Of a stretch of 50,906 bases of DNA, positions 1 to 50,906 are shown piece after piece (within the stretch, counting starts at the first letter, position 1; every line of letters starts with the position of its first letter). Source of the DNA: Kiritimatiellia bacterium. Lineage in GTDB: Bacteria > Verrucomicrobiota > Kiritimatiellia > CAIQIC01 > Lenti-01. Below the pieces are notes generated by a model. The model saw nothing but the letters and a program-made list of their open reading frames with translations. It made no database searches and was not told the DNA's origin. Location: contig JAFXQI010000005.1 of NCBI GenBank assembly GCA_017527155.1, positions 1 through 50,906 on the forward strand. Direction: 5' to 3'. The position numbers were made by a program, and so were the translations under genes.

Positions 1-296
1 ACTGATTTTTCGCGGTGGCCCTAGACTGCCAATAACCCAAAACCAGAAGAAAGGCGCTTGCGCGCCCTCGCAACGGTCATCGGGTTGTGGAAATTGTCTA
101 GGTTTCCGCGGACGACCCGTTTGCAGGTGCAAACTTCAGATGTCCTTCCGGCGGTCCGGGCATTCCGACGGGAAGCCCGGACAACCGGAACGTTTTACAC
201 TCCACCACACCCCCCATTCCTTGTCAACGCCAAACAATGGAGCATGGGATGCGGCATCTTCTCTTGGGGAACGGCCACGCCGTTTCTGCGACCGAT
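1..296. other. Left-edge stretch without a supported gene
   Basis: I see no convincing gene here. An 80-codon open frame (58-300, plus) has no recognisable motif, no ribosome site and no relatives I recognise. The minus strand has a TTGACA at 221-226, which could be the -35 of a leftward promoter, but no good -10 lies at the usual distance. The stretch is the downstream side of the thermonuclease gene. Confidence 0.5.
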
Positions 297-1328
297 TTAG
301 ATGCCGAGGTCCACGAACCGTGCGCTGCCCTCGTAGGTCTTGCCGCTGGAGGTCGTGAAGGTCACCCGCGCCCGGTCCGGCGTCAGGCCCTCGATCACGT
401 GCACCGTCACCCCCGCCCGCAACTGTCCCATCGCCGAATACGGCGGCTCGGCGGACCCGATCAGCACGGGGCGGGCCAGCACGACATCCTGCGCGGCGAC
501 CTGCCGCGGGGCGGTCATGGCGCCGATGCGCGACTGGGTGGCGGCGGCAAGACTGCCCGCCGCCGCCGGCGCGGTCGTTCGGGGAGGCGGAGACGGCGGC
601 AAGGCCGCTCGGGGCGCCGGAGCCGCGGGCACGGCGGTGGCGGCGGCCGTCGGCGACGGAAGCGCCAGCCGCGTCCGCCCCGGCGTGCCGCCGCTGGAAT
701 ACGCCCAGCAACCGAGTTTCTCGCGCTTCGCCTCGGCCTCGGCCACCCGCAGCTTGCGCCACCAGTCGTTCTCGGATTTCTTGTACTCGTCGAGTTCCGT
801 CAGGTCGGTTCCCTTGCCGAACACCCGCGCCAGTCCGTTGCGGACCAGCGTGTAGCCGAGATCCTGGCCGCCCACCTCGATCATGCCGTAGTCGCGCCCG
901 ATGTTCGAGCGGCCCAGCGCGTCCGCGAGGCGCGAATGCACGGTGAAGCCTTTCTTGAGGAAGTCCTCCGTGAACTTGTGGGCCATCTTGCCGCATTTCA
1001 CGACGGTCTCGTGGTCGGGCAGATCCCAGTACTCCCGCTGGACCTCCAGCCGTTCGGGAAGCGACCCCTCCGACTCGGGCGTATCCACGAAATACAGCCG
1101 GATGAGCTTGTGCCGCGCAGTCGAACTCTTGAGGGAAGTGCACGTGACGTGGAAACTGTCCCCGTCGTTCCCGCCGCTCTCGCGCAGGACGCAATCGGGG
1201 TAGTCGCGCCACTTTTTGGCGGCGTCGGCGGGGCGGGCCGCCATCGCGGACAAAAGCAGCGCCGCCATCCACGGCAGGATCCGGCCGGACCGGAACAGGT
1301 CTTTCGCGCTTGTCGTCATGCCATCCAT
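297..1328 (-). CDS. Secreted thermonuclease (SNase-like) domain protein
   Basis: This is a staphylococcal-nuclease-like protein predicted to cleave nucleic acids outside the cytoplasm. I start it at the ATG at 1328, which has GGAGGG five bases upstream; ATGs at 1331 and 1319 are alternatives. Residues about 1-36 form a signal peptide ending ADA. The SNase core follows: an R-L-Y-F-V-DTPE strand carries Arg77, Asp82, Thr83 and Glu85, spaced exactly like R35, D40, T41 and E43 of the staphylococcal enzyme, and Arg140 (ALGR) is a candidate for the third catalytic Arg. The core ends near the GxxLVRxGLARV motif. After it come about 75 Ala/Pro-rich residues and a 60-residue beta-rich, SH3-like tail that may bind the cell wall (inference). 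The gene stands alone and diverges from the TPR gene. Confidence 0.85.
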   Translation of the reverse strand: MDGMTTSAKDLFRSGRILPWMAALLLSAMAARPADAAKKWRDYPDCVLRESGGNDGDSFHVTCTSLKSSTARHKLIRLYFVDTPESEGSLPERLEVQREYWDLPDHETVVKCGKMAHKFTEDFLKKGFTVHSRLADALGRSNIGRDYGMIEVGGQDLGYTLVRNGLARVFGKGTDLTELDEYKKSENDWWRKLRVAEAEAKREKLGCWAYSSGGTPGRTRLALPSPTAAATAVPAAPAPRAALPPSPPPRTTAPAAAGSLAAATQSRIGAMTAPRQVAAQDVVLARPVLIGSAEPPYSAMGQLRAGVTVHVIEGLTPDRARVTFTTSSGKTYEGSARFVDLGI

Positions 1329-1568
1329 CATGCCCTCCCGGCCCCCTCCGAAACAAGCCAAAAGGACGGCAGGGCGAACATCATTTGAAAATACGGAAAA
1401 CATTGACGTTCCGCCCGGTTTTCCCCCATCTCTCCCCCCATGAATCCACCACGGCCAGTCCCGTACCGGACCGGGGGGGGGTGGGGACTGCGATCCCGTG
1501 CACCCCTCCCGCCCGCAGGGAGCCGGTGGGGCCGCGGGCGCGGGCGACCGGAAACCCGGTAAAACGTC

Positions 1569-1596
1569 TTGCGGTGGGGCGCGTCGTTGCTATCAT
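1569..1596 (+). promoter_or_regulatory. Promoter for the TPR-like membrane protein
   Basis: TTGCGG (1569-1574), a 16-base spacer and TATCAT (1591-1596) match a sigma70-type promoter. Only nine bases separate the -10 box from the ATG at 1606, so the transcript would be leaderless or nearly so. The GGAGG at 1600-1604 would then lie mostly outside the mRNA. Confidence 0.45.
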
Positions 1597-1605
1597 GGCG
1601 GAGGC

Positions 1606-2697
1606 ATGGATGCGTTTGCCCAGAGTAGCCGAGCGGATTCCCGGTCTCCCTCCGCGGGAGCGCCGGTTCCCCACCGTGCCCATTCGCGGCGCACGGCGGA
1701 CAGCCCCGGCGCGCCGGGGCTGCAGCCCGATCCGCTCTCCCGCCTGCTGCGCATGGTGGTGGCGATCGGGGTCAGCATCCTGTTGATGCTGGTCGTGCTG
1801 TTCGGGGCGGTGCGCTATCTGCAGCGCGACTGGGCCGACAAGAACCGGCGCGCCCGTTCGCACGGTCACGTTGCCGCCGCCGCCGCCGCCGCCCCCCATT
1901 CCGCCCCCGCCGTGGCCCACGACACCGCCGGAGCCGGCCGGCCCCATGCCGTTCCCGCCGCCGCCCGCACGCGTTTTCTGGCGTCCCTCGCCGGAATCGG
2001 TCCGATGGGGCACCTCTGGCTCCTGCAAGGGCAGGCTCCCGGACTCGACGACGGGGCCCGGCACCGGGCCATGCTGCTGGATCTGGCGGAAAACGGCGAT
2101 GGCGTCGAGTTCCGCAACCTGCACGCGGCATTGCTGCTCAAGCGCGGCGGGGTTCTCCAGGCGGTCCGCCAGCTGCGCATTGCCGACCAGATCGCCGCGG
2201 GCTACCCCCCCACCCTCTTCAACCGCGCCCTTTGCGCGATGATGACCGGCCTGCCGGACCAGGCACTCGCGTGGATTGTCCGCTACCGCGCGCGCTTTCC
2301 CCGCGACGAACAGGCCATGCGTCTCCACTTCAACCTCCTCCTGCAGGCCGATCGCCCCGAGAAGGCGATGGACGAGCTTGCCGGCTTCCTGGCCCGGCAA
2401 CCTCCCGCCCAACCCCTTTTCCTGGAAGCGGCGGTGCAGGCCGCGCACATGGGGCGCGTCCGGGAAGCGATTGCCTACCTGGAGACCGCCCGCCACGGCC
2501 AGCCCGCCAGCGCGATCGGCCGCATCTACCAGTCGCCGGCCTTCCGCGAAATCCGCCTCACGCCCGAAGGCACGGCCTTTGCCGGACGCCTAGCCCGTCA
2601 GGCCCGGGCCTCCCTGGCGACCGCGTCTGCCGCCACGGGCATCGGCTCCGCCGCCCTTTCCCCCGCCCGGCTTCCTGTCGATCCCAAATTCCACTGA
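1606..2697 (+). CDS. Single-pass membrane protein with TPR-like helical repeats
   Basis: I do not recognise a named family. The ATG at 1606 is chosen because GGAGG lies just before it and a promoter sits upstream; an in-frame ATG at 1498 would add a low-complexity leader. A basic, disordered 45-residue N-terminus is followed by one membrane helix (about residues 49-71, MVVAIGVSILLMLVVLFGAV). Next comes an Ala/His/Pro-rich linker, then about 230 residues of paired helices with TPR-like spacing (LLLKRGGVLQAVRQL, FNRALCAMMTGLPDQAL, LQADRPEKAMDELAGFL, AHMGRVREAIAYLE). The topology suggests a cytoplasmic N-terminus and a periplasmic repeat domain acting as a protein-interaction scaffold. It is followed by the promoter of the aromatic operon. 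Confidence 0.7.
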   Translation: MDAFAQSSRADSRSPSAGAPVPHRAHSRRTADSPGAPGLQPDPLSRLLRMVVAIGVSILLMLVVLFGAVRYLQRDWADKNRRARSHGHVAAAAAAAPHSAPAVAHDTAGAGRPHAVPAAARTRFLASLAGIGPMGHLWLLQGQAPGLDDGARHRAMLLDLAENGDGVEFRNLHAALLLKRGGVLQAVRQLRIADQIAAGYPPTLFNRALCAMMTGLPDQALAWIVRYRARFPRDEQAMRLHFNLLLQADRPEKAMDELAGFLARQPPAQPLFLEAAVQAAHMGRVREAIAYLETARHGQPASAIGRIYQSPAFREIRLTPEGTAFAGRLARQARASLATASAATGIGSAALSPARLPVDPKFH

Positions 2698-2718
2698 CTC
2701 CCCGCCCCGGTTTTTGCG

Positions 2719-2747
2719 TTGCGGAGACGGGGCCGGCAGGGTATGGT
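2719..2747 (+). promoter_or_regulatory. Promoter of the aromatic amino acid operon
   Basis: TTGCGG (2719-2724), a 17-base spacer and TATGGT (2742-2747) form a good sigma70-type promoter. It lies 60 bases before the ATG of the DAHP synthase gene and is the only strong candidate for the gene block 2808-9300. Confidence 0.55.
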
Positions 2748-2807
2748 GCGGGGCGTTTTTGCGGGCGGGCGCCTGGATGGCGGCCGGCCCGGTACGAAAG
2801 GTTTGCC

Positions 2808-3845
2808 ATGATCATCGTGATGAAAGAGCGGGCGCTCGAAGCCCAGATTGCCGCCGTTCAGGAAAAAATCGAGGCGTACGGCCTCAAAGCGCATGTCTTC
2901 CGCGGGGAGAGCAAGACCGTCATCGGCCTGATCGGCGACGTGACGAAGGCCGATCCGGCGGCATTCCGGATGCTGCCGGGCGTCGAGGACGCCATGCCCG
3001 TCGGCAAGCCCTACAAGCGCGCCAGCCGCGAATTCCGCGGGGAGCGGACGGTCGTCGCGATCCCGCCGGTGCGCGGCGGCGACCGGGGGCTGGAAATCGG
3101 CGGCAACGGCGTGGTCGTGATGGCCGGGCCGTGCGCGGTGGAATCGCGCGAGATGCTGCTGTCGCTGGGGGCGTACCTGAAGGAATCCGGCGCGCGGATG
3201 CTCCGCGGCGGGGCGTTCAAGCCGCGGACGTCGCCGTATTCCTTCCAGGGGCTCGGCGTGGAGGGCTTGAAGTACCTTGCCGAACAGCGGTCGATCGTGG
3301 GGCTGCCCATCGTGACGGAGGTAATGGATTCGCGCGACGTGGAGATGTTTTCGGAGTTCGTGGACCTCATCCAGGTCGGTGCGCGCAACATGCAGAATTT
3401 CGCGCTGCTCAAGGCGCTCGGCCAGTGCGGCAAGCCGGTGATGATCAAGCGCGGCCTCTCGAACACGCTGGAAGAGCTGCTGATGAGCGCGGAATACGTG
3501 CTGAACGCGGGCAACGAGCAGGTCATCCTCTGCGAGCGCGGCATCCGCACGTTCGAGAAGTTCACGCGCAACACGCTGGACCTGAGCGCGGTGCCGGTGC
3601 TGAAGCGCGAGAGCCACCTGCCCGTGGTGGTCGATCCGAGCCACGGTGTCGGCCACTGGGACCTTGTCGCGCCGATGGCGCTGGCGGCGGTCGCGGCCGG
3701 GGCGGACGGTCTGATCGTGGAGGTGCATCCCGAGCCGGCAAAGGCCGTGTCGGACGGCGGGCAGTCGCTCACTCCGCGGCATTTCAAGGAGATGATGGAG
3801 GGGGTGGAGAAGGTGGCACGCGCGGTGGGGCGCTCGCTGGCGTGA
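2808..3845 (+). CDS. aroF: 3-deoxy-7-phosphoheptulonate (DAHP) synthase, type I-beta
   Basis: Catalyses the first step of the shikimate pathway, condensing phosphoenolpyruvate and erythrose-4-phosphate in the cytoplasm. The protein has 345 residues. Residues 1-75 are a ferredoxin-like regulatory domain (MIIVMKE...VTKADP...GVEDAMPV), as in the Thermotoga-type enzyme. The barrel follows, with GPCAVES (107-113), KPRTSPYSFQG (138-148), IKRGLSNT, the DPSHGVG metal/substrate motif and GLIVEVHPEP. All key motifs are present. The ATG at 2808 starts exactly at the family N-terminus, and the open frame upstream of it is unrelated. It leads an operon with tyrA and aroA. The N-terminal domain suggests feedback control by an aromatic amino acid, but the ligand cannot be read from sequence. 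Confidence 0.95.
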   Translation: MIIVMKERALEAQIAAVQEKIEAYGLKAHVFRGESKTVIGLIGDVTKADPAAFRMLPGVEDAMPVGKPYKRASREFRGERTVVAIPPVRGGDRGLEIGGNGVVVMAGPCAVESREMLLSLGAYLKESGARMLRGGAFKPRTSPYSFQGLGVEGLKYLAEQRSIVGLPIVTEVMDSRDVEMFSEFVDLIQVGARNMQNFALLKALGQCGKPVMIKRGLSNTLEELLMSAEYVLNAGNEQVILCERGIRTFEKFTRNTLDLSAVPVLKRESHLPVVVDPSHGVGHWDLVAPMALAAVAAGADGLIVEVHPEPAKAVSDGGQSLTPRHFKEMMEGVEKVARAVGRSLA

Positions 3846-3849
3846 ACAA

Positions 3850-3861
3850 CGATTGCAATCG
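3850..3861. other. Perfect 12-base palindrome between aroF and tyrA
   Basis: CGATTGCAATCG is its own reverse complement and is followed at once by a partial copy (ACTGCAATCGA). It lies five bases after the aroF stop and could be an operator, a processing site or chance. No function is assigned. Confidence 0.3.
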
Positions 3862-3916
3862 ACTGCAATCGAATGGCGCAGCCGGAGCCGCACCCCCGCA
3901 CGAAGAGAAAACCGCA

Positions 3917-4816
3917 ATGACCGAGATGCAAGATCAACGCGTTGCCATCCTGGGCCTCGGCCTGATGGGGGCGTCGCTGGGGCTGGCGTTGCGCGCCAAG
4001 GGGGTGCGCGTGGTCGGCTACAACCACTCGCCGGCGAATGCCCGCACGGCGCTGGAACGGGGGGCGGTGGAGGCCATTGCGCCGACTCCTGCGGAAGCCG
4101 TCGCCGGAGCGTCGCTGGTGGTGCTGGCGGCGCCGGTGCTGGCGAACATCGCGTTCACGGACGAAATCGCGGGGGCGCTGGCCTCTGACGCGGTCGTCAC
4201 GGACATGGGGAGCACGAAGGGCGAGTTCTGTCGCCGCGTCGCGGCGGCGCACCCGGGGATGGTGCTGGTGGGGAGCCATCCGGTGGCGGGGTCGGAGAAA
4301 CAGGGCGCGGGCGCGGCGCGGGCGGACCTGTTCCAAGGCCGCCGCTGCGTGGTGACACCGCTTGACGGCAAGCCGGAGGAAGCGGTGGAACGCGTCGAGG
4401 CGCTCTGGTGCGCGGTCGGGGCGGTGACCATCCGGATGTCCCCGGAGGCCCACGACCGCCTGCTCGCCCGGACGAGCCACCTGCCCCACCTGGTATCGGC
4501 CGCGCTCGCGGAAACCATCGGGCGCGACCGGGCGGCGGAAGTCGGAACCTTCTGCGGGCCGGGATTCTGCGACACGACGCGCCTCGCCGCCGGCTCCGTC
4601 CCCATGTGGCGCGACATCCTCGAAACGAACCGCGCGGCCATCGAATCGGAATTGCGGGCTTTCAAAGATGCCGTGGATGCGCTATACAGGGACATCCACG
4701 CGGGAGACTCGGTCTCCTGGACCCGGTTCCTCGACCGGGCCCGGGCCGCCCGGGCCGCCCTCCTGGAAGGACGCGCGGCGTCCGCCCCATCCGAACCCCC
4801 TTCTCGCACGACATGA
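3917..4816 (+). CDS. tyrA: Prephenate/arogenate dehydrogenase
   Basis: Oxidative decarboxylation of prephenate (or arogenate) on the route to tyrosine. The 299-residue protein opens with a Rossmann NAD(P)-binding motif, ILGLGLMGASLG (glycines 13, 15 and 18). It then shows the family motifs VVLAAPV, TDMGSTKGEF and SHPVAGSEKQG, followed by the helical dimerisation domain containing ARTSHLPHLVSAAL and FCGPGFCDTTRLA. There is no C-terminal ACT domain, so tyrosine feedback may act elsewhere, perhaps on the first enzyme. The start follows a 71-base gap after aroF. Its stop overlaps the aroA start (ATGA), indicating translational coupling. Confidence 0.93.
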   Translation: MTEMQDQRVAILGLGLMGASLGLALRAKGVRVVGYNHSPANARTALERGAVEAIAPTPAEAVAGASLVVLAAPVLANIAFTDEIAGALASDAVVTDMGSTKGEFCRRVAAAHPGMVLVGSHPVAGSEKQGAGAARADLFQGRRCVVTPLDGKPEEAVERVEALWCAVGAVTIRMSPEAHDRLLARTSHLPHLVSAALAETIGRDRAAEVGTFCGPGFCDTTRLAAGSVPMWRDILETNRAAIESELRAFKDAVDALYRDIHAGDSVSWTRFLDRARAARAALLEGRAASAPSEPPSRTT

Positions 4817-6132
4817 TCCAGACCCAGAGCAAAATCGTCCATCCCGGCGGCTTCACCGGCGGAATCGTCCGCGTACCCGGCGACAAGAGCATCTCGCACC
4901 GGACCGCGCTGCTCGCCGGCATATCCTCCGGCGTCAGCACCATCTCCGGCTTCCTCCAGGCCGAGGACTGCCTGAACACCCTCAAGGCCATGGAGGCCTT
5001 CGGGGCGCGGTCCTGGTTCGACGAGGACGGCATCCTCTCCATCCAGGGCACCGGCGGCAAGATGCTCGAACCGGCCGGCCCGCTCGACGTCGGCAACTCC
5101 GGCACCGGCATGCGGCTCCTCGCGGGGCTCTGCGCGGGCTCGCCCATCACGGTCACGCTCTCCGGCGACGAATCGCTGAACTCGCGCCCGATGCGGCGCA
5201 TCCAGGAGCCGCTGGAGCGCATGGGGGCGAAGATCGACCTCACCGAAGCGGGCACGGCGCCGATGACCATCCACGGCGGCTCCCTCCACGGCATCGAGTA
5301 CTGCCTGCCCGTCAACAGCGCGCAGGTCAAGAGCTGCTGCATCCTCGCCGGCCTCTACGCGGACGGCACGACCACCGTCGTCGAGCCCGTCCCCACGCGC
5401 GACCACACCGAGCGCATGCTCCGGGCCGTCGGCGCGCCGATCAAGGTGGACGGGCCGAACATCTCCATCCAGGGCTACGGCGCCAAGGGCCCCAAGTTCC
5501 TCGCGCGCCCCTACGTCGTGCCCGGCGACTTCTCCTCCGCCGCCTACTGGCTCGCCGCCGCCGCCGCCATCCCCGGCTGCGAACTGCGCGCCGAAAACAT
5601 CGGCCTCAACCGCCGCCGCACCGCGCTGCTGGACGTCCTGCGCCGCATGGGGGCGGCCGTCGAAGTCGAGCGCACCTCCCTCGCGGCCGACCCCGAAGTC
5701 TACGGCAACGTCACCGTCCGCGGCGCCGCCCTGCGCGGCACCGAAGTGCGCGGCGAGGAAATCCCCAACCTCATCGACGAGCTGCCCCTCGTCGCCGTCC
5801 TCGGCGCCCTCGCCTCCGGGCGTACCGCCATCCGCGACGCCGCCGAACTGCGCGTCAAGGAGTCCGACCGCATCGCCGTCATGGCCGACAACCTCGCCTC
5901 CCTCGGCGTCTGCGTCAGGGAACTCGACGACGGCCTGCTCGTCGAAGGCCCCGCGCGCGTCTCCCCCACGCGCGCCATCCGCACCCACGGCGACCACCGC
6001 ATCGCGATGGCCATGGCCGTGCTCGCCATCTTCTCCGACGCTCCCGTCTGCATCGGGAACGTCGCCTGCGTCGATACTTCGTACCCCGAATTCTGGAACC
6101 AGTTGCAACAACTAGGAGTGAACGTTGAATAA
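4813..6132 (+). CDS. aroA: 3-phosphoshikimate 1-carboxyvinyltransferase (EPSP synthase)
   Basis: Transfers the enolpyruvyl group from PEP to shikimate-3-phosphate. The protein has 439 residues. Visible motifs are PGDKSISHR near the N-terminus, DVGNSGTGMRLLAGL, NSRPMRRIQEPLERMGA, NSAQVKSCCILAGL, TRDHTERML, ELRVKESDRI and THGDHRIAMA. The combination of R-x-H-x-E (RDHTE) and GDHRIA resembles class II EPSP synthases, the type exemplified by the Agrobacterium CP4 enzyme, rather than the E. coli class. This class call is motif-based inference. The ATG overlaps the tyrA stop and the 3' end overlaps the cmk start, so all three are probably co-translated. Confidence 0.95.
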   Translation: MIQTQSKIVHPGGFTGGIVRVPGDKSISHRTALLAGISSGVSTISGFLQAEDCLNTLKAMEAFGARSWFDEDGILSIQGTGGKMLEPAGPLDVGNSGTGMRLLAGLCAGSPITVTLSGDESLNSRPMRRIQEPLERMGAKIDLTEAGTAPMTIHGGSLHGIEYCLPVNSAQVKSCCILAGLYADGTTTVVEPVPTRDHTERMLRAVGAPIKVDGPNISIQGYGAKGPKFLARPYVVPGDFSSAAYWLAAAAAIPGCELRAENIGLNRRRTALLDVLRRMGAAVEVERTSLAADPEVYGNVTVRGAALRGTEVRGEEIPNLIDELPLVAVLGALASGRTAIRDAAELRVKESDRIAVMADNLASLGVCVRELDDGLLVEGPARVSPTRAIRTHGDHRIAMAMAVLAIFSDAPVCIGNVACVDTSYPEFWNQLQQLGVNVE

Positions 6133-6808
6133 GCAAAACACCATCGTCGTCGCCGTCGACGGCCCGTCCGCCTCCGGCAAGTCCACCGTCTCCCGCCGCA
6201 CCGCCGCCGCCGTCGGCTGGATTTACGTCGATTCCGGGGCCCTCTACCGCGGCGTCACCTGGAAATGCCTCAAGGAAGGCATCGACGTCAAGGACACCCA
6301 GGCCGTGACGAACCTCCTCATCAAGATGAACTTCCAGCTCACCTGCAACGGCGAAGCCGTCGGCTACCTCATCGACGGCGAAGACCCCGGCATGGAAATC
6401 CGCGGCGAAGCCGTCCGCGCGCACGTCGCCGACATCGCCGCCCAGCAGCCCGTCCGCGTGTTCATCGTCGACAAGCTGCGCCAGATGACCAAGTTCGGCA
6501 ACCTCGTCATGGAAGGCCGCGACATCGGGACCGTCGTCTTCCCCGACTCCCCCTTCAAGTACTACCTCGACGCCGATCCCGCCGAACGCGCCCGCCGGCG
6601 CCACGCCGAACTCGCCCAGCGCGAAGGCAACAGCGACGTCACCAAGGTCCTCGACGCCCTCAAGGCACGCGACCAGAAGGACTCCAACCGCGCCACCTCC
6701 CCGTTGCAGATCGCCCTCGGCGCCAAGATCATCAACAGCACCGGCATGACCATCGAGCAGGTCGTCGACACCATCGTCTCCGACCTCAAGGCCGCTGGCC
6801 TCGCCTGA
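6125..6808 (+). CDS. cmk: Cytidylate kinase
   Basis: Phosphorylates CMP/dCMP to the diphosphate using ATP. The 227-residue protein has a P-loop (GPSASGKST, 13-21), the nucleotide-binding YVDSGALYRGVTWK, the MEGRDIGTVVFP motif and the RDQKDSNRATSPL lid. The start is a TTG at 6125, eight bases inside the end of aroA. AGGAG at 6114-6118 lies at the right distance, and no in-frame ATG or GTG gives a complete N-terminus. Pairing of aroA with cmk is a known bacterial arrangement; here cmk leads on to plsC. Confidence 0.95.
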   Translation: MNKQNTIVVAVDGPSASGKSTVSRRTAAAVGWIYVDSGALYRGVTWKCLKEGIDVKDTQAVTNLLIKMNFQLTCNGEAVGYLIDGEDPGMEIRGEAVRAHVADIAAQQPVRVFIVDKLRQMTKFGNLVMEGRDIGTVVFPDSPFKYYLDADPAERARRRHAELAQREGNSDVTKVLDALKARDQKDSNRATSPLQIALGAKIINSTGMTIEQVVDTIVSDLKAAGLA

Positions 6809-6828
6809 CGCCGCCCCGGGGCCCCGCC

Positions 6829-7482
6829 ATGGCCGCGACCGGAACCGAATCGCGCTTCTGCCCCTGGCTCTACTGGACCGCCCGGCGCGTCGTCTGGTGG
6901 TTCCTGCGGGCCGTCCACCGCCTGGAAATCCGCGGCACGGAAAACATTCCCTGGCGCGGCCCCGTCATCCTGGCGGCGAACCACTGCAGCTACCTCGATC
7001 CGCCGGTCCTGGCCATGGTGTCGCCGAACCGCAACGTCCGGTTCATGGCGCGCGACACGTTGTACTCCAATCCCGTCGCCCGCTGGTTCTTCCCGCGCGT
7101 CGGTCTCATCGCCCTCGACCGCACCCGCGGCGACCTGGCCGCCCTGCGCACGGCCATTTCCTCGCTGAAAGGCGGAGACGTCGTCGCCCTCTTCCCCGAG
7201 GGAACCCGATCCCCCGACGGCCAGCTCAAGGAAGCCAAGGGCGGCATCGGCTTCCTCATCGCCAAGAGCCAGGCCCCCGTCGTCCCCCTGCGCATCTTCG
7301 GCACCTACGAAGCCCTGCCCAAGGGTGCCGCCCGCCCGCGAGCGGCCCGCATCAGCGTCCGCGTCGGCTCCGTCATCACCCCGGAAGAAATCCGCGATTC
7401 CATGCCCGAAAAAGGCGACTACGCCGCCGCCGCCGCCCTGGTGATGAAGCGGATTGCGGCCTTGGAGCCGATCACGGACTGA
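6829..7482 (+). CDS. plsC: 1-acyl-sn-glycerol-3-phosphate acyltransferase (PlsC family)
   Basis: Acylates lysophosphatidate to phosphatidate in membrane phospholipid synthesis, or a related lysophospholipid. The 217-residue protein has the catalytic HX4D motif (NHCSYLD; His52 and Asp57) and the glycerophosphate-binding FPEGTRS (122-128). An N-terminal hydrophobic, Trp-rich stretch (YWTARRVVWWFLRAV) fits membrane association. The ATG lies 20 bases after cmk. The cmk-plsC pairing is a recurrent neighbourhood and supports the call. Exact acyl acceptor specificity cannot be read. Confidence 0.9.
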   Translation: MAATGTESRFCPWLYWTARRVVWWFLRAVHRLEIRGTENIPWRGPVILAANHCSYLDPPVLAMVSPNRNVRFMARDTLYSNPVARWFFPRVGLIALDRTRGDLAALRTAISSLKGGDVVALFPEGTRSPDGQLKEAKGGIGFLIAKSQAPVVPLRIFGTYEALPKGAARPRAARISVRVGSVITPEEIRDSMPEKGDYAAAAALVMKRIAALEPITD

Positions 7483-7508
7483 AAATCCGCGTGACCGGGC
7501 CCTCCCCG

Positions 7509-8264
7509 ATGGAAACCCGCCAACAACCGGACGCCCCCTTCTTCGCCGCCTTCGCTCCCGACGCCCCCCCTCCCCTGCCCTCCCTGGCCTACCGCCAGAC
7601 CCTTGCCCTCGCCCTCGTCCCCATCGGCACCGCCCTCCTCCTTGCCGCCGCCATCTACCCCGACATCCCCTCTTCCGCCTTCCTCTGGACCCTCGCCGGA
7701 GGACTCCTCCCCCTCCTCCTCTTCGCCGTCCTCTGGCCCCGCGCCATGCGCCGCGCCACCGCCTTCCGCGGCGCGGGCCTCCTCCACTACTTCGTCCGTT
7801 GCATCCCCGCCTTCCTCACCCCGGCCCTCCTCTGGCTCGCCTTCCACCGCGTCCTCCACGAAACCGCCGGCGCCTGGCCCCTGATCCTCATCGCTTCCGC
7901 ATTCGTCCTGCACCCCGTCTCGCGCATCCTCCACGAAACCGCCTCCCCCCGCCTCGAACTCGCCCGCCTCTGGGTCCGCCAGACCGAAGTCCTCCTCGTC
8001 CTCCTGGGCATCCTCGGGCTCCTCTCCGGCGCCATCCTCGAAGCCCACAAAGACTATCCCACCGACCCCACCGTCCTGCTGCTCCTCCTCTGGATTCTCG
8101 GCATCCTCCTCTTCCTCGCCTCCCTCGTCCTCTCCGCCATCCAGTGGCAAACCCTCCGTTCCCGTACCGCGCCCGACCTCCTTCCCCAACTCCTCGACGA
8201 CCCGCCCCCGCCCCCCGACCCTGCTTCCCCCACCCCTCTGGAGTTCCACACCGATGACTTCTGA
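7509..8264 (+). CDS. Polytopic membrane protein of unknown function
   Basis: The family is not recognised. The 251-residue protein has about six hydrophobic segments: TLALALVPIGTALLLAAAIY, FLWTLAGGLLPLLLFAVLW, CIPAFLTPALLWLAF, WPLILIASAFVLHPV, VLLVLLGILGLLSGA and LLLLLWILGILLFLASLVL. These are followed by a proline-rich cytoplasmic-type tail. A His-Glu pair recurs (HRVLHETAG, RILHETASP), an internal repeat that may mark a duplicated four-helix half. The start is uncertain: ATG 7509 is used, GTG 7491 is possible, and neither has a clear ribosome site. The end overlaps the following gene by 11 bases, so the two probably act in one transcript. Confidence 0.6.
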   Translation: METRQQPDAPFFAAFAPDAPPPLPSLAYRQTLALALVPIGTALLLAAAIYPDIPSSAFLWTLAGGLLPLLLFAVLWPRAMRRATAFRGAGLLHYFVRCIPAFLTPALLWLAFHRVLHETAGAWPLILIASAFVLHPVSRILHETASPRLELARLWVRQTEVLLVLLGILGLLSGAILEAHKDYPTDPTVLLLLLWILGILLFLASLVLSAIQWQTLRSRTAPDLLPQLLDDPPPPPDPASPTPLEFHTDDF

Positions 8265-9300
8265 CCCCCTCCGGGAGCGCGGGTGGCCCGCCCGCCATTC
8301 CCGAAACCAAAACCGTTTCCTGCCCCTCCCCCTTCTCTTCTCCCTCCTCCCCCTCCTCCTCACCGCCTGCCGCCCACCCGCCGCATCCTATCCACCCTCC
8401 TCCGATACCCTTTCCGCTTCCATCGCCTCCGCGCAATCCCTGTCCGCCGCCCTCGATGCCGTCTCCGGCGACCGCGCCCTCCGCCTCGCCACCGACTTCG
8501 CCGAACTCGGACCCAAGATCGCCGGTACCCCCGAAGCCGCCGCCGCCGCCGACTGGCTCCTCGCCCGCTTCGCCGAAGCCGGCGTCTCCGCCGAAAAACA
8601 CCCCTTCACCGATACCGCCCCCTCCGGCCCCGTCGGCTTCTGCAACGTCATCGCCACCATCCCTCCCGCCCCCGGCACCACGCCTTCCGGAACCGCCCCC
8701 CGCCTCCTCCTCGTCGCCGCCCACTACGACACCAAATCCGGCATCCCCGGCTTCGTCGGTGCCAACGATTCCGCCTCCGGCGTCGCCGTCCTCCTCGAAC
8801 TCGCCCGCGCTTGGAGTGCTCATCCCCTCCCCGGGACCGAAATCCGGCTCACCTGCCTCGACGGCGAAGAATGCGCCGTCGAGTACGGTCCCCGCGACGG
8901 TCTCCACGGCTCCCGCCATTGGGCCGCTGCCCTCGAAGCCTCCGGCGACCTCCCCCGCATCCGCGCCTTCATCCTCCTCGACATGGTCGGCGATGCCGAC
9001 CTCACGCTGACCCTCCCCCGCAACTGCACTCCGTCCCTCCTGACTCTCGCCTTCGACGCCTCCCGCGCCGAAGGTGTCCGGAACCGCCTCTCCCTCTTCC
9101 CCGGCGCCGTCCTCGACGACCACGTCCCCTTCCTCGACCGCGGCGTCCCCTCCCTCGACCTCATCGACTTCCAATACGGCTCCGCCCCCGGTCTCAACGA
9201 CTACTGGCACACCCTCGCCGACACTCCCGACAAACTCTCCCCCGAATCCCTCGCCCTCGCCGCCCGCCTCGTCCTCCGCATCGCAACCGACCTTCCATAG
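8254..9300 (+). CDS. Lipoprotein glutaminyl-peptide cyclotransferase-like M28 protein
   Basis: Predicted zinc enzyme that cyclises N-terminal glutamine to pyroglutamate, or a closely related M28 peptidase, on the outside of the inner membrane. A signal with lipobox LLTAC puts the lipidated Cys at 39. The catalytic domain carries Asp172 (ANDSASG), LDGEE (Glu205/206), Asp248 (LLDMVGD), DDHVPFLDRGVPSLDLI (His290) and YWHT (His319). The block 202-223 (CLDGEECAVE...RDGLHGSRHWA) closely parallels the human glutaminyl cyclase stretch DGEEAF...DSLYGSRHLA, and His319 corresponds to the zinc ligand His330. It ends the aromatic/lipid operon. The substrate is unknown. Confidence is high for fold and residues, moderate for the reaction. 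Confidence 0.82.
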   Translation: MTSDPLRERGWPARHSRNQNRFLPLPLLFSLLPLLLTACRPPAASYPPSSDTLSASIASAQSLSAALDAVSGDRALRLATDFAELGPKIAGTPEAAAAADWLLARFAEAGVSAEKHPFTDTAPSGPVGFCNVIATIPPAPGTTPSGTAPRLLLVAAHYDTKSGIPGFVGANDSASGVAVLLELARAWSAHPLPGTEIRLTCLDGEECAVEYGPRDGLHGSRHWAAALEASGDLPRIRAFILLDMVGDADLTLTLPRNCTPSLLTLAFDASRAEGVRNRLSLFPGAVLDDHVPFLDRGVPSLDLIDFQYGSAPGLNDYWHTLADTPDKLSPESLALAARLVLRIATDLP

Positions 9301-9341
9301 GGGCTGCAAGATATTTGTTTCTTTGTCGCCCCCCCGGCGAA

Positions 9342-9458
9342 TGGTCGCGCGGAAGCGCGACCCTCCCCTTGTCCCCTCCACGGGGAGGGACGCGCTTCTG
9401 CGCGTCCGCAACGGAAATGAGGGCGAGGAAAAGGACGGCGAACACCTGTTTTCCGCCC
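9342..9458 (+). repeat. Structured dispersed repeat, copy 1
   Basis: The core (9342-9410) contains hairpin GGTCGCGC-GGAA-GCGCGACC, a second hairpin GGACGCGC-TTCT-GCGCGTCC, and complementary CCCTCCCC/GGGGAGGG arms between them. Similarity with copy 2 (25943-26063) continues another 45 bases (GGAAATG...ACACC...TGTTT). It sits between two converging genes, where it could also work as a transcription barrier. Confidence 0.8.
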
Positions 9459-9472
9459 CCCAAATCCATCCG

Positions 9473-10033
9473 TCACGGTGCAGCGGCGGCAGGGAAGCGG
9501 AGGGGAATGGAGAGGACGACGGCGATGGCTTCGGTGCCGGGGTTGTGGAGGCCGAAGGAGGCGTTGGAGAGGTGGAAGGCGGTGATGCCCAGGCGGACGC
9601 CGCTGTGGAAACACCAGTCGAGTTGGAGGGTGCTGCGGAATTCGAGGGGGAAACCCAGGTCGAAGTCGTCGTCGTCATCGCCGGGGTCGTACCAGCCGGT
9701 TGCGAAGGCGGGGGTGAGGACGAGGCGGGAGAAAAGGGGGAGTTCGCAGAAGAAGCCGGCGGCGACGTAGCGTTCGCCGTGGGTGCCGACGGCGACCAGG
9801 AAGTCGGCACCGAGGTGGTCGGCCAGGCGGGCGGCGGGGCGCCAGCCGATGCTGCCGAAGGGGCGGTCGGCGCCGTCGAAGAGTTGGGCGGTTCCGCCGG
9901 ACAGGGTGAGGAGGGGGACGGGCGCGGGGTGCGGTGGGGGGGCGGCATCGGTCTCCGCGCAGGAGGCCGGACGGGGGAGGAGTAGCAGCAGCGGCAGGAG
10001 CAGGAGGGGGAGGATGGGACGGAGGGGGGGCAT
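9473..10033 (-). CDS. PagL-like lipid A 3-O-deacylase family outer-membrane protein
   Basis: Predicted outer-membrane beta-barrel that removes an acyl chain from lipid A. The 186-residue precursor has a Leu-rich signal peptide (1-25, ending ASCA). Near the C-terminus the motif FHLSNASFGLHNPGTEAI gives His154, Ser156 and Glu168, the same spacing as the PagL catalytic triad His126, Ser128 and Glu140. Alternating hydrophobic strands and the final strand AVVLSIPLRF fit a barrel. Residues 118-125 are an acidic Asp run that probably sits in an outer loop. The gene begins three bases after the RND pump stop, so it is the last gene of the efflux operon and ties that operon to envelope remodelling. 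Confidence 0.78.
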   Translation of the reverse strand: MPPLRPILPLLLLPLLLLLPRPASCAETDAAPPPHPAPVPLLTLSGGTAQLFDGADRPFGSIGWRPAARLADHLGADFLVAVGTHGERYVAAGFFCELPLFSRLVLTPAFATGWYDPGDDDDDFDLGFPLEFRSTLQLDWCFHSGVRLGITAFHLSNASFGLHNPGTEAIAVVLSIPLRFPAAAAP

Positions 10034-10036
10034 CGG

Positions 10037-13000
10037 TCAGCGGCGGCGGGAGAGGGCGAGGGGGAGGAAGGGGAGGACGAGGAGGGTGAGGGCGCCGGCG
10101 ACGAGGATGCCGCCGACGCTCGCGGCGCCGATGCCGATGCGGTTGATGGCGCCGATGCCCGTCGAAAGGGCGATGGGAAGCATCCCCAGACCGGAGGCGA
10201 TGATGACCATGACGACGGCGCGGAAGGTCTGGGCGACGGCGCGGCAGATGGCGTCGGCGGGGGGCTTCCCCGCGCGTTCGAGGCGGGTCTGGGCGTCGAC
10301 GATGAGGACGGCCGGGTTGACGACGACGCCGATGAGCATGACGACGCCGAGAAGGACGAAGATGGAGATGTTCAGTCCCGCCAGGTGCAAGGCCCCCAGG
10401 ACGCCGGCGAGGGCCATGGGGACGGTCAGGAGGACGAGGAGGGGCTTGCGCCAGCTTTCGAGGATGGCCGCCAGGGTGAGGAGGGTGAGGATGACGGCCA
10501 GGAGGATGGCCTCCATGAAGTCGAGGACGGATTCGCCCAGGATTTCGCTGAAGCCGACGGGGACGAGGGTGTAGCCGTCGCCGTCGATGTGGTTTTCTTT
10601 GGCGAGGGCCTCGATTTGGGCGTTCAGGGCGGAGGCGGGGGTGCCGGCGCGTTCGTTGCCGGCCAGGAGGCAGGCGCGTTGTTTGTCGTGGCGGAAGATC
10701 ATGACTTTCTGGCCGGTGCGGATTTCCCGGGTGAAGGCGGAGAGGGGGACGGGGGGACGCCCGGGGACGGCGGGGAGGGGCAGGGTGGCGATCTGGGCGG
10801 AGCCTTGGCGTTCGGCGAGCTTGACGCGGATGTCGATGGTCTTGAGGTCTTCTTTGTAGGAGGCGGCTTCGAGGCCGTCGACGGAGGCGCGCAGGGTGGC
10901 GCCGAGAAGGGCCGGGTCGGCGCCCATGTCGGCCATGACGGCGCGGTCGGGCAGGACGCGGATCTCGGGTTTGTCGTCGCGGGCGGTGGTGTCGAGCTGG
11001 GCGATGCCCGGCAGGTTCATGGCCAGGGCCTGCAGGCGCCGGACGCGGGTGGCGAGTTCGGCGAGGTCGGGGCCCTTGAGGTTGTATTGGACGGTGGAGC
11101 CGATGCCTTCGATGTAGCCGGGGGCGGTGACGGTGGCGATGAGGTCGGGTTCGGCGCGGAGGCGCGCGCGGAGGTCTTCGAGGATGGCGGTGACGGGGCG
11201 GGAGGGGCGGTCGGCGGCGGGGCGGTAGACGATCTCGATCTGGGCGAGGTAGACGCCTTCGTTGGCCTGCCCGGCAAGGGCGTCGGCGCGTCCGGGCATG
11301 GCGAGGACGGTGACGGCATCGGGGTCGTCGCGGAGGGCCCGCGCGATGGCGAGGGTGCGCTCGGTGGTGCGGTCGAGGTCGTAGTAGTCGGGGTATTCGA
11401 GGCGCAGGAAGGCGCGGCCCCAGTCGTCGTCTTCGAGGAGGGAGAAGCCGAGGCCCCCGGCCCCGGCCTTGATGCCCGCGGCGACGAGGAAGAGCGCGGT
11501 GAGGAGGACGGCGGCGGGGACGGCGCGGCGGGAGCCGGTGCGGCGGAGCCAGGCGCCGTAGGCGACGCCCCAGCGGGCGAGGGTCTTTTCCCACGCGCGG
11601 CCGGCGCGGGCGAGGCGGCCGTCGCGGTCGGATTCGGGCCGCATGACCTTGGCGCAGAGCATGGGGGTGAGGGTGAAGGAGATGAAGATGGACGCGAGGT
11701 TGACGATGAGGGTGGTGGTGGCGAAGGGGACGAAGAAGCGGCCGACGAGGGAGGTCATCATGGCGATGGGCAGCATGACGACGACGTTGGTGCCGGCGGA
11801 GGCGAGGATGGCGACGGTCTGCGCGGAGGCGCCTTCGCGGGCGGCGGCCCAGCGGGCTTCGGGGAGGCGGGCGGCGGCGCCGGCCGCGGAGAGGCGCCGG
11901 ACGATGCTTTCGAGGACGACGATGGAGTTGGAGACGAGGATGCCCGCGGACAGGCCCATCGCGAGGAGGGTGGCGAGGTTGAGGGTGAGGCCGCAGAGCT
12001 GCATGAACCAGAGGGAGACGATGATGGTCACGGGCATGGTGACGGCGACGACGAAGGTGCTGCGCAGGTTCAGCAGGAAGGCGAAGAGGATGAGGGCGCA
12101 GAGGGCGACGGAGGAGGCGATGTCGGAGAGGGTGTTGTCGACGTTGGCCTGGACGATTTCGGCGTCGTCCTGGAGCCAGCGGAGGGTGGCGCCGGGAGGG
12201 AGTTCGCGGCGGATTTCTTCGACGCGGCGCTTGACTTCGCGGACGGTCTCGACGGTGTTGCCGTCGGATTTCTTGACGACCTTGATGGCGACGCCGGGGA
12301 CGCCGTCGAGGTAGGCGCGCTGGCGGGGCTCTTCGGTGGCGAGGCGGACGGTGCCGAGGTCGCGGAGGTAGCGGCGGGCGCCGTCGGCGCCGGCGACCTG
12401 CAAGGAGGCGATTTCGTCGACGGTGCGGCATTCGGCGTCGAACCGGACAGCCAGCTCGGTGCCGCTTTCGCGGACGCGCCCGGCGGGCACGGAGAGGATG
12501 CCGGAGCCGAGGGTGCGGGCGACGGCGGCGGCGTTGAGGCCGGCCGCGGCCAGGGCGTCGCGGTCGAGTTCGACCCAGACTTCGCGCTCTTCGCCGCCGA
12601 TGACCTTGACTTCGGCGACGCCGCGCACGGAGGCGAGGCGGTCGTGGATGCGGTTGACGGCTTCCCAGTAGAGGTCGTCGGGCGCAAGGCCGCCGGAGAG
12701 GAACATGGTGGCGATGGAGGCGGCGTTGAGGTCGAGTTTGGCGATGGAGGGGCGCTCGCAGCCGGAGGGGAGGTCGCCGACGATGGCGTCGATCTTTTCG
12801 CGGACGTCCTGGGAGGCGACGTCGACGTCGGTGCCGAGGGCGAACTCGATGAGGGTGTTGCCGGCGTTCTCGATGCAGGTCGAATATGTGTGCTTGAGGC
12901 CTTCGACGCCGGATACGGCGTCTTCGATGCGGCGGGCGACGTCTTTCTCGATGTCCTCGGGGGAGGCGCCGGGCCAGACGGTCGTGACGGTGACGTACGG

Positions 13001-13126
13001 GATGTCGACGGAGGGGAGGTTTTCGAGGGAGAGTTTTCGCCAGGAGTTGAGGCCCAGCAACACGAGCGCGATCAGGAGCGCGCTCATGGCGATGGGGCGG
13101 CGGGTGGCGGCGGTGGTCAGGAACAT
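10037..13126 (-). CDS. RND efflux transporter, inner-membrane pump (HAE1/AcrB-like)
   Basis: Inner-membrane pump of a tripartite export system. The 1029-residue protein has the RND layout: a first helix (MSALLIALVLLGL), a periplasmic porter domain (VDIPYVTVTTVWPGASPEDIEK...), six helices, a second porter domain and six more helices. It is near the usual length. In helix 4 the AcrB proton-relay pair (Asp407/Asp408 in GLLVDDAIVV) is replaced by Ser399-Asn400 (GILVSNSIVV). In helix 10 the Lys940 position reads Asn937-Pro938 (GVVVNPAVLIVD). The pump therefore lacks the classical relay residues and may use another coupling arrangement. It is preceded by its adaptor and followed by a PagL-like gene. 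Confidence 0.92.
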   Translation of the reverse strand: MFLTTAATRRPIAMSALLIALVLLGLNSWRKLSLENLPSVDIPYVTVTTVWPGASPEDIEKDVARRIEDAVSGVEGLKHTYSTCIENAGNTLIEFALGTDVDVASQDVREKIDAIVGDLPSGCERPSIAKLDLNAASIATMFLSGGLAPDDLYWEAVNRIHDRLASVRGVAEVKVIGGEEREVWVELDRDALAAAGLNAAAVARTLGSGILSVPAGRVRESGTELAVRFDAECRTVDEIASLQVAGADGARRYLRDLGTVRLATEEPRQRAYLDGVPGVAIKVVKKSDGNTVETVREVKRRVEEIRRELPPGATLRWLQDDAEIVQANVDNTLSDIASSVALCALILFAFLLNLRSTFVVAVTMPVTIIVSLWFMQLCGLTLNLATLLAMGLSAGILVSNSIVVLESIVRRLSAAGAAARLPEARWAAAREGASAQTVAILASAGTNVVVMLPIAMMTSLVGRFFVPFATTTLIVNLASIFISFTLTPMLCAKVMRPESDRDGRLARAGRAWEKTLARWGVAYGAWLRRTGSRRAVPAAVLLTALFLVAAGIKAGAGGLGFSLLEDDDWGRAFLRLEYPDYYDLDRTTERTLAIARALRDDPDAVTVLAMPGRADALAGQANEGVYLAQIEIVYRPAADRPSRPVTAILEDLRARLRAEPDLIATVTAPGYIEGIGSTVQYNLKGPDLAELATRVRRLQALAMNLPGIAQLDTTARDDKPEIRVLPDRAVMADMGADPALLGATLRASVDGLEAASYKEDLKTIDIRVKLAERQGSAQIATLPLPAVPGRPPVPLSAFTREIRTGQKVMIFRHDKQRACLLAGNERAGTPASALNAQIEALAKENHIDGDGYTLVPVGFSEILGESVLDFMEAILLAVILTLLTLAAILESWRKPLLVLLTVPMALAGVLGALHLAGLNISIFVLLGVVMLIGVVVNPAVLIVDAQTRLERAGKPPADAICRAVAQTFRAVVMVIIASGLGMLPIALSTGIGAINRIGIGAASVGGILVAGALTLLVLPFLPLALSRRR

Positions 13127-13143
13127 GGGAGGCAGCCTTTCGG

Positions 13144-13171
13144 AGTGAAAAGTGACAAGTGAAAAGTGAAA
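13144..13171. repeat. Four tandem AGTGAAA heptamers
   Basis: Four head-to-tail 7-base units (AGTGAAA, AGTGACA, AGTGAAA, AGTGAAA) lie in the 60-base gap between the adaptor and pump genes, just upstream of the pump start on the minus strand. They are AT-rich in a GC-rich setting. Confidence 0.85.
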
Positions 13172-13186
13172 AGATGCGGAGGGGCG

Positions 13187-14356
13187 TCAGGGAGTTGCTG
13201 GGGATTCGACGGCAATCTTGCGGCCGTCGTAGAGTTGGGTCTGGCCTTGGACGATGACGGGATCGCCGGGGGCGAGGCCGGAGAGGATTTCGGCGCGTCC
13301 GGCGTCGCGGAGGCCGAGTTGGACGGGGGTTTCCCTGGCGGTGCCGTCGGGCTGCGCCAGGAAGACGACGGTGCCGGCGGCGCGGGAGAGGACGGCTTCC
13401 TGCGGCACGGAGAGGCCTTCGCGGTGCTCGAAGACGACGCGGATGTCGGCCATCGCTCCGGGCACGGCGGAGGGGGAGCCGGGCAGGAGGGCCTTGATCT
13501 GGAACACGCGCAGGCGCGGGTCGATGGCCGGGGATTTGGCGGAGACGATGGCTTCTACGGGGTCGGCGGCGCCGTTGGGGCGGATCTCGACGCGGGTTTC
13601 GCCGGGGACGACTTCGGCATAGTGGCGGGCGGGGAGGTAGGCGAGGGCCTTGAGGGAGTCGGTGCCCTTGACGAGGACGACGGGGGTGCCGGGGGCGACC
13701 ATTTCGCCGGGTTCCTTGAGGCGGGCGTCGACGGTGCCGGTCACGGGGGCGAGCACGGTGGCGTCGGAGAGCTGGCGCTCGGCGATGGCGAGCTGGGCCT
13801 CGGCCTGCGCCACCTGCTGGCGGGAGAGGTCGAGGGAGGCCTTGGCGACGGCGACTTCGGCGGCGGCGGTGTCGCGCTGGGTGGAGGCTTGCTCGAGTTC
13901 GTTGTCGGTGGCGTGGTCGGCGGCCTTGAGGCGGGCGTAGCGGTCGGCGTCGAGGGCGGCCTTGCGGGCGACGGCTTCGGCCTTGGCCACGCGGGCTTCG
14001 GCGACGGCCACCTGCGCGCGGGCCGTCGCGGCGGCTTCGCGGGCGATGGCAACCTGGTTGGACACGGTGAGGGGATCGACGGAGAAGAGCTTGGTCTTGC
14101 CGGCTTCCACGCGGTCGCCGAGATCGACGCAGACGTCGGAGAGCGGCCCCGGTATGCGCGCGGAGACGGTCGCGGAATCGACGGCCTCGAGGGTCCCCTG
14201 CACCGTCAGGGCGCGCTCGAACGGCGCGGTGCCCGCGGCCTCGGCGACGACGGGAAGCGGGGTGTCGGCCAGGGATGCCGACTCGACAGCCCCCTGCCGG
14301 CTGCAGGAGACGAGGAGGAGGGAGGAAAGGAGGAGGACGGGAAGGCGTGTGGTCAT
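13187..14356 (-). CDS. RND efflux periplasmic adaptor (membrane fusion lipoprotein)
   Basis: Bridges the inner-membrane pump and the outer-membrane channel. The 389-residue precursor has a lipoprotein signal (LLLVSC, Cys18). It continues with a beta-barrel/lipoyl half (VQGTLEAVDSATVSARIPGPLSDVCVDLGDRV), a long Ala-rich coiled-coil hairpin (about residues 90-185: AIAREAAATARAQVAVAEAR...ELEQASTQRDTAAAEVAVAKAS), the return lipoyl motif LSDATVLAPVTGTVDARLKEPGEMVAPGTPVV, and a C-terminal barrel (AGTVVFLAQPDGTARETPVQLG). The start lies only 12 bases from the left inverted repeat of the GxxExxY cassette, leaving a weak A/G-rich ribosome site (AAAGAAAAA). Confidence 0.9.
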   Translation of the reverse strand: MTTRLPVLLLSSLLLVSCSRQGAVESASLADTPLPVVAEAAGTAPFERALTVQGTLEAVDSATVSARIPGPLSDVCVDLGDRVEAGKTKLFSVDPLTVSNQVAIAREAAATARAQVAVAEARVAKAEAVARKAALDADRYARLKAADHATDNELEQASTQRDTAAAEVAVAKASLDLSRQQVAQAEAQLAIAERQLSDATVLAPVTGTVDARLKEPGEMVAPGTPVVLVKGTDSLKALAYLPARHYAEVVPGETRVEIRPNGAADPVEAIVSAKSPAIDPRLRVFQIKALLPGSPSAVPGAMADIRVVFEHREGLSVPQEAVLSRAAGTVVFLAQPDGTARETPVQLGLRDAGRAEILSGLAPGDPVIVQGQTQLYDGRKIAVESPATP

Positions 14357-14367
14357 GATTTTTCTTT

Positions 14368-14410
14368 CATTGAAGGCTATGAAAACCGCTGCGCGGACAT
14401 TGAAAAAGGG
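14368..14410 (+). repeat. Left inverted repeat of the GxxExxY cassette
   Basis: A 43-base arm beginning CATTGAAGGCTATGAAAACC and ending GACATTGAAAAAGGG. It contains an internal CATTGAA direct repeat and a small hairpin CCGC-TGC-GCGG. Confidence 0.88.
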
Positions 14411-14419
14411 AGAAGGGGG

Positions 14420-14830
14420 TCATGGAGAGGAGGGGTTGGAAGGGTGGTAGTCGGGACGGTTGGAACAGGCTTTGATGGCGACACGGGGATAGGCGCCGAA
14501 GTTGACGAGGAGACCGAGCTGGAGGCCGGTGGCCTTGAGATAGTTGATGAGCTGGGCTTCGTGTTCGGGCAGGAGGGCTTTGCCGGCTTTCAGCTCCACG
14601 ATGATTTTTCCATGGCAGACGAGATCGGGAATGTAGGTTTTCCGGAGCCAGTTGTCCTTGTAGAGGATCCGGAGACGGGGCTGTGCCTCGAATGGGATGC
14701 CGCGGTCGCGCAGTTCCATTTCCAAGGCTTCCTGGTACACCTCTTCGGCGAAGCCGTTCCCGAGCTGGGAATAGACTTCGAACACCGCGCCGCGGATGGC
14801 ATAGCATTCCCGCTCGTAGATCATGGACAT
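14420..14830 (-). CDS. GxxExxY protein (PD-(D/E)XK nuclease superfamily)
   Basis: The 136-residue protein belongs to the GxxExxY family. The naming motif is GFAEEVY (Gly26, Glu29, Tyr32). It also shows a PD-(D/E)XK nuclease signature: Pro68-Asp69, then Glu79-Leu80-Lys81 (IVELKA), then a hydrophobic strand LQLGLLVNFG. The biochemical role of the family is not established, so a nuclease is inferred from fold only. The start ATG at 14830 is preceded by GGGGG at the end of the right inverted repeat, so the repeat supplies the ribosome site. It is full length for the family apart from a short extra Ser/Pro tail. It is unrelated in function to the efflux genes around it. Confidence 0.88.
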   Translation of the reverse strand: MSMIYERECYAIRGAVFEVYSQLGNGFAEEVYQEALEMELRDRGIPFEAQPRLRILYKDNWLRKTYIPDLVCHGKIIVELKAGKALLPEHEAQLINYLKATGLQLGLLVNFGAYPRVAIKACSNRPDYHPSNPSSP

Positions 14831-14837
14831 GGAAGCC

Positions 14838-14879
14838 CCCTTTTCAATGTCCGCGAAGCGGTTTTCATGGCCTTCAATG
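14838..14879 (-). repeat. Right inverted repeat of the GxxExxY cassette
   Basis: A 42-base arm which, read on the minus strand, begins CATTGAAGGCCATGAAAACC. The hairpin CCGC-TTC-GCGG keeps its stem; the difference from the left arm falls in the loop. Confidence 0.88.
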
Positions 14880-14882
14880 CCT

Positions 14883-15890
14883 TCATGCTCCAGCGGGTTC
14901 CGCGGCGGCGGCGGCTTCTTCCGCTTCTTCCGCGGGGGAGAGGGCGGGGAGTTCGTGGCGGGGCTGGCGGAGGGAGGGGTCGAGGGCCTGGTTGAGGAGG
15001 AGGGCGAGGCGGACGCCGCCCTTCTTGAGCTGGTCGCGGACGATGGGCAGGTGCGAGTCGATGTAGTTGTCCAGCGTCAGGTCCATCCCCGGGCGCGACC
15101 AGGTGAAGGGGACTTTCGCGCCGTCCGTCCAGCGGTAGGCCTGCTTGCGGGCGATCCAGTAGCTGTCCACCGCCCAGCGCAGCACGTCGCCGCCGCGTGT
15201 CCAGGCGGCCTCCTCCTCCGGCGTGATCTCGCGCGACAGGATGCGCGCCATGCCCAGCACCGTGTGCTTGCCGATCAGTTCGTAGACGAGGCTTTCGTCC
15301 CAGACGCTGTGGAGGCTCGGCGGACCCCAGTCCTGGGGCGTCGTCTCGTCGAAGGCGTAGTTGCGGCCGGTGAACGAGTTGACGGGCAGCATGTTGCCGC
15401 CCATGTCGCCGTAGCGGTAGGCGCAGTGCAGCGGCTGGTGCATGTCGCCGACGAGGTGGACGAGGAAGCGCAGGGCGTCGAGCCGCGCTTCGCCTTCGAG
15501 CTTGCCGGGCTCGGCGAGGTCGTCGCGCCAGCGGTAGATCTGGCTGACGACGTCGTCGCCGCTGTCGGAGACCGTCAGCGAGAACGATTCGTCGTACCAC
15601 TGCTGGACGTCGAAGTCGATGTAGTGCCAGCGGCCCTGGCGCGGATAAAGCTCCTCATAGGCCTTGTTGCCGCGGATGATGTCGGGCCAGGACGCGATTT
15701 CGTAGTCACCGATTTCGTAGTCGTCGCCGAGGATGCGGCGGAGCTCCGCCTTGGCCGCCGGCGTCAGGCGCGGCACCGCCAGGCGCGCGATGATCGAGTG
15801 GCCTTCCGGCCCCCACGCGAGGGCGGGGCGCGGCGCGGCGGCGGCCAGCGCCAGCAGGGCGGCCGCGAGGATGGTGGACGTTCGTTTCAT
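14883..15890 (-). CDS. Secreted S1/P1-type zinc nuclease
   Basis: Single-strand nuclease/3'-nucleotidase of the S1/P1 family, with three zinc sites, exported to the periplasm or outside. The signal peptide (1-25) ends ALA, leaving Trp26 as the mature first residue, as in P1 nuclease where Trp1 is a zinc ligand. Other ligands keep P1 spacing: His31 (WGPEGH), an Asp in SWPD, a His in RWHYIDF, the cluster VHLVGDMHQPLH (His, Asp at +4, His at +10) and LHSVWDE (His, Asp at +4). The length is 335 residues. It has a GGAGGA ribosome site, and the start overlaps the TolC stop (ATGA). Its place inside an efflux operon suggests a joint role in envelope or nucleotide scavenging, which is inference. Confidence 0.92.
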   Translation of the reverse strand: MKRTSTILAAALLALAAAAPRPALAWGPEGHSIIARLAVPRLTPAAKAELRRILGDDYEIGDYEIASWPDIIRGNKAYEELYPRQGRWHYIDFDVQQWYDESFSLTVSDSGDDVVSQIYRWRDDLAEPGKLEGEARLDALRFLVHLVGDMHQPLHCAYRYGDMGGNMLPVNSFTGRNYAFDETTPQDWGPPSLHSVWDESLVYELIGKHTVLGMARILSREITPEEEAAWTRGGDVLRWAVDSYWIARKQAYRWTDGAKVPFTWSRPGMDLTLDNYIDSHLPIVRDQLKKGGVRLALLLNQALDPSLRQPRHELPALSPAEEAEEAAAAAEPAGA

Positions 15891-17302
15891 TCTGCTCCTC
15901 CTTCCGGTTCCGGTTCGGTTTGCTCCGCGTCCCCCGGCGCGCGCACGATGCCCATCGCAAGCTCGAGGGCCGCGACGGCCACCGTCTCCTGGTAGCGCGA
16001 GCGGATCAGCGCCACCTGCGCGAAATCGGCCTCGGCGCGCGCGTCGAGCGCGTCCGAGACGGGCAGCAGCCCCTCGGCGGCGCGGTCGGCGCGGTCGGCG
16101 GCCTTGGCGACGGCCACGTCGGCGGCCATCCGGCGCACGGCCACCGCCTCGCGCGCATCCCGTACCTGCGCCTCCGCCGCCAGCACCCCGACGATCACCG
16201 ACAGGAACGCCTCCTCCCGCTCCGTCTCCGTGCGCCGCAGACCCGTCTTCGCCGCGCGGTAGGCCGCCGAGTTCGCGAAGCCGCTGAACAGCGTCCACGC
16301 CCCCTGGAACCCCGTGCTCCAGCCCACCGCGTCCGCCACCAGCCCCTCGCCGCCCCAGGCGTGCGTCGCGCGCACCGACAGCGTCGGCAGGAACGCGCAG
16401 AACGCCCGCCGCACCTGGTGCTCGTTCATCACCACCAGACGGTCCGCGATCGCCAGCCGCGGATGCGTCTCCAGCGCCCGCAGCACCAATTCCTCCACCG
16501 TCCCCTCCGGCATCTGCGGCCCCGCGCAGTCGCCCGAGAGCTCGATCTCCGCCTCCGGCGGCAGCCCCATCGCCGCCAGCAAATCCGCCTCCAGCACGCG
16601 CAGGCGGCGGCGGGCGCTGTCCAGCTCCGTGCGGCGCGCGAGCGCCTGGAGGTCGGCCTGGCCGCGCTCCCAGTCCGCCGCGTAACCCTCCGCGGCAAGG
16701 CCGCCGACGCGGTCCGCCAGTTTCGCGGCGGCGTCCGCCTGCGACTCCAGCGCGCGCACCGTGTCGCGCTGCGAAAGCACGTCGCAGTAGGCCGCCGTGG
16801 TGCGCAGCACGATGGCCTGGCGCACGTAGTCCGCCGCGATGCCGGCCGCCGCGTGCCCGTGGCGCGCCGCCGCCCAGAGGAACCACGTCGAGGGCGCGAA
16901 CACCGGCAGCCCGACCGTCAGCGTGCCCACCGTGTCCTCCTGCGGACCGAACGCCAGCTGCCCGCCCGACGTCATGCCCAGCAGGTTGTCGTAGTCGCGG
17001 TCCGTGTACCCCACGCCCGCCGCCACGCGCGGCAGGAACGCCGAGAACGCCGCCGTCTGCCCCAACCCCGCCAGCACCCGGTTCAGGTCCGCCTCCCGCA
17101 CCGCCGCGTTGTTCGTCAGCGCCACCCGAACGCAGTCCTCCAGCGACAGCGCCCGCTCCGGCAGCGCCTCCAGCCGGTTCCGCAGCGTCTCCCGGAACGC
17201 CTCCGTCTGCTCCCTCCGCGCCTCCGCCGGATCGAACGACCGGCACCCGGCCGCCAGCACCAGCGGCAGCAGCGCCGCCACGACAAGCGCGCGCCGTGTC
17301 AT
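15887..17302 (-). CDS. TolC-like outer-membrane efflux lipoprotein
   Basis: Outer-membrane channel of the tripartite system. The 471-residue precursor has a lipobox (LVLAAGC, Cys20). Two similar halves follow, as in TolC/OprM: LSLEDCVRVALTNNAAVREADLNRV...AYCDVLSQRDTVRALESQADAAAKLADRV and LVLRALETHPRLAIADRLV...VGVLAAEAQVRDAREAVAV...LLPVSDALDARAEADFAQVALIRSRYQETVAVAALELAMG. The ATG overlaps the marR stop (ATGA). The frame is open far upstream: the shifted reading frame of marR runs into it without a stop, giving a possible 644-residue read-through product. Confidence 0.92.
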   Translation of the reverse strand: MTRRALVVAALLPLVLAAGCRSFDPAEARREQTEAFRETLRNRLEALPERALSLEDCVRVALTNNAAVREADLNRVLAGLGQTAAFSAFLPRVAAGVGYTDRDYDNLLGMTSGGQLAFGPQEDTVGTLTVGLPVFAPSTWFLWAAARHGHAAAGIAADYVRQAIVLRTTAAYCDVLSQRDTVRALESQADAAAKLADRVGGLAAEGYAADWERGQADLQALARRTELDSARRRLRVLEADLLAAMGLPPEAEIELSGDCAGPQMPEGTVEELVLRALETHPRLAIADRLVVMNEHQVRRAFCAFLPTLSVRATHAWGGEGLVADAVGWSTGFQGAWTLFSGFANSAAYRAAKTGLRRTETEREEAFLSVIVGVLAAEAQVRDAREAVAVRRMAADVAVAKAADRADRAAEGLLPVSDALDARAEADFAQVALIRSRYQETVAVAALELAMGIVRAPGDAEQTEPEPEGGAE

Positions 17303-17821
17303 GGCCGCTCCCGTGCGGGAACCGGATACGGGGCGATGCCAGCGCCGCCGACGGCCGGCGGCCGGCTCCGGTTCAGGCGGGCGAGTTCGCCCGTGTAGGC
17401 TTCGAGGAGCGAGCGGATTTTCGGGAGCAGCTCCGGCTCGATGACGTTCATGGCCGCCTTTTCGACGTCCAGCAGATCGCGCAGCACGGCCTTGGCGAGG
17501 CGGGATCCCTTGGCGGTGATGACCATGATCTTTTTCCGCCGGTCGCTGGGATGGGGGGTGCGGCGGGCGAGCCCGTCGCGTTCCAGCGAATCGAGGAGCG
17601 AGGTCATGGTCTGGCGCGGCACGCAGCACGCCCCGGCGACCTGCGCGGGCCCGGATTCGTCCGGATGCGCGTGGATGTGGATGAGCGCGGCCGCCTTTTC
17701 GAGGGACAAGTCCCAGTGGCGGATCCGCCACGCGTACGCATGGACGATCTGCCGGAGGAACGGCAGCAGGCTGTTGCCGAAGGACGGTTCGGCGGGGGGG
17801 GGGGGTGGAAGGTTTTGTCAT
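17299..17821 (-). CDS. MarR-family regulator, frame interrupted by a C12 tract
   Basis: Winged-helix repressor probably controlling the downstream efflux operon. The core has AQVAGACCVPRQTMTSLLDSLERDGLARR (recognition helix), SDRRKKIMVIT (wing) and a dimerisation helix. In the sequence as given, the only uninterrupted start is a TTG at 17709, yielding 136 residues and losing the first helix. Reading the same frame upstream gives a typical MarR N-terminus (LLPFLRQIVHAYAWRIRHWD) up to a run of 12 C. An ATG at 17821, just below a strong promoter, is in frame with this only if the run has 11 (or 14) C; with 11 the protein has 173 residues. Read as printed, the ATG enters a wrong frame that stays open into the TolC gene. 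Either a phase switch or a base-count error. Confidence 0.8.
17794..17805. repeat. G12/C12 homopolymer in the marR start region
   Basis: Twelve consecutive G on the plus strand (C in the marR sense). It is the longest single-base run I see in the window; other runs reach 9. It sits eight codons into the gene and decides the reading frame. Confidence 0.9.
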
Positions 17822-17831
17822 CTTGTCCGGG

Positions 17832-17859
17832 ATTGTACGAAACCGGATTATTCTGTCAA
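17832..17859 (-). promoter_or_regulatory. Promoter of the marR-efflux operon
   Basis: On the minus strand, TTGACA (17854-17859), 16 bases and TACAAT (17832-17837): the closest match to the sigma70 consensus in the window. Ten bases separate it from the ATG at 17821, so the marR mRNA would start within a few bases of the start codon. GTCCGG/CCGGAC arms around the start (17825-17830 and inverted elsewhere) could be an operator, but this is weak. Confidence 0.7.
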
Positions 17860-17892
17860 GGCGGACCTGCGTGCGGGAAGAGGGCCGGCGGA

Positions 17893-17931
17893 GTTTTCCA
17901 ACCATTGGAAACGTTATTTCCAATCATTGGA
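17893..17931. repeat. Two TTTCCAAT-type palindromes
   Basis: GTTTTCCAACCATTGGAAAC (17893-17912) and TTTCCAATCATTGGA (17917-17931) are variants of the palindrome TTTTCCAATGATTGGAAAA found in a cluster at 27645-27746. Confidence 0.85.
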
Positions 17932-17958
17932 GTTGTCAGGCGAAGAACTTGCGATTTC
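17929..17958 (+). repeat. 30-base dispersed word, copy 1
   Basis: GGAGTTGtCAGGcGAAgAAC followed by TTGCGATTTC. Inverted copy at 18156-18185 and a third at 27834-27863, each close to TTTTCCAAT palindromes. Confidence 0.75.
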
Positions 17959-18155
17959 GTTCATGCCAAGCCGGGTAGGGCGGCGAGTCCCCTCGCCGCC
18001 GGAAACCGGAACGTGCAAGCGAAGGCCATGGGTGATGCGGATGCAATTCAGCCCGGACTTGGGAAAACAGGCGTCCGCACATTTCCGGCGCCGTCCTCCG
18101 GCATGACGGACACCGGCGGGCAGGGACTGCCCTCCCTACCCATCCTTGCACATGG

Positions 18156-18185
18156 GAAATCGCAAGGTTTTCACCTGCCAACTCC
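18156..18185 (-). repeat. 30-base dispersed word, copy 2 (inverted)
   Basis: On the minus strand it reads GGAGTTGGCAGGTGAAAACC then TTGCGATTTC, differing from copy 1 at only a few positions. Confidence 0.75.
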
Positions 18186-18205
18186 ATTCGGAAAACGGCC
18201 GGAAA

Positions 18206-18225
18206 TTTTTCCAATCCTTGGAAAA
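18206..18225. repeat. TTTTTCCAAT-type palindrome
   Basis: TTTTTCCAATCCTTGGAAAA, the same family as 17893-17931 and 27645-27746, closing the repeat block on its right side. Confidence 0.8.
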
Positions 18226-18285
18226 GCGGCGGGGAGCCGGACAATTCTGTCTCTGCCTGGTCGTTGCGCGGTTGTCCGCCGTGCT

Positions 18286-21200
18286 TCAGCGGGAGGCGGG
18301 GGTGTCGAGCCAGGTGCAGAGGGCGTCGAGCCAGGTGGGCGGGTCGTCCATCGCGGCGAAGGCGGCCGCGGCGTCGAAGGAGCGGCCCGCAAGGGTGTCG
18401 CGCCCCGAGATGGACGAGAGCCGGTACTCCCGGGCGTCGCGCCGGGAGGCGGGGTTGGCGGCGAGGGCCTCGGCGGAGGCGGGCAGCGGCAGGAGCGACT
18501 CAGGGGCGTCGGGAAGGCGGGCGCGCGCGGCGGCGTTGGCTTCGCGGGCGAACGTCCAGTCGAGGATGTCGCCCGGTTCGATCCGGAGTCGCAGGCCGAG
18601 CGGGTCGAGCTCGAAGGCGCGGCGCTGCAGGTCGGCCCAGTCGGCGCGGGGGCGGTCGAGCTTGCCGCGCAGCGCGAGCAGGTCGGCCAGGGCGTCGAGG
18701 TAGCCGGGGTCGGCGTCGAGCGCGGCGCGGAAGGCGTCCCAGGCCTCGGGGAAGCGTCCCTGCTCGGCGCGGAGCATCCCGAGGAGGCGGTGCGTGGCGG
18801 GCAGGGCGCCGGGGCGGGCGGCCAGCCCGGGGAGGATGCGCTCGGCGGCGGAGAGGCTTTCGCCGCTCTCGAAGACGCCGGCGCAGCCGAAACATAGCGA
18901 GGCGACGCGGCCGAACTGCTCGGGCATCTGGCGGAAGGTTTCCTCGTAGTGCCGGGCGGCGAGCTCCGGGAAGCCGCGTTCGCGGAGGCGTTCGGCGAGG
19001 CGCCACTGGACGCAGTAGGCATCCTCGAAGAGGGCGGCGGCGCGGTCGTAGGCGTCGAGCGCGCGCGAGACGAGGCCCGCACAGGAGAGGTCGTCGCCCT
19101 TTTCGGCGAGGCGCACGGCGGCGACGACGCTGCGCAACGTGGCGGCCTCCTTCGCGGCGTCCTCCCCGCCCTTTTCTTCGAGGATCGACGCGAGGATGGA
19201 ATAGGAGCGGATGCGGTCGCCGTCGGGCGATTCGCCGTCGGTGGGGTCGATCTGGAGGGCGAGGCGAGCGGCTTCCTCGGCTTCCGCGAGGCGGCCGGCG
19301 CGGCGGAGGGCTTCGGCCTTCCACTGGACGGGGCGTTCTTCCCACGGCACGAGGCCGTGCATCCGGTCGGCCAGCGCGAGGAAGTCCTCCGCCGGGAGGC
19401 GTTCGAGCAGCAGTTCCCACGGCCAGTCGCGGTGGTAGGCGCCGGCGACCTCGATGGCGTGGCGGGCGACGCGCACCGCGTCGTCCGTGCGCCCCGTTCC
19501 GTCGAGCGCGCGGGTGAGGAGGCGCGGGGACTTCCCGCGGAGTCCGGAGGCGTCGGCGACGCCCCAGAGCGGGACGCGCTCGAACAGCGCGAGCGCGTCG
19601 GCGGGACGTCCGGCATCGAGATAGAGTTCCGCGAGGGCGTCGAGGTCGCGGGTGAAGAACGGGTAGGCTCCCGACGCCAGGTCCAGCTCGCCGGACTCCT
19701 TGCGTTCGCGGATTTTCCGGAGGAGGTCCTCCGCGTAGAGCGCCTGCGCCCCGGCGGTGCGCCCGGCGCGGGCAAGCAGTGCCGCCTCGTCGGCGGCGGA
19801 AGGGCCGTCTCCGCGGGAGCCGGCCGCGGAGTGGAGGAGCGCGAGGGCCTGGTCGAAGCGGTTCGTCTCGCCGGCGGCCAGCATCGCGCGGGCGAAACCC
19901 AGGAGGAGTTCGGATTCTTCGTCGTCCTGGTCGTCTTCGCCGGAGGGCGGACGTTTGGCCGGCTTGCGTTTGGCGAGGCGGCGGGCGGCGGCCATGGCGT
20001 CGTCGAAGCGGTTGTCCGCGAGGGCGGCGGCGAGGTCGGTGGCGAGGCGTCCGCGTTCGAGGGCGGCGAGGGCGGCCGGGGGCGTGTCCGGATCCGCCTT
20101 GAGGCGTTCGGCCAGCGCGGCGAGACGCGCGGCGGAGGCGGCGTCCGCCTTCTTCGGGAGGGAGCGGAGGAGCACCTGGATCGCCTCCTCCGTCGCCGGG
20201 GCGGCGGGAGGGAGGGCTCGGCGTTCGACGAATTCCGCAAGCGCCGCCGACGGGGCGGAGGGGCGGAAGAACATGGTGACGGGATCAAACCCCCGGCGCG
20301 CCGACGCAGCCGCGGCGAGCGCGACGGCGGGGCGGATGGCTTCGGGGAGCGCCGCATCGAGGCGGGCTTCGGCGTCTTCGATGCGCCCGGCCGCGAGGTC
20401 GCGCCCACAGAGCACGGTGACGGCACGCAGGTAGGCGGTCGGTTCGGATGGGTTCGGGGTCGGGGTCGGCCGCATGTGGAAGCTCAAGCCCCCGACTTCC
20501 ACCCAGCGCTCGGAGAGCAGGACGTCGGGACCGCGGGCGGCGAGGCGGGCGAATTCGTCCTCCCACGCGGCGGGGGCGTTGCGGGCGGCCGCGCGTTCGG
20601 CGAAGTAGGCCAGGCCGTCCGGCGTCGTGTCGGCGAACGACCACATGACCGCCGTGGCGGGCGCGTTCGTGCCGGCGGCGCGGACGAGGGCGCGGAAGCG
20701 GGCGAGCGCCGCGTCGGAGCCGTAGACCCAAGGGACGGTGGGAGAGGCGGGAATCACCGCGAGCAGTTCTTCCGGCAACTCCAGGTCCTCGTCCGTCACG
20801 ACCAGGTGATCGGCCCAGTACTTCTCGAGAATCCGGGCAAACGCTTCGACCGGCGTTTCGTCCTGGGTCTCTCCTTCGATGGCACGGAGGAGTCCGGTGA
20901 TGACTCTGCCTCTGCCAGCGCCCCTTGCGCGACGGGGCTGTTCTCGGCCGAAGAGGGCTTTGCGCAGTGCCTTGGTTTTGGCCTTGTCCGCAGCCCCCGG
21001 CGTGCGTTGCAGCGCCGAGAGCGCCTTGGACGCCGCGGCCTTGTCGCCGGAGAGGCGCGCCAGGGCGAGGCGCAGCGCGGAGAGGGCGGGCGGCGGGTTC
21101 GCGGGGTCCGCCACGGCAGCGCGCCCGTCGAGGGCCTCGCGCATCGCGGGCCAGCGCGAAGGGGGCGGCAGCGCGGCGACGAGGTGCCGGACGACTTGCG

Positions 21201-21543
21201 GGAGCGCGCGATTGCGCATCCACCGTCCCTCGGGGGTAGGATCGAGCGGATCGGCCAGTCCGATGGCCTCCGCGCGCGCCGCCAGTTCGAGCCAGCGCGC
21301 CGCGCGCAGGTCCGGGTCGCGCCGCGCCGCGCCGTCGTTGCGGAGCGCCGTGATGGCGTCGATCAGGTTCCGCGGATCTTCCGCCGTCGGCGCGGGCGGC
21401 GGCGGCATGGCCTCGGCAATCGCCGCGACGAGGGCGTCGGCGCCGGACAGCCTCTCCGGCGCGTCCGCGGCGGCCACCGCGCTTGCGGCGGTTGCGGCAA
21501 TCGCCGCAGCCAGAGACAACAGGCGGATGGCGGGTCTTTTCAT
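18286..21543 (-). CDS. Large exported protein with TPR-like helical repeats
   Basis: No named family is recognised. The 1085-residue precursor has a signal peptide (1-25, MKRPAIRLLSLAAAIAATAA...AVAA). The rest is almost entirely Ala/Leu/Arg-rich helix pairs. TPR-like units are clearest in the second half: LAELYLDAGRPADALALFERVPL, WKAEALRRAGRLAEAEEAARLALQIDP, and LLGMLRAEQGRFPEAWDAFRAALDADPGYLDALADLLALRGKLD. A short acidic insert (GEDDQDDEESE) follows a basic KRKPAKR patch mid-protein. Likely a periplasmic scaffold or tallying-type TPR protein. The ATG at 21543 has GAAAGG ten bases upstream and its own promoter at 21577-21606, so it is probably a single-gene unit. Confidence 0.75.
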   Translation of the reverse strand: MKRPAIRLLSLAAAIAATAASAVAAADAPERLSGADALVAAIAEAMPPPPAPTAEDPRNLIDAITALRNDGAARRDPDLRAARWLELAARAEAIGLADPLDPTPEGRWMRNRALPQVVRHLVAALPPPSRWPAMREALDGRAAVADPANPPPALSALRLALARLSGDKAAASKALSALQRTPGAADKAKTKALRKALFGREQPRRARGAGRGRVITGLLRAIEGETQDETPVEAFARILEKYWADHLVVTDEDLELPEELLAVIPASPTVPWVYGSDAALARFRALVRAAGTNAPATAVMWSFADTTPDGLAYFAERAAARNAPAAWEDEFARLAARGPDVLLSERWVEVGGLSFHMRPTPTPNPSEPTAYLRAVTVLCGRDLAAGRIEDAEARLDAALPEAIRPAVALAAAASARRGFDPVTMFFRPSAPSAALAEFVERRALPPAAPATEEAIQVLLRSLPKKADAASAARLAALAERLKADPDTPPAALAALERGRLATDLAAALADNRFDDAMAAARRLAKRKPAKRPPSGEDDQDDEESELLLGFARAMLAAGETNRFDQALALLHSAAGSRGDGPSAADEAALLARAGRTAGAQALYAEDLLRKIRERKESGELDLASGAYPFFTRDLDALAELYLDAGRPADALALFERVPLWGVADASGLRGKSPRLLTRALDGTGRTDDAVRVARHAIEVAGAYHRDWPWELLLERLPAEDFLALADRMHGLVPWEERPVQWKAEALRRAGRLAEAEEAARLALQIDPTDGESPDGDRIRSYSILASILEEKGGEDAAKEAATLRSVVAAVRLAEKGDDLSCAGLVSRALDAYDRAAALFEDAYCVQWRLAERLRERGFPELAARHYEETFRQMPEQFGRVASLCFGCAGVFESGESLSAAERILPGLAARPGALPATHRLLGMLRAEQGRFPEAWDAFRAALDADPGYLDALADLLALRGKLDRPRADWADLQRRAFELDPLGLRLRIEPGDILDWTFAREANAAARARLPDAPESLLPLPASAEALAANPASRRDAREYRLSSISGRDTLAGRSFDAAAAFAAMDDPPTWLDALCTWLDTPASR

Positions 21544-21576
21544 GGCGGGCCTTTCGGTTTTGGAGTGGCTGACCGG

Positions 21577-21606
21577 ACCATAACCCGGGCCAGCCTTTTG
21601 TGTCAA
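21577..21606 (-). promoter_or_regulatory. Promoter of the 1085-residue protein gene
   Basis: On the minus strand, TTGACA (21601-21606), an 18-base spacer and TATGGT (21577-21582), with 33 bases to the start codon. A good match to the sigma70 consensus. Confidence 0.6.
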
Positions 21607-21650
21607 GTGGCATCCGCTGCGGGCGGGAAGGGAACGGGGAAACACCCTCC

Positions 21651-21678
21651 CTAGATACCTAGATTTCTAGATATCTAG
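21651..21678. repeat. CTAG octamer array, copy 1
   Basis: CTAGATAC, CTAGATTT, CTAGATAT and a closing CTAG: three 8-base units plus four bases, 28 in all. A matching 28-base array lies at 29011-29038. It sits in the 240-base gap between the 1085-residue gene and rbfA. Confidence 0.88.
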
Positions 21679-21783
21679 TACACAGTTCGGCATGAAGTTC
21701 CGCTTTTGTTGATGTCCGTCGCTGGGGGGACGGGCAAGCCCTTTGTGCGCCCTGGGCACACAGCGGGCGGCAGGGCGGGCCGC

Positions 21784-22209
21784 TCAGACCTCGGGAGAGG
21801 CGGGGGCGTCGGCGGGGAGCGGGGAGGCGGGCGGTTCGTCGTCGGGCGGGGGGAGTTCGCCGGCGGCTTCCATCTGGGTCAACAGGGTCAGGACGTTGTC
21901 GCCTTTTTCGATGGCGTGGTCGAGGACGAAGTGGAGATGGGGGGTGTAGCGGAGGATGACGTTGTCGCGGATCGCTTTCTGGAAGTCGGTGCGGGCGTGG
22001 CGGAGGATGCCCAATACCCGCTCCTGCTCGGCCGGGGTGCCGCGGACGCTCACGCCGACGCGGCACGTGCGCAGGTCCACCGCGGTCTCGGCTTTGGTGA
22101 ACATGACTTCCGCGGGGTTGAAGTCGGGGCGGTTGATGACGCGGTAGAGCTGGGTGCCCAGTTCGCGGAGGATGAGTTCGTTGACGCGGGTGATGCGGTC
22201 GGGTTTCAT
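21784..22209 (-). CDS. rbfA: Ribosome-binding factor A
   Basis: Assists maturation of the 30S subunit by binding near helix 1 of 16S rRNA. The 141-residue protein shows the family pattern: RITRVNELILRELGTQLYRVI at the start, a KH-like core with the strand MFTKAETAVDLRTCRVGVSVRG, and RYTPHLHFVLDHAIEKGDNV. An extra acidic/Pro-rich tail of about 25 residues follows. It comes third after nusA and infB, the classic order. The start ATG directly follows a run of nine C, so the GGAG ribosome site is separated from it only by this run. Confidence 0.93.
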   Translation of the reverse strand: MKPDRITRVNELILRELGTQLYRVINRPDFNPAEVMFTKAETAVDLRTCRVGVSVRGTPAEQERVLGILRHARTDFQKAIRDNVILRYTPHLHFVLDHAIEKGDNVLTLLTQMEAAGELPPPDDEPPASPLPADAPASPEV

Positions 22210-22218
22210 GGGGGGGGG
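22210..22218. repeat. G9/C9 run between ribosome site and rbfA start
   Basis: Nine C in the rbfA sense fill the whole spacer between GGAG and ATG. A change in run length would change that spacing directly. Confidence 0.6.
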
Positions 22219-22235
22219 CTCCGGGGATAGGCAAA

Positions 22236-22260
22236 CCGCCGTCCCGCGAGGGGGCGGCGG
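22236..22260 (-). terminator. Possible weak hairpin between infB and rbfA
   Basis: On the minus strand, CCGCCG (22255-22260 complement) pairs with CGGCGG around an 13-base loop that can itself pair, followed by TTTG. The T run is too short for a confident terminator; it may attenuate rbfA or only mark the gap. Confidence 0.25.
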
Positions 22261-22286
22261 CGCGGGGTTCTCGGGGGAGGGTCGGA

Positions 22287-24401
22287 TCAGAGGGACTGGG
22301 CGACTTTCTCCACTTCGTAGGATTCGATGACGTCGCCTTCGACGAAGTTGGTGAAGTGGTCGAGGACGATGCCGCATTCCTGGCCTTCGCGCACTTCGCT
22401 GGCTTCGTTCTGGAAGCGCCGGAGGGACTGGATCTTGCCTTCGTAGAGGATTTCGTCCTTGCGCTTGACGCGGACGCGGCCCTTGAGGGTGACCTTGCCT
22501 TTCATGCACATGCAGCCGGCGACTTTGCCGCGCTTGCCCATGTCGAAGATCTGGCGGATGGAGGCGTGGCCGTTGACGTGTTCCTTGATGATGGGGTCGA
22601 GGAGGCCGGTCATCAGGTTCTTCACGTCGTCGAGCATCTCGTAGATGATGGAGTACAGGCGGATTTCGACGCCGCGGCGCTTGGCTTCGGCCCCGGCCCC
22701 GTTGTCCTTGGCGACGTGGAAGCCGAGGATGACGGCCTGGGAGGCGGTGGCGAGGAGAACGTCGTTGACGGAGACGTTGCCGACGCCGGTGCCGACGATC
22801 TCGAGGTCGACTTTTTCGCTCTTGATGGCTTCCATGGCGCCCTGGAGGGCTTCGAGGGAGCCCTGGACGTCGGTCTTGAGGATGACGGAGAGTTTGCGTT
22901 TGTCGGACCCGGCCTGGGCCTGGAGGAGGTCGGCGAGGGTCAGGGGGCCGCTGTGCGCGGGTTCTTTGTCGGAGAGGGCTTCGAGGCGGGCGGCTTCGGC
23001 GCGGGATTCGGCGACTTGCCGGGCTTCGCGGTCGTTTTTGTAGACGACGAATTCGCTGCCGGGCATGGGTACGCTGGTCAGGCCGAGGAGTTTGACGGCG
23101 GCGGACGGCGGGGCGGTGCGCACTTTGTGGCCCTGGTCGTTGATCATGGCCTTGATGCGGCCCCAGCAGGAGCCGGAGACGACGGCGTCGTTGAGCTGGA
23201 GGGTGCCGTTCTTGACGAGGACGGTGGCGGTGGGGCCGCGGCCGGCTTCGAGGCAGGATTCGATGACGTATCCGGTGGCCTTGCAGCGGGGGTTGGCCTT
23301 GAGTTCGAGCATTTCGGCCTGGAGGAGGATCATCTCGAGGAGCTGGTCGATGCCTTCGCCGGTCTGGGCGCTGACGTTGCAGCAGATGAGGTCGCCGCCC
23401 CAGTCTTCGGGCGCGAGGCCCATCTGCTGGAGCTGGCGCTTGACGCGGTCGGGGTTGGCGGTGCGCAGGTCGCATTTGTTGATGGCGACGATCATGGCGA
23501 CCTTGGCGGCCTGGGCGTGCTGGATGGCTTCCTTGGTCTGCGGCATGATGCCGTCGTCGGCGGCGATGACGATCACGGCGATGTCGGTGAGGTTGGCGCC
23601 GCGGGCGCGCATGGCGGTGAAGGCTTCGTGGCCGGGGGTGTCGAGGAAGGTGATGGCGCGGCCCTGGCGCTCGACTTGGTAGGCGCCGATGTGCTGGGTG
23701 ATGCCGCCGGATTCGCCGGCCGCGACGTGGGCCTTGCGGATGTAGTCGAGCAGGGAGGTCTTGCCGTGGTCGACGTGGCCCATGAAGGTGACGACGGGCG
23801 GCCGCGGGAGCTGGGCGTCGGGATCGACGGCGGCGGTCTCTTCGGGCTTGGGCTCGGGTTTGGGCGGGGGCGGCGGGGGGGCGCCCTTCTTTTCGTGTTC
23901 GAGGCGGACGCCGAACTTCTGGGCGACGCGCTCGGCGGTCTTGAAGTCGATCTTCATGCCGATGGAGGCGAAGATGCTCAGCTTCATGAGCGCGGAGATG
24001 AGGATGTTGGGCTTGACGCCGAGCAGTTCGGCGAATTCGCGGACTTCGACGTGGCCCTTGATGGCGATGGTTCGCTCTTCGGGCGCGGGCTCGGCGGGGG
24101 CCGCCGGGGCGGCGGGCGCTTCCGGCGCCGGGGCGGCGGCCTCGGCGGCGGGCTCGGAGGGGGCGGCGGGCTCCCCGGCGGGAGCGGCTTCTTCCGCGGC
24201 GGGGGCGGCTTCTTCGGCGGCGGGGGCTTCTTCGGCGGCGCCGCCGTAGTAGAGGCGCTGGATTTCCTTGCGCAGGTACTGCTCGAGCTCGGGCGTGAGC
24301 GTCGCCTGGGGCGAGCGCACGGAGCATCCGCGGTCCTGGAGGAGCCCGATGAGCTCCTTGCTGGTGGTGATCAGTTCCTTGGCCAGATCGCAGACTCTCA
24401 T
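22287..24401 (-). CDS. infB: Translation initiation factor IF-2
   Basis: GTPase that places initiator tRNA on the 30S subunit. The 704-residue protein has an IF2N domain (MRVCDLAKELITTSKELIGLLQDRGC) and a low-complexity Glu/Ala/Pro linker (about 55-110). A second IF2N-type domain follows (EVREFAELLGVKPNILISALMKLSIFAS), then the G domain with GHVDHGKT (G1), FLDTPGHEAF (G3), INKCD (G4) and an NVSAQ-type G5. The C-terminal domains include KLSVILKTDVQGSLEAL and GKVAGCMCMKGKVTLKGRVRVKRKDEILYEG. The family motifs are complete. Only two bases separate it from the nusA stop. Confidence 0.97.
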   Translation of the reverse strand: MRVCDLAKELITTSKELIGLLQDRGCSVRSPQATLTPELEQYLRKEIQRLYYGGAAEEAPAAEEAAPAAEEAAPAGEPAAPSEPAAEAAAPAPEAPAAPAAPAEPAPEERTIAIKGHVEVREFAELLGVKPNILISALMKLSIFASIGMKIDFKTAERVAQKFGVRLEHEKKGAPPPPPPKPEPKPEETAAVDPDAQLPRPPVVTFMGHVDHGKTSLLDYIRKAHVAAGESGGITQHIGAYQVERQGRAITFLDTPGHEAFTAMRARGANLTDIAVIVIAADDGIMPQTKEAIQHAQAAKVAMIVAINKCDLRTANPDRVKRQLQQMGLAPEDWGGDLICCNVSAQTGEGIDQLLEMILLQAEMLELKANPRCKATGYVIESCLEAGRGPTATVLVKNGTLQLNDAVVSGSCWGRIKAMINDQGHKVRTAPPSAAVKLLGLTSVPMPGSEFVVYKNDREARQVAESRAEAARLEALSDKEPAHSGPLTLADLLQAQAGSDKRKLSVILKTDVQGSLEALQGAMEAIKSEKVDLEIVGTGVGNVSVNDVLLATASQAVILGFHVAKDNGAGAEAKRRGVEIRLYSIIYEMLDDVKNLMTGLLDPIIKEHVNGHASIRQIFDMGKRGKVAGCMCMKGKVTLKGRVRVKRKDEILYEGKIQSLRRFQNEASEVREGQECGIVLDHFTNFVEGDVIESYEVEKVAQSL

Positions 24402-24403
24402 GC

Positions 24404-25678
24404 TCACTCCTCCGGTTTGCCGTTGGCCGCCTCGAAGGCGGTGGCGGCCGCGTTGCGCACGGCCAGCGCCGTGCCTTCGTCCCAGCCCGTCGCGTCGGCC
24501 AGGTCGCTGGCCTCGGCGGCGAGGATGCCTTCGAGCGAGAGGAAGCCGGACTGGACGAGCCGTTCGGCGTTGTCGCGGCCGATGCCCTTGACGGCGGCCA
24601 GCGAGGAGGTCGCCTGTTCGAGCTTCTCCTCGAAGCTGATGTCGCCCTCGTCCTTCTGTACGTCCACCTTCCAGCCGGTGAGGCGGGCGGTGAGGCGCGC
24701 GTTCTGGCCCTTCTTGCCGATGGCGAGGGAGAGCTGGTCGGCCTCGACGCGGGCGTGCACCGTGTGGGTGTCCTCGTCCACTTCCATGCGGAGCATCTTG
24801 GCGGGGGCCAGGGCGTTGGCGACGTAGATCTTGATGTCGGGGTTCCACTTGACGATGTCGACCTTTTCGCCGGAGAGCTCGCGGACGATGTTCTTCACGC
24901 GCTGGCCGCGGAGGCCGACGCAGGCGCCGACGGGGTCCACCTTCTCGTCCTGCGAATAGACGGCGAGCTTCGTGCGGTAGCCGGCCTCGCGGGCGATGCC
25001 CTTGATCTGGACCGTGCCGTCCGCAATCTCGGAGACCTCCAGCTCGAAGAGCTTGCGGATGAAGTTCGGATGGCTGCGCGAAAGCACCAGCTGCGCGCCC
25101 TGGCCGTTCGCCGTGTCGAGGCTGAGGAGCAGGAAGCGGATGCGGTCGCCGGGCTGGTAGTCCTCGCTGCCGACGCGTTCCTTGTTGGGCATGATGGCTT
25201 CGGCGTCGCCGAGGTCGACCACCACGTCACTGCGCTCGAAGCGGCGGACGGTGCCGGTGACGATGTCGCCGACGTGGTCCTTGTACATGGCGAAGACCTT
25301 GTCCTTCTCCGCCACGCGGAGCTTCTGGATGATGGCCTGCTTGGCGGTCTGGGCGGCGATGCGGCCGAAGTTGCGGGGGGTGACCTCGACCTCGAACTTG
25401 TCGCCGATCTTGTAGTTCTTGTCGGGGTACTTGGCCTGTGCGACCTCGAGGGAAATCTCCTCCTGGCGGTTGCGGACGAAGTCCACGACCTGGATCGTCG
25501 CGAAGGCGCGGATGTCGAGGGTGCGGCGGTCGATGACGACGCGCAGGTCGCGCACGGGGCCGATGCTCTTGCGCCCGGCGACCTGGAGGGCGGACTCCAC
25601 CAGCTGGATGAGGGTCTCGCGGTCCAGCTTGCGCTCCCGCTCCATGTATTCAAATACGGCCAGCAACTCGTTATTCAT
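24404..25678 (-). CDS. nusA: Transcription termination/antitermination factor NusA
   Basis: Binds RNA polymerase and nascent RNA to modulate pausing and termination. The 424-residue protein has an N-terminal polymerase-binding domain (MNNELLAVFEYMERERKLDRETLIQLVESAL), an S1 domain (GDIVTGTVRRFERSDVVVDLGDAEAIMP), then KH domains (DPVGACVGLRGQRVKNIVRELSGEKVDIVKW and LSLAIGKKGQNARLTARLTGW). A helix-hairpin-helix tail closes it (AAVKGIGRDNAERLVQSGFLSLEGI). The ATG at 25678 has GGAGG upstream. The usual upstream rimP is absent: before nusA there is only a non-coding leader and then divergent uvrC. Confidence 0.97.
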   Translation of the reverse strand: MNNELLAVFEYMERERKLDRETLIQLVESALQVAGRKSIGPVRDLRVVIDRRTLDIRAFATIQVVDFVRNRQEEISLEVAQAKYPDKNYKIGDKFEVEVTPRNFGRIAAQTAKQAIIQKLRVAEKDKVFAMYKDHVGDIVTGTVRRFERSDVVVDLGDAEAIMPNKERVGSEDYQPGDRIRFLLLSLDTANGQGAQLVLSRSHPNFIRKLFELEVSEIADGTVQIKGIAREAGYRTKLAVYSQDEKVDPVGACVGLRGQRVKNIVRELSGEKVDIVKWNPDIKIYVANALAPAKMLRMEVDEDTHTVHARVEADQLSLAIGKKGQNARLTARLTGWKVDVQKDEGDISFEEKLEQATSSLAAVKGIGRDNAERLVQSGFLSLEGILAAEASDLADATGWDEGTALAVRNAAATAFEAANGKPEE

Positions 25679-25741
25679 CCTGTCAACCTCCAACCCCGCG
25701 GACGGGGGAAAGCCAAAACTCGACAACCCGGCGATACGCAA

Positions 25742-25764
25742 AAGAGTGGGGGCGACCCACTCTT
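25742..25764 (-). promoter_or_regulatory. Hairpin in the nusA leader
   Basis: A perfect 9-bp stem (AAGAGTGGG / CCCACTCTT) with a 5-base loop, followed by TTTTG in the nusA direction and 63 bases before the start. It resembles a short attenuator or an RNA-stability element. Autoregulation through nusA or a ribosomal factor is speculation. Confidence 0.45.
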
Positions 25765-26131
25765 CCCGCACAGCCGGAATTGAACCAACACGCCTACCAT
25801 ACCCCATCCCCCCCCTCCCGTCAACCCCGCCCGCGCCGAATTTTTCGCCTGGGTGGCAGGCCCGGACCGTGACGTTGGATATATCGATCGGGAAAAGGAG
25901 ATGAACTCCGATCGGCCACTTTCCCGGCGGTTCCCTCCCACAAGGTCGCGCGGAAGCGCGACCCTCCCGTTGCGCTCTCCACGGGGAGGGACGCGCTTCT
26001 GCGCGTCCGCAGTGGAAATGCCTGGCGGGATAAAAGGGAGAGGACACCCTGTTTCCTGGTCCGCCCTGGAATCCCCGCACAGCCCGCATTTCGCACTTTC
26101 CTCCACCCGCCCCCGGAGTACACTTTCCCGC
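25765..26131. other. Divergent intergenic region between nusA and uvrC
   Basis: No gene is supported. It holds structured repeat copy 2 (25943-26063) and a C-rich stretch (25801-25835). Just before uvrC, TACACT (26119-26124) sits seven bases from the start codon and may be its -10 box, but no clear -35 is visible. Confidence 0.6.
25943..26063 (+). repeat. Structured dispersed repeat, copy 2
   Basis: Same element as 9342-9458 in the same orientation: GGTCGCGC-GGAA-GCGCGACC, CCCTCCC...GGGGAGGG, GGACGCGC-TTCT-GCGCGTCC, then GGAAATG...ACACC...TGTTT. Confidence 0.82.
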
Positions 26132-27655
26132 ATGGCGCACCACACCATAACCTTCTCGCAGAAAGTCCGCGACAAGCTGGCGGCCCTCCCCGGCAAGCCC
26201 GGCGTGTACCTCATGCGCAACAGCCTCGGCCGCATCATCTACGTCGGCAAGGCCGCCTCCCTCCGCAACCGCGTCTCCTCCTACTTCCGCCCGGCCACCT
26301 TCGCCAAGGCCGACCCCAAGCTCCGCGGCCTCATCCGGTCCATCGACGACCTCGACTTCATCGTCCTGCGCTCCGAGGCCGAGGCCACCCTCACCGAGTC
26401 GCGCCTGATCAAGGACTACCGCCCCCGCTACAACATCGAGCTCAAGGACGACAAGCGCTTCCTGCTCCTCAAGGTCCGCCCCGACGACCCCTGCCCGCGC
26501 TTCGAGGCCGTCCGCCTGCGCAAGGACGACGGCGCCCGCTACTGGGGGCCCTTCGCCTCCTCCGCCAGCGCATGGGCGTCCCTCGAATTCGTCGAGCGCG
26601 AATTCGGCATCCGCCACTGCGCCGCCGCGCGCCCCGGACCCGACGACCACAAGCACTGCATCGACGACGTCGTCCGCTTCTGCTCCGCCCCCTGCATCGG
26701 CAAGACGGACCCCGACGCCTACCGCGCGCGCGTCCTGGAAGCCTGCGCCTTCCTGGACGGCGACCGCCCGGGCCACCTCGAAACCCTCAGGAAGCGGATG
26801 GAAGAAGCCGCCGCCGAGATGCGCTTCGAGAAGGCGGCCGCCCTGCGCGACTGGTACCTCCTGCTCGTCCGCGGCCTCCGCGAGCGCGCCGTCGTCCGCA
26901 AGACCCCGCCCATCCAGCGCGCCGAAGCCGACGCCGGCCTCGCCGAACTCCAGCGCCGCCTCGGCCTCCCCTCCCCTCCGCACCGCATGGAATGCTACGA
27001 CATCTCCAACATCTCCGGCACCCTCTCCGTCGCCTCGCAGGTGGTCTCCATCGACGGCGTCCCCACGCCCGCCCACTACCGCATGTACCGCATCAAGACC
27101 GTCGAAGGCTCCAACGACCCCGCCTCGATGGCCGAAGTCATCCGCCGCCGCTTCACCCGCGCCCTTTCCGAGAACGAGCCCCTGCCCGACCTCGTGATGG
27201 TGGACGGCGGCCTCACGCAGCTGCGCGCCGCCCGCGCCGAACTCGACGCCCTGGGCCTGCGCGACCGTCCCCGCCTGACCGGCATCGCCAAGCAGTACGA
27301 AGAACTGTACCACGACCCCTCCGCCGAACAGCCGCCCCTCCGCTTCTCGGCCAACTCCCCGGCCCTGCACGTCATCCAGCGGCTGCGCGACGAATCCCAC
27401 CGCTTCGCCCTCACCTACCACCGCAAGCTCCGCGCGCGCCTCATCCGCGAATCGGTCCTCGACGACGTCCCCGGCATCGGCGCCAAGCGCAAGGCCCAGC
27501 TCCTGGCCCACTTCGGCTCCCTCTCCCGCATGAAGGCCGCCTCCCTGTCCGACCTCGAATCCGCCCCCGGTCTCTCCCGCGAAACCGCCCTCCTCCTCCA
27601 CGCCGCCCTGCACCCCTCCGACGCCTCCCCTGCCCCGCCGCCGGTTTTCCAATGA
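26132..27655 (+). CDS. uvrC: UvrABC excinuclease subunit C
   Basis: Makes both incisions in nucleotide excision repair. The 507-residue protein has a GIY-YIG domain (PGKPGVYLMRNSLGRIIYVGKAASLRNRVSSYF), a UVR motif (LRKRMEEAAAEMRFEKAAALRDWYLLL) and the UvrC C-terminal nuclease domain (ECYDISNISGTLSVASQVV...LPDLVMVDGGLTQLRAA...GIAK). A helix-hairpin-helix tail follows (DDVPGIGAKRKAQLLAHFGSLSRMKAAS). It is shorter than the roughly 600-residue E. coli protein but complete in domains. The last codons and the TGA stop lie inside the first TTTTCCAATGATTGGAAAA palindrome, so the protein ends PVFQ through repeat sequence. Confidence 0.95.
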   Translation: MAHHTITFSQKVRDKLAALPGKPGVYLMRNSLGRIIYVGKAASLRNRVSSYFRPATFAKADPKLRGLIRSIDDLDFIVLRSEAEATLTESRLIKDYRPRYNIELKDDKRFLLLKVRPDDPCPRFEAVRLRKDDGARYWGPFASSASAWASLEFVEREFGIRHCAAARPGPDDHKHCIDDVVRFCSAPCIGKTDPDAYRARVLEACAFLDGDRPGHLETLRKRMEEAAAEMRFEKAAALRDWYLLLVRGLRERAVVRKTPPIQRAEADAGLAELQRRLGLPSPPHRMECYDISNISGTLSVASQVVSIDGVPTPAHYRMYRIKTVEGSNDPASMAEVIRRRFTRALSENEPLPDLVMVDGGLTQLRAARAELDALGLRDRPRLTGIAKQYEELYHDPSAEQPPLRFSANSPALHVIQRLRDESHRFALTYHRKLRARLIRESVLDDVPGIGAKRKAQLLAHFGSLSRMKAASLSDLESAPGLSRETALLLHAALHPSDASPAPPPVFQ

Positions 27656-27746
27656 TTGGAAAACTTTTTTCCAATGGTTGGAAAAAACGGGCCGGTTTTT
27701 CCAATGATTGGAAAAATCTTTCGGCCATTTTCCAATGATTGGAAAA
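27645..27746. repeat. Cluster of four TTTTCCAATGATTGGAAAA palindromes
   Basis: Copies at 27645-27663, 27665-27687, 27696-27716 and 27728-27746. The core CCAATGATTGG (once CCAATGGTTGG) is invariant and the flanking T/A arms vary in length. Spacers are 1 to 11 bases, so this is not a CRISPR array. The first copy supplies the uvrC stop codon. Confidence 0.92.
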
Positions 27747-27833
27747 AATTTTCCGCCGCCGCGCAGCGCGCCAGAGCGGTTTGCGAAACAGTGTGGCCTC
27801 CATTCCTTGGGGTTGGGAGGAAGCCCCCGACCA

Positions 27834-27863
27834 GAAACCGCAAGGTTTTCCCCTGGCAACTCC
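27834..27863 (-). repeat. 30-base dispersed word, copy 3
   Basis: On the minus strand: GGAGTTGCCAGGGGAAAACC then TTGCGGTTTC, matching the copies at 17929-17958 and 18156-18185. Confidence 0.75.
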
Positions 27864-27887
27864 CTTGTGTCTCCACCTTTTCTTTCG

Positions 27888-27953
27888 CGGACGCGCAGAA
27901 GCGCGTCCCTCCCCGTGGAGAGCGCCCGGGAGGGTCGCACTTCCGCGCGACCA
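27888..27953 (-). repeat. Structured dispersed repeat, copy 3 (inverted)
   Basis: On the minus strand it carries both hairpins and the CCCTCCC/GGGAGGG arms. One change in hairpin 1 (GCGCGACC to GTGCGACC) keeps pairing as a G-U wobble. The downstream 45-base tail of copies 1 and 2 is not evident. Confidence 0.8.
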
Positions 27954-28082
27954 TGCGATTGGAAAACGCCTGGGAAGCTGCAGACAATCTCCCCCGCTCC
28001 AGCCTCGTGCGAACGGGCGTTCCGAAACCGACCGGCATTCGGGCTTCCCCCTGGTGTACCTCCCTTTCCCGTGCCGGCTCCC

Positions 28083-28973
28083 TTACGCCCGCGGATGGAA
28101 CTGGTGGTGGATGGCCTGGAGGCGCGACTGGTCGACGTGGGTGTAGATCTGCGTCGTGGAGATGTCGGCGTGGCCGAGCATCTCCTGGATGGTGCGGAGC
28201 GACGCCCCGTTCGCCAGCAGGTGGGTCGCGAAGGAGTGCCGCAGCGTGTGCGGGTGGATCGGCTTCCCGATCCCCGCCTCCCGCGCGTACTGCCGGATGT
28301 AGCGCCAGATCACGGTCCGGTCCAGCGGCAACCCCAGCCGCGACAAGAACACGGCACGGCACGACGGATTCCGCCGGGCATACTCCCCCCGTCCACCCCG
28401 CATCCACGCCGCGATCGCCGCCAGCGCCTTGTGCCCGATCGGCACCACCCGTTCCTTGTCGCCCTTGCCCACGCACCGGACGAACCCCGCTTCGGCCTGC
28501 ACGTCGTCGATCGTCAGCGCGGACAGCTCGCTCACCCGCAACCCCGTCGCGTAGAAGGTCTCCAGGATCGCCCGGTCGCGCCGTCCCCGCGGCGTCGACG
28601 GGTCGGGCGCCTTCAGCAGCGCATCCACCTCCTCGACGGTCAGCGTCGGCGGCAGGATCTTCCACAGCCGCGGCGACTCCATGGCCTCGGTCGGGTCCGA
28701 GGCGACCATTCCCTCGTTGCGCAGGTAGCGGAAGAACACCTTGATCGCCACCAGATGCCGCGCGAGGCTGGGCGTGGCCAGCCCGGCCTTCTTCTGCTCC
28801 ATCAGGTGGTCGAGGATGTCGGCGCGCGTGGCCTCGCCGGCGTCGCGGCGGCCGCGCCGGGCGAGAAAACCGGCAAACACTTCCAGGTCGTGCGCGTAGG
28901 CCTCGCGCGTGTTCTCGCTGAGCCCCCGCTCGAGCATGAGGTAGTCGAGGAACTGGTCGAGTTGCGTCTGCAT
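28083..28973 (-). CDS. xerD: Tyrosine recombinase XerD (XerC/D type)
   Basis: Resolves chromosome dimers at dif in partnership with a second Xer protein. The 296-residue protein has a SAM-like N-terminal domain (LDQFLDYLMLERGLSENTREAYAHDL) and a complete catalytic set: Arg146 (TGLRVSEL), Lys170 (VGKGDKER), His242 and Arg245 (HPHTLRHSFATHLL), His268 (LGHADIST) and Tyr277 (TQIYTHV). The size and the closing helix favour the housekeeping Xer proteins over phage integrases, and no mobile-element genes are adjacent. The D rather than C assignment is tentative. It lies 61 bases after the aminopeptidase stop. Confidence 0.9.
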   Translation of the reverse strand: MQTQLDQFLDYLMLERGLSENTREAYAHDLEVFAGFLARRGRRDAGEATRADILDHLMEQKKAGLATPSLARHLVAIKVFFRYLRNEGMVASDPTEAMESPRLWKILPPTLTVEEVDALLKAPDPSTPRGRRDRAILETFYATGLRVSELSALTIDDVQAEAGFVRCVGKGDKERVVPIGHKALAAIAAWMRGGRGEYARRNPSCRAVFLSRLGLPLDRTVIWRYIRQYAREAGIGKPIHPHTLRHSFATHLLANGASLRTIQEMLGHADISTTQIYTHVDQSRLQAIHHQFHPRA

Positions 28974-29010
28974 GGGTTGCAGGTAAAGCGGTCTCCCCTC
29001 CCCCCAAGCC

Positions 29011-29038
29011 CTAGATACCTAGATATCCAGAAACCTAG
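29011..29038. repeat. CTAG octamer array, copy 2
   Basis: CTAGATAC, CTAGATAT, CCAGAAAC and CTAG: 28 bases, the same layout as 21651-21678. The last CTAG contains the stop codon (TAG on the minus strand) of the aminopeptidase gene. Confidence 0.88.
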
Positions 29039-30561
29039 TTCTCCTCCCCCGCCTCCAGCCACGCCGCGAGCAGCCGCGCCCCGGCGAGGGTGGCCCCGGC
29101 GGCACCCCAGGCGACGGCGCTCTCGTTCCACGCGGTCCCGGCGATGTCGAGGTGTGCCCACGGAATCCCGTCCGGCACGAACTGCTTGAGGAACATGCCG
29201 GCGGCGATGGTCCCCGCCGCGCCCGGCGCGCCCATGTTGCGCAAATCCCCGAACGTCCCCTTCAGCGGCTTCGCGTACTCCTCCCACATCGGGAAGCGCC
29301 ATATCCGCTCCCCGCATGCCGCCGACGCCGCGTCCAGCGCCGCCAGCAGCGCGTCGTCGCTGCCCATGACGCCGCTCGCCTCGTGGCCGAGCGCAACCAC
29401 GACCGCGCCCGTCAGCGTCGCGACGTCCACGATGGCCGCCGGCTTCTCCTCCGCCGCGAAATCCAGCGCGTCGGAGAGGATGAGCCGCCCCTCCGCATCG
29501 GTATTGAGCACCTCGACCGTCTTGCCGTTCCGGGCCGTCACGATGTCGCCGGGCCGTTGCGCGCCGCCGCCGGGAAGGTTCTCCGCCGCCGGCACCCACG
29601 CCACGACCGGACGCGGCAGCTTCAGCCGCGCCGCGAGAACCACCGCCGCGAGGACGGCCATTCCGCCGCACTTGTCGTACTGCATCCATTCCATCCCCTT
29701 CGCGGGCTTGAGGCAGATGCCGCCCGCGTCGAACAGGATCGCCTTGCCGACGAGCGCCACCGGTCTCGCGCCCTTCGCGGCCTTCGCCGGTTTGTACTCC
29801 AACCGCACCAGGCACGGCGTCCGGTCGCTCCCCTGCCCCACGGCGAGCAGCGCGCCCGCCTTCTCGCGGCGGAGCGCCTTCTCGTCGTACACCTTGCACG
29901 ACAGCCCCGGCGCCGACGCCGCCAGCTTCCGCGCGAAATCCGCCAGCTCCGCCGGACCGAACCGGTTCGCCGGCAGGTTCGCCGCGTCGCGCATCTCGTT
30001 GACCGTGTCCGCCGCCAGCGCCCCCCGTTCCACCGCGCGCCGCACCGCCGGCTCCTCGAAGTCGCCCCCCGTGCACGCGACCGCGATCGCCGCCGCGCCC
30101 TCCCCGCTCCGCAGCTTCGCGAACCGGTACGCCCCCATCCCCAGCCCCTCCGCCATCAGCCGCGCCAGCGCCTCCCGTGACGGCGCTCCGTCCGGCAGCC
30201 GGTCGAACACCGACCCTTCCACGCGCCCTGCATCCGCCTTCGCGTCCGCGAGCGCCTTCCCGGCGGCGGCCCAGCCGCGCAGCCATCGCGCCGCGTCGAA
30301 CGCCCCCGACGCCCCGACGCCCGCCAGCAGCACCGGCGACGACATCCCCTGCGGCCACGCCGTATCCCCGGCCTCGCCCTTGAACTCGTGCTTGCGGAGC
30401 CAAGCCGACAGCGCGGCGGCATCCGCCTCCGACAGCGCTTCCGCGCCCCACACCGCCCCCGCCCGCACTGGCAGTATCCGCACCGCGCCCGCCGCGGCGG
30501 CGCCCGCGTTCCCCGGGCACGCGGCCCGAACGGCACTCATGGCTGATTTCTTTTCACTCAT
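29035..30561 (-). CDS. pepA: Leucyl aminopeptidase (M17)
   Basis: Cytosolic metallo-aminopeptidase with two metal ions per active site. The 508-residue protein has a diverged N-terminal domain and an M17 catalytic domain. The latter contains GKAILFDAGGICLKP (family form GKGITFDSGGISLKP), MQYDKCGGMAVLAAV and the signature NTDAEGRLILSDAL. The end WAHLDIAGTAW matches the family's W.H.DIAG. Substitutions in the metal-binding blocks (Ser to Ala in FDAGG, DM to DK) are conservative, but some M17 side branches differ in metal use. Eight bases overlap the end of the upstream HMA-like gene. The stop is provided by a CTAG repeat. Confidence 0.92.
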   Translation of the reverse strand: MSEKKSAMSAVRAACPGNAGAAAAGAVRILPVRAGAVWGAEALSEADAAALSAWLRKHEFKGEAGDTAWPQGMSSPVLLAGVGASGAFDAARWLRGWAAAGKALADAKADAGRVEGSVFDRLPDGAPSREALARLMAEGLGMGAYRFAKLRSGEGAAAIAVACTGGDFEEPAVRRAVERGALAADTVNEMRDAANLPANRFGPAELADFARKLAASAPGLSCKVYDEKALRREKAGALLAVGQGSDRTPCLVRLEYKPAKAAKGARPVALVGKAILFDAGGICLKPAKGMEWMQYDKCGGMAVLAAVVLAARLKLPRPVVAWVPAAENLPGGGAQRPGDIVTARNGKTVEVLNTDAEGRLILSDALDFAAEEKPAAIVDVATLTGAVVVALGHEASGVMGSDDALLAALDAASAACGERIWRFPMWEEYAKPLKGTFGDLRNMGAPGAAGTIAAGMFLKQFVPDGIPWAHLDIAGTAWNESAVAWGAAGATLAGARLLAAWLEAGEEN

Positions 30562-30898
30562 GGCCTTGCATCTCCTCCGGGAGTTTGGCCCGCGCCTCTT
30601 CGTCGGCCGGCCAATCGTTCACCGCGAACCCGGCATGGGCGACCGCGACTTCCACGTTGCGCCGCCCGAGCCGTACGTTGTCGAATTTCACCACCGCACG
30701 GCGGTGTTCCACATCCACGTCCATCCCTTTCACCGCGTCCCCGAGTGTCTTGAGGCCCGCCTCCACCCGTGCTGCGGCCGCCGGCGACGTCATCGCCGGG
30801 ATGTCCAATTCCATCTCCGAAACCGTGTTCCGGAAACACCCCGCCGCCGCTCCTGCCACCAGCAGCAGCGCGACGGTCCATGCGCCCGTGTTCTTCAT
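30554..30898 (-). CDS. Small lipoprotein with a degenerate heavy-metal-associated (HMA) domain
   Basis: A 114-residue precursor with a lipoprotein signal (LLLVAGAAAGC, Cys21). The mature part has a ferredoxin-like pattern of HMA type: MELDIPAMTSPAAAARVEAGLKTLGDAVKGMDVDVEHRRAVVKFDNVRL, then VEVAVAHAGFAV. In metal-binding HMA domains the first loop carries CxxC (MTCxxC); here the equivalent is MTSPAAA, so metal binding by the usual site is not possible. It may be a protein-interaction module instead. It overlaps pepA by eight bases and so is probably its operon leader. Confidence 0.7.
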   Translation of the reverse strand: MKNTGAWTVALLLVAGAAAGCFRNTVSEMELDIPAMTSPAAAARVEAGLKTLGDAVKGMDVDVEHRRAVVKFDNVRLGRRNVEVAVAHAGFAVNDWPADEEARAKLPEEMQGHE

Positions 30899-30965
30899 CG
30901 TTCCATGCTCCTTGCAAACATCATGCGCGCACTATCCCACCCCGCTCCTCCCCTGTCAACCGCCC

Positions 30966-33900
30966 CTACCACACGCGGATGCGGTAGAAAAGCGGCAGGG
31001 CGTCGTCTGGGGCGTCCACTTCGGCTGGGACGGCGTTGGTCTGCCAGCCGATGCGGCGCCAGCTGTCGGGGTCGAGCAGGTTGGTGGTCGATTCGATGTT
31101 GTAGCCCTTGGCGCCCGTCGCGGGGTCCCAGTCCAGCGCAACCGTGCCGCCGGCGACGGTGGCGCGCAGGCCGCGGGTCCAGGTGTCCAGTTCCAGGTCG
31201 GGGTTGTAGGGCGGGTTGTCGGGATCGATTTCGCCGGAGCCGCCGCCGGAGGTCGTCACGGCCTTGACGGCGGACCAATCGCTCCAGCCGGCCTGGCCCC
31301 AGGCCCTCACGCGCACATAATAGGGGGTGCCGGACACACAGCCCGTGACCGTCTTGGCCGTGCCAAACACCCCGTTTTCGTTGACCAGCAGCGTGCCCGT
31401 CAGCGAAATGCCGGAAATGAAGCGCTGGGCCGTGCCCGACGGACGCGTGTCCACCCAGCGCAGGTACACGTTCCTCTTCCCGCGGAGGTTGGCCGTCATC
31501 GCCACGGCCGTGGCGAGTTTTTGCGTGACGGTGACACTGCGGATGGGGATCGGCGTGGAGAAATCGGTGGTGGGACTGGCCTGCAGTTCGTAGCTCCATT
31601 CGTTGGTGCTCGTGGTGGCGTGGTGCCACGTCAGCGTGGCGGGGTTCGCCACCATCGGCGTCCGCAGGAACTTGTTGGCCCCCTTGAACACGACGGCCCC
31701 GCCGCCGTCAAGCGCATAGGACGTGCCGTTGGTCAGGACTGCCGTCGTCTCCCAGCCCACCGGCAAGTCGCCGGAGAAATCGCCGGTGAGGATGGGCTCG
31801 TCGTCGAAGGTGGGGCTGTCTGAAACCTGCACGTGGTACATCTCCGCCCCGCTCGGCACGCTCCAGGCGATGGTAAATCCGTTCTCGGTCACTCCCGTCG
31901 CGTCGCCCAGCACCGGCGCGGCGGGCGCGCTCGGCAGGTCGGCGGTGGTCACGGTCGCAGGCGCCGACCAGGCGCTGTCGCCCGTCGACGTCGTCGCCTT
32001 GACGCGCACGTAGTACACCGTGCTTGCATCCAGCCCCCCGAATGTCGCGGTCGTCGCGGTTGTCCCGGTCTCCGCGGCAAGCCCATCCAGCACCGTGATG
32101 TCGGAGAGGTAGCGTTGCGCCGTGCCGCTCGCCCGGGTGTCGCGCCAGCGGACGTAGACGTCCCGCTGGCCCGTCAAGTCCGCCACTTCGGCAACCGGGG
32201 CGGTCACGGCGTCATTCACTTCCACCGCCTCGGACCATGTCACTTCCGCGAAATTCTCGGTGGCGCTGCATTCCACGACATACGACCACGCCGTGCCCGC
32301 CGCGCTGCCGGTGTTCTTCGCGTGGCTCCACCCCACCACGCCCGGACGCGCCAGCTTCGGCGTACGCAGCCAGTGCCCGCTGCCCGCGAAGACGGCCACG
32401 CCCGTCCCGTCGCCGGAGAAGTTGGTCTTGGCCGTCGAGAAGGTCACTTTGTTGGTCCCCCACCCCGCCGGGAGCGCGCCATCCGCAAAGCTCGCCTGCA
32501 CGGCCACGCCGTCGTCGAACGTCGCGCTCTCCGCGACCTGGACGGTGTAGCGCACCGCGCCCGAAACGCCGCTCCACGCGATGCTGAACGCGCCCGTCGT
32601 CACGCCCGTCGCGGCGGAAAGCACGGGTACGCCCACGGCTTCCGCCTCGCACGCCACTTCCAGCGACCGCGCTTCGCCGGCGGCGAGCGTCACGGTCTGC
32701 GCCGCGGGCGGAATGTATCCGTCCGGCGCGCCGAACGCGACGCGGTAGGTGCCCGCCGCCAGCTCCGCCGTCGCCCCGTTCGCGTACATCACGCCGCCGA
32801 CCGTCCACGTCCCGCCCGCCGGAACCAGCGTCACGGTGAGGGTCGCGGGCGCTTCGGCCATCGTGACCGTCTTCACCCCCGACCACCCGCCATCGCCCGA
32901 CGCCGTCTCGGCCTTCGCGCGCACGTAATACGTTTTGCCCGGCTCCAGCCCCGCGAACGATGCGCGGGTCGCCGTGACCGTCTTCTCCGCCGCCAGCGCC
33001 TCGCGCACCGACACGGCGGAGATGTAGCGCTGGGCGCTCCCGGCCGCGCGCGTGTCGCGCCACCGGACGTACACGTTGTCCAAGCCCGAAACATCCATGC
33101 TCTGCTTGGCGGGAGCCACGCCCGCCGCGGTGTCGGTGACGGAGAACGTCTCGGTCCACTCCAAGTCGGCGAAATTCGTGCTCGTGCTGATTTCCACCTC
33201 GTAGTGCCAGGCGTTGGTGTTGCTGGTCGTCGCGTGCCACCACGTCACCTTCCCGGGGCGCGCCAGTTGGGGCGTCGCCAGCCAGTGTCCCTTCCCCGCG
33301 AATACGGCCACGCCCGTTCCGTCTCCGGAATACGCGGTCTTGTTGGCCGCGAAGGTCACCTTGTTCGTGGTCCACCCCTCCGGCAATCCGCCGGCAAAAT
33401 GTTCCGCCAGGATTTCCCTGTCGAAGTCCGCGCTCTCCGCGACCTGCACGACGTAGCGGCTCGCGCCCGCGACCCCGCTCCACGCGATGTCGAACGCGCC
33501 CGTCGTCACGCCCGTCGCCGCCGACAGCACGGGGACGCCGACCAACGGAATCTCCTCGTAGCTCACGCTCCGCGACACCTCTTCGCCCGCCGCCACCGTC
33601 ACGCTCTGCGCGGCCGGCGCGACGTAGCCCTCCACCTCGCCGAACGTCACCTCGTACGTCCCCGCCGCGACCTCGGCCACCGCGCCGCTCGCGTAGTTCG
33701 TCCCGGCGAGGGTCCACGTCGCCGTCGCCGGAACCAGCGTGTACGTCACGCGCCCCGGCGCGACCTTGTAGGTCAGCGTGATGGTCTTGCTGCTCGCGCC
33801 GACGTTGAGCGTCACGTTCGTCGCGGCGGGCGTGGTCCATCCGGCCACGTCGCTGCACGTCACGGTATAGGTGCCCGGGTCGAGCGGGACCTTTTCGGCG

Positions 33901-36900
33901 TTCGTGTAACTCCCCGTGACGCCCACCACGCTCCACCTCGCGCTCGCCTGGATGTCCGCGGGATTCAGCTTCACCGTCAGCGGCACCTGCTTGACCTCGT
34001 ACTCGGCCGTCCCGCGGTACATCCCGTTCGGCGCCACCTCGATGGTCTGCGAGGCGGGCGCGGTGTAGCCCTTCACCGCCCCGAACGTCACCGTGTACTC
34101 CCCGGCGGGGACGCTGGCGACCTCGTCGCTTTCGTTCGTGGTCCCGGCGATCTTCCACGTCCCCTCGGGCGGCGTCAGCGTGTAGGTGACGTCGCCGGGC
34201 AGGCCGTCGTACTTGACGCTGACGGTCTTGCCGCTCGAGCCGACGTTCAGCGTCACGTTCGTCGCGGCGGGCGTTTCGTAGCCCGCGACCGCGTTGAACG
34301 TCACCGCGTGCTCGCCGGGGTCGAGGCGCACGGCCGTCCCGCTGGCGTAGGTGCCGCCTTCGACGTTCCAGGTCGCGTTGCTCGGCGTGAGCTTGACGGT
34401 GAGCGGCACCTGCTTGACGGCGTAGCTGGCGGTCCCCTCCACCGTCTGCCCGGCCGTCACGGTCACGGCCTGGTTGCTGGGCACCGTGTACCCCGTGAGC
34501 GCGCCGAACGACACCGTGTAGTTCCCCGCGGGCACCTCGGCGACCGCCCCGCTCGCGTAGGTCTCTCCGTTGATCTTCCACGACCCCGTGTCGGGCGTCA
34601 GCGTGTAGGACACGTTCCCCGGCGCCCCCACGTAGGCGACCGTGCGCGAGATGCTCTTCGACGACTCGATCGTCACCTCCAGCGCCGCCGGCGCCGTGTA
34701 CCCCGCGACCGCCTCGAACGTCACCGCGTGCGTCCCCGGTCGCAGCGCCGCCTTCTCGCCGTTCGCGTAGCTCCCGCCGTCGGCGAACCACCGCGCCGCC
34801 GCGACCGCCGCGACGTTCGTCGGGTTCATCTTCACCGTGAGGTGGCCCGGCTTTTCCGTGTACTCCGCGGTCCGCTCCACCGTCTCCTCGGCATCCACGA
34901 CCACTGTCTGCCCCGCCGGCGCGGCGTACCCCGCGACCGCCCCGAACGTCACCGCGTAGGTCCCCGACGGCACCTCCGCCGTCGCCCCGCTCGCGTAATT
35001 CGTCCCGTTGATCTTCCACGTCGCGCTCCCCGCGACCTCGGCGGGCGACAGCACGTACCGCACGCTCCCCGCCAGCCCCGGATACCGCACCGTCATCGTC
35101 TTGCTCCCGCCCGCCGAGAGCGTCACGTTCGTCGCCGCCGGCGTCGCGTACCCCGTCTGCGGATTGAACGCCACCGTGTACGTCCCCGGCGTCAGCGTCG
35201 CCGTCGCCCCGCTCGCGAAGTTCGTCCCCGCCACCTTCCACGTCCCGCCCGGCGGATCGAGCGTCACCTTGAGCGTCCCCGGCTTGACCTCGTACGTCGC
35301 GCTCGCCGTCGCGGCCCCGCCCGGCGGCACCTCCACGCTCTGGCCGGCGGGCGTGACATATCCGTCCACCGCACCGAACGTCACCGAATACGTCCCCGCC
35401 TTGAGCGTCGCGCTCGCCCCGCTCGCGTGGTTCGTCCCGGACGCCTTCCATACCGCGCTGCCGCGCACGTCCGCGGGATCCAGCGTCACCGTCAGCGTCC
35501 CCGGCTGCGCCGCGTACGTCGCCTTGATCGACTTGGACGCGCCGGCCGCCACCGTCACGTTGCTGCTGGCGGGCGCCGTGTAGCCGGCCACCGCGTTGAA
35601 CCCCACCGCGTAATTCCCCGCGACGACCTCCGCCGTCTCCCCGCTCGCGTACGTCCGCCCGCCGACCGTCCACGTCGCCGTGTCCGGCACCAGCGTCGCC
35701 GTGATGGTCCCCGTGCTGGCGGCCCCCGCGTCGTCGTTGCCCTTGACCGTAACCGCGTGCAGCACCACCGTGCTCTTCGAGACGTCGCCCACGCTCGTGT
35801 CGATCACCCGCAACCGCACCCCCGCGCTCCCGCCGCAGACCGACCCGCTCTTGCTGCGCCCCAGCACGCTCGTATAGCTGTTGCACGTCCACGTCACCCA
35901 GTCGACCCACCCCTGCCCGAGATGGTATTGCAGCGTCAGCTTGCGGTCCTCGAGCCCCGTGTTCCAGCCCGCGCGCAGCTTCACCGACACGTTCGACACC
36001 GTCCCCGCGAACGCCGGCAGCTCCACCCAGTTCCCCGTCTGCTCGATGACGACGTACCCCGTCTCGTTGTTCGTCGCGTACGTCGGGAAAATCTTCACCC
36101 CCTCCATCTTCCACGTCTCGCCCGCCACGTTCGTCGTCAGCGACGCCACCACCGACGCCCGCTCCTTCCACCCCTCCGCCACCGTGAAATCGTACCCCTG
36201 CGTCCAGGTCCCGTTCCCCGTGTAGCTCTTCGAGATGCTCTTGCTCCCTCCGCGCGCGAGTACCACCTCGACCGGCTCCGGCGCATCGTATCCGTCCAGC
36301 GCGTTGAACGTCACCGTGTACGTCCCCGCCGCCAGGCTCACCGTCTCCCCGCTCGCGTGGTTCGCGCTGCTTCCCGACACCTTCCACGTCGCCGACGCGG
36401 GCGACAGCGTCACCGTCAGGCTAGCCGGCTTCTCCGTGTAGGCGCCCGTGATTTCCTTCCCCTGGCTCGCCGCGATGGTGACCGACTGGTCGGCCGGCGC
36501 GTTGAACCCCGACAGCGCGTTGAACGTCACCGTGTACGACCCCGGCGCCAGGCTCACCGTCTCCCCGCTCGCGTGCGTCGCGCTCTGCCCCGACAGCTTC
36601 CACTTCGCGCCCGCCGCCGCCTCGTCCGGCGTCAGCACCACCGTCAGCGCCCCCGGCTGCTCCGTGTAGGCGGCCGTGATGCTGTTCGTCTTGTTCGCCG
36701 TCACCGACACGCTCCGGTCCGGTGGCGCGATGTAGCCGCTCTTCGCGTTGAAACCCACCGTGTATGTCCCCACCGGCAGCTTCACCGCCGTCCCGCTGTT
36801 GTGGTTCGTCCCCGCCACCCGCCACTGCGCCGAAGACGGCGTCAGCGTCGCCTGGATCCACCCCGTCTGCGGCGCCGCCACCTCCTTCGTCCCGCGCAGC

Positions 36901-39419
36901 ACCACCTGGTGCAGCACCACCGTCGTCTTGTTCGTGTCCCCCGTCCCGGCGTCGAAGAACCGCAACTTCGTCCCGCCCGTCGCCCCGATGCTGCACGACT
37001 TCGTCCGCGTCACGCTCGCCGAATAATTGTCCGCCGCCCACGTCGCACTGGTGGACCACGACGTCCCTCCGTCCGTGCTGTACTGCACCTCCAGCTTCCG
37101 CCCGTCCAGATTGCTGTTCGCGCCCGCGCGCACCACCCCGACGATCTGCGTGATCGTCCCCGAAATGGCGGGCGTCACCAGATAGTCCCCCGTCCCGTCC
37201 AGCGTCGCGTACCCGATGTTGTTCTGGCTGTTGATCGTCGGATTCACCTTCAGCCCGCGCGCGCTCCAGGCCTCCCCCGCCACGTTCGTCGTCCCGGCGA
37301 AACACCCGTCCGTCTTCGCGCTCCACCCGTCGCTCGACGCGAACTCGATCGTCCGCGTCCAGTTCGACGCCTCCGTGTACGTCGCCGACACCGACTTGCT
37401 GCCTCCCGCCACGATCGTCACCGACTGCGCCGCCGGCGCATCGTACCCCGCCAGCGCGTTGAAACTCACCGTGTACGTCCCCGCCGCCAGCGTCACCGAA
37501 TCCCCGCTCGTGTACGACGTCCCGTTCAGGCTCCACTTCGCCGAAGACGGCACCAGCGTCACCTTCAGCGTCCCCGTCGTCGAATCCCGGCCCTTCACCG
37601 CCATCTGGTACACCAGCACCGTCCCCGTGTCCGTCGACGTCGATTCATCCAGCAGCTTGAACTTCACCCCGCTCCCCCCTCCGTCCACGTTCGGGAGCGA
37701 CACATTCTGCATGACCAGATTGGTGTACGCCGTCGCCGACACCGTCCCCGCCTTCGTCCAGCTGCTTCCCCCGTTCACGCTGTAGTACACCCCCACCTTG
37801 CGCCCCGCCAGATTGCTGTTCGCCGCCGCCCGCACCGTCAGCACCGCCTGCGTCGCCACCATCCCCTTCACCGCGGGCGTCACCGCGTACGACCCCGGCA
37901 CGTCCAGCCACAGATCCCCCGTCGCCGTCCCGTACGTCGCCGACGGATACACCCGCGCCTCGTTCAGCGCCCACGCCTCCCCCGCCACGTTCGTCGTCCC
38001 GGAACAATTGGACGTCTGCGACGCCCACCCCTCCGCCCCCGAGAAATTCCACACCACCATCGCGCTCCCGTCCTCCACCGTCCCGCCGCCCGACGACCCG
38101 CCGCCGCCCCCGCCCGCCCCCGGCCCGAACTTCTCGTACAGCAGATTCCAGAACTTCGCCGTCCCCGGCTCGTGGCTCAGCGCCCATATCCCCACGCCCC
38201 CGAGCCCCTTCGAATTGACGTAGTCGTACTTCAGCCCCAGACTCTCCACGTCGTCGTAAAAACACTGCCAAGCCCCCCCCGCGCTGTCCGTGTACGTGAA
38301 ATACGGCACGCTCCCGTCGCTGTTCCACTTCCGCCCGTACGTCGACGCCGAACTCGCGCACGTCGACAGCACCGGACTGCTCGAATAGGCACTCCCCAGG
38401 CTGCTCGCCCCCAGCGCCGTGCTCGCCGCCTTCCACTTCCGCCCGTAGTACGGCACCGCCAGGTACAAGTGCGACGCATTCGTCATCTTCCCGAGATAAT
38501 ACCGCACCGAATAATCGTCGCACAACTGCGCCCCCCACCGAGTGCTCGGCATCAGCGGTGCCACCGGCCCCGGCTTGCTCGCCCCGCTGTAGTAGTAGTC
38601 GTAGCCCATGATGATGCACATGATGCCCAGCTTCTCGAACGACCCCACGTCGAAGTCCGCGTACCAGTCCACGCTCGGCAGCGCGATGCTCACTTCCAGA
38701 TTGTGCGCCTTCGCCGCATTCGCCAACTTCGTCATGAACGCCGTCAGCGCCTTCGTCGCCCCCGTCCAGCTCCCCACGCTCTCGAAGTCGATGCATATCC
38801 CGTCGCCCCCCGCGCCCGTCACCGCGCTCATCAGACCGTTCACCAGCGTCGTGCAGCTCGTCTCGTTCTGCAGCAGCGCCTTGTTCCCGCTGGACCCGAA
38901 CAACGTCGCCGTCAGATGGATCTTCACGCCGTGGTTGTGCGCCTTCTGCACGATGGACGATCCCCACGAATGCTTCGTGCTGCACCCCCCGTCCGCCGAA
39001 TTCACCTCGTACGAGAAATACGCCACATGCGTCAGCCGGTCCCACTGGAACTGGTCCATCTGGGCCGACGTCGCCCAATACGGCAGCCACCCATACACGA
39101 CCTTCCCCACCGTCGCCCCCGATTTCGGCAGCGCCTTCGCCTTGACCTTCCGCCCCTTCGCGTCCCGCAGATCCACATCCCCCTCCCACCCGTCCCCGAC
39201 GCCCCGGTGTTCCAGCCACGACAACCAGTTCCCGCCCCCGTACGTCGGCGCCGACACCTCCGCCCACTCCTCCTCCGACACCACTCCCACGACATCCCCC
39301 TGCTCCTCCCACGGATCCTGCCCGCGGTCCGCCCGCACCCCGCCCGCCGCCGCGCCCCACACCGCCGCCGCCAGGGCCAACCCCAGCCAACCGAATCCGC
39401 AATCCCGTTTCATCTGCAT
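30966..39419 (-). CDS. Giant secreted GH18 protein with PEGA-like repeats and Fn3/anchor modules
   Basis: A 2817-residue secreted glycoside hydrolase, probably acting on chitin-like or peptidoglycan-type beta-1,4-GlcNAc polymers. The ATG at 39419 has GAGAGG eight bases upstream. A signal peptide covers about residues 1-27. The GH18 domain (about 95-440) is YaaH/chitinase-like, with GWLPYW, DGICIDFES (Asp and Glu of the DxxDxDxE motif, near 205-212), MGYDYYYSG and GGVGIWALSHE. After a Gly-rich linker come three beta-sandwich modules alternating with PEGA-like repeats (GTYTVTFNAxxGYxAPAxQSVTVxxG...). I count 15 repeats of about 70 residues. The C-terminal third has three Fn3-type modules with inserted anchor-like domains. 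The tail is YNIESTTNLLDP...WRRIG...LFYRIRVW. No membrane anchor is seen. Confidence 0.88.
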   Translation of the reverse strand: MQMKRDCGFGWLGLALAAAVWGAAAGGVRADRGQDPWEEQGDVVGVVSEEEWAEVSAPTYGGGNWLSWLEHRGVGDGWEGDVDLRDAKGRKVKAKALPKSGATVGKVVYGWLPYWATSAQMDQFQWDRLTHVAYFSYEVNSADGGCSTKHSWGSSIVQKAHNHGVKIHLTATLFGSSGNKALLQNETSCTTLVNGLMSAVTGAGGDGICIDFESVGSWTGATKALTAFMTKLANAAKAHNLEVSIALPSVDWYADFDVGSFEKLGIMCIIMGYDYYYSGASKPGPVAPLMPSTRWGAQLCDDYSVRYYLGKMTNASHLYLAVPYYGRKWKAASTALGASSLGSAYSSSPVLSTCASSASTYGRKWNSDGSVPYFTYTDSAGGAWQCFYDDVESLGLKYDYVNSKGLGGVGIWALSHEPGTAKFWNLLYEKFGPGAGGGGGGSSGGGTVEDGSAMVVWNFSGAEGWASQTSNCSGTTNVAGEAWALNEARVYPSATYGTATGDLWLDVPGSYAVTPAVKGMVATQAVLTVRAAANSNLAGRKVGVYYSVNGGSSWTKAGTVSATAYTNLVMQNVSLPNVDGGGSGVKFKLLDESTSTDTGTVLVYQMAVKGRDSTTGTLKVTLVPSSAKWSLNGTSYTSGDSVTLAAGTYTVSFNALAGYDAPAAQSVTIVAGGSKSVSATYTEASNWTRTIEFASSDGWSAKTDGCFAGTTNVAGEAWSARGLKVNPTINSQNNIGYATLDGTGDYLVTPAISGTITQIVGVVRAGANSNLDGRKLEVQYSTDGGTSWSTSATWAADNYSASVTRTKSCSIGATGGTKLRFFDAGTGDTNKTTVVLHQVVLRGTKEVAAPQTGWIQATLTPSSAQWRVAGTNHNSGTAVKLPVGTYTVGFNAKSGYIAPPDRSVSVTANKTNSITAAYTEQPGALTVVLTPDEAAAGAKWKLSGQSATHASGETVSLAPGSYTVTFNALSGFNAPADQSVTIAASQGKEITGAYTEKPASLTVTLSPASATWKVSGSSANHASGETVSLAAGTYTVTFNALDGYDAPEPVEVVLARGGSKSISKSYTGNGTWTQGYDFTVAEGWKERASVVASLTTNVAGETWKMEGVKIFPTYATNNETGYVVIEQTGNWVELPAFAGTVSNVSVKLRAGWNTGLEDRKLTLQYHLGQGWVDWVTWTCNSYTSVLGRSKSGSVCGGSAGVRLRVIDTSVGDVSKSTVVLHAVTVKGNDDAGAASTGTITATLVPDTATWTVGGRTYASGETAEVVAGNYAVGFNAVAGYTAPASSNVTVAAGASKSIKATYAAQPGTLTVTLDPADVRGSAVWKASGTNHASGASATLKAGTYSVTFGAVDGYVTPAGQSVEVPPGGAATASATYEVKPGTLKVTLDPPGGTWKVAGTNFASGATATLTPGTYTVAFNPQTGYATPAATNVTLSAGGSKTMTVRYPGLAGSVRYVLSPAEVAGSATWKINGTNYASGATAEVPSGTYAVTFGAVAGYAAPAGQTVVVDAEETVERTAEYTEKPGHLTVKMNPTNVAAVAAARWFADGGSYANGEKAALRPGTHAVTFEAVAGYTAPAALEVTIESSKSISRTVAYVGAPGNVSYTLTPDTGSWKINGETYASGAVAEVPAGNYTVSFGALTGYTVPSNQAVTVTAGQTVEGTASYAVKQVPLTVKLTPSNATWNVEGGTYASGTAVRLDPGEHAVTFNAVAGYETPAATNVTLNVGSSGKTVSVKYDGLPGDVTYTLTPPEGTWKIAGTTNESDEVASVPAGEYTVTFGAVKGYTAPASQTIEVAPNGMYRGTAEYEVKQVPLTVKLNPADIQASARWSVVGVTGSYTNAEKVPLDPGTYTVTCSDVAGWTTPAATNVTLNVGASSKTITLTYKVAPGRVTYTLVPATATWTLAGTNYASGAVAEVAAGTYEVTFGEVEGYVAPAAQSVTVAAGEEVSRSVSYEEIPLVGVPVLSAATGVTTGAFDIAWSGVAGASRYVVQVAESADFDREILAEHFAGGLPEGWTTNKVTFAANKTAYSGDGTGVAVFAGKGHWLATPQLARPGKVTWWHATTSNTNAWHYEVEISTSTNFADLEWTETFSVTDTAAGVAPAKQSMDVSGLDNVYVRWRDTRAAGSAQRYISAVSVREALAAEKTVTATRASFAGLEPGKTYYVRAKAETASGDGGWSGVKTVTMAEAPATLTVTLVPAGGTWTVGGVMYANGATAELAAGTYRVAFGAPDGYIPPAAQTVTLAAGEARSLEVACEAEAVGVPVLSAATGVTTGAFSIAWSGVSGAVRYTVQVAESATFDDGVAVQASFADGALPAGWGTNKVTFSTAKTNFSGDGTGVAVFAGSGHWLRTPKLARPGVVGWSHAKNTGSAAGTAWSYVVECSATENFAEVTWSEAVEVNDAVTAPVAEVADLTGQRDVYVRWRDTRASGTAQRYLSDITVLDGLAAETGTTATTATFGGLDASTVYYVRVKATTSTGDSAWSAPATVTTADLPSAPAAPVLGDATGVTENGFTIAWSVPSGAEMYHVQVSDSPTFDDEPILTGDFSGDLPVGWETTAVLTNGTSYALDGGGAVVFKGANKFLRTPMVANPATLTWHHATTSTNEWSYELQASPTTDFSTPIPIRSVTVTQKLATAVAMTANLRGKRNVYLRWVDTRPSGTAQRFISGISLTGTLLVNENGVFGTAKTVTGCVSGTPYYVRVRAWGQAGWSDWSAVKAVTTSGGGSGEIDPDNPPYNPDLELDTWTRGLRATVAGGTVALDWDPATGAKGYNIESTTNLLDPDSWRRIGWQTNAVPAEVDAPDDALPLFYRIRVW

Positions 39420-39450
39420 GTCCATTGCCTCTCTTCGAGTCCGTCCCGCG

Positions 39451-39479
39451 ATTTTACACCCCCGCCCCCCCGCATGCAA
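39451..39479 (-). promoter_or_regulatory. Promoter of the giant GH18 gene
   Basis: On the minus strand, TTGCAT (39474-39479), a 17-base spacer of G/C and TAAAAT (39451-39456). This leaves roughly a 25-base leader with an AGAGAGG ribosome site before the start. Confidence 0.6.
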
Positions 39480-39512
39480 GGCCTCTCCCCACTCTTTCTT
39501 TTACGGAAATCC

Positions 39513-39541
39513 TTGCATTTCCCATCCCCATCCCCCATACT
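39513..39541 (+). promoter_or_regulatory. Promoter of the first orphan-family gene
   Basis: TTGCAT (39513-39518), 17 bases and CATACT (39536-39541), nine bases before the ATG. The paralogue at 50533 has the same arrangement, which supports it. Confidence 0.45.
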
Positions 39542-39550
39542 CCCCCCACC

Positions 39551-40486
39551 ATGAACATCCTCTCCTCCACCCTCCGCAAGACCGCCCGCGCCGCCCACGC
39601 CGCCTCCTCCCTCGTCGCCGCCACCGGCGTCCGCCATCCCGCCGCCCAAGTCCTCGGCGCCGGCATCGTCGCGACCGTCTCCGCCGGCGCCTTCGCCGCC
39701 TTCCTCGCCGGCGAAACCGGTGCCGCGATCCTCGGCGAACTCCGCCGCCGCCAGCGCCTCCGCGAGCCGCGCCCCGCCAGCCCTTCCCTCCGCGGCACCC
39801 CGACTCCCGAAGAACTCTCCTCCGACTGCACCGCCGCCCCCCGAACCTTCCACGTGCGCCTGCGCCTCGGCTCGCGTCTGGCCGACCTCGCCCCCACGCT
39901 CGACACCCACGTCCGTTACACCGCACCTTCCTCCGGCTCCCGCCGCATCCGGGGCCGCGGACGCGGCATGAAAGGCTATCTCGCCGACAACCGCATCCCC
40001 GCCAACTACTCGACCCTGATGCTCTACAAACGCCTCGCCGTCCGCCTCCGCCGCCTCCTGCAGCTCGACGAACGCATCCCTCTCGAATGGCTCCTGCCCG
40101 GCGAATTCCCCGACCGCGACCTCCCGTCCGACCTCCGCGTAGCCTTTGCCACCTCCCGCCGCCGTCTCGCCCGGCTCCTGCGCGAACACCCCAATTTCAA
40201 CCGCCTGCGCCGCCACGTGGACGCCCGACTCGGCATCACGCCGCTGCTGACGGCGCGCCGTGCGGCCCGGCTGGCCTCGCGGGCCGCCCCGCCACGGGCC
40301 CGGAACACGCGCAATCCTCGTCCCACGGCCCTCCAGTACGCCGCCGGCACCTGGCTTTCCCTGATGGACACCAACCTCCTCGACGCCACCCGCCACGCCG
40401 TCGCCGATTTCCTCCGCGAGCGCGACCTCTCCCCCAGGCTCGCCCGTCTCCGGGACCAGGCCCTCTGCCACCTCGGCACGCACTGA
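39551..40486 (+). CDS. Orphan-family protein (first of two paralogues), membrane helix plus helical domain
   Basis: The family is not recognised. The 311-residue protein starts MNILSSTLRKTARAAH. One membrane helix (about 33-52, VLGAGIVATVSAGAFAAFLA) is followed by a conserved block GETGAAILGELRRRQRLREP...SPSLRGTPTPEEL and LRLGSRLADLAPTLD. Then comes a basic segment and GMKGYLADNRIPANYSTLMLYKRLAVRLRRLLQLDERIPLEWLLPGE, a compact helical domain that may bind DNA or protein. The C-terminus is helical. A second copy begins at 50533 with about half of its first 124 residues identical or similar by eye. Both genes start right after a promoter with no ribosome site. Confidence 0.65.
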   Translation: MNILSSTLRKTARAAHAASSLVAATGVRHPAAQVLGAGIVATVSAGAFAAFLAGETGAAILGELRRRQRLREPRPASPSLRGTPTPEELSSDCTAAPRTFHVRLRLGSRLADLAPTLDTHVRYTAPSSGSRRIRGRGRGMKGYLADNRIPANYSTLMLYKRLAVRLRRLLQLDERIPLEWLLPGEFPDRDLPSDLRVAFATSRRRLARLLREHPNFNRLRRHVDARLGITPLLTARRAARLASRAAPPRARNTRNPRPTALQYAAGTWLSLMDTNLLDATRHAVADFLRERDLSPRLARLRDQALCHLGTH

Positions 40487-40567
40487 CCGTCCCCACGAGT
40501 CCCGCCCCTGTCCGCTGGACCTGCGCCGTGCAGGCAAATCCGGTTCCCCTGCCCTCCCCGCGCGGAA

Positions 40568-41365
40568 TCATCTGCGCGGTGCGTACTTCGCCTTGATTTC
40601 GGGCAACGCCTTTTCGATGGCGGCGACGCGGGATGCGTCGGATGGATGCGAAGAAAGGATTTCGGGGGATTTTCCGCTGCCCTTTGCGGCCATCTTGTGC
40701 CAGAAGGCGGGGGCGCTGTCCGGGTCGTACCCCGCCATCGTCATCAGCGCAAGCCCCATGTAATCGGCTTCGGCCTCGTGTTTGCGCGAGAACGGCAGCA
40801 GGGCACCGACCTGGGTGCCCAGTCCGTAAATGCCCGAAGCGGCGGCCTGCACCATGGCGCTGCGGTCCTGGGTGGCAAAACCGACCGCCTGGGCCCCGGC
40901 CGCCGCGAGCATCTGCTGGCTCATCCGCTCGTTGGCATGCTTGGCGACGGCATGCGCGACCTCGTGACCGAGCACGACCGCGAGTTCGTCGTCGGAGGAG
41001 ATGAGTCCCATCAGCCCCGTGTAGACGACGATCTTGCCGCCCGGCATGCAGAAGGCATTGATTTCCTTGTCCTGGACGAGGTTGAATTCCCACGCGAAGG
41101 CCGAGACGTCCTTGCCGAGCCCGTTGTCGCGCAGGTAGCGTTCGGTCGCGTCCGCGATGCGGCGGCCGACGCGCTCCACCTGCGCCGACTGGCTGCGGTT
41201 TCCGGATACCGTGGCCTGGCCCATGTAATTCCGGTACTGGGTGAGGCTGGAAGCGAGGACCTCGGAATCGGAGACGAGCGAGAGCTGCCGCCGGCCGGTG
41301 ATGGGGACCGTGGCGCAGCCGGCGGCGAGGGCCGCGAGGACGGCAATGGCAATGAGGCGTTTCAT
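40568..41365 (-). CDS. M48-family metalloprotease lipoprotein (LoiP/BepA-like)
   Basis: Zinc protease probably working in periplasmic protein quality control. The 265-residue precursor has a lipobox (LAALAAGC, Cys16) and opens with TVPITGRRQLSLVSDSEVLASSLTQY, the usual start of this subfamily. The catalytic helix is VVLGHEVAHAVAKHANER (HExxH). The third ligand is the Glu in RKHEAEADYMGLALM, and the C-terminal SSHPSDASRVAAIEKALP is the family ending. There is no TPR extension. It diverges from the 5'-nucleotidase gene. A small hairpin (40558-40579) covers the stop codon between this gene and the converging orphan gene. Confidence 0.93.
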   Translation of the reverse strand: MKRLIAIAVLAALAAGCATVPITGRRQLSLVSDSEVLASSLTQYRNYMGQATVSGNRSQSAQVERVGRRIADATERYLRDNGLGKDVSAFAWEFNLVQDKEINAFCMPGGKIVVYTGLMGLISSDDELAVVLGHEVAHAVAKHANERMSQQMLAAAGAQAVGFATQDRSAMVQAAASGIYGLGTQVGALLPFSRKHEAEADYMGLALMTMAGYDPDSAPAFWHKMAAKGSGKSPEILSSHPSDASRVAAIEKALPEIKAKYAPRR

Positions 41366-41372
41366 GGCAGAC

Positions 41373-41401
41373 ATCCTACCACGCCCCCGCCTCCGCGGCA
41401 A
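41373..41401 (-). promoter_or_regulatory. Promoter of the M48 protease gene
   Basis: On the minus strand, TTGCCG (41396-41401), 17 bases and TAGGAT (41373-41378), seven bases before the ATG at 41365. This implies a leaderless or very short-leader mRNA. Confidence 0.5.
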
Positions 41402-41594
41402 TGGCCGGTCCCCCGCGCCCCGTCCGCGGGGGTCGGACAGAACAGCGACTTTGGACATGACGATCGTGATCATCCTCTCCTGGAATGGTTTATCCGAAGT
41501 CGCAGTCCCGTCCTGCCCCCCGTCCGTCTCGTCCAGCCGCCCCGTTTGCCTTCCGGCACGCCCCGGTCTCCATTCCCGCCCCGGCGCTTCCGGC

Positions 41595-41623
41595 TTGCAT
41601 TGCCGCCCTTTCCCGGCCAGAAT
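41595..41623 (+). promoter_or_regulatory. Possible promoter of the 5'-nucleotidase gene
   Basis: TTGCAT (41595-41600), 17 bases and CAGAAT (41618-41623), seven bases before the ATG at 41631. The -10 is imperfect, but the placement matches other genes here. Confidence 0.35.
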
Positions 41624-41630
41624 GTTGTCC

Positions 41631-42566
41631 ATGCCATATCCCATCGAAAAGAAACTGGTGGTGGCCGTTTCGTCCACCGTGCTGTTCGACCTTTCCCGCG
41701 AACACGACATCTACCTCAACCAGGGCCTCGACGCCTTCCGCGCCTACCAGCGCGAGCATCGCCATGACATACCCGAGCCCGGCGTCGGGTTCCCGTTCAT
41801 CCGCCGCCTGCTCATGCTCAACCGGCTCGCGCCCGACGAGCATCCCGTCGAGGTCGTCATCCTCTCCCGCTACCACGCCGACGACGGCGTGCGCGTCATG
41901 GACGCCGTCGCCAAGTACGGGCTGGACATCTCCCGGGCCTTCTTCATGGCCGGACGCAAACCGTACCCGTTCATGGATGCGGTCAACGCCTCCCTCTACC
42001 TCTCCACCAACGCGGAACAGGTCCGCGAGGCCGTTTCCCTCGGCTACCCCGCCGGACACGTCCTGCCCTGCGCCGCCACCGACGACGCCTCCGACGACCA
42101 GCTCCGCCTCGCCTTCGACTTCGACGGCGTCCTCGCCGACGACGAAGCCGAGAAAGTCTACAAGGCCGGCGACCTCGAGCAGTTCCAGCAGTACGAGCTG
42201 GAGAACAAGGACCGCCCCCTGGGCCCCGGCCCCCTCACCGCCCTCATGCGCCGCCTTGCGCACTTCCAGGAACTCGACGCCTCGCTCGTCAAGGCCGATC
42301 CCACCCGCCAGCGCCTTCTCCGCGTGGCCATCGTCACGGCCCGCAGCGCCCCTGCCCACGAGCGGTTCGTCCACACCCTGTCCGCCTGGGGCATGGAAGC
42401 CGACGAAGTCTTCCTGCTCGGCGGCATCGAGAAGAAGCGCGTCCTGGACATCCTCAAGCCCCACCTTTTCTTCGACGACCAGATGGCGCACCTCACCCCC
42501 GCCCACGCCAGCACTCCCTGCGTGCACATCCCCTTCGGCATCGCCAATCCCGAGCCCGGCACCTGA
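41631..42566 (+). CDS. Cytosolic 5'-nucleotidase (NT5C1-like)
   Basis: Dephosphorylates nucleoside 5'-monophosphates; the family resembles eukaryotic cytosolic 5'-nucleotidase I. The 311-residue protein shows the family pattern from its first residues: LVVAVSSTVLFDLSREHDIYLNQGLDAFRAYQREH, VEVVILSRYHADDGVRVMDAVAKYGLDISRAFFMAGRKPYPFM and LYLSTNAEQVREA. LAFDFDGVLADDEAE then gives the HAD-type aspartates, and VTARSAPAHERFV and LFFDDQMAHL close the fold. The ATG at 41622 is a second possible start three codons upstream. It is followed 44 bases later by the helicase. Confidence 0.88.
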   Translation: MPYPIEKKLVVAVSSTVLFDLSREHDIYLNQGLDAFRAYQREHRHDIPEPGVGFPFIRRLLMLNRLAPDEHPVEVVILSRYHADDGVRVMDAVAKYGLDISRAFFMAGRKPYPFMDAVNASLYLSTNAEQVREAVSLGYPAGHVLPCAATDDASDDQLRLAFDFDGVLADDEAEKVYKAGDLEQFQQYELENKDRPLGPGPLTALMRRLAHFQELDASLVKADPTRQRLLRVAIVTARSAPAHERFVHTLSAWGMEADEVFLLGGIEKKRVLDILKPHLFFDDQMAHLTPAHASTPCVHIPFGIANPEPGT

Positions 42567-42610
42567 CGCCGCGCCCATTGTCCCGCCGCCTCCGTGCCCT
42601 GCTCCCCGGC

Positions 42611-45166
42611 ATGCCCGATCTCCTCCCCATCCACGACATCCGCCCCGCCCTCCGCGCCGCCGCCGCCCGCTCGCGCCGCCTGGTGATCACCGCGCCGACC
42701 GGCTCCGGCAAATCCACCCAAATCCCCCAGTACATCCTCGACGACGGACTCGCCACCGGCGGCCAGGTCGTCGTCATCCAGCCCCGCCGCCTCGCCGCGC
42801 GCATGCTGGCGTCCCGCGTCGCCCGCGAACGCGGCTGCGAGCTCGGCGGCGAAGTCGGCTACCGCGTCCGCTTCGAGTCCCGCGCCTCCGCCGCCACCCG
42901 CATCCTCTACGAAACCGAAGGCATCCTCCTGCGCCGCCTCCTCGACGACCCTTCCCTGCGCGGCGTCGGCGCGGTCGTCCTCGACGAATTCCACGAACGC
43001 CACGTCCACGGCGACGTCACCCTTGCGCAGGCCCTCCTCCTCCAGCGCTCCCGGCGCCCCGACCTGCTCATCGCGGTCATGTCGGCGACCCTCGACACCG
43101 CCCGCCTCGAACCCTACCTCTCCCCCTGCGAACTCCTCCGTTCCGAAGGCCGCACCTACCCCGTCGACATCACCTACCTCCCGCCCCTCCGCCCCTCCGC
43201 CCCCCCGCGCCCGCCCGTATGGGACCTCGCCGCGCAGGCCCTCGAAGACGACGCCCGCCGCCACGGCGGCCTCGACGGCGACGTCCTCGTCTTCATGCCC
43301 GGCGCCCACGAAATCCACCGCACCATCGACGCCATCCGCCGCACCGCCGCCGCCCGCGGCGCCGCCATCCTCCCCCTGCACGGAGAACTCCCCCCCGCCG
43401 ACCAGGACGCCGCCGTCGCGCCCGGCTCGGGCCCCAAGATCGTCGTCGCGACCAACGTCGCCGAGACCTCCCTGACCATCCCCGGCATCCGCCTCGTCAT
43501 CGACTCCGGCTACGCCCGCACCGCCCGATTCGACCCCTGGCGCGGCATCAACACCCTGATGGTCGAACCCATATCCCGGGCCAGCGCCGACCAGCGCGCC
43601 GGACGCGCCGGACGCACCGCCCCCGGCCGCTGCATCCGCCTCTGGTCCGAGCGCGAACACGACGGCCGCGCCACCGCCGACCTCCCCGAAATCCTGCGCA
43701 TCGACCCCTCCGAAATCCTCCTCACCCTCAAGGCCCAGGGCATCGACGACCTCTCCGCCTTCCCCTGGCTCGACCCTCCCGCCGAAAAAGCAGCCGACCG
43801 CGCCCTCCAGCTCCTCCGCGACCTCGGCGCACTGGACGCCTCCGGCGCCATCACCCCCCTTGGCCGCCGCATGCTCGCCTTCCCCCTGCATCCCCGCCAT
43901 TCCCGGATGATGCTCGCCGCCGCCGAACAAGGCGCCGTGCGCCCCGTCGCCCTCCTCGCCGCCCTCGCCCAGGGACGCCCCATCCTCGAGCGGCGCGCCG
44001 ACCGCGACCGCGCCGAAGCCCGCGACGACCTCCTCGGCGACGCCACCGCCTCCGACGACCGCCTCCTCCTGCGCGCCTTCTCCTACGCCGAAAAACACCG
44101 CTTCGACCCCGTCCCCTGCCGCCGCCTCGGCATTCACGCCGCCGCCGCCCGCCAGGCCGCGCCCCTGCGCGACCGCTTCATCGCCATCGCCCGCGCCCAG
44201 GGCCTCCCCGTCGAATCCGCCCCGCCCGAAGACGACGCCCTCGCCCGCTGCATCCTCGCCGGCTTCTCCGACCAGGTCGCCCGCCGCCTCGACCGCGGAA
44301 CCCTCCGCTGCGAACTCGTCCGCGGGCGCCGCGGCGACCTCGCCCGCGAATCCGCCGCGCGCGACGCCCCCCTCCTCGTCGCCACCGAGATCCGCGAAAT
44401 CGGCCAGCTCGACGGCGCCTCCCGCGTCCTCCTCACACAAGCCACCGCCATCCGCGAAGAATGGCTCCGCGAAATGTACCCCGCCGACTTCCTCGACGGC
44501 CAACTCACCGTCCGCTGGGACCCCGCCGCCAAGCGCGTCACGGCGGCGAAAGAAACCCTCTTCCGCAGACTCGCCTTCGGCGCCCGCCCCGCCGAGCCGC
44601 CCCCCGACGACGCCGCGCGCATCCTGGCCGACACCGTCCTCCGCGGCGAAACCACCCTCAAGAACTGGAATCGCGACGCCGACCGCTGGATCGCCCGCAC
44701 CAACGCCCTTGCGGCCGCCTGGCCCGAGTGGGCCATCCCCCCCTACGACGACGACGCCCGCCGCACAATCCTCGAACAAATCTGCCACGGGGCCCTTTCC
44801 GCCAAGGACGTCAAGGACCGCCCCGTACTGCCGGCCCTCCGCTCCTGGCTATCCCCGGCCCAGCAGGCCATGGTGGAAAAACACATGCCCGAGCGCATCA
44901 CCCTGCCCAACGGCCGCAACGTCAAAATCCAGTACACTGACGGCGTCCCCCACATCGCCGCCCGCATCCAGGAACTCTTCGGCGTCCAGGCCCTTCCCCC
45001 CATCGCCTCCGGCCGCATCCCCCTGGCCGTGCACATCCTGGCGCCGAGCCAACGCCCCGTCCAGATCACCTCCGACCTCCCCGCCTTCTGGCGCGACCAC
45101 TACCCCCGCATCCGCCAGGAACTCCGCCGCAAATACCCCAAGCACGACTGGCCCGAAATCCCCTGA
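42611..45166 (+). CDS. hrpB: ATP-dependent RNA helicase HrpB
   Basis: DEAH-type helicase with 851 residues from ATG 42611; a TTG at 42578 would add 11. Neither start has a clear ribosome site. Motifs in order: TAPTGSGKSTQIPQ (I), QPRRLAA (Ia), DEFHER (II; DEAH variant DEFH), MSATLD (III), VATNVAETSLTIPG (V) and QRAGRAGRTAPG (VI). The HrpB-specific C-terminal region follows, with REIGQLDGASRVLLTQATAI, GETTLKNWNRDADR and a final IRQELRRKYPKHDWPE. The cellular substrate of bacterial HrpB is not well defined. Confidence 0.94.
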   Translation: MPDLLPIHDIRPALRAAAARSRRLVITAPTGSGKSTQIPQYILDDGLATGGQVVVIQPRRLAARMLASRVARERGCELGGEVGYRVRFESRASAATRILYETEGILLRRLLDDPSLRGVGAVVLDEFHERHVHGDVTLAQALLLQRSRRPDLLIAVMSATLDTARLEPYLSPCELLRSEGRTYPVDITYLPPLRPSAPPRPPVWDLAAQALEDDARRHGGLDGDVLVFMPGAHEIHRTIDAIRRTAAARGAAILPLHGELPPADQDAAVAPGSGPKIVVATNVAETSLTIPGIRLVIDSGYARTARFDPWRGINTLMVEPISRASADQRAGRAGRTAPGRCIRLWSEREHDGRATADLPEILRIDPSEILLTLKAQGIDDLSAFPWLDPPAEKAADRALQLLRDLGALDASGAITPLGRRMLAFPLHPRHSRMMLAAAEQGAVRPVALLAALAQGRPILERRADRDRAEARDDLLGDATASDDRLLLRAFSYAEKHRFDPVPCRRLGIHAAAARQAAPLRDRFIAIARAQGLPVESAPPEDDALARCILAGFSDQVARRLDRGTLRCELVRGRRGDLARESAARDAPLLVATEIREIGQLDGASRVLLTQATAIREEWLREMYPADFLDGQLTVRWDPAAKRVTAAKETLFRRLAFGARPAEPPPDDAARILADTVLRGETTLKNWNRDADRWIARTNALAAAWPEWAIPPYDDDARRTILEQICHGALSAKDVKDRPVLPALRSWLSPAQQAMVEKHMPERITLPNGRNVKIQYTDGVPHIAARIQELFGVQALPPIASGRIPLAVHILAPSQRPVQITSDLPAFWRDHYPRIRQELRRKYPKHDWPEIP

Positions 45167-45216
45167 TCCGAGAAACATTCTGGCATTCTGCAAGCGCATG
45201 GAGTATACATGGTGGA

Positions 45217-46332
45217 ATGAAAGCGACATTGGCATTCCTTTTGGCCGTCGCCGTGGCAAACACGGCATGTGCGAAGCAGATACCCGCGCCCGCGGACGCG
45301 GTTCCGGCCCCCGTGGCGATTGGTGCAAAACCACCTGCCCCCGTATCGACCACCCCGGAATGGACCTCCACCCCCGTCGCGCCCATCCGGCCCGCGGAGC
45401 GCTTGGGATGGAGCGAGACCTACGCGCTGGAGAACGGCAAGGCCTCCGCCGTCATCGTACCCGCCATCGGCCGCCTCGTCTCCTTCTCCTCCGCCGACGT
45501 GCCCAGCCTCTTCCGCATCGACGAGTGGTGCCGCGGAAAGCTCCCGTCCAACCCCGGCGACTTCTTCAACGCCGGCGGCGACTGGATCTGGCCCGTCGCC
45601 CAGTCCCGCTGGCCGTCGTTCTCCGGGAGCGGCAACGACTGGCCGCCCCCGGCCGTGATGGCCGACGGCCCCTGGGACTGCTCCGCGTGGGAGGACGCCG
45701 AAGGCGCGAAGTGCGCCATGCTCACCCGCAAGTACGGCGCCCCGCTCCACATCATCATTTCGCGCCTGTTCCGGCTCGAACCGGATTCCGCGGAACTCGT
45801 CGTCCGCCAGCGCATCGAGCGCACCGAGCCCTCCGACATCCCCGTCGTCCTCTGGAACGTCTCCCAGATCGCCAAGCCCGACGCCGTGGCCCTGCCCGTC
45901 GCCGCCGACAGCCGCTTCGAGGGCGGCCTCCGCACGCTGACCGCCAGCGGCCCCGCCCCCGGCTCCCTCTCCGACTGCGGCGACGTCCGCATCTACACCG
46001 TCACGCCCGGCGGCGAAGTCAAGCTCGGCGGCGATTCCCCGCGCGCCTGGCTGGCCGCCGCGCGCGGCAACGCCGTCATCTTCGAGTGCGCCGCCGCCGG
46101 CAACATGCCCGGCACGCCGCCCGACGGCGGATGCGTCATCGAAATGTACTCCAACGAAGGCCTCGGCTACACCGAAATCGAAACCCTCGGCCCCGAAGTC
46201 GCCCTCCAGCCCGGCACCATCCTCGAAAACACCCTCCGCATGCGCCTCGCCACCCTCCCCGCCGACGCCGCCCCCTGCGCCCTCGCCGACACCGGCCGCG
46301 CCCTCGCCGGCGAAGCCCCCGCCGCCCCCTGA
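45217..46332 (+). CDS. DUF4380-type exported protein
   Basis: The 371-residue precursor has a signal peptide or possible lipobox-like start (MKATLAFLLAVAVANTACAK; Cys18). A Pro/Ala linker is followed by a beta-sandwich domain of DUF4380 type: ALENGKASAVIVPAIGRLVSFSS, NAGGDWIWPVAQSRW, IIISRLFRLEPDSAELVVRQRIERTE and IEMYSNEGLGYTEIETLGPEVALQPG. The fold recalls galactose-mutarotase-like carbohydrate-binding proteins, but the function is unknown. GGTGGA precedes the ATG, and TATACA (45204-45209) may be its -10 box. It lies ten bases before the TRAP genes, so it is probably co-expressed with that transporter. Confidence 0.72.
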   Translation: MKATLAFLLAVAVANTACAKQIPAPADAVPAPVAIGAKPPAPVSTTPEWTSTPVAPIRPAERLGWSETYALENGKASAVIVPAIGRLVSFSSADVPSLFRIDEWCRGKLPSNPGDFFNAGGDWIWPVAQSRWPSFSGSGNDWPPPAVMADGPWDCSAWEDAEGAKCAMLTRKYGAPLHIIISRLFRLEPDSAELVVRQRIERTEPSDIPVVLWNVSQIAKPDAVALPVAADSRFEGGLRTLTASGPAPGSLSDCGDVRIYTVTPGGEVKLGGDSPRAWLAAARGNAVIFECAAAGNMPGTPPDGGCVIEMYSNEGLGYTEIETLGPEVALQPGTILENTLRMRLATLPADAAPCALADTGRALAGEAPAAP

Positions 46333-46342
46333 CCGCATCCCC

Positions 46343-47416
46343 ATGAACGCACCCACCCACCCCCACCCTGGATTTCTAGGGCTTCTAGGATTTCTAGCCA
46401 TTCTAGTTTCCCTCCTCCTCGCCGCCTGCTCCCGCACCGCCGACACCTCCAAGCCCATCCGCCTCACCTACAGCATCTTCTTCCCCCCGATGCACGTCCA
46501 GACCCAGACCGCCCGCGCCTGGGCAGACGAAATCACCCGCCGCACCAACGGCCGCGTCGAAATCCGCACCTACCCCTCCGGTTCCCTCACCAAGCCCGAG
46601 CAGTGCTGGCAGGGCGTGCTCAGCGGCATCTCCGACCTCGGCATGAGCTGCTTCGCCTACACCCCCGGCCGCTTCCCGCTCCTCGAAGGCCTCGACCTGC
46701 CCCTCGAATGGCCCGACGGCCTGACCGCGACCCGCGTCGCCACCGCCCTCGCCCGCAAGTACGAGCCCCGCGAACTCGCCGGCGCCAAGCTCCTGATCAT
46801 CCACGCCCACGGACCCGGCGTCCTGGCCACCCAGCACCCCGTCCACCGCCTCGAAGACATCAAGAACCGCCGCATCCGCGGCACCGGCCTCTCCGCGGGC
46901 CTCGTCTCGCTGCTGGGCGGGACCCCCGTCGGCATGCCGCAGTCCGAGACCTACGACGCCCTGCAGAAAGGCGTCGTCGAGGGCACCTTCTGCCCCGTCG
47001 AGACGCTCAAGGGCTGGCGGCAGGGCGAAGTCGTCCGCAACGTCGCCGACACCAAGGCCGTCGGCTACACCACCTCCATGTTCGTCGCCATGAACGCCGA
47101 CACCTGGGACTCCCTCCCCCCCGACATCCGGCAAACCTTCCTCGACGTCAGCGACGAATACGTCGACCGCCACGGCCGCGCCTGGAACGACGCCGACGAA
47201 GCCGGCTGGGCCTTCGTCCGCGAACTCGGCTGCGGCATCACCACCCTCCCTCCCGAAGAAGAAGACCGCTGGCGCGCCGCCGTCGCCCCCGTCAAGGCCG
47301 CCTACGTCGCCCGCTGCGCCGCCAAGGGCCTCCCCGGCGCCGACTTCCTCGCCGACGCCGAATCCCTCATCGCCGCCGAAAAAGCCAAAGCCGCCCGGGA
47401 AGGAACCGCCCCATGA
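46343..47416 (+). CDS. dctP: TRAP transporter solute-binding lipoprotein (DctP family)
   Basis: Periplasmic receptor that delivers a substrate, usually an organic acid, to the DctQM permease. The 357-residue precursor is a lipoprotein (LLLAAC, Cys29). It shows the DctP fold: RLTYSIFFPPMHVQTQTARAWADEITRRTNGRVEIRTYPSGSL, SGISDLGMSCFAYTPGRFPLLEG and NRRIRGTGLSAGLVSLLGGTPVGMPQSETYDALQKGVVEGTFCPVET, which includes the family Arg that contacts the carboxylate. Signal-peptide codons 11-22 are a CTAG array with repeated rare-looking CTA leucine codons. The stop overlaps the dctQ start (ATGA). Confidence 0.93.
   Translation: MNAPTHPHPGFLGLLGFLAILVSLLLAACSRTADTSKPIRLTYSIFFPPMHVQTQTARAWADEITRRTNGRVEIRTYPSGSLTKPEQCWQGVLSGISDLGMSCFAYTPGRFPLLEGLDLPLEWPDGLTATRVATALARKYEPRELAGAKLLIIHAHGPGVLATQHPVHRLEDIKNRRIRGTGLSAGLVSLLGGTPVGMPQSETYDALQKGVVEGTFCPVETLKGWRQGEVVRNVADTKAVGYTTSMFVAMNADTWDSLPPDIRQTFLDVSDEYVDRHGRAWNDADEAGWAFVRELGCGITTLPPEEEDRWRAAVAPVKAAYVARCAAKGLPGADFLADAESLIAAEKAKAAREGTAP
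46376..46406. repeat. CTAG nonamer array inside the DctP signal peptide
   Basis: CTAG at 46376, 46385, 46394 and 46403 gives a strict 9-base period (TTTCTAGGG, CTTCTAGGA, TTTCTAGCC, ATTCTAGTT). It encodes FLG-LLG-FLA-ILV. It is related in motif to the 8-base arrays at 21651 and 29011. Confidence 0.85.
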
Positions 47417-47925
47417 CCCTCCTCTCCGGCACCAGCGCCCGCACGGGCGCCCTCCGCACCCTCATCCTCGGCCTGGCGGCCGTCGGTTGCCTGGCCATCG
47501 CGGCCCTGGCCCTCGTGACCGTCACCGACGTCGTCGGCCGCCAGTTCGGTCACCCCGTCCCGGGCGCCTACGACCTCGTCCGCCTGCTGGGCGCCGTCGC
47601 GATGGCCTGCGCCCTGCCGCTGACCAAGGCCGTCAAGGGCCACATCGCCATCGAATTCTTCTTCCAGAAGATGAACCGCCGCGGCCGCGCCGCCACCGAC
47701 ACCCTCATGCGGCTGGCCCTGCTCTTCCTCTTCGGCGCCCTCACCTGGGAATTCGTCCGCCAGGGACGCATCTTCCAGGCGAGCGGCGAACAGACTCCCA
47801 CCATGCACCTGCCCGTCTTCTGGGTCTTCTGGGTACTCGCCCTCGCCTGCGGCCTGACCGCGTGCGTGACCCTCTGGCACCTGCTCCACCCCTCCCGTTC
47901 CATGATGAGGCCCGGCCGTGAGTGA
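47413..47925 (+). CDS. dctQ: TRAP transporter small permease subunit (DctQ family)
   Basis: The four-helix membrane subunit that pairs with DctM. The 170-residue protein has helices at about 16-38, 50-68, 93-112 and 133-155, with the family motifs VTVTDVVGRQFGHPVPGAYDLVRLLGAVAMACALPLTKAVKGHIAIEFF and HLPVFWVFWVLALACGL. It overlaps dctP by four bases and dctM by eight, so the three subunits are translationally coupled. Confidence 0.92.
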   Translation: MTLLSGTSARTGALRTLILGLAAVGCLAIAALALVTVTDVVGRQFGHPVPGAYDLVRLLGAVAMACALPLTKAVKGHIAIEFFFQKMNRRGRAATDTLMRLALLFLFGALTWEFVRQGRIFQASGEQTPTMHLPVFWVFWVLALACGLTACVTLWHLLHPSRSMMRPGRE

Positions 47926-49219
47926 AATCCAGATCGCCCTTCTCGGCATCGCCGCCCTGTTCCTGCTGCTCCTCCTGAGCATGCCGGTGGGGTTCGCCAT
48001 GACCCTCGTCGGCCTGGTGGGCTTCGCCGTCGTCGTCAACCCGCACGCCGCGCTGGCCGTCCTGGCCGCCGACTATTACGACGTCTTCTCCAGCTACGGC
48101 CTGACCGTCATCCCCCTCTTCGTCTTCATGGGGCAGGTCGCCTTCCACACCGGCATCTCCAAAAAACTCTTCGCCGCGGCCAACGCCTGGCTCGGCTGGC
48201 TGCGCGGCGGCCTCGCGATGGCGACCGTCGGCGCCTGCGCCGCCTTCGGGGCCATCTGCGGCAGCGGACCGGCCACCGCGGCCACCATGGCCTCCGTGGC
48301 CCTCCCCGAGATGAAGCGCCGCAAGTACCACCCCGGCTTCGCCGCCGGCACCGTCGCCGCCGCGGGCGGCATCGGCATGATGATCCCGCCCAGCGTCGTC
48401 TTCATCGTCTACGGCATCATGACCGAGCAGAGCATCGGCAAGATGTTCGTCGCCGGCATCATCCCCGGGATCCTCGTCAGCCTCCTCTTCGTCGCGGCCA
48501 TCGCCCTCATGTGCCGCCGCCGCCCCGCCCTGGCCCCCGCCTCCCCGCGCGCCACCTGGCGAGAGCGGATCAAATCCCTCGGCGGCGTCACCGAAATCCT
48601 CCTCCTCTTCGCCCTCGTCATGGGCGGCATGTTCGCCGGATGGTTCACCCCGACCGAGGCCGCCGCCGTCGGTGCCGCCGGATCCGTCGCCATCGCCGCC
48701 ATCGCCCGCAAATGCACAATCAAGATGCTCGCGACCGCCCTCATGGAGACCCTGCGCACCTCCTGCATGGTCCTCGTCATCGTCGCCGGCGCCTCCGTGT
48801 TCGGCCACTTCCTGCAAATCACCAACCTCCCCACCGGAATCGCCACCTGGCTCGCCGGACTTCCCCTGCCCCCCGTCGGCATCATGGCCGCCATCCTCGT
48901 CTTCTACATGATCGCCGGCGCCTTTCTCGACGCCCTCGCCCTCGTCCTCCTCACCATCCCCATCTTCCATCCCGTCATCCTCAAACTCGGCTACGACCCC
49001 GTCTGGTTCGGCGTCATGATCGTCCTGGTGACCCAGATGGGCGTCATCAGCCCGCCCGTCGGCGTCAACGTCTACGTCGTCGGCGGCATGGACCGCTCCA
49101 TCCCGCTGCAAAGCGTCTTCAAGGGCGCCATCCCCTACCTCGTCGCCCTCGTCGCCGCCACCATCCTCCTCATGCTCTTCCCCACCCTCGCCACCTACCT
49201 CCCCTCCGCCGTCCACTAG
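47918..49219 (+). CDS. dctM: TRAP transporter large permease subunit (DctM family)
   Basis: The ion-coupled transport subunit. The 433-residue protein starts with GTG at 47918, inside the end of dctQ. It has about a dozen hydrophobic segments and the family motifs LLLLLSMPVGFAMTLVG, YGLTVIPLFVFMGQVAFHTGISKKLF, GAICGSGPATAATMASVALPEMKRRKYHPGFAAGTVAAAGGIGMMIPPSV and FTPTEAAAVGA, then QMGVISPPVGVNVYVV near the end. Full length for the family. The substrate is unknown. The DUF4380 neighbour hints at carbohydrate-derived acids, which is speculation. Confidence 0.95.
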   Translation: MSEIQIALLGIAALFLLLLLSMPVGFAMTLVGLVGFAVVVNPHAALAVLAADYYDVFSSYGLTVIPLFVFMGQVAFHTGISKKLFAAANAWLGWLRGGLAMATVGACAAFGAICGSGPATAATMASVALPEMKRRKYHPGFAAGTVAAAGGIGMMIPPSVVFIVYGIMTEQSIGKMFVAGIIPGILVSLLFVAAIALMCRRRPALAPASPRATWRERIKSLGGVTEILLLFALVMGGMFAGWFTPTEAAAVGAAGSVAIAAIARKCTIKMLATALMETLRTSCMVLVIVAGASVFGHFLQITNLPTGIATWLAGLPLPPVGIMAAILVFYMIAGAFLDALALVLLTIPIFHPVILKLGYDPVWFGVMIVLVTQMGVISPPVGVNVYVVGGMDRSIPLQSVFKGAIPYLVALVAATILLMLFPTLATYLPSAVH

Positions 49220-49240
49220 CCCCGCCCAACTTCTTCACTC

Positions 49241-49325
49241 ATCCAACCACCAACCATCCAACCACCAACCACTAACCATCCAACCACCAAACCATCCAAC
49301 CATCAAACCATCCAACCATCAAACC
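49241..49325. repeat. AACCATCCAACCA tandem repeat before usp
   Basis: About 85 bases made of AACCATC / CAACCACC variants, ending in two units AACCATCCAACCATCA that run right up to the ATG. It has no G on the plus strand. No ribosome site is present, so the usp leader consists of repeat. Confidence 0.9.
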
Positions 49326-49775
49326 ATGCCCTCCTTCACCCGCATCCTCTACTGCACCGACTTCTCCGAGAACGCGACCCAGGCCTTCGCCTACGCCGTC
49401 CGCGCGGCCACCCGCAATCCCGGCGCCGAACTCCACCTCCTGCACGTCATCCCCGAGCCCTCGGCGCAGTTCTGGCGCGGCTACATCAACGCGGTGGACG
49501 AAGACGTCGACGCCAACGCCCGCCGCGAAATCGACGAAAAGATCGCGACCACCTACCGCCCGCTGGTCCCCGGAAGCGTCCCCTTCACCGTCGCCTTCCG
49601 CATCGGCGACGCCTCCCAGAAGATCCTCGAATACGCCGCCGAGACCCACCCCGACCTCCTGGTGATCGGCCGCCAGGGCGCCGGCACCTCCGTCGGCAAA
49701 CTCCTCTACGGCAACGTCGCCGAACGCGTCGTCCGCAAATCCCCCGCCCCCGTCCTCGTCATCCCGCCCCGCTGA
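49326..49775 (+). CDS. Universal stress protein (UspA family)
   Basis: Small ATP-binding stress protein. The 149-residue protein has the Usp fold: RILYCTDFSENATQAFAYAVRAA, LHLLHVIPEP, then HPDLLVIGRQGAGTSVGKLLYGNVAERVVRKSPAPVLVIP. The last block carries the G-x2-G-x(9-10)-G-N nucleotide-binding motif (GRQG...YGN), so it is likely an ATP-binding member. It is preceded by the tandem repeat and followed six bases later by riboflavin synthase, with which it may be co-transcribed. Confidence 0.93.
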   Translation: MPSFTRILYCTDFSENATQAFAYAVRAATRNPGAELHLLHVIPEPSAQFWRGYINAVDEDVDANARREIDEKIATTYRPLVPGSVPFTVAFRIGDASQKILEYAAETHPDLLVIGRQGAGTSVGKLLYGNVAERVVRKSPAPVLVIPPR

Positions 49776-49781
49776 TTCCCC

Positions 49782-50435
49782 GTGTTCACCGGACTCGTCC
49801 AACACCTCGGCCACCTCGAACGCATCGCCCGCCAGGGCGCTACCGCCCGCCTGACCGTCCGTGCCGACCTCCCCTCCCCCGACCTCGGCGAAAGCATCGC
49901 CGTCAACGGCGTCTGCCTCACCCTCGTCTCGCACGGATCCGGCTGCCTCTCCTTCGACGTCCTCGGCGAAACCCTCGACCGCACCGCCCTCGGCACCAAA
50001 TCGCCCGGCACCCCCCTCCACCTCGAACGCGCCCTCCGTGCCGGCGACCCGCTCGGCGGCCACTTCGTCACCGGCCACGTCGACGGCACCGGGACCCTCG
50101 TCTCCGGCGACATCACCGGCCCCGACCGCGTCCTCCTCGTCCGCACGTCCCCCGCCCTCCTCGACGGCATCGTCCCCAAGGGCTCCGTCGCCCTCGACGG
50201 CGTGAGCCTGACCGTCGTCGAACTCGACCGCACCCAAAACCTCTTCGGCGTCCACCTCATCCCCCACACCTGGACCCACACCGCCTTCCCCGCCCTCCTC
50301 CCCGGCGCCCTCCTCAACATCGAAACCGACCTCCTCGGCAAATTCGCCCGCCAATACGCATCCTCCTCTCCCTCCGCCCCCCCCGCCCCTCCCCCCCTCA
50401 CCCTCGACCGCCTCCGCTCCGCCGGCTTCCTCTGA
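49782..50435 (+). CDS. ribE: Riboflavin synthase alpha chain
   Basis: Converts two 6,7-dimethyl-8-ribityllumazine molecules to riboflavin. The 217-residue protein starts with GTG at 49782; the MFTGLV N-terminus is invariant in the family. Two lumazine-binding repeats are clear: SIAVNGVCLTLVSHGSGCLSFDVLGETLDRTALG with GGHFVTGHVDGTGT, and GSVALDGVSLTVVELD with LIPHTWTHTAF. The C-terminus is extended by a Ser/Pro stretch (YASSSPSAPPAPPPL). No other rib gene is nearby. Some nomenclatures call it ribC. Confidence 0.95.
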   Translation: MFTGLVQHLGHLERIARQGATARLTVRADLPSPDLGESIAVNGVCLTLVSHGSGCLSFDVLGETLDRTALGTKSPGTPLHLERALRAGDPLGGHFVTGHVDGTGTLVSGDITGPDRVLLVRTSPALLDGIVPKGSVALDGVSLTVVELDRTQNLFGVHLIPHTWTHTAFPALLPGALLNIETDLLGKFARQYASSSPSAPPAPPPLTLDRLRSAGFL

Positions 50436-50493
50436 TCCTCCTCCCGCACCCTCCTCCCCCCCCGTCCCTCCCACATTTGAGATTATTTCATTC

Positions 50494-50522
50494 TTGCCCA
50501 AATCCCCTTCTTTTGCCATCCT
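50494..50522 (+). promoter_or_regulatory. Promoter of the second orphan-family gene
   Basis: TTGCCC (50494-50499), 17 bases and CATCCT (50517-50522), ten bases before the ATG. It parallels the promoter of the paralogue at 39551. Confidence 0.4.
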
Positions 50523-50532
50523 CCTCCCCACC

Positions 50533-50906
50533 ATGAAAATCCTCTCCCCCGCCATCCGCAAGACCTCCGACGTCGCCCGCGACACCCTCCACGCCCTCAC
50601 CCACACCGACTCCCGCCTGCTCCTCGTCAACACCGCCCTTTTCCTGACCGTCACCGCGACCGCCTTCACGGCCTTCCTCGTCACCGAGACCGGCGCCGCG
50701 ATCCTCGACGAACTCCACCGCCGCCACCGCCTCCGCATCCCCCTCCCCGAAAGCCCCTCCCTCCGCGGCACCCCCACTCCGCAAGAACTTGCCGCCGCCT
50801 GCGCCGCCACTCCGCGCAAACTCCTCGAGCGCCTCCGCCTCGGGTCGCTCCTCGCCGACCTCGATCCCACGCTCGACCGCACCTTCTCTTTCACCGAACT
50901 CCCCAA
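50533..50906 (+). CDS. Orphan-family protein (second paralogue), cut by the window end
   Basis: The first 124 residues of a protein homologous to the one at 39551. It begins MKILSPAIRKTSDVA, has a membrane helix (LLLVNTALFLTVTATAFTAFLV), then TETGAAILDELHRRHRLRIP, SPSLRGTPTPQEL and LRLGSLLADLDPTLD. The remainder lies beyond the window. The shared start, promoter spacing and motifs indicate a duplicated, probably multi-copy family. Function unknown. Confidence 0.65.
   Translation, partial: MKILSPAIRKTSDVARDTLHALTHTDSRLLLVNTALFLTVTATAFTAFLVTETGAAILDELHRRHRLRIPLPESPSLRGTPTPQELAAACAATPRKLLERLRLGSLLADLDPTLDRTFSFTELP

Follow-up and report, generated by a model that had tools for sequence, protein, structure and literature searches.

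GxxExxY genes are enclosed by inverted-repeat arms in many bacterial phyla, and arms and gene are kept together as one conserved unit. That the arrangement recurs so broadly points to a type of miniature mobile DNA which is widespread and, it seems, has not been described before. We think it probable that these units are nuclease-driven, REPIN-like elements, an analogue of the REPIN-RAYT system built on an unrelated nuclease. In the literature we found no published description of such an element and met GxxExxY in passing mention; arm motifs and PDDEXK_3 were not found there.

The unit described in most detail lies in the window, by which we mean the whole stretch of 50,906 nt that was analysed, from a Kiritimatiellia bacterium. 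It is 512 bp long (14368-14879) and consists of a GxxExxY gene enclosed by inverted-repeat arms (Table 1), exactly as the first-pass annotation had placed it. The arms are complementary at 40 of 43 positions, ungapped, with 426 nt in between. They differ by three substitutions and no indel, and not by two substitutions and one indel as first reported; one of the substitutions does sit, as had been noted, in the loop of the CCGC-TTC/TGC-GCGG mini-hairpin. In our inverted-flank search the pair scored 35.5, and 0.4% of mismatched flank pairs reached 20. Read from the outside in, the right arm is CATTGAAGGC CATGAAAACC GCTTCGCGGA CATTGAAAAG GGG, which can be read as four blocks of about 10 nt, one of them replaced by the hairpin half GCTTCGCGGA. 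Six bases separate the upstream arm from the ATG and nine separate the stop codon from the other arm. Judging from the sequence, the ribosome site is likely AAAAGGGGG, partly within the upstream arm.

Table 1. Features of the window unit and its neighbours (window coordinates).
Feature	Position	Strand	Details
Left arm, 3' of the gene	14368..14410	+	43 nt; related copies dispersed in the genome
Right arm, 5' of the gene	14837..14879	-	43 nt
GxxExxY / PDDEXK_3 gene	14420..14830	-	136 aa, intact; PF13366 E 9e-41, TIGR04256 E 1.8e-40
Likely ribosome-binding stretch, inner end of upstream arm	14837..14845	-	putative, from reading the sequence
E29 codon, invariant Glu of GxxExxY, predicted catalytic motif I	14744..14746	-	43-sequence alignment
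D69 codon (D of PD)	14624..14626	-	43-sequence alignment
E79-L80-K81 codons (ExK)	14588..14596	-	E79 and K81 invariant, 43-sequence alignment
Q93 codon	14552..14554	-	invariant, 43-sequence alignment
S1/P1 nuclease, upstream neighbour	14883..15917	-	PF02265 E 8e-47; stop codon 3 nt outside the arm
RND efflux periplasmic adaptor (MFP), downstream neighbour	13187..14356	-	TIGR01730; start codon 11 nt outside the arm
RND efflux pump, next downstream	10037..13126	-	PF00873 E 1.5e-190

The unit had been described as sitting between two genes of an efflux operon. This is correct downstream, where the adaptor and pump genes follow, but not upstream, where an S1/P1 nuclease gene adjoins the unit and a TolC-like gene follows further out. 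The host operon is an efflux operon only in part. Between the pump and adaptor genes there is also an array of the heptamer AGTGAAA (13144-13173, 4.3 copies).

The window protein passes the family profile cut-offs comfortably (139.4 bits vs. 22 and 137.9 vs. 35), and a Pfam scan matched it solely to PF13366, even at E ≤ 10. Its AlphaFold2 model has a pLDDT of 91.5 and a pTM of 0.84. The best PDB match found by Foldseek is SSO0001 (E = 1.8e-4), a Cas4 protein, followed by lambda exonuclease and its relatives. E29, Y32, D69, E79, K81 and Q93 are invariant in an alignment of 43 sequences; the last of these corresponds to the Q motif of RecB/Cas4-like enzymes. Because E29, D69, E79, K81 and Q93 are all invariant, the predicted active site looks intact. 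GxxExxY is thus predicted, from model and alignment, to be a small Cas4/lambda-exonuclease-like PD-(D/E)XK nuclease. Kinase matches in a single-sequence PDB search were due to chance. With the family profile, a PDB search returned solely the junction-resolving PD-(D/E)XK enzyme T7 endonuclease I (E 0.25-0.3), which we treat as a lead only; Foldseek gave Cas4 and lambda exonuclease instead.

GxxExxY is the sole ORF of the window unit, and none of the cassettes was seen to carry a transposase. Carriage by phages was not seen among 50,697 records; eight plasmid records carry GxxExxY, and none of the eight is predicted to be mobilizable. A known anti-phage defence system was considered and rejected, as no PADLOC model matched (best Csx19 at E = 0.048).

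To establish how general the arrangement is, we assembled 80 named GxxExxY loci from many phyla and about 100 from 38 relatives of the window genome, 31 of which carry GxxExxY genes. Inverted flanks were called when the best inverted match between the upstream and downstream flanks scored at least 17. Inverted repeats enclose 146 of the 179 genes (82%), in many phyla, compared with 1.65% of flank pairs from mismatched loci; at this score cut-off arms went undetected around the other 33. When the relatives are taken by themselves, the rate is 88% against 2.9% in the control. Of the ORFs neighbouring GxxExxY genes, only 1 of 103 has inverted flanks. At some loci the downstream arm falls within the final codons of the gene, and C-termini of the form ...HPVNPVNPV are encoded by the arm. 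The window genome (3.2 Mb in 114 contigs) has seven PF13366 matches, five of which had clear inverted flanks on first look, each pair distinct in sequence. The first-pass annotation had expected other GxxExxY genes flanked by arms. Inverted repeats do flank them, but the arm sequence differs from one subfamily to the next, which had not been foreseen.

The arms share a design. They usually comprise about three short units that repeat every 9-10 nt, with an autocorrelation of 0.40 at lag 9 and 0.37 at lag 10 (0.28 when shuffled) and secondary rises at 18 and 20. Units often start with AACC, as in AACCACTAATGCACACTAATGGACACTAAT, AACCACAGATAGACACAGATGGACACAGAT and GACAGGATGACAGGATTTACAGGATGAACAGGAT, and their sequence varies among loci. 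This variation follows the GxxExxY subfamily and is also seen among paralogues within one genome. Arm similarity and protein similarity are correlated in Mantel tests overall (r = 0.37; 0/1000 permutations as high), within the family (r = 0.47; 0/2000) and in the named set (r = 0.51; 0/2000). Because arms were compared in a single orientation and the finder sometimes gave the reverse complement, these tests undercount matches.

The same covariation is evident in pairs of loci from different genomes. Arms are alike in 83% of pairs with very similar proteins and in about 2% of pairs with dissimilar ones. In the former, arm similarity is 0.81, compared with 0.37-0.40 for the adjoining 30 nt outside and a baseline of 0.18. 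For L085/L086, L069/L237, L080/L260 and L260/L265, similarity outside the arms is near baseline, which can be read as one element lodged at different locations. Pairs of the L260/L265 type share neighbour genes further out, so the arms have been conserved against a background of diverged intergenic DNA; the other near-baseline pairs come from different genomes in which shared neighbours were not found. Between the window arm and those of L085 and L086, its 61-70% relatives, we saw no convincing similarity. Co-inheritance of the whole unit could explain part of the correlation between arm and protein.

Arms also occur without the gene. As the first-pass annotation had anticipated, the window arm has further copies, about 30 in its own genome at E < 1e-3 (18 pattern matches vs. 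0 in the control) and 44 core matches in the sister species G001, and the possibility that the arm is unique to the window locus was rejected. In both genomes most of these copies stand alone or follow one another in direct tandem at a spacing of about 60 nt, and inverted doublets of the window arm were not seen in the window genome. Elsewhere, copies gather around the gene. Eight of the ten genomic copies of the CAGGATT arm lie within 10.6 kb around their own GxxExxY gene, 18 arm copies form four inverted-repeat arrays within 6.3 kb around the gene at L140, arrays are also present at L109, and gene-less doublets adjoin the gene-bearing doublet at L133. Extra cognate copies near the gene were found at 13.6% of loci, compared with 1.6% when foreign arms were used.

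Gene-less doublets are also present in a cultured bacterium, Geminisphaera colitermitum TAV2, which has 48 arm copies (control, 0). Neighbouring arms form 16 inward doublets, no outward doublets and one same-direction pair. Only 1 of the 16 doublets encloses a GxxExxY gene, so that gene-less doublets are far commoner. Five measure 102-104 nt, and several have a common interior motif. The doublets end in TTAAAAA and not in a T run after the stem.

Other repeats in these genomes were noted in their own right. Intergenic DNA in the comparison of G000 and G001 forms mosaics too repetitive for scoring the presence or absence of solo arms. Within the window, 17887-18188 and 25926-26055 are repeat mosaics, in which many stretches partially match intergenic DNA elsewhere in the genome. 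The intergenic region at 27640-27755 holds a run of several near-identical TTTTCCAATGATTGGAAAA palindromes, with similar copies at other places in the genome, and 49240-49327 is a tandem array of about 11 copies of the octamer CATCCAAC.

Cassettes are replaced in place. In G001 the window site is filled by a cassette whose gene is 77% identical, compared with 96-99.5% for S1/P1, MFP and RND, and a different version of the repeat forms both arms of that cassette. G000 and G001 have divergent GxxExxY alleles at four of six shared sites and near-identical copies at the other two. The divergent alleles have a dS of 0.47-1.0 and a dN of 0.12-0.18, compared with a dS of 0.06-0.09 for the window's three neighbour genes, and their flanks are 94-100% identical in nucleotide sequence at the three sites profiled. 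The borders of exchange are sharp, and at the four sites the replaced alleles remain in the same sublineage. A dN/dS of 0.14-0.34 among the divergent alleles indicates purifying selection. At one cassette (L222:4521-5020, G000 C41) both arms have changed in concert between the sister species, CACAAAGGACACAAAG vs. CACAAAAGGACAAAAAG. This cassette lies directly upstream of a gene that reads as an FlhB/SctU-like export gene.

Cassettes are also absent or decayed at sites that are filled elsewhere. Empty sites had been predicted, and they exist: the one empty counterpart of the window site that we found is the S1/P1-MFP junction of another genus, with 3 nt between the S1/P1 stop and the MFP start. 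The junction between cysS and tmk (gene names read from sequence) holds a CACGGAT-type cassette in G012, a CAGGAAA-type cassette with 41% amino acid identity to it in G011 and G015, a decayed GxxExxY remnant in G004 and, in G009 (L328), a gene-less palindrome of tandem AGTCAGG-type heptamers, a further repeat. It is empty in five genomes (G006, G016, G007, G008 and G010). At L007 (L224:5796-6075, G000 C91) most of the gene has been deleted, and the 32-nt arms are intact and 94% complementary; this region was not found in G001. Because many cassette sites are common to species and genera, turnover must be slow, which means that movement is rare or that selection retains cassettes. No target-site duplication was established, the empty cysS/tmk sites being too diverged, and in the TAV2 doublets the ends, TTAA..TTAA, are self-complementary, which makes element end and target duplication indistinguishable. 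With a non-unique arm, other flanked GxxExxY genes and unoccupied sites, the original reading of a minimal mobile cassette has gained support.

Where both neighbours could be called and agreed in direction, the GxxExxY gene is in sense with them in 30 cases and antisense in 2. Symmetric ends should insert either way, and this bias therefore indicates selection for co-transcription; it suggests that the cassette borrows the transcription of its host operon. Arm mismatches on the sense strand comprise 199 G.U and 216 A.C (P = 0.43). Since G.U is not in excess, the symmetry of the arms is apparently kept at the DNA level and not by RNA pairing.

We propose the following mechanism. The nuclease would recognise the units of its own arms, whose phasing is roughly that of a helical turn, and would cut or process arm DNA, either at both arms or at a gene-less inverted doublet. 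Repair or re-insertion could then copy the arms alone, giving gene-less palindromes, or the arms with the gene, into other intergenic positions. The gene, apparently without a promoter of its own, would survive when inserted in sense behind a stop codon, riding the operon transcript. The main doubt over this reading concerns the factor that acts on the arms, which may be GxxExxY or another; nuclease activity on the arms, the chemistry of transposition and the role of the gene itself in driving the spread are what we infer. A more specific claim is one we advance tentatively, at somewhat less than even confidence: the cassettes would be autonomous and make up a class of miniature mobile DNA of their own, with a minimal Cas4-like nuclease, in place of a transposase, recombinase or reverse transcriptase, copying the phased repeats, and now and then the gene that encodes it, from one intergenic site to another.

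The doubt about the acting factor is expressed most directly by a passenger model, in which a transposase, a RAYT or the like, encoded elsewhere, recognises the arms as its ends, and GxxExxY travels as cargo that has another role. Such a model would accommodate the dozens of gene-less copies of the arm family in the window genome, the excess of gene-less over gene-bearing palindromes in TAV2 and the presence of unrelated four-helix-bundle genes (PF05635) between inverted repeats of shorter period. However, one trans-acting enzyme predicts one arm type, and the arms track the GxxExxY subfamily and differ among paralogues of the same genome. Cognate arms are moreover clustered round their own gene, and no transposase was seen in any cassette. 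We regard the passenger model as unlikely. We put still less weight on a process like that of homing endonucleases, in which the target cut by GxxExxY would be a doublet lacking the gene or an unoccupied junction, and the cassette would be copied in during repair. The sharp-bordered replacement of alleles within the same sublineage at four of six sites would be expected from it, as would sites that are long-lived across genera and same-arm doublets without the gene. The cysS/tmk junction, however, hosts different subfamilies and arms, which speaks against a site strictly reserved for one nuclease; related elements are also found in unrelated outside flanks, and the empty junctions show no obvious common target.

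Action at the RNA level, similar to that of intervening sequences in 23S rRNA, is very improbable. Here base pairing between the arms of the operon transcript would let RNase III excise the GxxExxY message. The sense orientation with both neighbours (30 vs. 2) is consistent with this, the window arms do pair in predicted RNA (z = -5.3), and the layout is that of the Coxiella IVS, which has a different ORF and tandem heptamers (PMC4990558). The balance of G.U and A.C mismatches, in contrast, does not point to selection for RNA pairing. The model leaves both the phasing of the arms and the dispersed gene-less DNA doublets unexplained, and Rfam had no match in the window. We give almost no credence to a static regulatory or terminator repeat that flanks an ordinary gene by chance. 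The arms do lie tight to the gene, between operon genes, but such a repeat would not account for empty sites, replacement and remnants, for arms that covary with the protein across genomes or for TAV2 doublets that end in TTAAAAA with no T run. The nuclease-driven reading is thus the one we retain, and because one of the systems is found in the cultured bacterium TAV2, the relation between GxxExxY and the arms is directly testable.

Several known systems resemble the GxxExxY unit in part. In the Coxiella 23S rRNA IVS, tandem heptamers precede the ORF (PMC4990558). Like the cassettes, this IVS has a single ORF, here of the S23p/four-helix-bundle type and about 120 aa long, terminal inverted repeats with short internal repeats, a length of about 430-500 nt and a place within a host transcription unit (PMC4990558). 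Unlike it, GxxExxY cassettes lie between protein genes and not in 23S rRNA, and their ORF is unrelated; the IVS is cut out by RNase III, whereas the GxxExxY arms bear no sign of RNA-pairing selection. With insertion sequences and MITEs the cassettes share inverted ends round a gene, internally deleted and gene-less derivatives, and empty sites. They differ from insertion sequences with terminal inverted repeats in having no transposase and no established target duplication, and in ends that are internally repetitive and very variable. The predicted fold and active-site residues are those of the Cas4 and lambda-exonuclease group, but GxxExxY proteins measure about 120-135 aa, stand alone and are tied to the repeats that flank them, and we saw no CRISPR or phage recombination partner. 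In the same genomes, inverted repeats flank 17 of 29 PF05635 four-helix-bundle genes (23S IVP; L185-L214), with arms of shorter period, of which GTTGAAAAGTTGAAAG and AGAGACCAGAGACT are examples. The ORF of 23S rRNA intervening sequences belongs to PF05635. GxxExxY and PF05635, small protein families unrelated to each other, may share a way of life.

The closest parallel is that of RAYTs (REP-associated tyrosine transposases) with their REPs and REPINs, where a nuclease gene is flanked by inverted repeats that co-vary with it, gene-less doublets are dispersed, repeats cluster locally and the gene is more diverged than its surroundings (Nunvar 2010, PMC2817692; Bertels and Rainey 2011, PMC3116915). 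The GxxExxY units likewise have one small nuclease gene between inverted repeats, both in the window and at 146 of 179 loci. Their arms co-vary with the protein and cluster near the gene, gene-less inverted doublets are dispersed (16 inward in TAV2, also at L133 and L140, although none of the window arm were seen in the window genome), and the gene is more diverged than its neighbours at four of six sites. In contrast to RAYTs, GxxExxY has a predicted PD-(D/E)XK, Cas4-like fold without the Y1/HUH tyrosine transposase domain, several subfamilies and arm types coexist per genome, and the gene is strongly biased to the sense orientation in operons. The arms consist of three phased short direct units and not, like a REP, of a palindrome tagged with a GTAG-type motif. 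With an unrelated enzyme and a different repeat design, the GxxExxY element is therefore not a RAYT.

GxxExxY proteins are multicopy across a large part of bacterial diversity. Their link to cognate dispersed repeats leads to the hypothesis that the protein is a repeat-specific nuclease and the repeats are its miniature elements. If the units are indeed autonomous, they could explain many short repeats found dispersed in the genomes of Verrucomicrobiota, Kiritimatiellae, Bacteroidota and Planctomycetes. The hypothesis would also put to the test a Cas4-type nuclease as a driver of DNA mobility without a transposase, and it would mean that the REPIN-RAYT arrangement was invented a second time, independently.

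Follow-up and report, generated by a model that had tools for sequence, protein, structure and literature searches.

In an uncultured gut-type bacterium (genome G000; 3.23 Mb in 114 contigs), the marR gene that heads an RND efflux operon is one base out of frame in the assembly, and the lesion is a run of 12 C residues just inside its start codon. We consider, at a probability of roughly 0.6, that the working allele is C11, and that the twelfth C was either miscounted in the consensus or added by slippage in a transient variant; on this view the locus is not kept up as a contingency switch. The window analysed is a whole contig (C69) of 50,906 nucleotides.

The operon lies on the minus strand, in the order marR, outer membrane factor (OMF), S1/P1 nuclease, PD-(D/E)XK protein, RND adaptor, RND permease. 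The MarR-family frame that follows the tract (17299–17793) specifies 164 amino acids, including helix 1 (LLPFLRQIVHAYAWRIRHWD), and matches two Pfam models over their cut-offs (MarR_2, PF12802, E=1.5e-8; PF01047, E=2e-7), while a search of solved structures with the protein found distant MarR proteins only (E=2e-7). The OMF gene (15887–17302; OEP/TolC type with a lipoprotein signal; Pfam OEP, E=1.2e-29) overlaps the marR stop codon at its start (ATGA) and has its own Shine–Dalgarno (SD) sequence, GGGAG; it lies directly 3' of marR in 12 of 13 relatives. Next come genes for an S1/P1 nuclease family protein (14883–15890; PF02265, E=7.6e-47) and a protein of the PD-(D/E)XK nuclease superfamily (PDDEXK_3, 14420–14830; PF13366, E=9e-41), then for the RND periplasmic adaptor (MFP, 13187–14356; over the cut-off for NCBIfam TIGR01730) and the RND permease (10037–13126; Pfam ACR_tran, E=1.5e-190), for which the closest NCBIfam models are multidrug permeases, with scores below cut-off. 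The presence together of OMF, adaptor and permease, as identified by Pfam and NCBIfam, bears out the placing of marR at the head of an RND efflux operon in the preliminary description of this DNA. The sister species, RUG11196, has an identical gene order within the compared locus, which reaches into the adaptor gene.

The promoter that had been described just before the ATG is present as TTGACA (17854–17859, minus strand) and TACAAT (17832–17837, minus strand), with a 16-nt spacer and with TACAAT 10 nt before the ATG, and it is conserved in 13 genomes (the −10 element as TAYTAT or similar). The predicted leader before ATG 17821 is only about 4 nt, giving a nearly leaderless mRNA. Spacer and −10 element are covered by a palindromic operator-like site (17830–17853, minus strand; family consensus GGATARTNCAANNTTGNAYTATCC), a putative site of MarR autoregulation that fits the expected look of a MarR autorepressor site. 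Over the 13 promoters, 93 arm positions are paired, against 42.9 ± 13.0 in column permutations, and one permutation in 5000 reached 93, the centre of the palindrome having been chosen by eye; the inverted repeat is weaker in the window's genus (6–7 of 12 arm positions). In most relatives there is also a motif, approximately TYTCGAAY, just downstream of the −10 element (marR promoters L041–L050), which is absent from the window's genus and from G016. Homology between the window and the sister ends just upstream of the marR promoter, and an intergenic repeat at 17927–18250, comprising TTCCAATNNTTGGAA motifs and a GC hairpin, recurs in partial form at about 70 other places in the genome. In that the repressor gene comes first and its promoter is overlaid by a palindrome, the operon resembles autoregulated marR–efflux operons of the MarR/SlyA type, but it differs from them in the nuclease genes interposed between OMF and adaptor (together 14420–15890, and likewise placed in the sister), and its operator is putative.

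Where does marR begin? In the sister (98% protein identity) the gene is in frame from the identical ATG, behind a promoter that is identical apart from one spacer change, and with the identical ATGACAAAACCTT start (in the window ATG ACA AAA CCT TCC A, 17806–17821, minus strand). Of the 16 other family genomes, 13 contain a marR orthologue, and in 12 of these (the sister and 11 more) the promoter is followed by an ATG that lies upstream of, and in frame with, conserved helix 1; the linker between ATG and helix varies among them in length and sequence. These comparisons indicate that ATG 17821 was rightly called as the start and that helix 1 was rightly recognised as the part missing from the shorter gene; relatives starting at the downstream TTG, which would have told against this call, are excluded by the same 12 genomes. 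A start at TTG 17709 is rejected, since orthologues encode helix 1 in frame from the upstream ATG. There is in addition an in-frame CTG (17767–17769, minus strand) that might serve as a weak internal start keeping most of helix 1, and at its position five relatives (G009, G010, G011, G013 and G014) have ATG. A genome-contig search for a second genome of the same species returned only RUG11196, a viral-contig pattern scan gave no match, and a search for literature naming RUG11196 found none.

The tract itself occupies 17794–17805 (minus strand), between TTCCA, which ends at 17806, and the MarR frame, which runs from GCC at 17793 to TGA at 17301–17299. It is, as had been reported, exactly 12 C long, setting the ATG and the MarR frame one base apart, and no other homopolymer in the window is as long, the runners-up being two 9-mers. 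The frame map agrees that 11 or 14 C would join ATG 17821 to the marR frame; with 10 or 13 C, translation from this ATG would meet a stop 62 codons past the tract (17606–17604), and with 12 C the frame stays open for 634 codons, into that of the OMF. As assembled, no single frame from the ATG holds both the N-terminal helix and the MarR domain. The 12C form would not simply truncate the product: ribosomes would pass the ATGA junction unterminated, to give a fusion, while the OMF gene keeps its own SD and ATG.

The sister carries TTTCTCTCCCGTCCCC and has no tract; where the tract stands in the window it has TTCTCTCCCGTCCCC, a mixed, pyrimidine-rich stretch that is one base shorter overall. G009 has eight C residues immediately after the ATG, in frame, and no longer run was found among the other relatives in the family, the tract being absent from the sister and from all relatives compared. 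Across the MarR frame, window and sister differ with dN 0.008 and dS 0.099; a dN/dS of about 0.08 shows purifying selection, so that until recently the protein must have been selected for. In a 15-nt stretch of the linker there are five substitutions and one extra base with respect to the sister (P ~6e-5 against a background of 3%), which fits a fast-changing, unconstrained and slippage-prone stretch. The tract may have arisen recently, or it may be older and have disappeared from the sister's lineage; no outgroup gives the direction of change.

The most likely reconstruction is as follows. An ordinary, putatively autoregulated MarR repressor gene heads the RND efflux operon, its unconstrained N-terminal linker having drifted, in this species, into a run of C residues (CCC proline codons); the normal allele would carry 11 C, and the twelfth would be either a one-base miscount in the consensus or the product of slippage in the sampled population. 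The tract, the offset between frames, the orthologues with intact starts, the conservation of promoter and operator-like site and the selection on the MarR frame are observed; the repressor function, the status of C11 as working allele and the technical or transient nature of 12C are all things that we infer. In support of this interpretation, the sister has the same promoter and ATG with marR in frame and no tract, the 12 relatives with intact starts have highly variable linkers, the dN/dS of the MarR frame is low while the linker has diverged fast, and the three other intragenic C/G tracts in the genome (10–11 bases) all keep frame; the contig ends of the sister assembly, described below, point the same way.

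How unusual is such a tract? At the 69.7% GC of the window, order-1 and order-3 Markov models predict 0.11–0.15 C/G runs of at least 12, so that C12 is mildly unusual locally. It is not so genome-wide: pattern searches and selected stretches of the genome gave 41 C/G runs of at least 10, 16 of at least 11 and three of at least 12, against about seven of at least 12 predicted by scaling the window model, and there is no excess over composition. The unusual feature of C12 is its position inside a gene, which is shared (on a rough codon-usage gene call with Pfam) by only four of the 41 runs. These are the marR tract, which is the longest and the only one out of frame; a C11 at the C-terminal end of an ABC transporter ATPase gene, in frame; a C11 in a Stealth-family gene; and a C10 in a Nudix gene. 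The Stealth run (L038:1501–1511) lies in frame between CR3 and CR4 of a sugar phosphotransferase for which no close match was found in the sister. The Nudix run (L087:1493–1520; L075 in the sister) occupies codons 2–6, as ATG CCC CTC followed by the C residues, in frame, and is base-for-base identical in both species, which shows that, in this genus, a tract close to a start codon can remain stable. We also draw attention to a run of 19 G residues that fills the spacer between TTGAC and TATAAA upstream of the gene for a signal-peptide TPR protein (G000 C84:22398–22416; L028:1501–1519) and is replaced in the sister by GGGGCGGGGGAGGGGTGGG, of the same length; it resembles a phase-variable promoter spacer, and may be the stronger candidate for phase variation in this genome. 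Defective mismatch repair was considered as a cause of the marR tract and rejected, as both mutS and mutL were found in the genome.

An error of base count, which the preliminary description had offered as the plain alternative to a biological switch, is a plausible source of the twelfth C. Several contigs of the sister assembly end in artefact-like poly-C of 19–82 bases, often just beyond a C10–C15 run, which suggests that tracts of this kind are harmful to assembly from such metagenomes; the contig ends (poly-C/G in L067, L068, L069, L070, L073 and L075) probably arose in sequencing, set off by C-rich sequence. Against this, G000 has no long contig-end poly-C, and its other intragenic C10 and C11 runs are in frame, so that the assembler does not usually go wrong at them.

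A phase-variable repressor, as first suggested, in which slippage would toggle marR on (11 or 14 C) and off (10, 12 or 13 C) to give heterogeneous expression of efflux, is possible but unlikely. The tract is just inside the start codon, so that any change of a single base breaks the frame, it is the longest of the very few intragenic C/G tracts of 10 or more, and there are precedents in the bvgS C6/C7 tract (PMC1891110) and in glpK 7C and indels of mmpR5/Rv0678 (PMC9184757, PMC11072239). However, the tract has been retained in neither the sister nor any family relative, long tracts are no commoner in the genome than chance would have them, MutS and MutL are present, and the start-proximal Nudix run has not changed between the two species. 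Moreover, the proposition that slippage would switch the repressor "and so efflux" is too simple, because the 12C frame enters the OMF gene and because CTG 17769 or +1 slippage could leak some MarR. A more elaborate version, to which we give little credence, would have three states: MarR made and the pump repressed (11 or 14 C), an early stop (10 or 13 C), and no MarR with read-through (12 or 15 C); if it were true, the pump operon in this last state would be free of repression, and translation would cross the marR–OMF junction without a stop.

It is also rather improbable that 12C is real and uniform in the lineage as a fixed recent loss, MarR having disappeared and the pump operon having become constitutively derepressed. 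The consensus does have 12 C, the next common start in frame is TTG 17709, which lacks helix 1, and efflux repressors of the MarR type are commonly lost under drug selection (Rv0678; PMC9184757); yet the coding frame still shows purifying selection, with no other lesion, and the promoter and operator-like site have been kept, weaker though the palindrome is in this genus. Very unlikely, finally, is the idea that the 12C gene is decoded anyway, with +1 slippage of tRNA-Pro on CCC-C, transcriptional slippage or a start at CTG 17769 providing enough full-length MarR. A ribosome in the 12C frame would indeed enter the marR frame by a +1 shift on CCC-C, +1 frameshifting reaches as much as 1% in E. 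coli where CCC-C adjoins AUG (PMC4519876), and the internal ATG of several relatives stands where the CTG is; but the expected yield is low, CTG 17769 has no SD nearby, the nearly leaderless mRNA predicted from the promoter would favour the 5' ATG, and neither a conserved recoding signal nor the tract itself is found in relatives.

The closest parallel among known systems is Rv0678 (MmpR5) of Mycobacterium tuberculosis, a MarR-type repressor of the RND pump MmpS5–MmpL5 (PMC11072239, PMC9184757), in which, as here, indels in homopolymer tracts destroy the frame of a MarR-family repressor of an RND pump. The Rv0678 tracts, however, are of 5–7 bp and lie in the structured or DNA-binding part of the protein, whereas the present one is of 12 bp in a disordered linker; and Rv0678 variants are known from many isolates and tied to phenotype, while the marR tract is known from the sequence of one assembly. 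In bvgS of Bordetella pertussis (C6/C7; PMC1891110), as in marR here, a C tract within the coding region of a regulatory gene is such that one extra C breaks the frame, although the variation there has been demonstrated and for the present species a single allele is known. In M. tuberculosis glpK, frameshifts in a 7C tract are reversible and give rise to drug tolerance of a transient kind (PMC9184757), but glpK encodes a metabolic enzyme, with reversion shown experimentally, and marR a repressor. Among the papers listed by our literature search, none describes a MarR gene that a poly-C tract switches on and off; the MarR repressor NadR of Neisseria acts on a phase-variable promoter, but is not reported in those papers to be tract-switched itself.

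If the marR tract is not polymorphic, it stands as a caution that C/G tracts of at least 10 in high-GC metagenome assemblies can produce false pseudogenes. Should reversible switching be real, the gene would join Rv0678 (PMC9184757, PMC11072239) and bvgS (PMC1891110); and a genuine polymorphism of the tract would mean that an uncultured bacterium hedges its bets on efflux by means of a homopolymer, in parallel with Rv0678 of M. tuberculosis.
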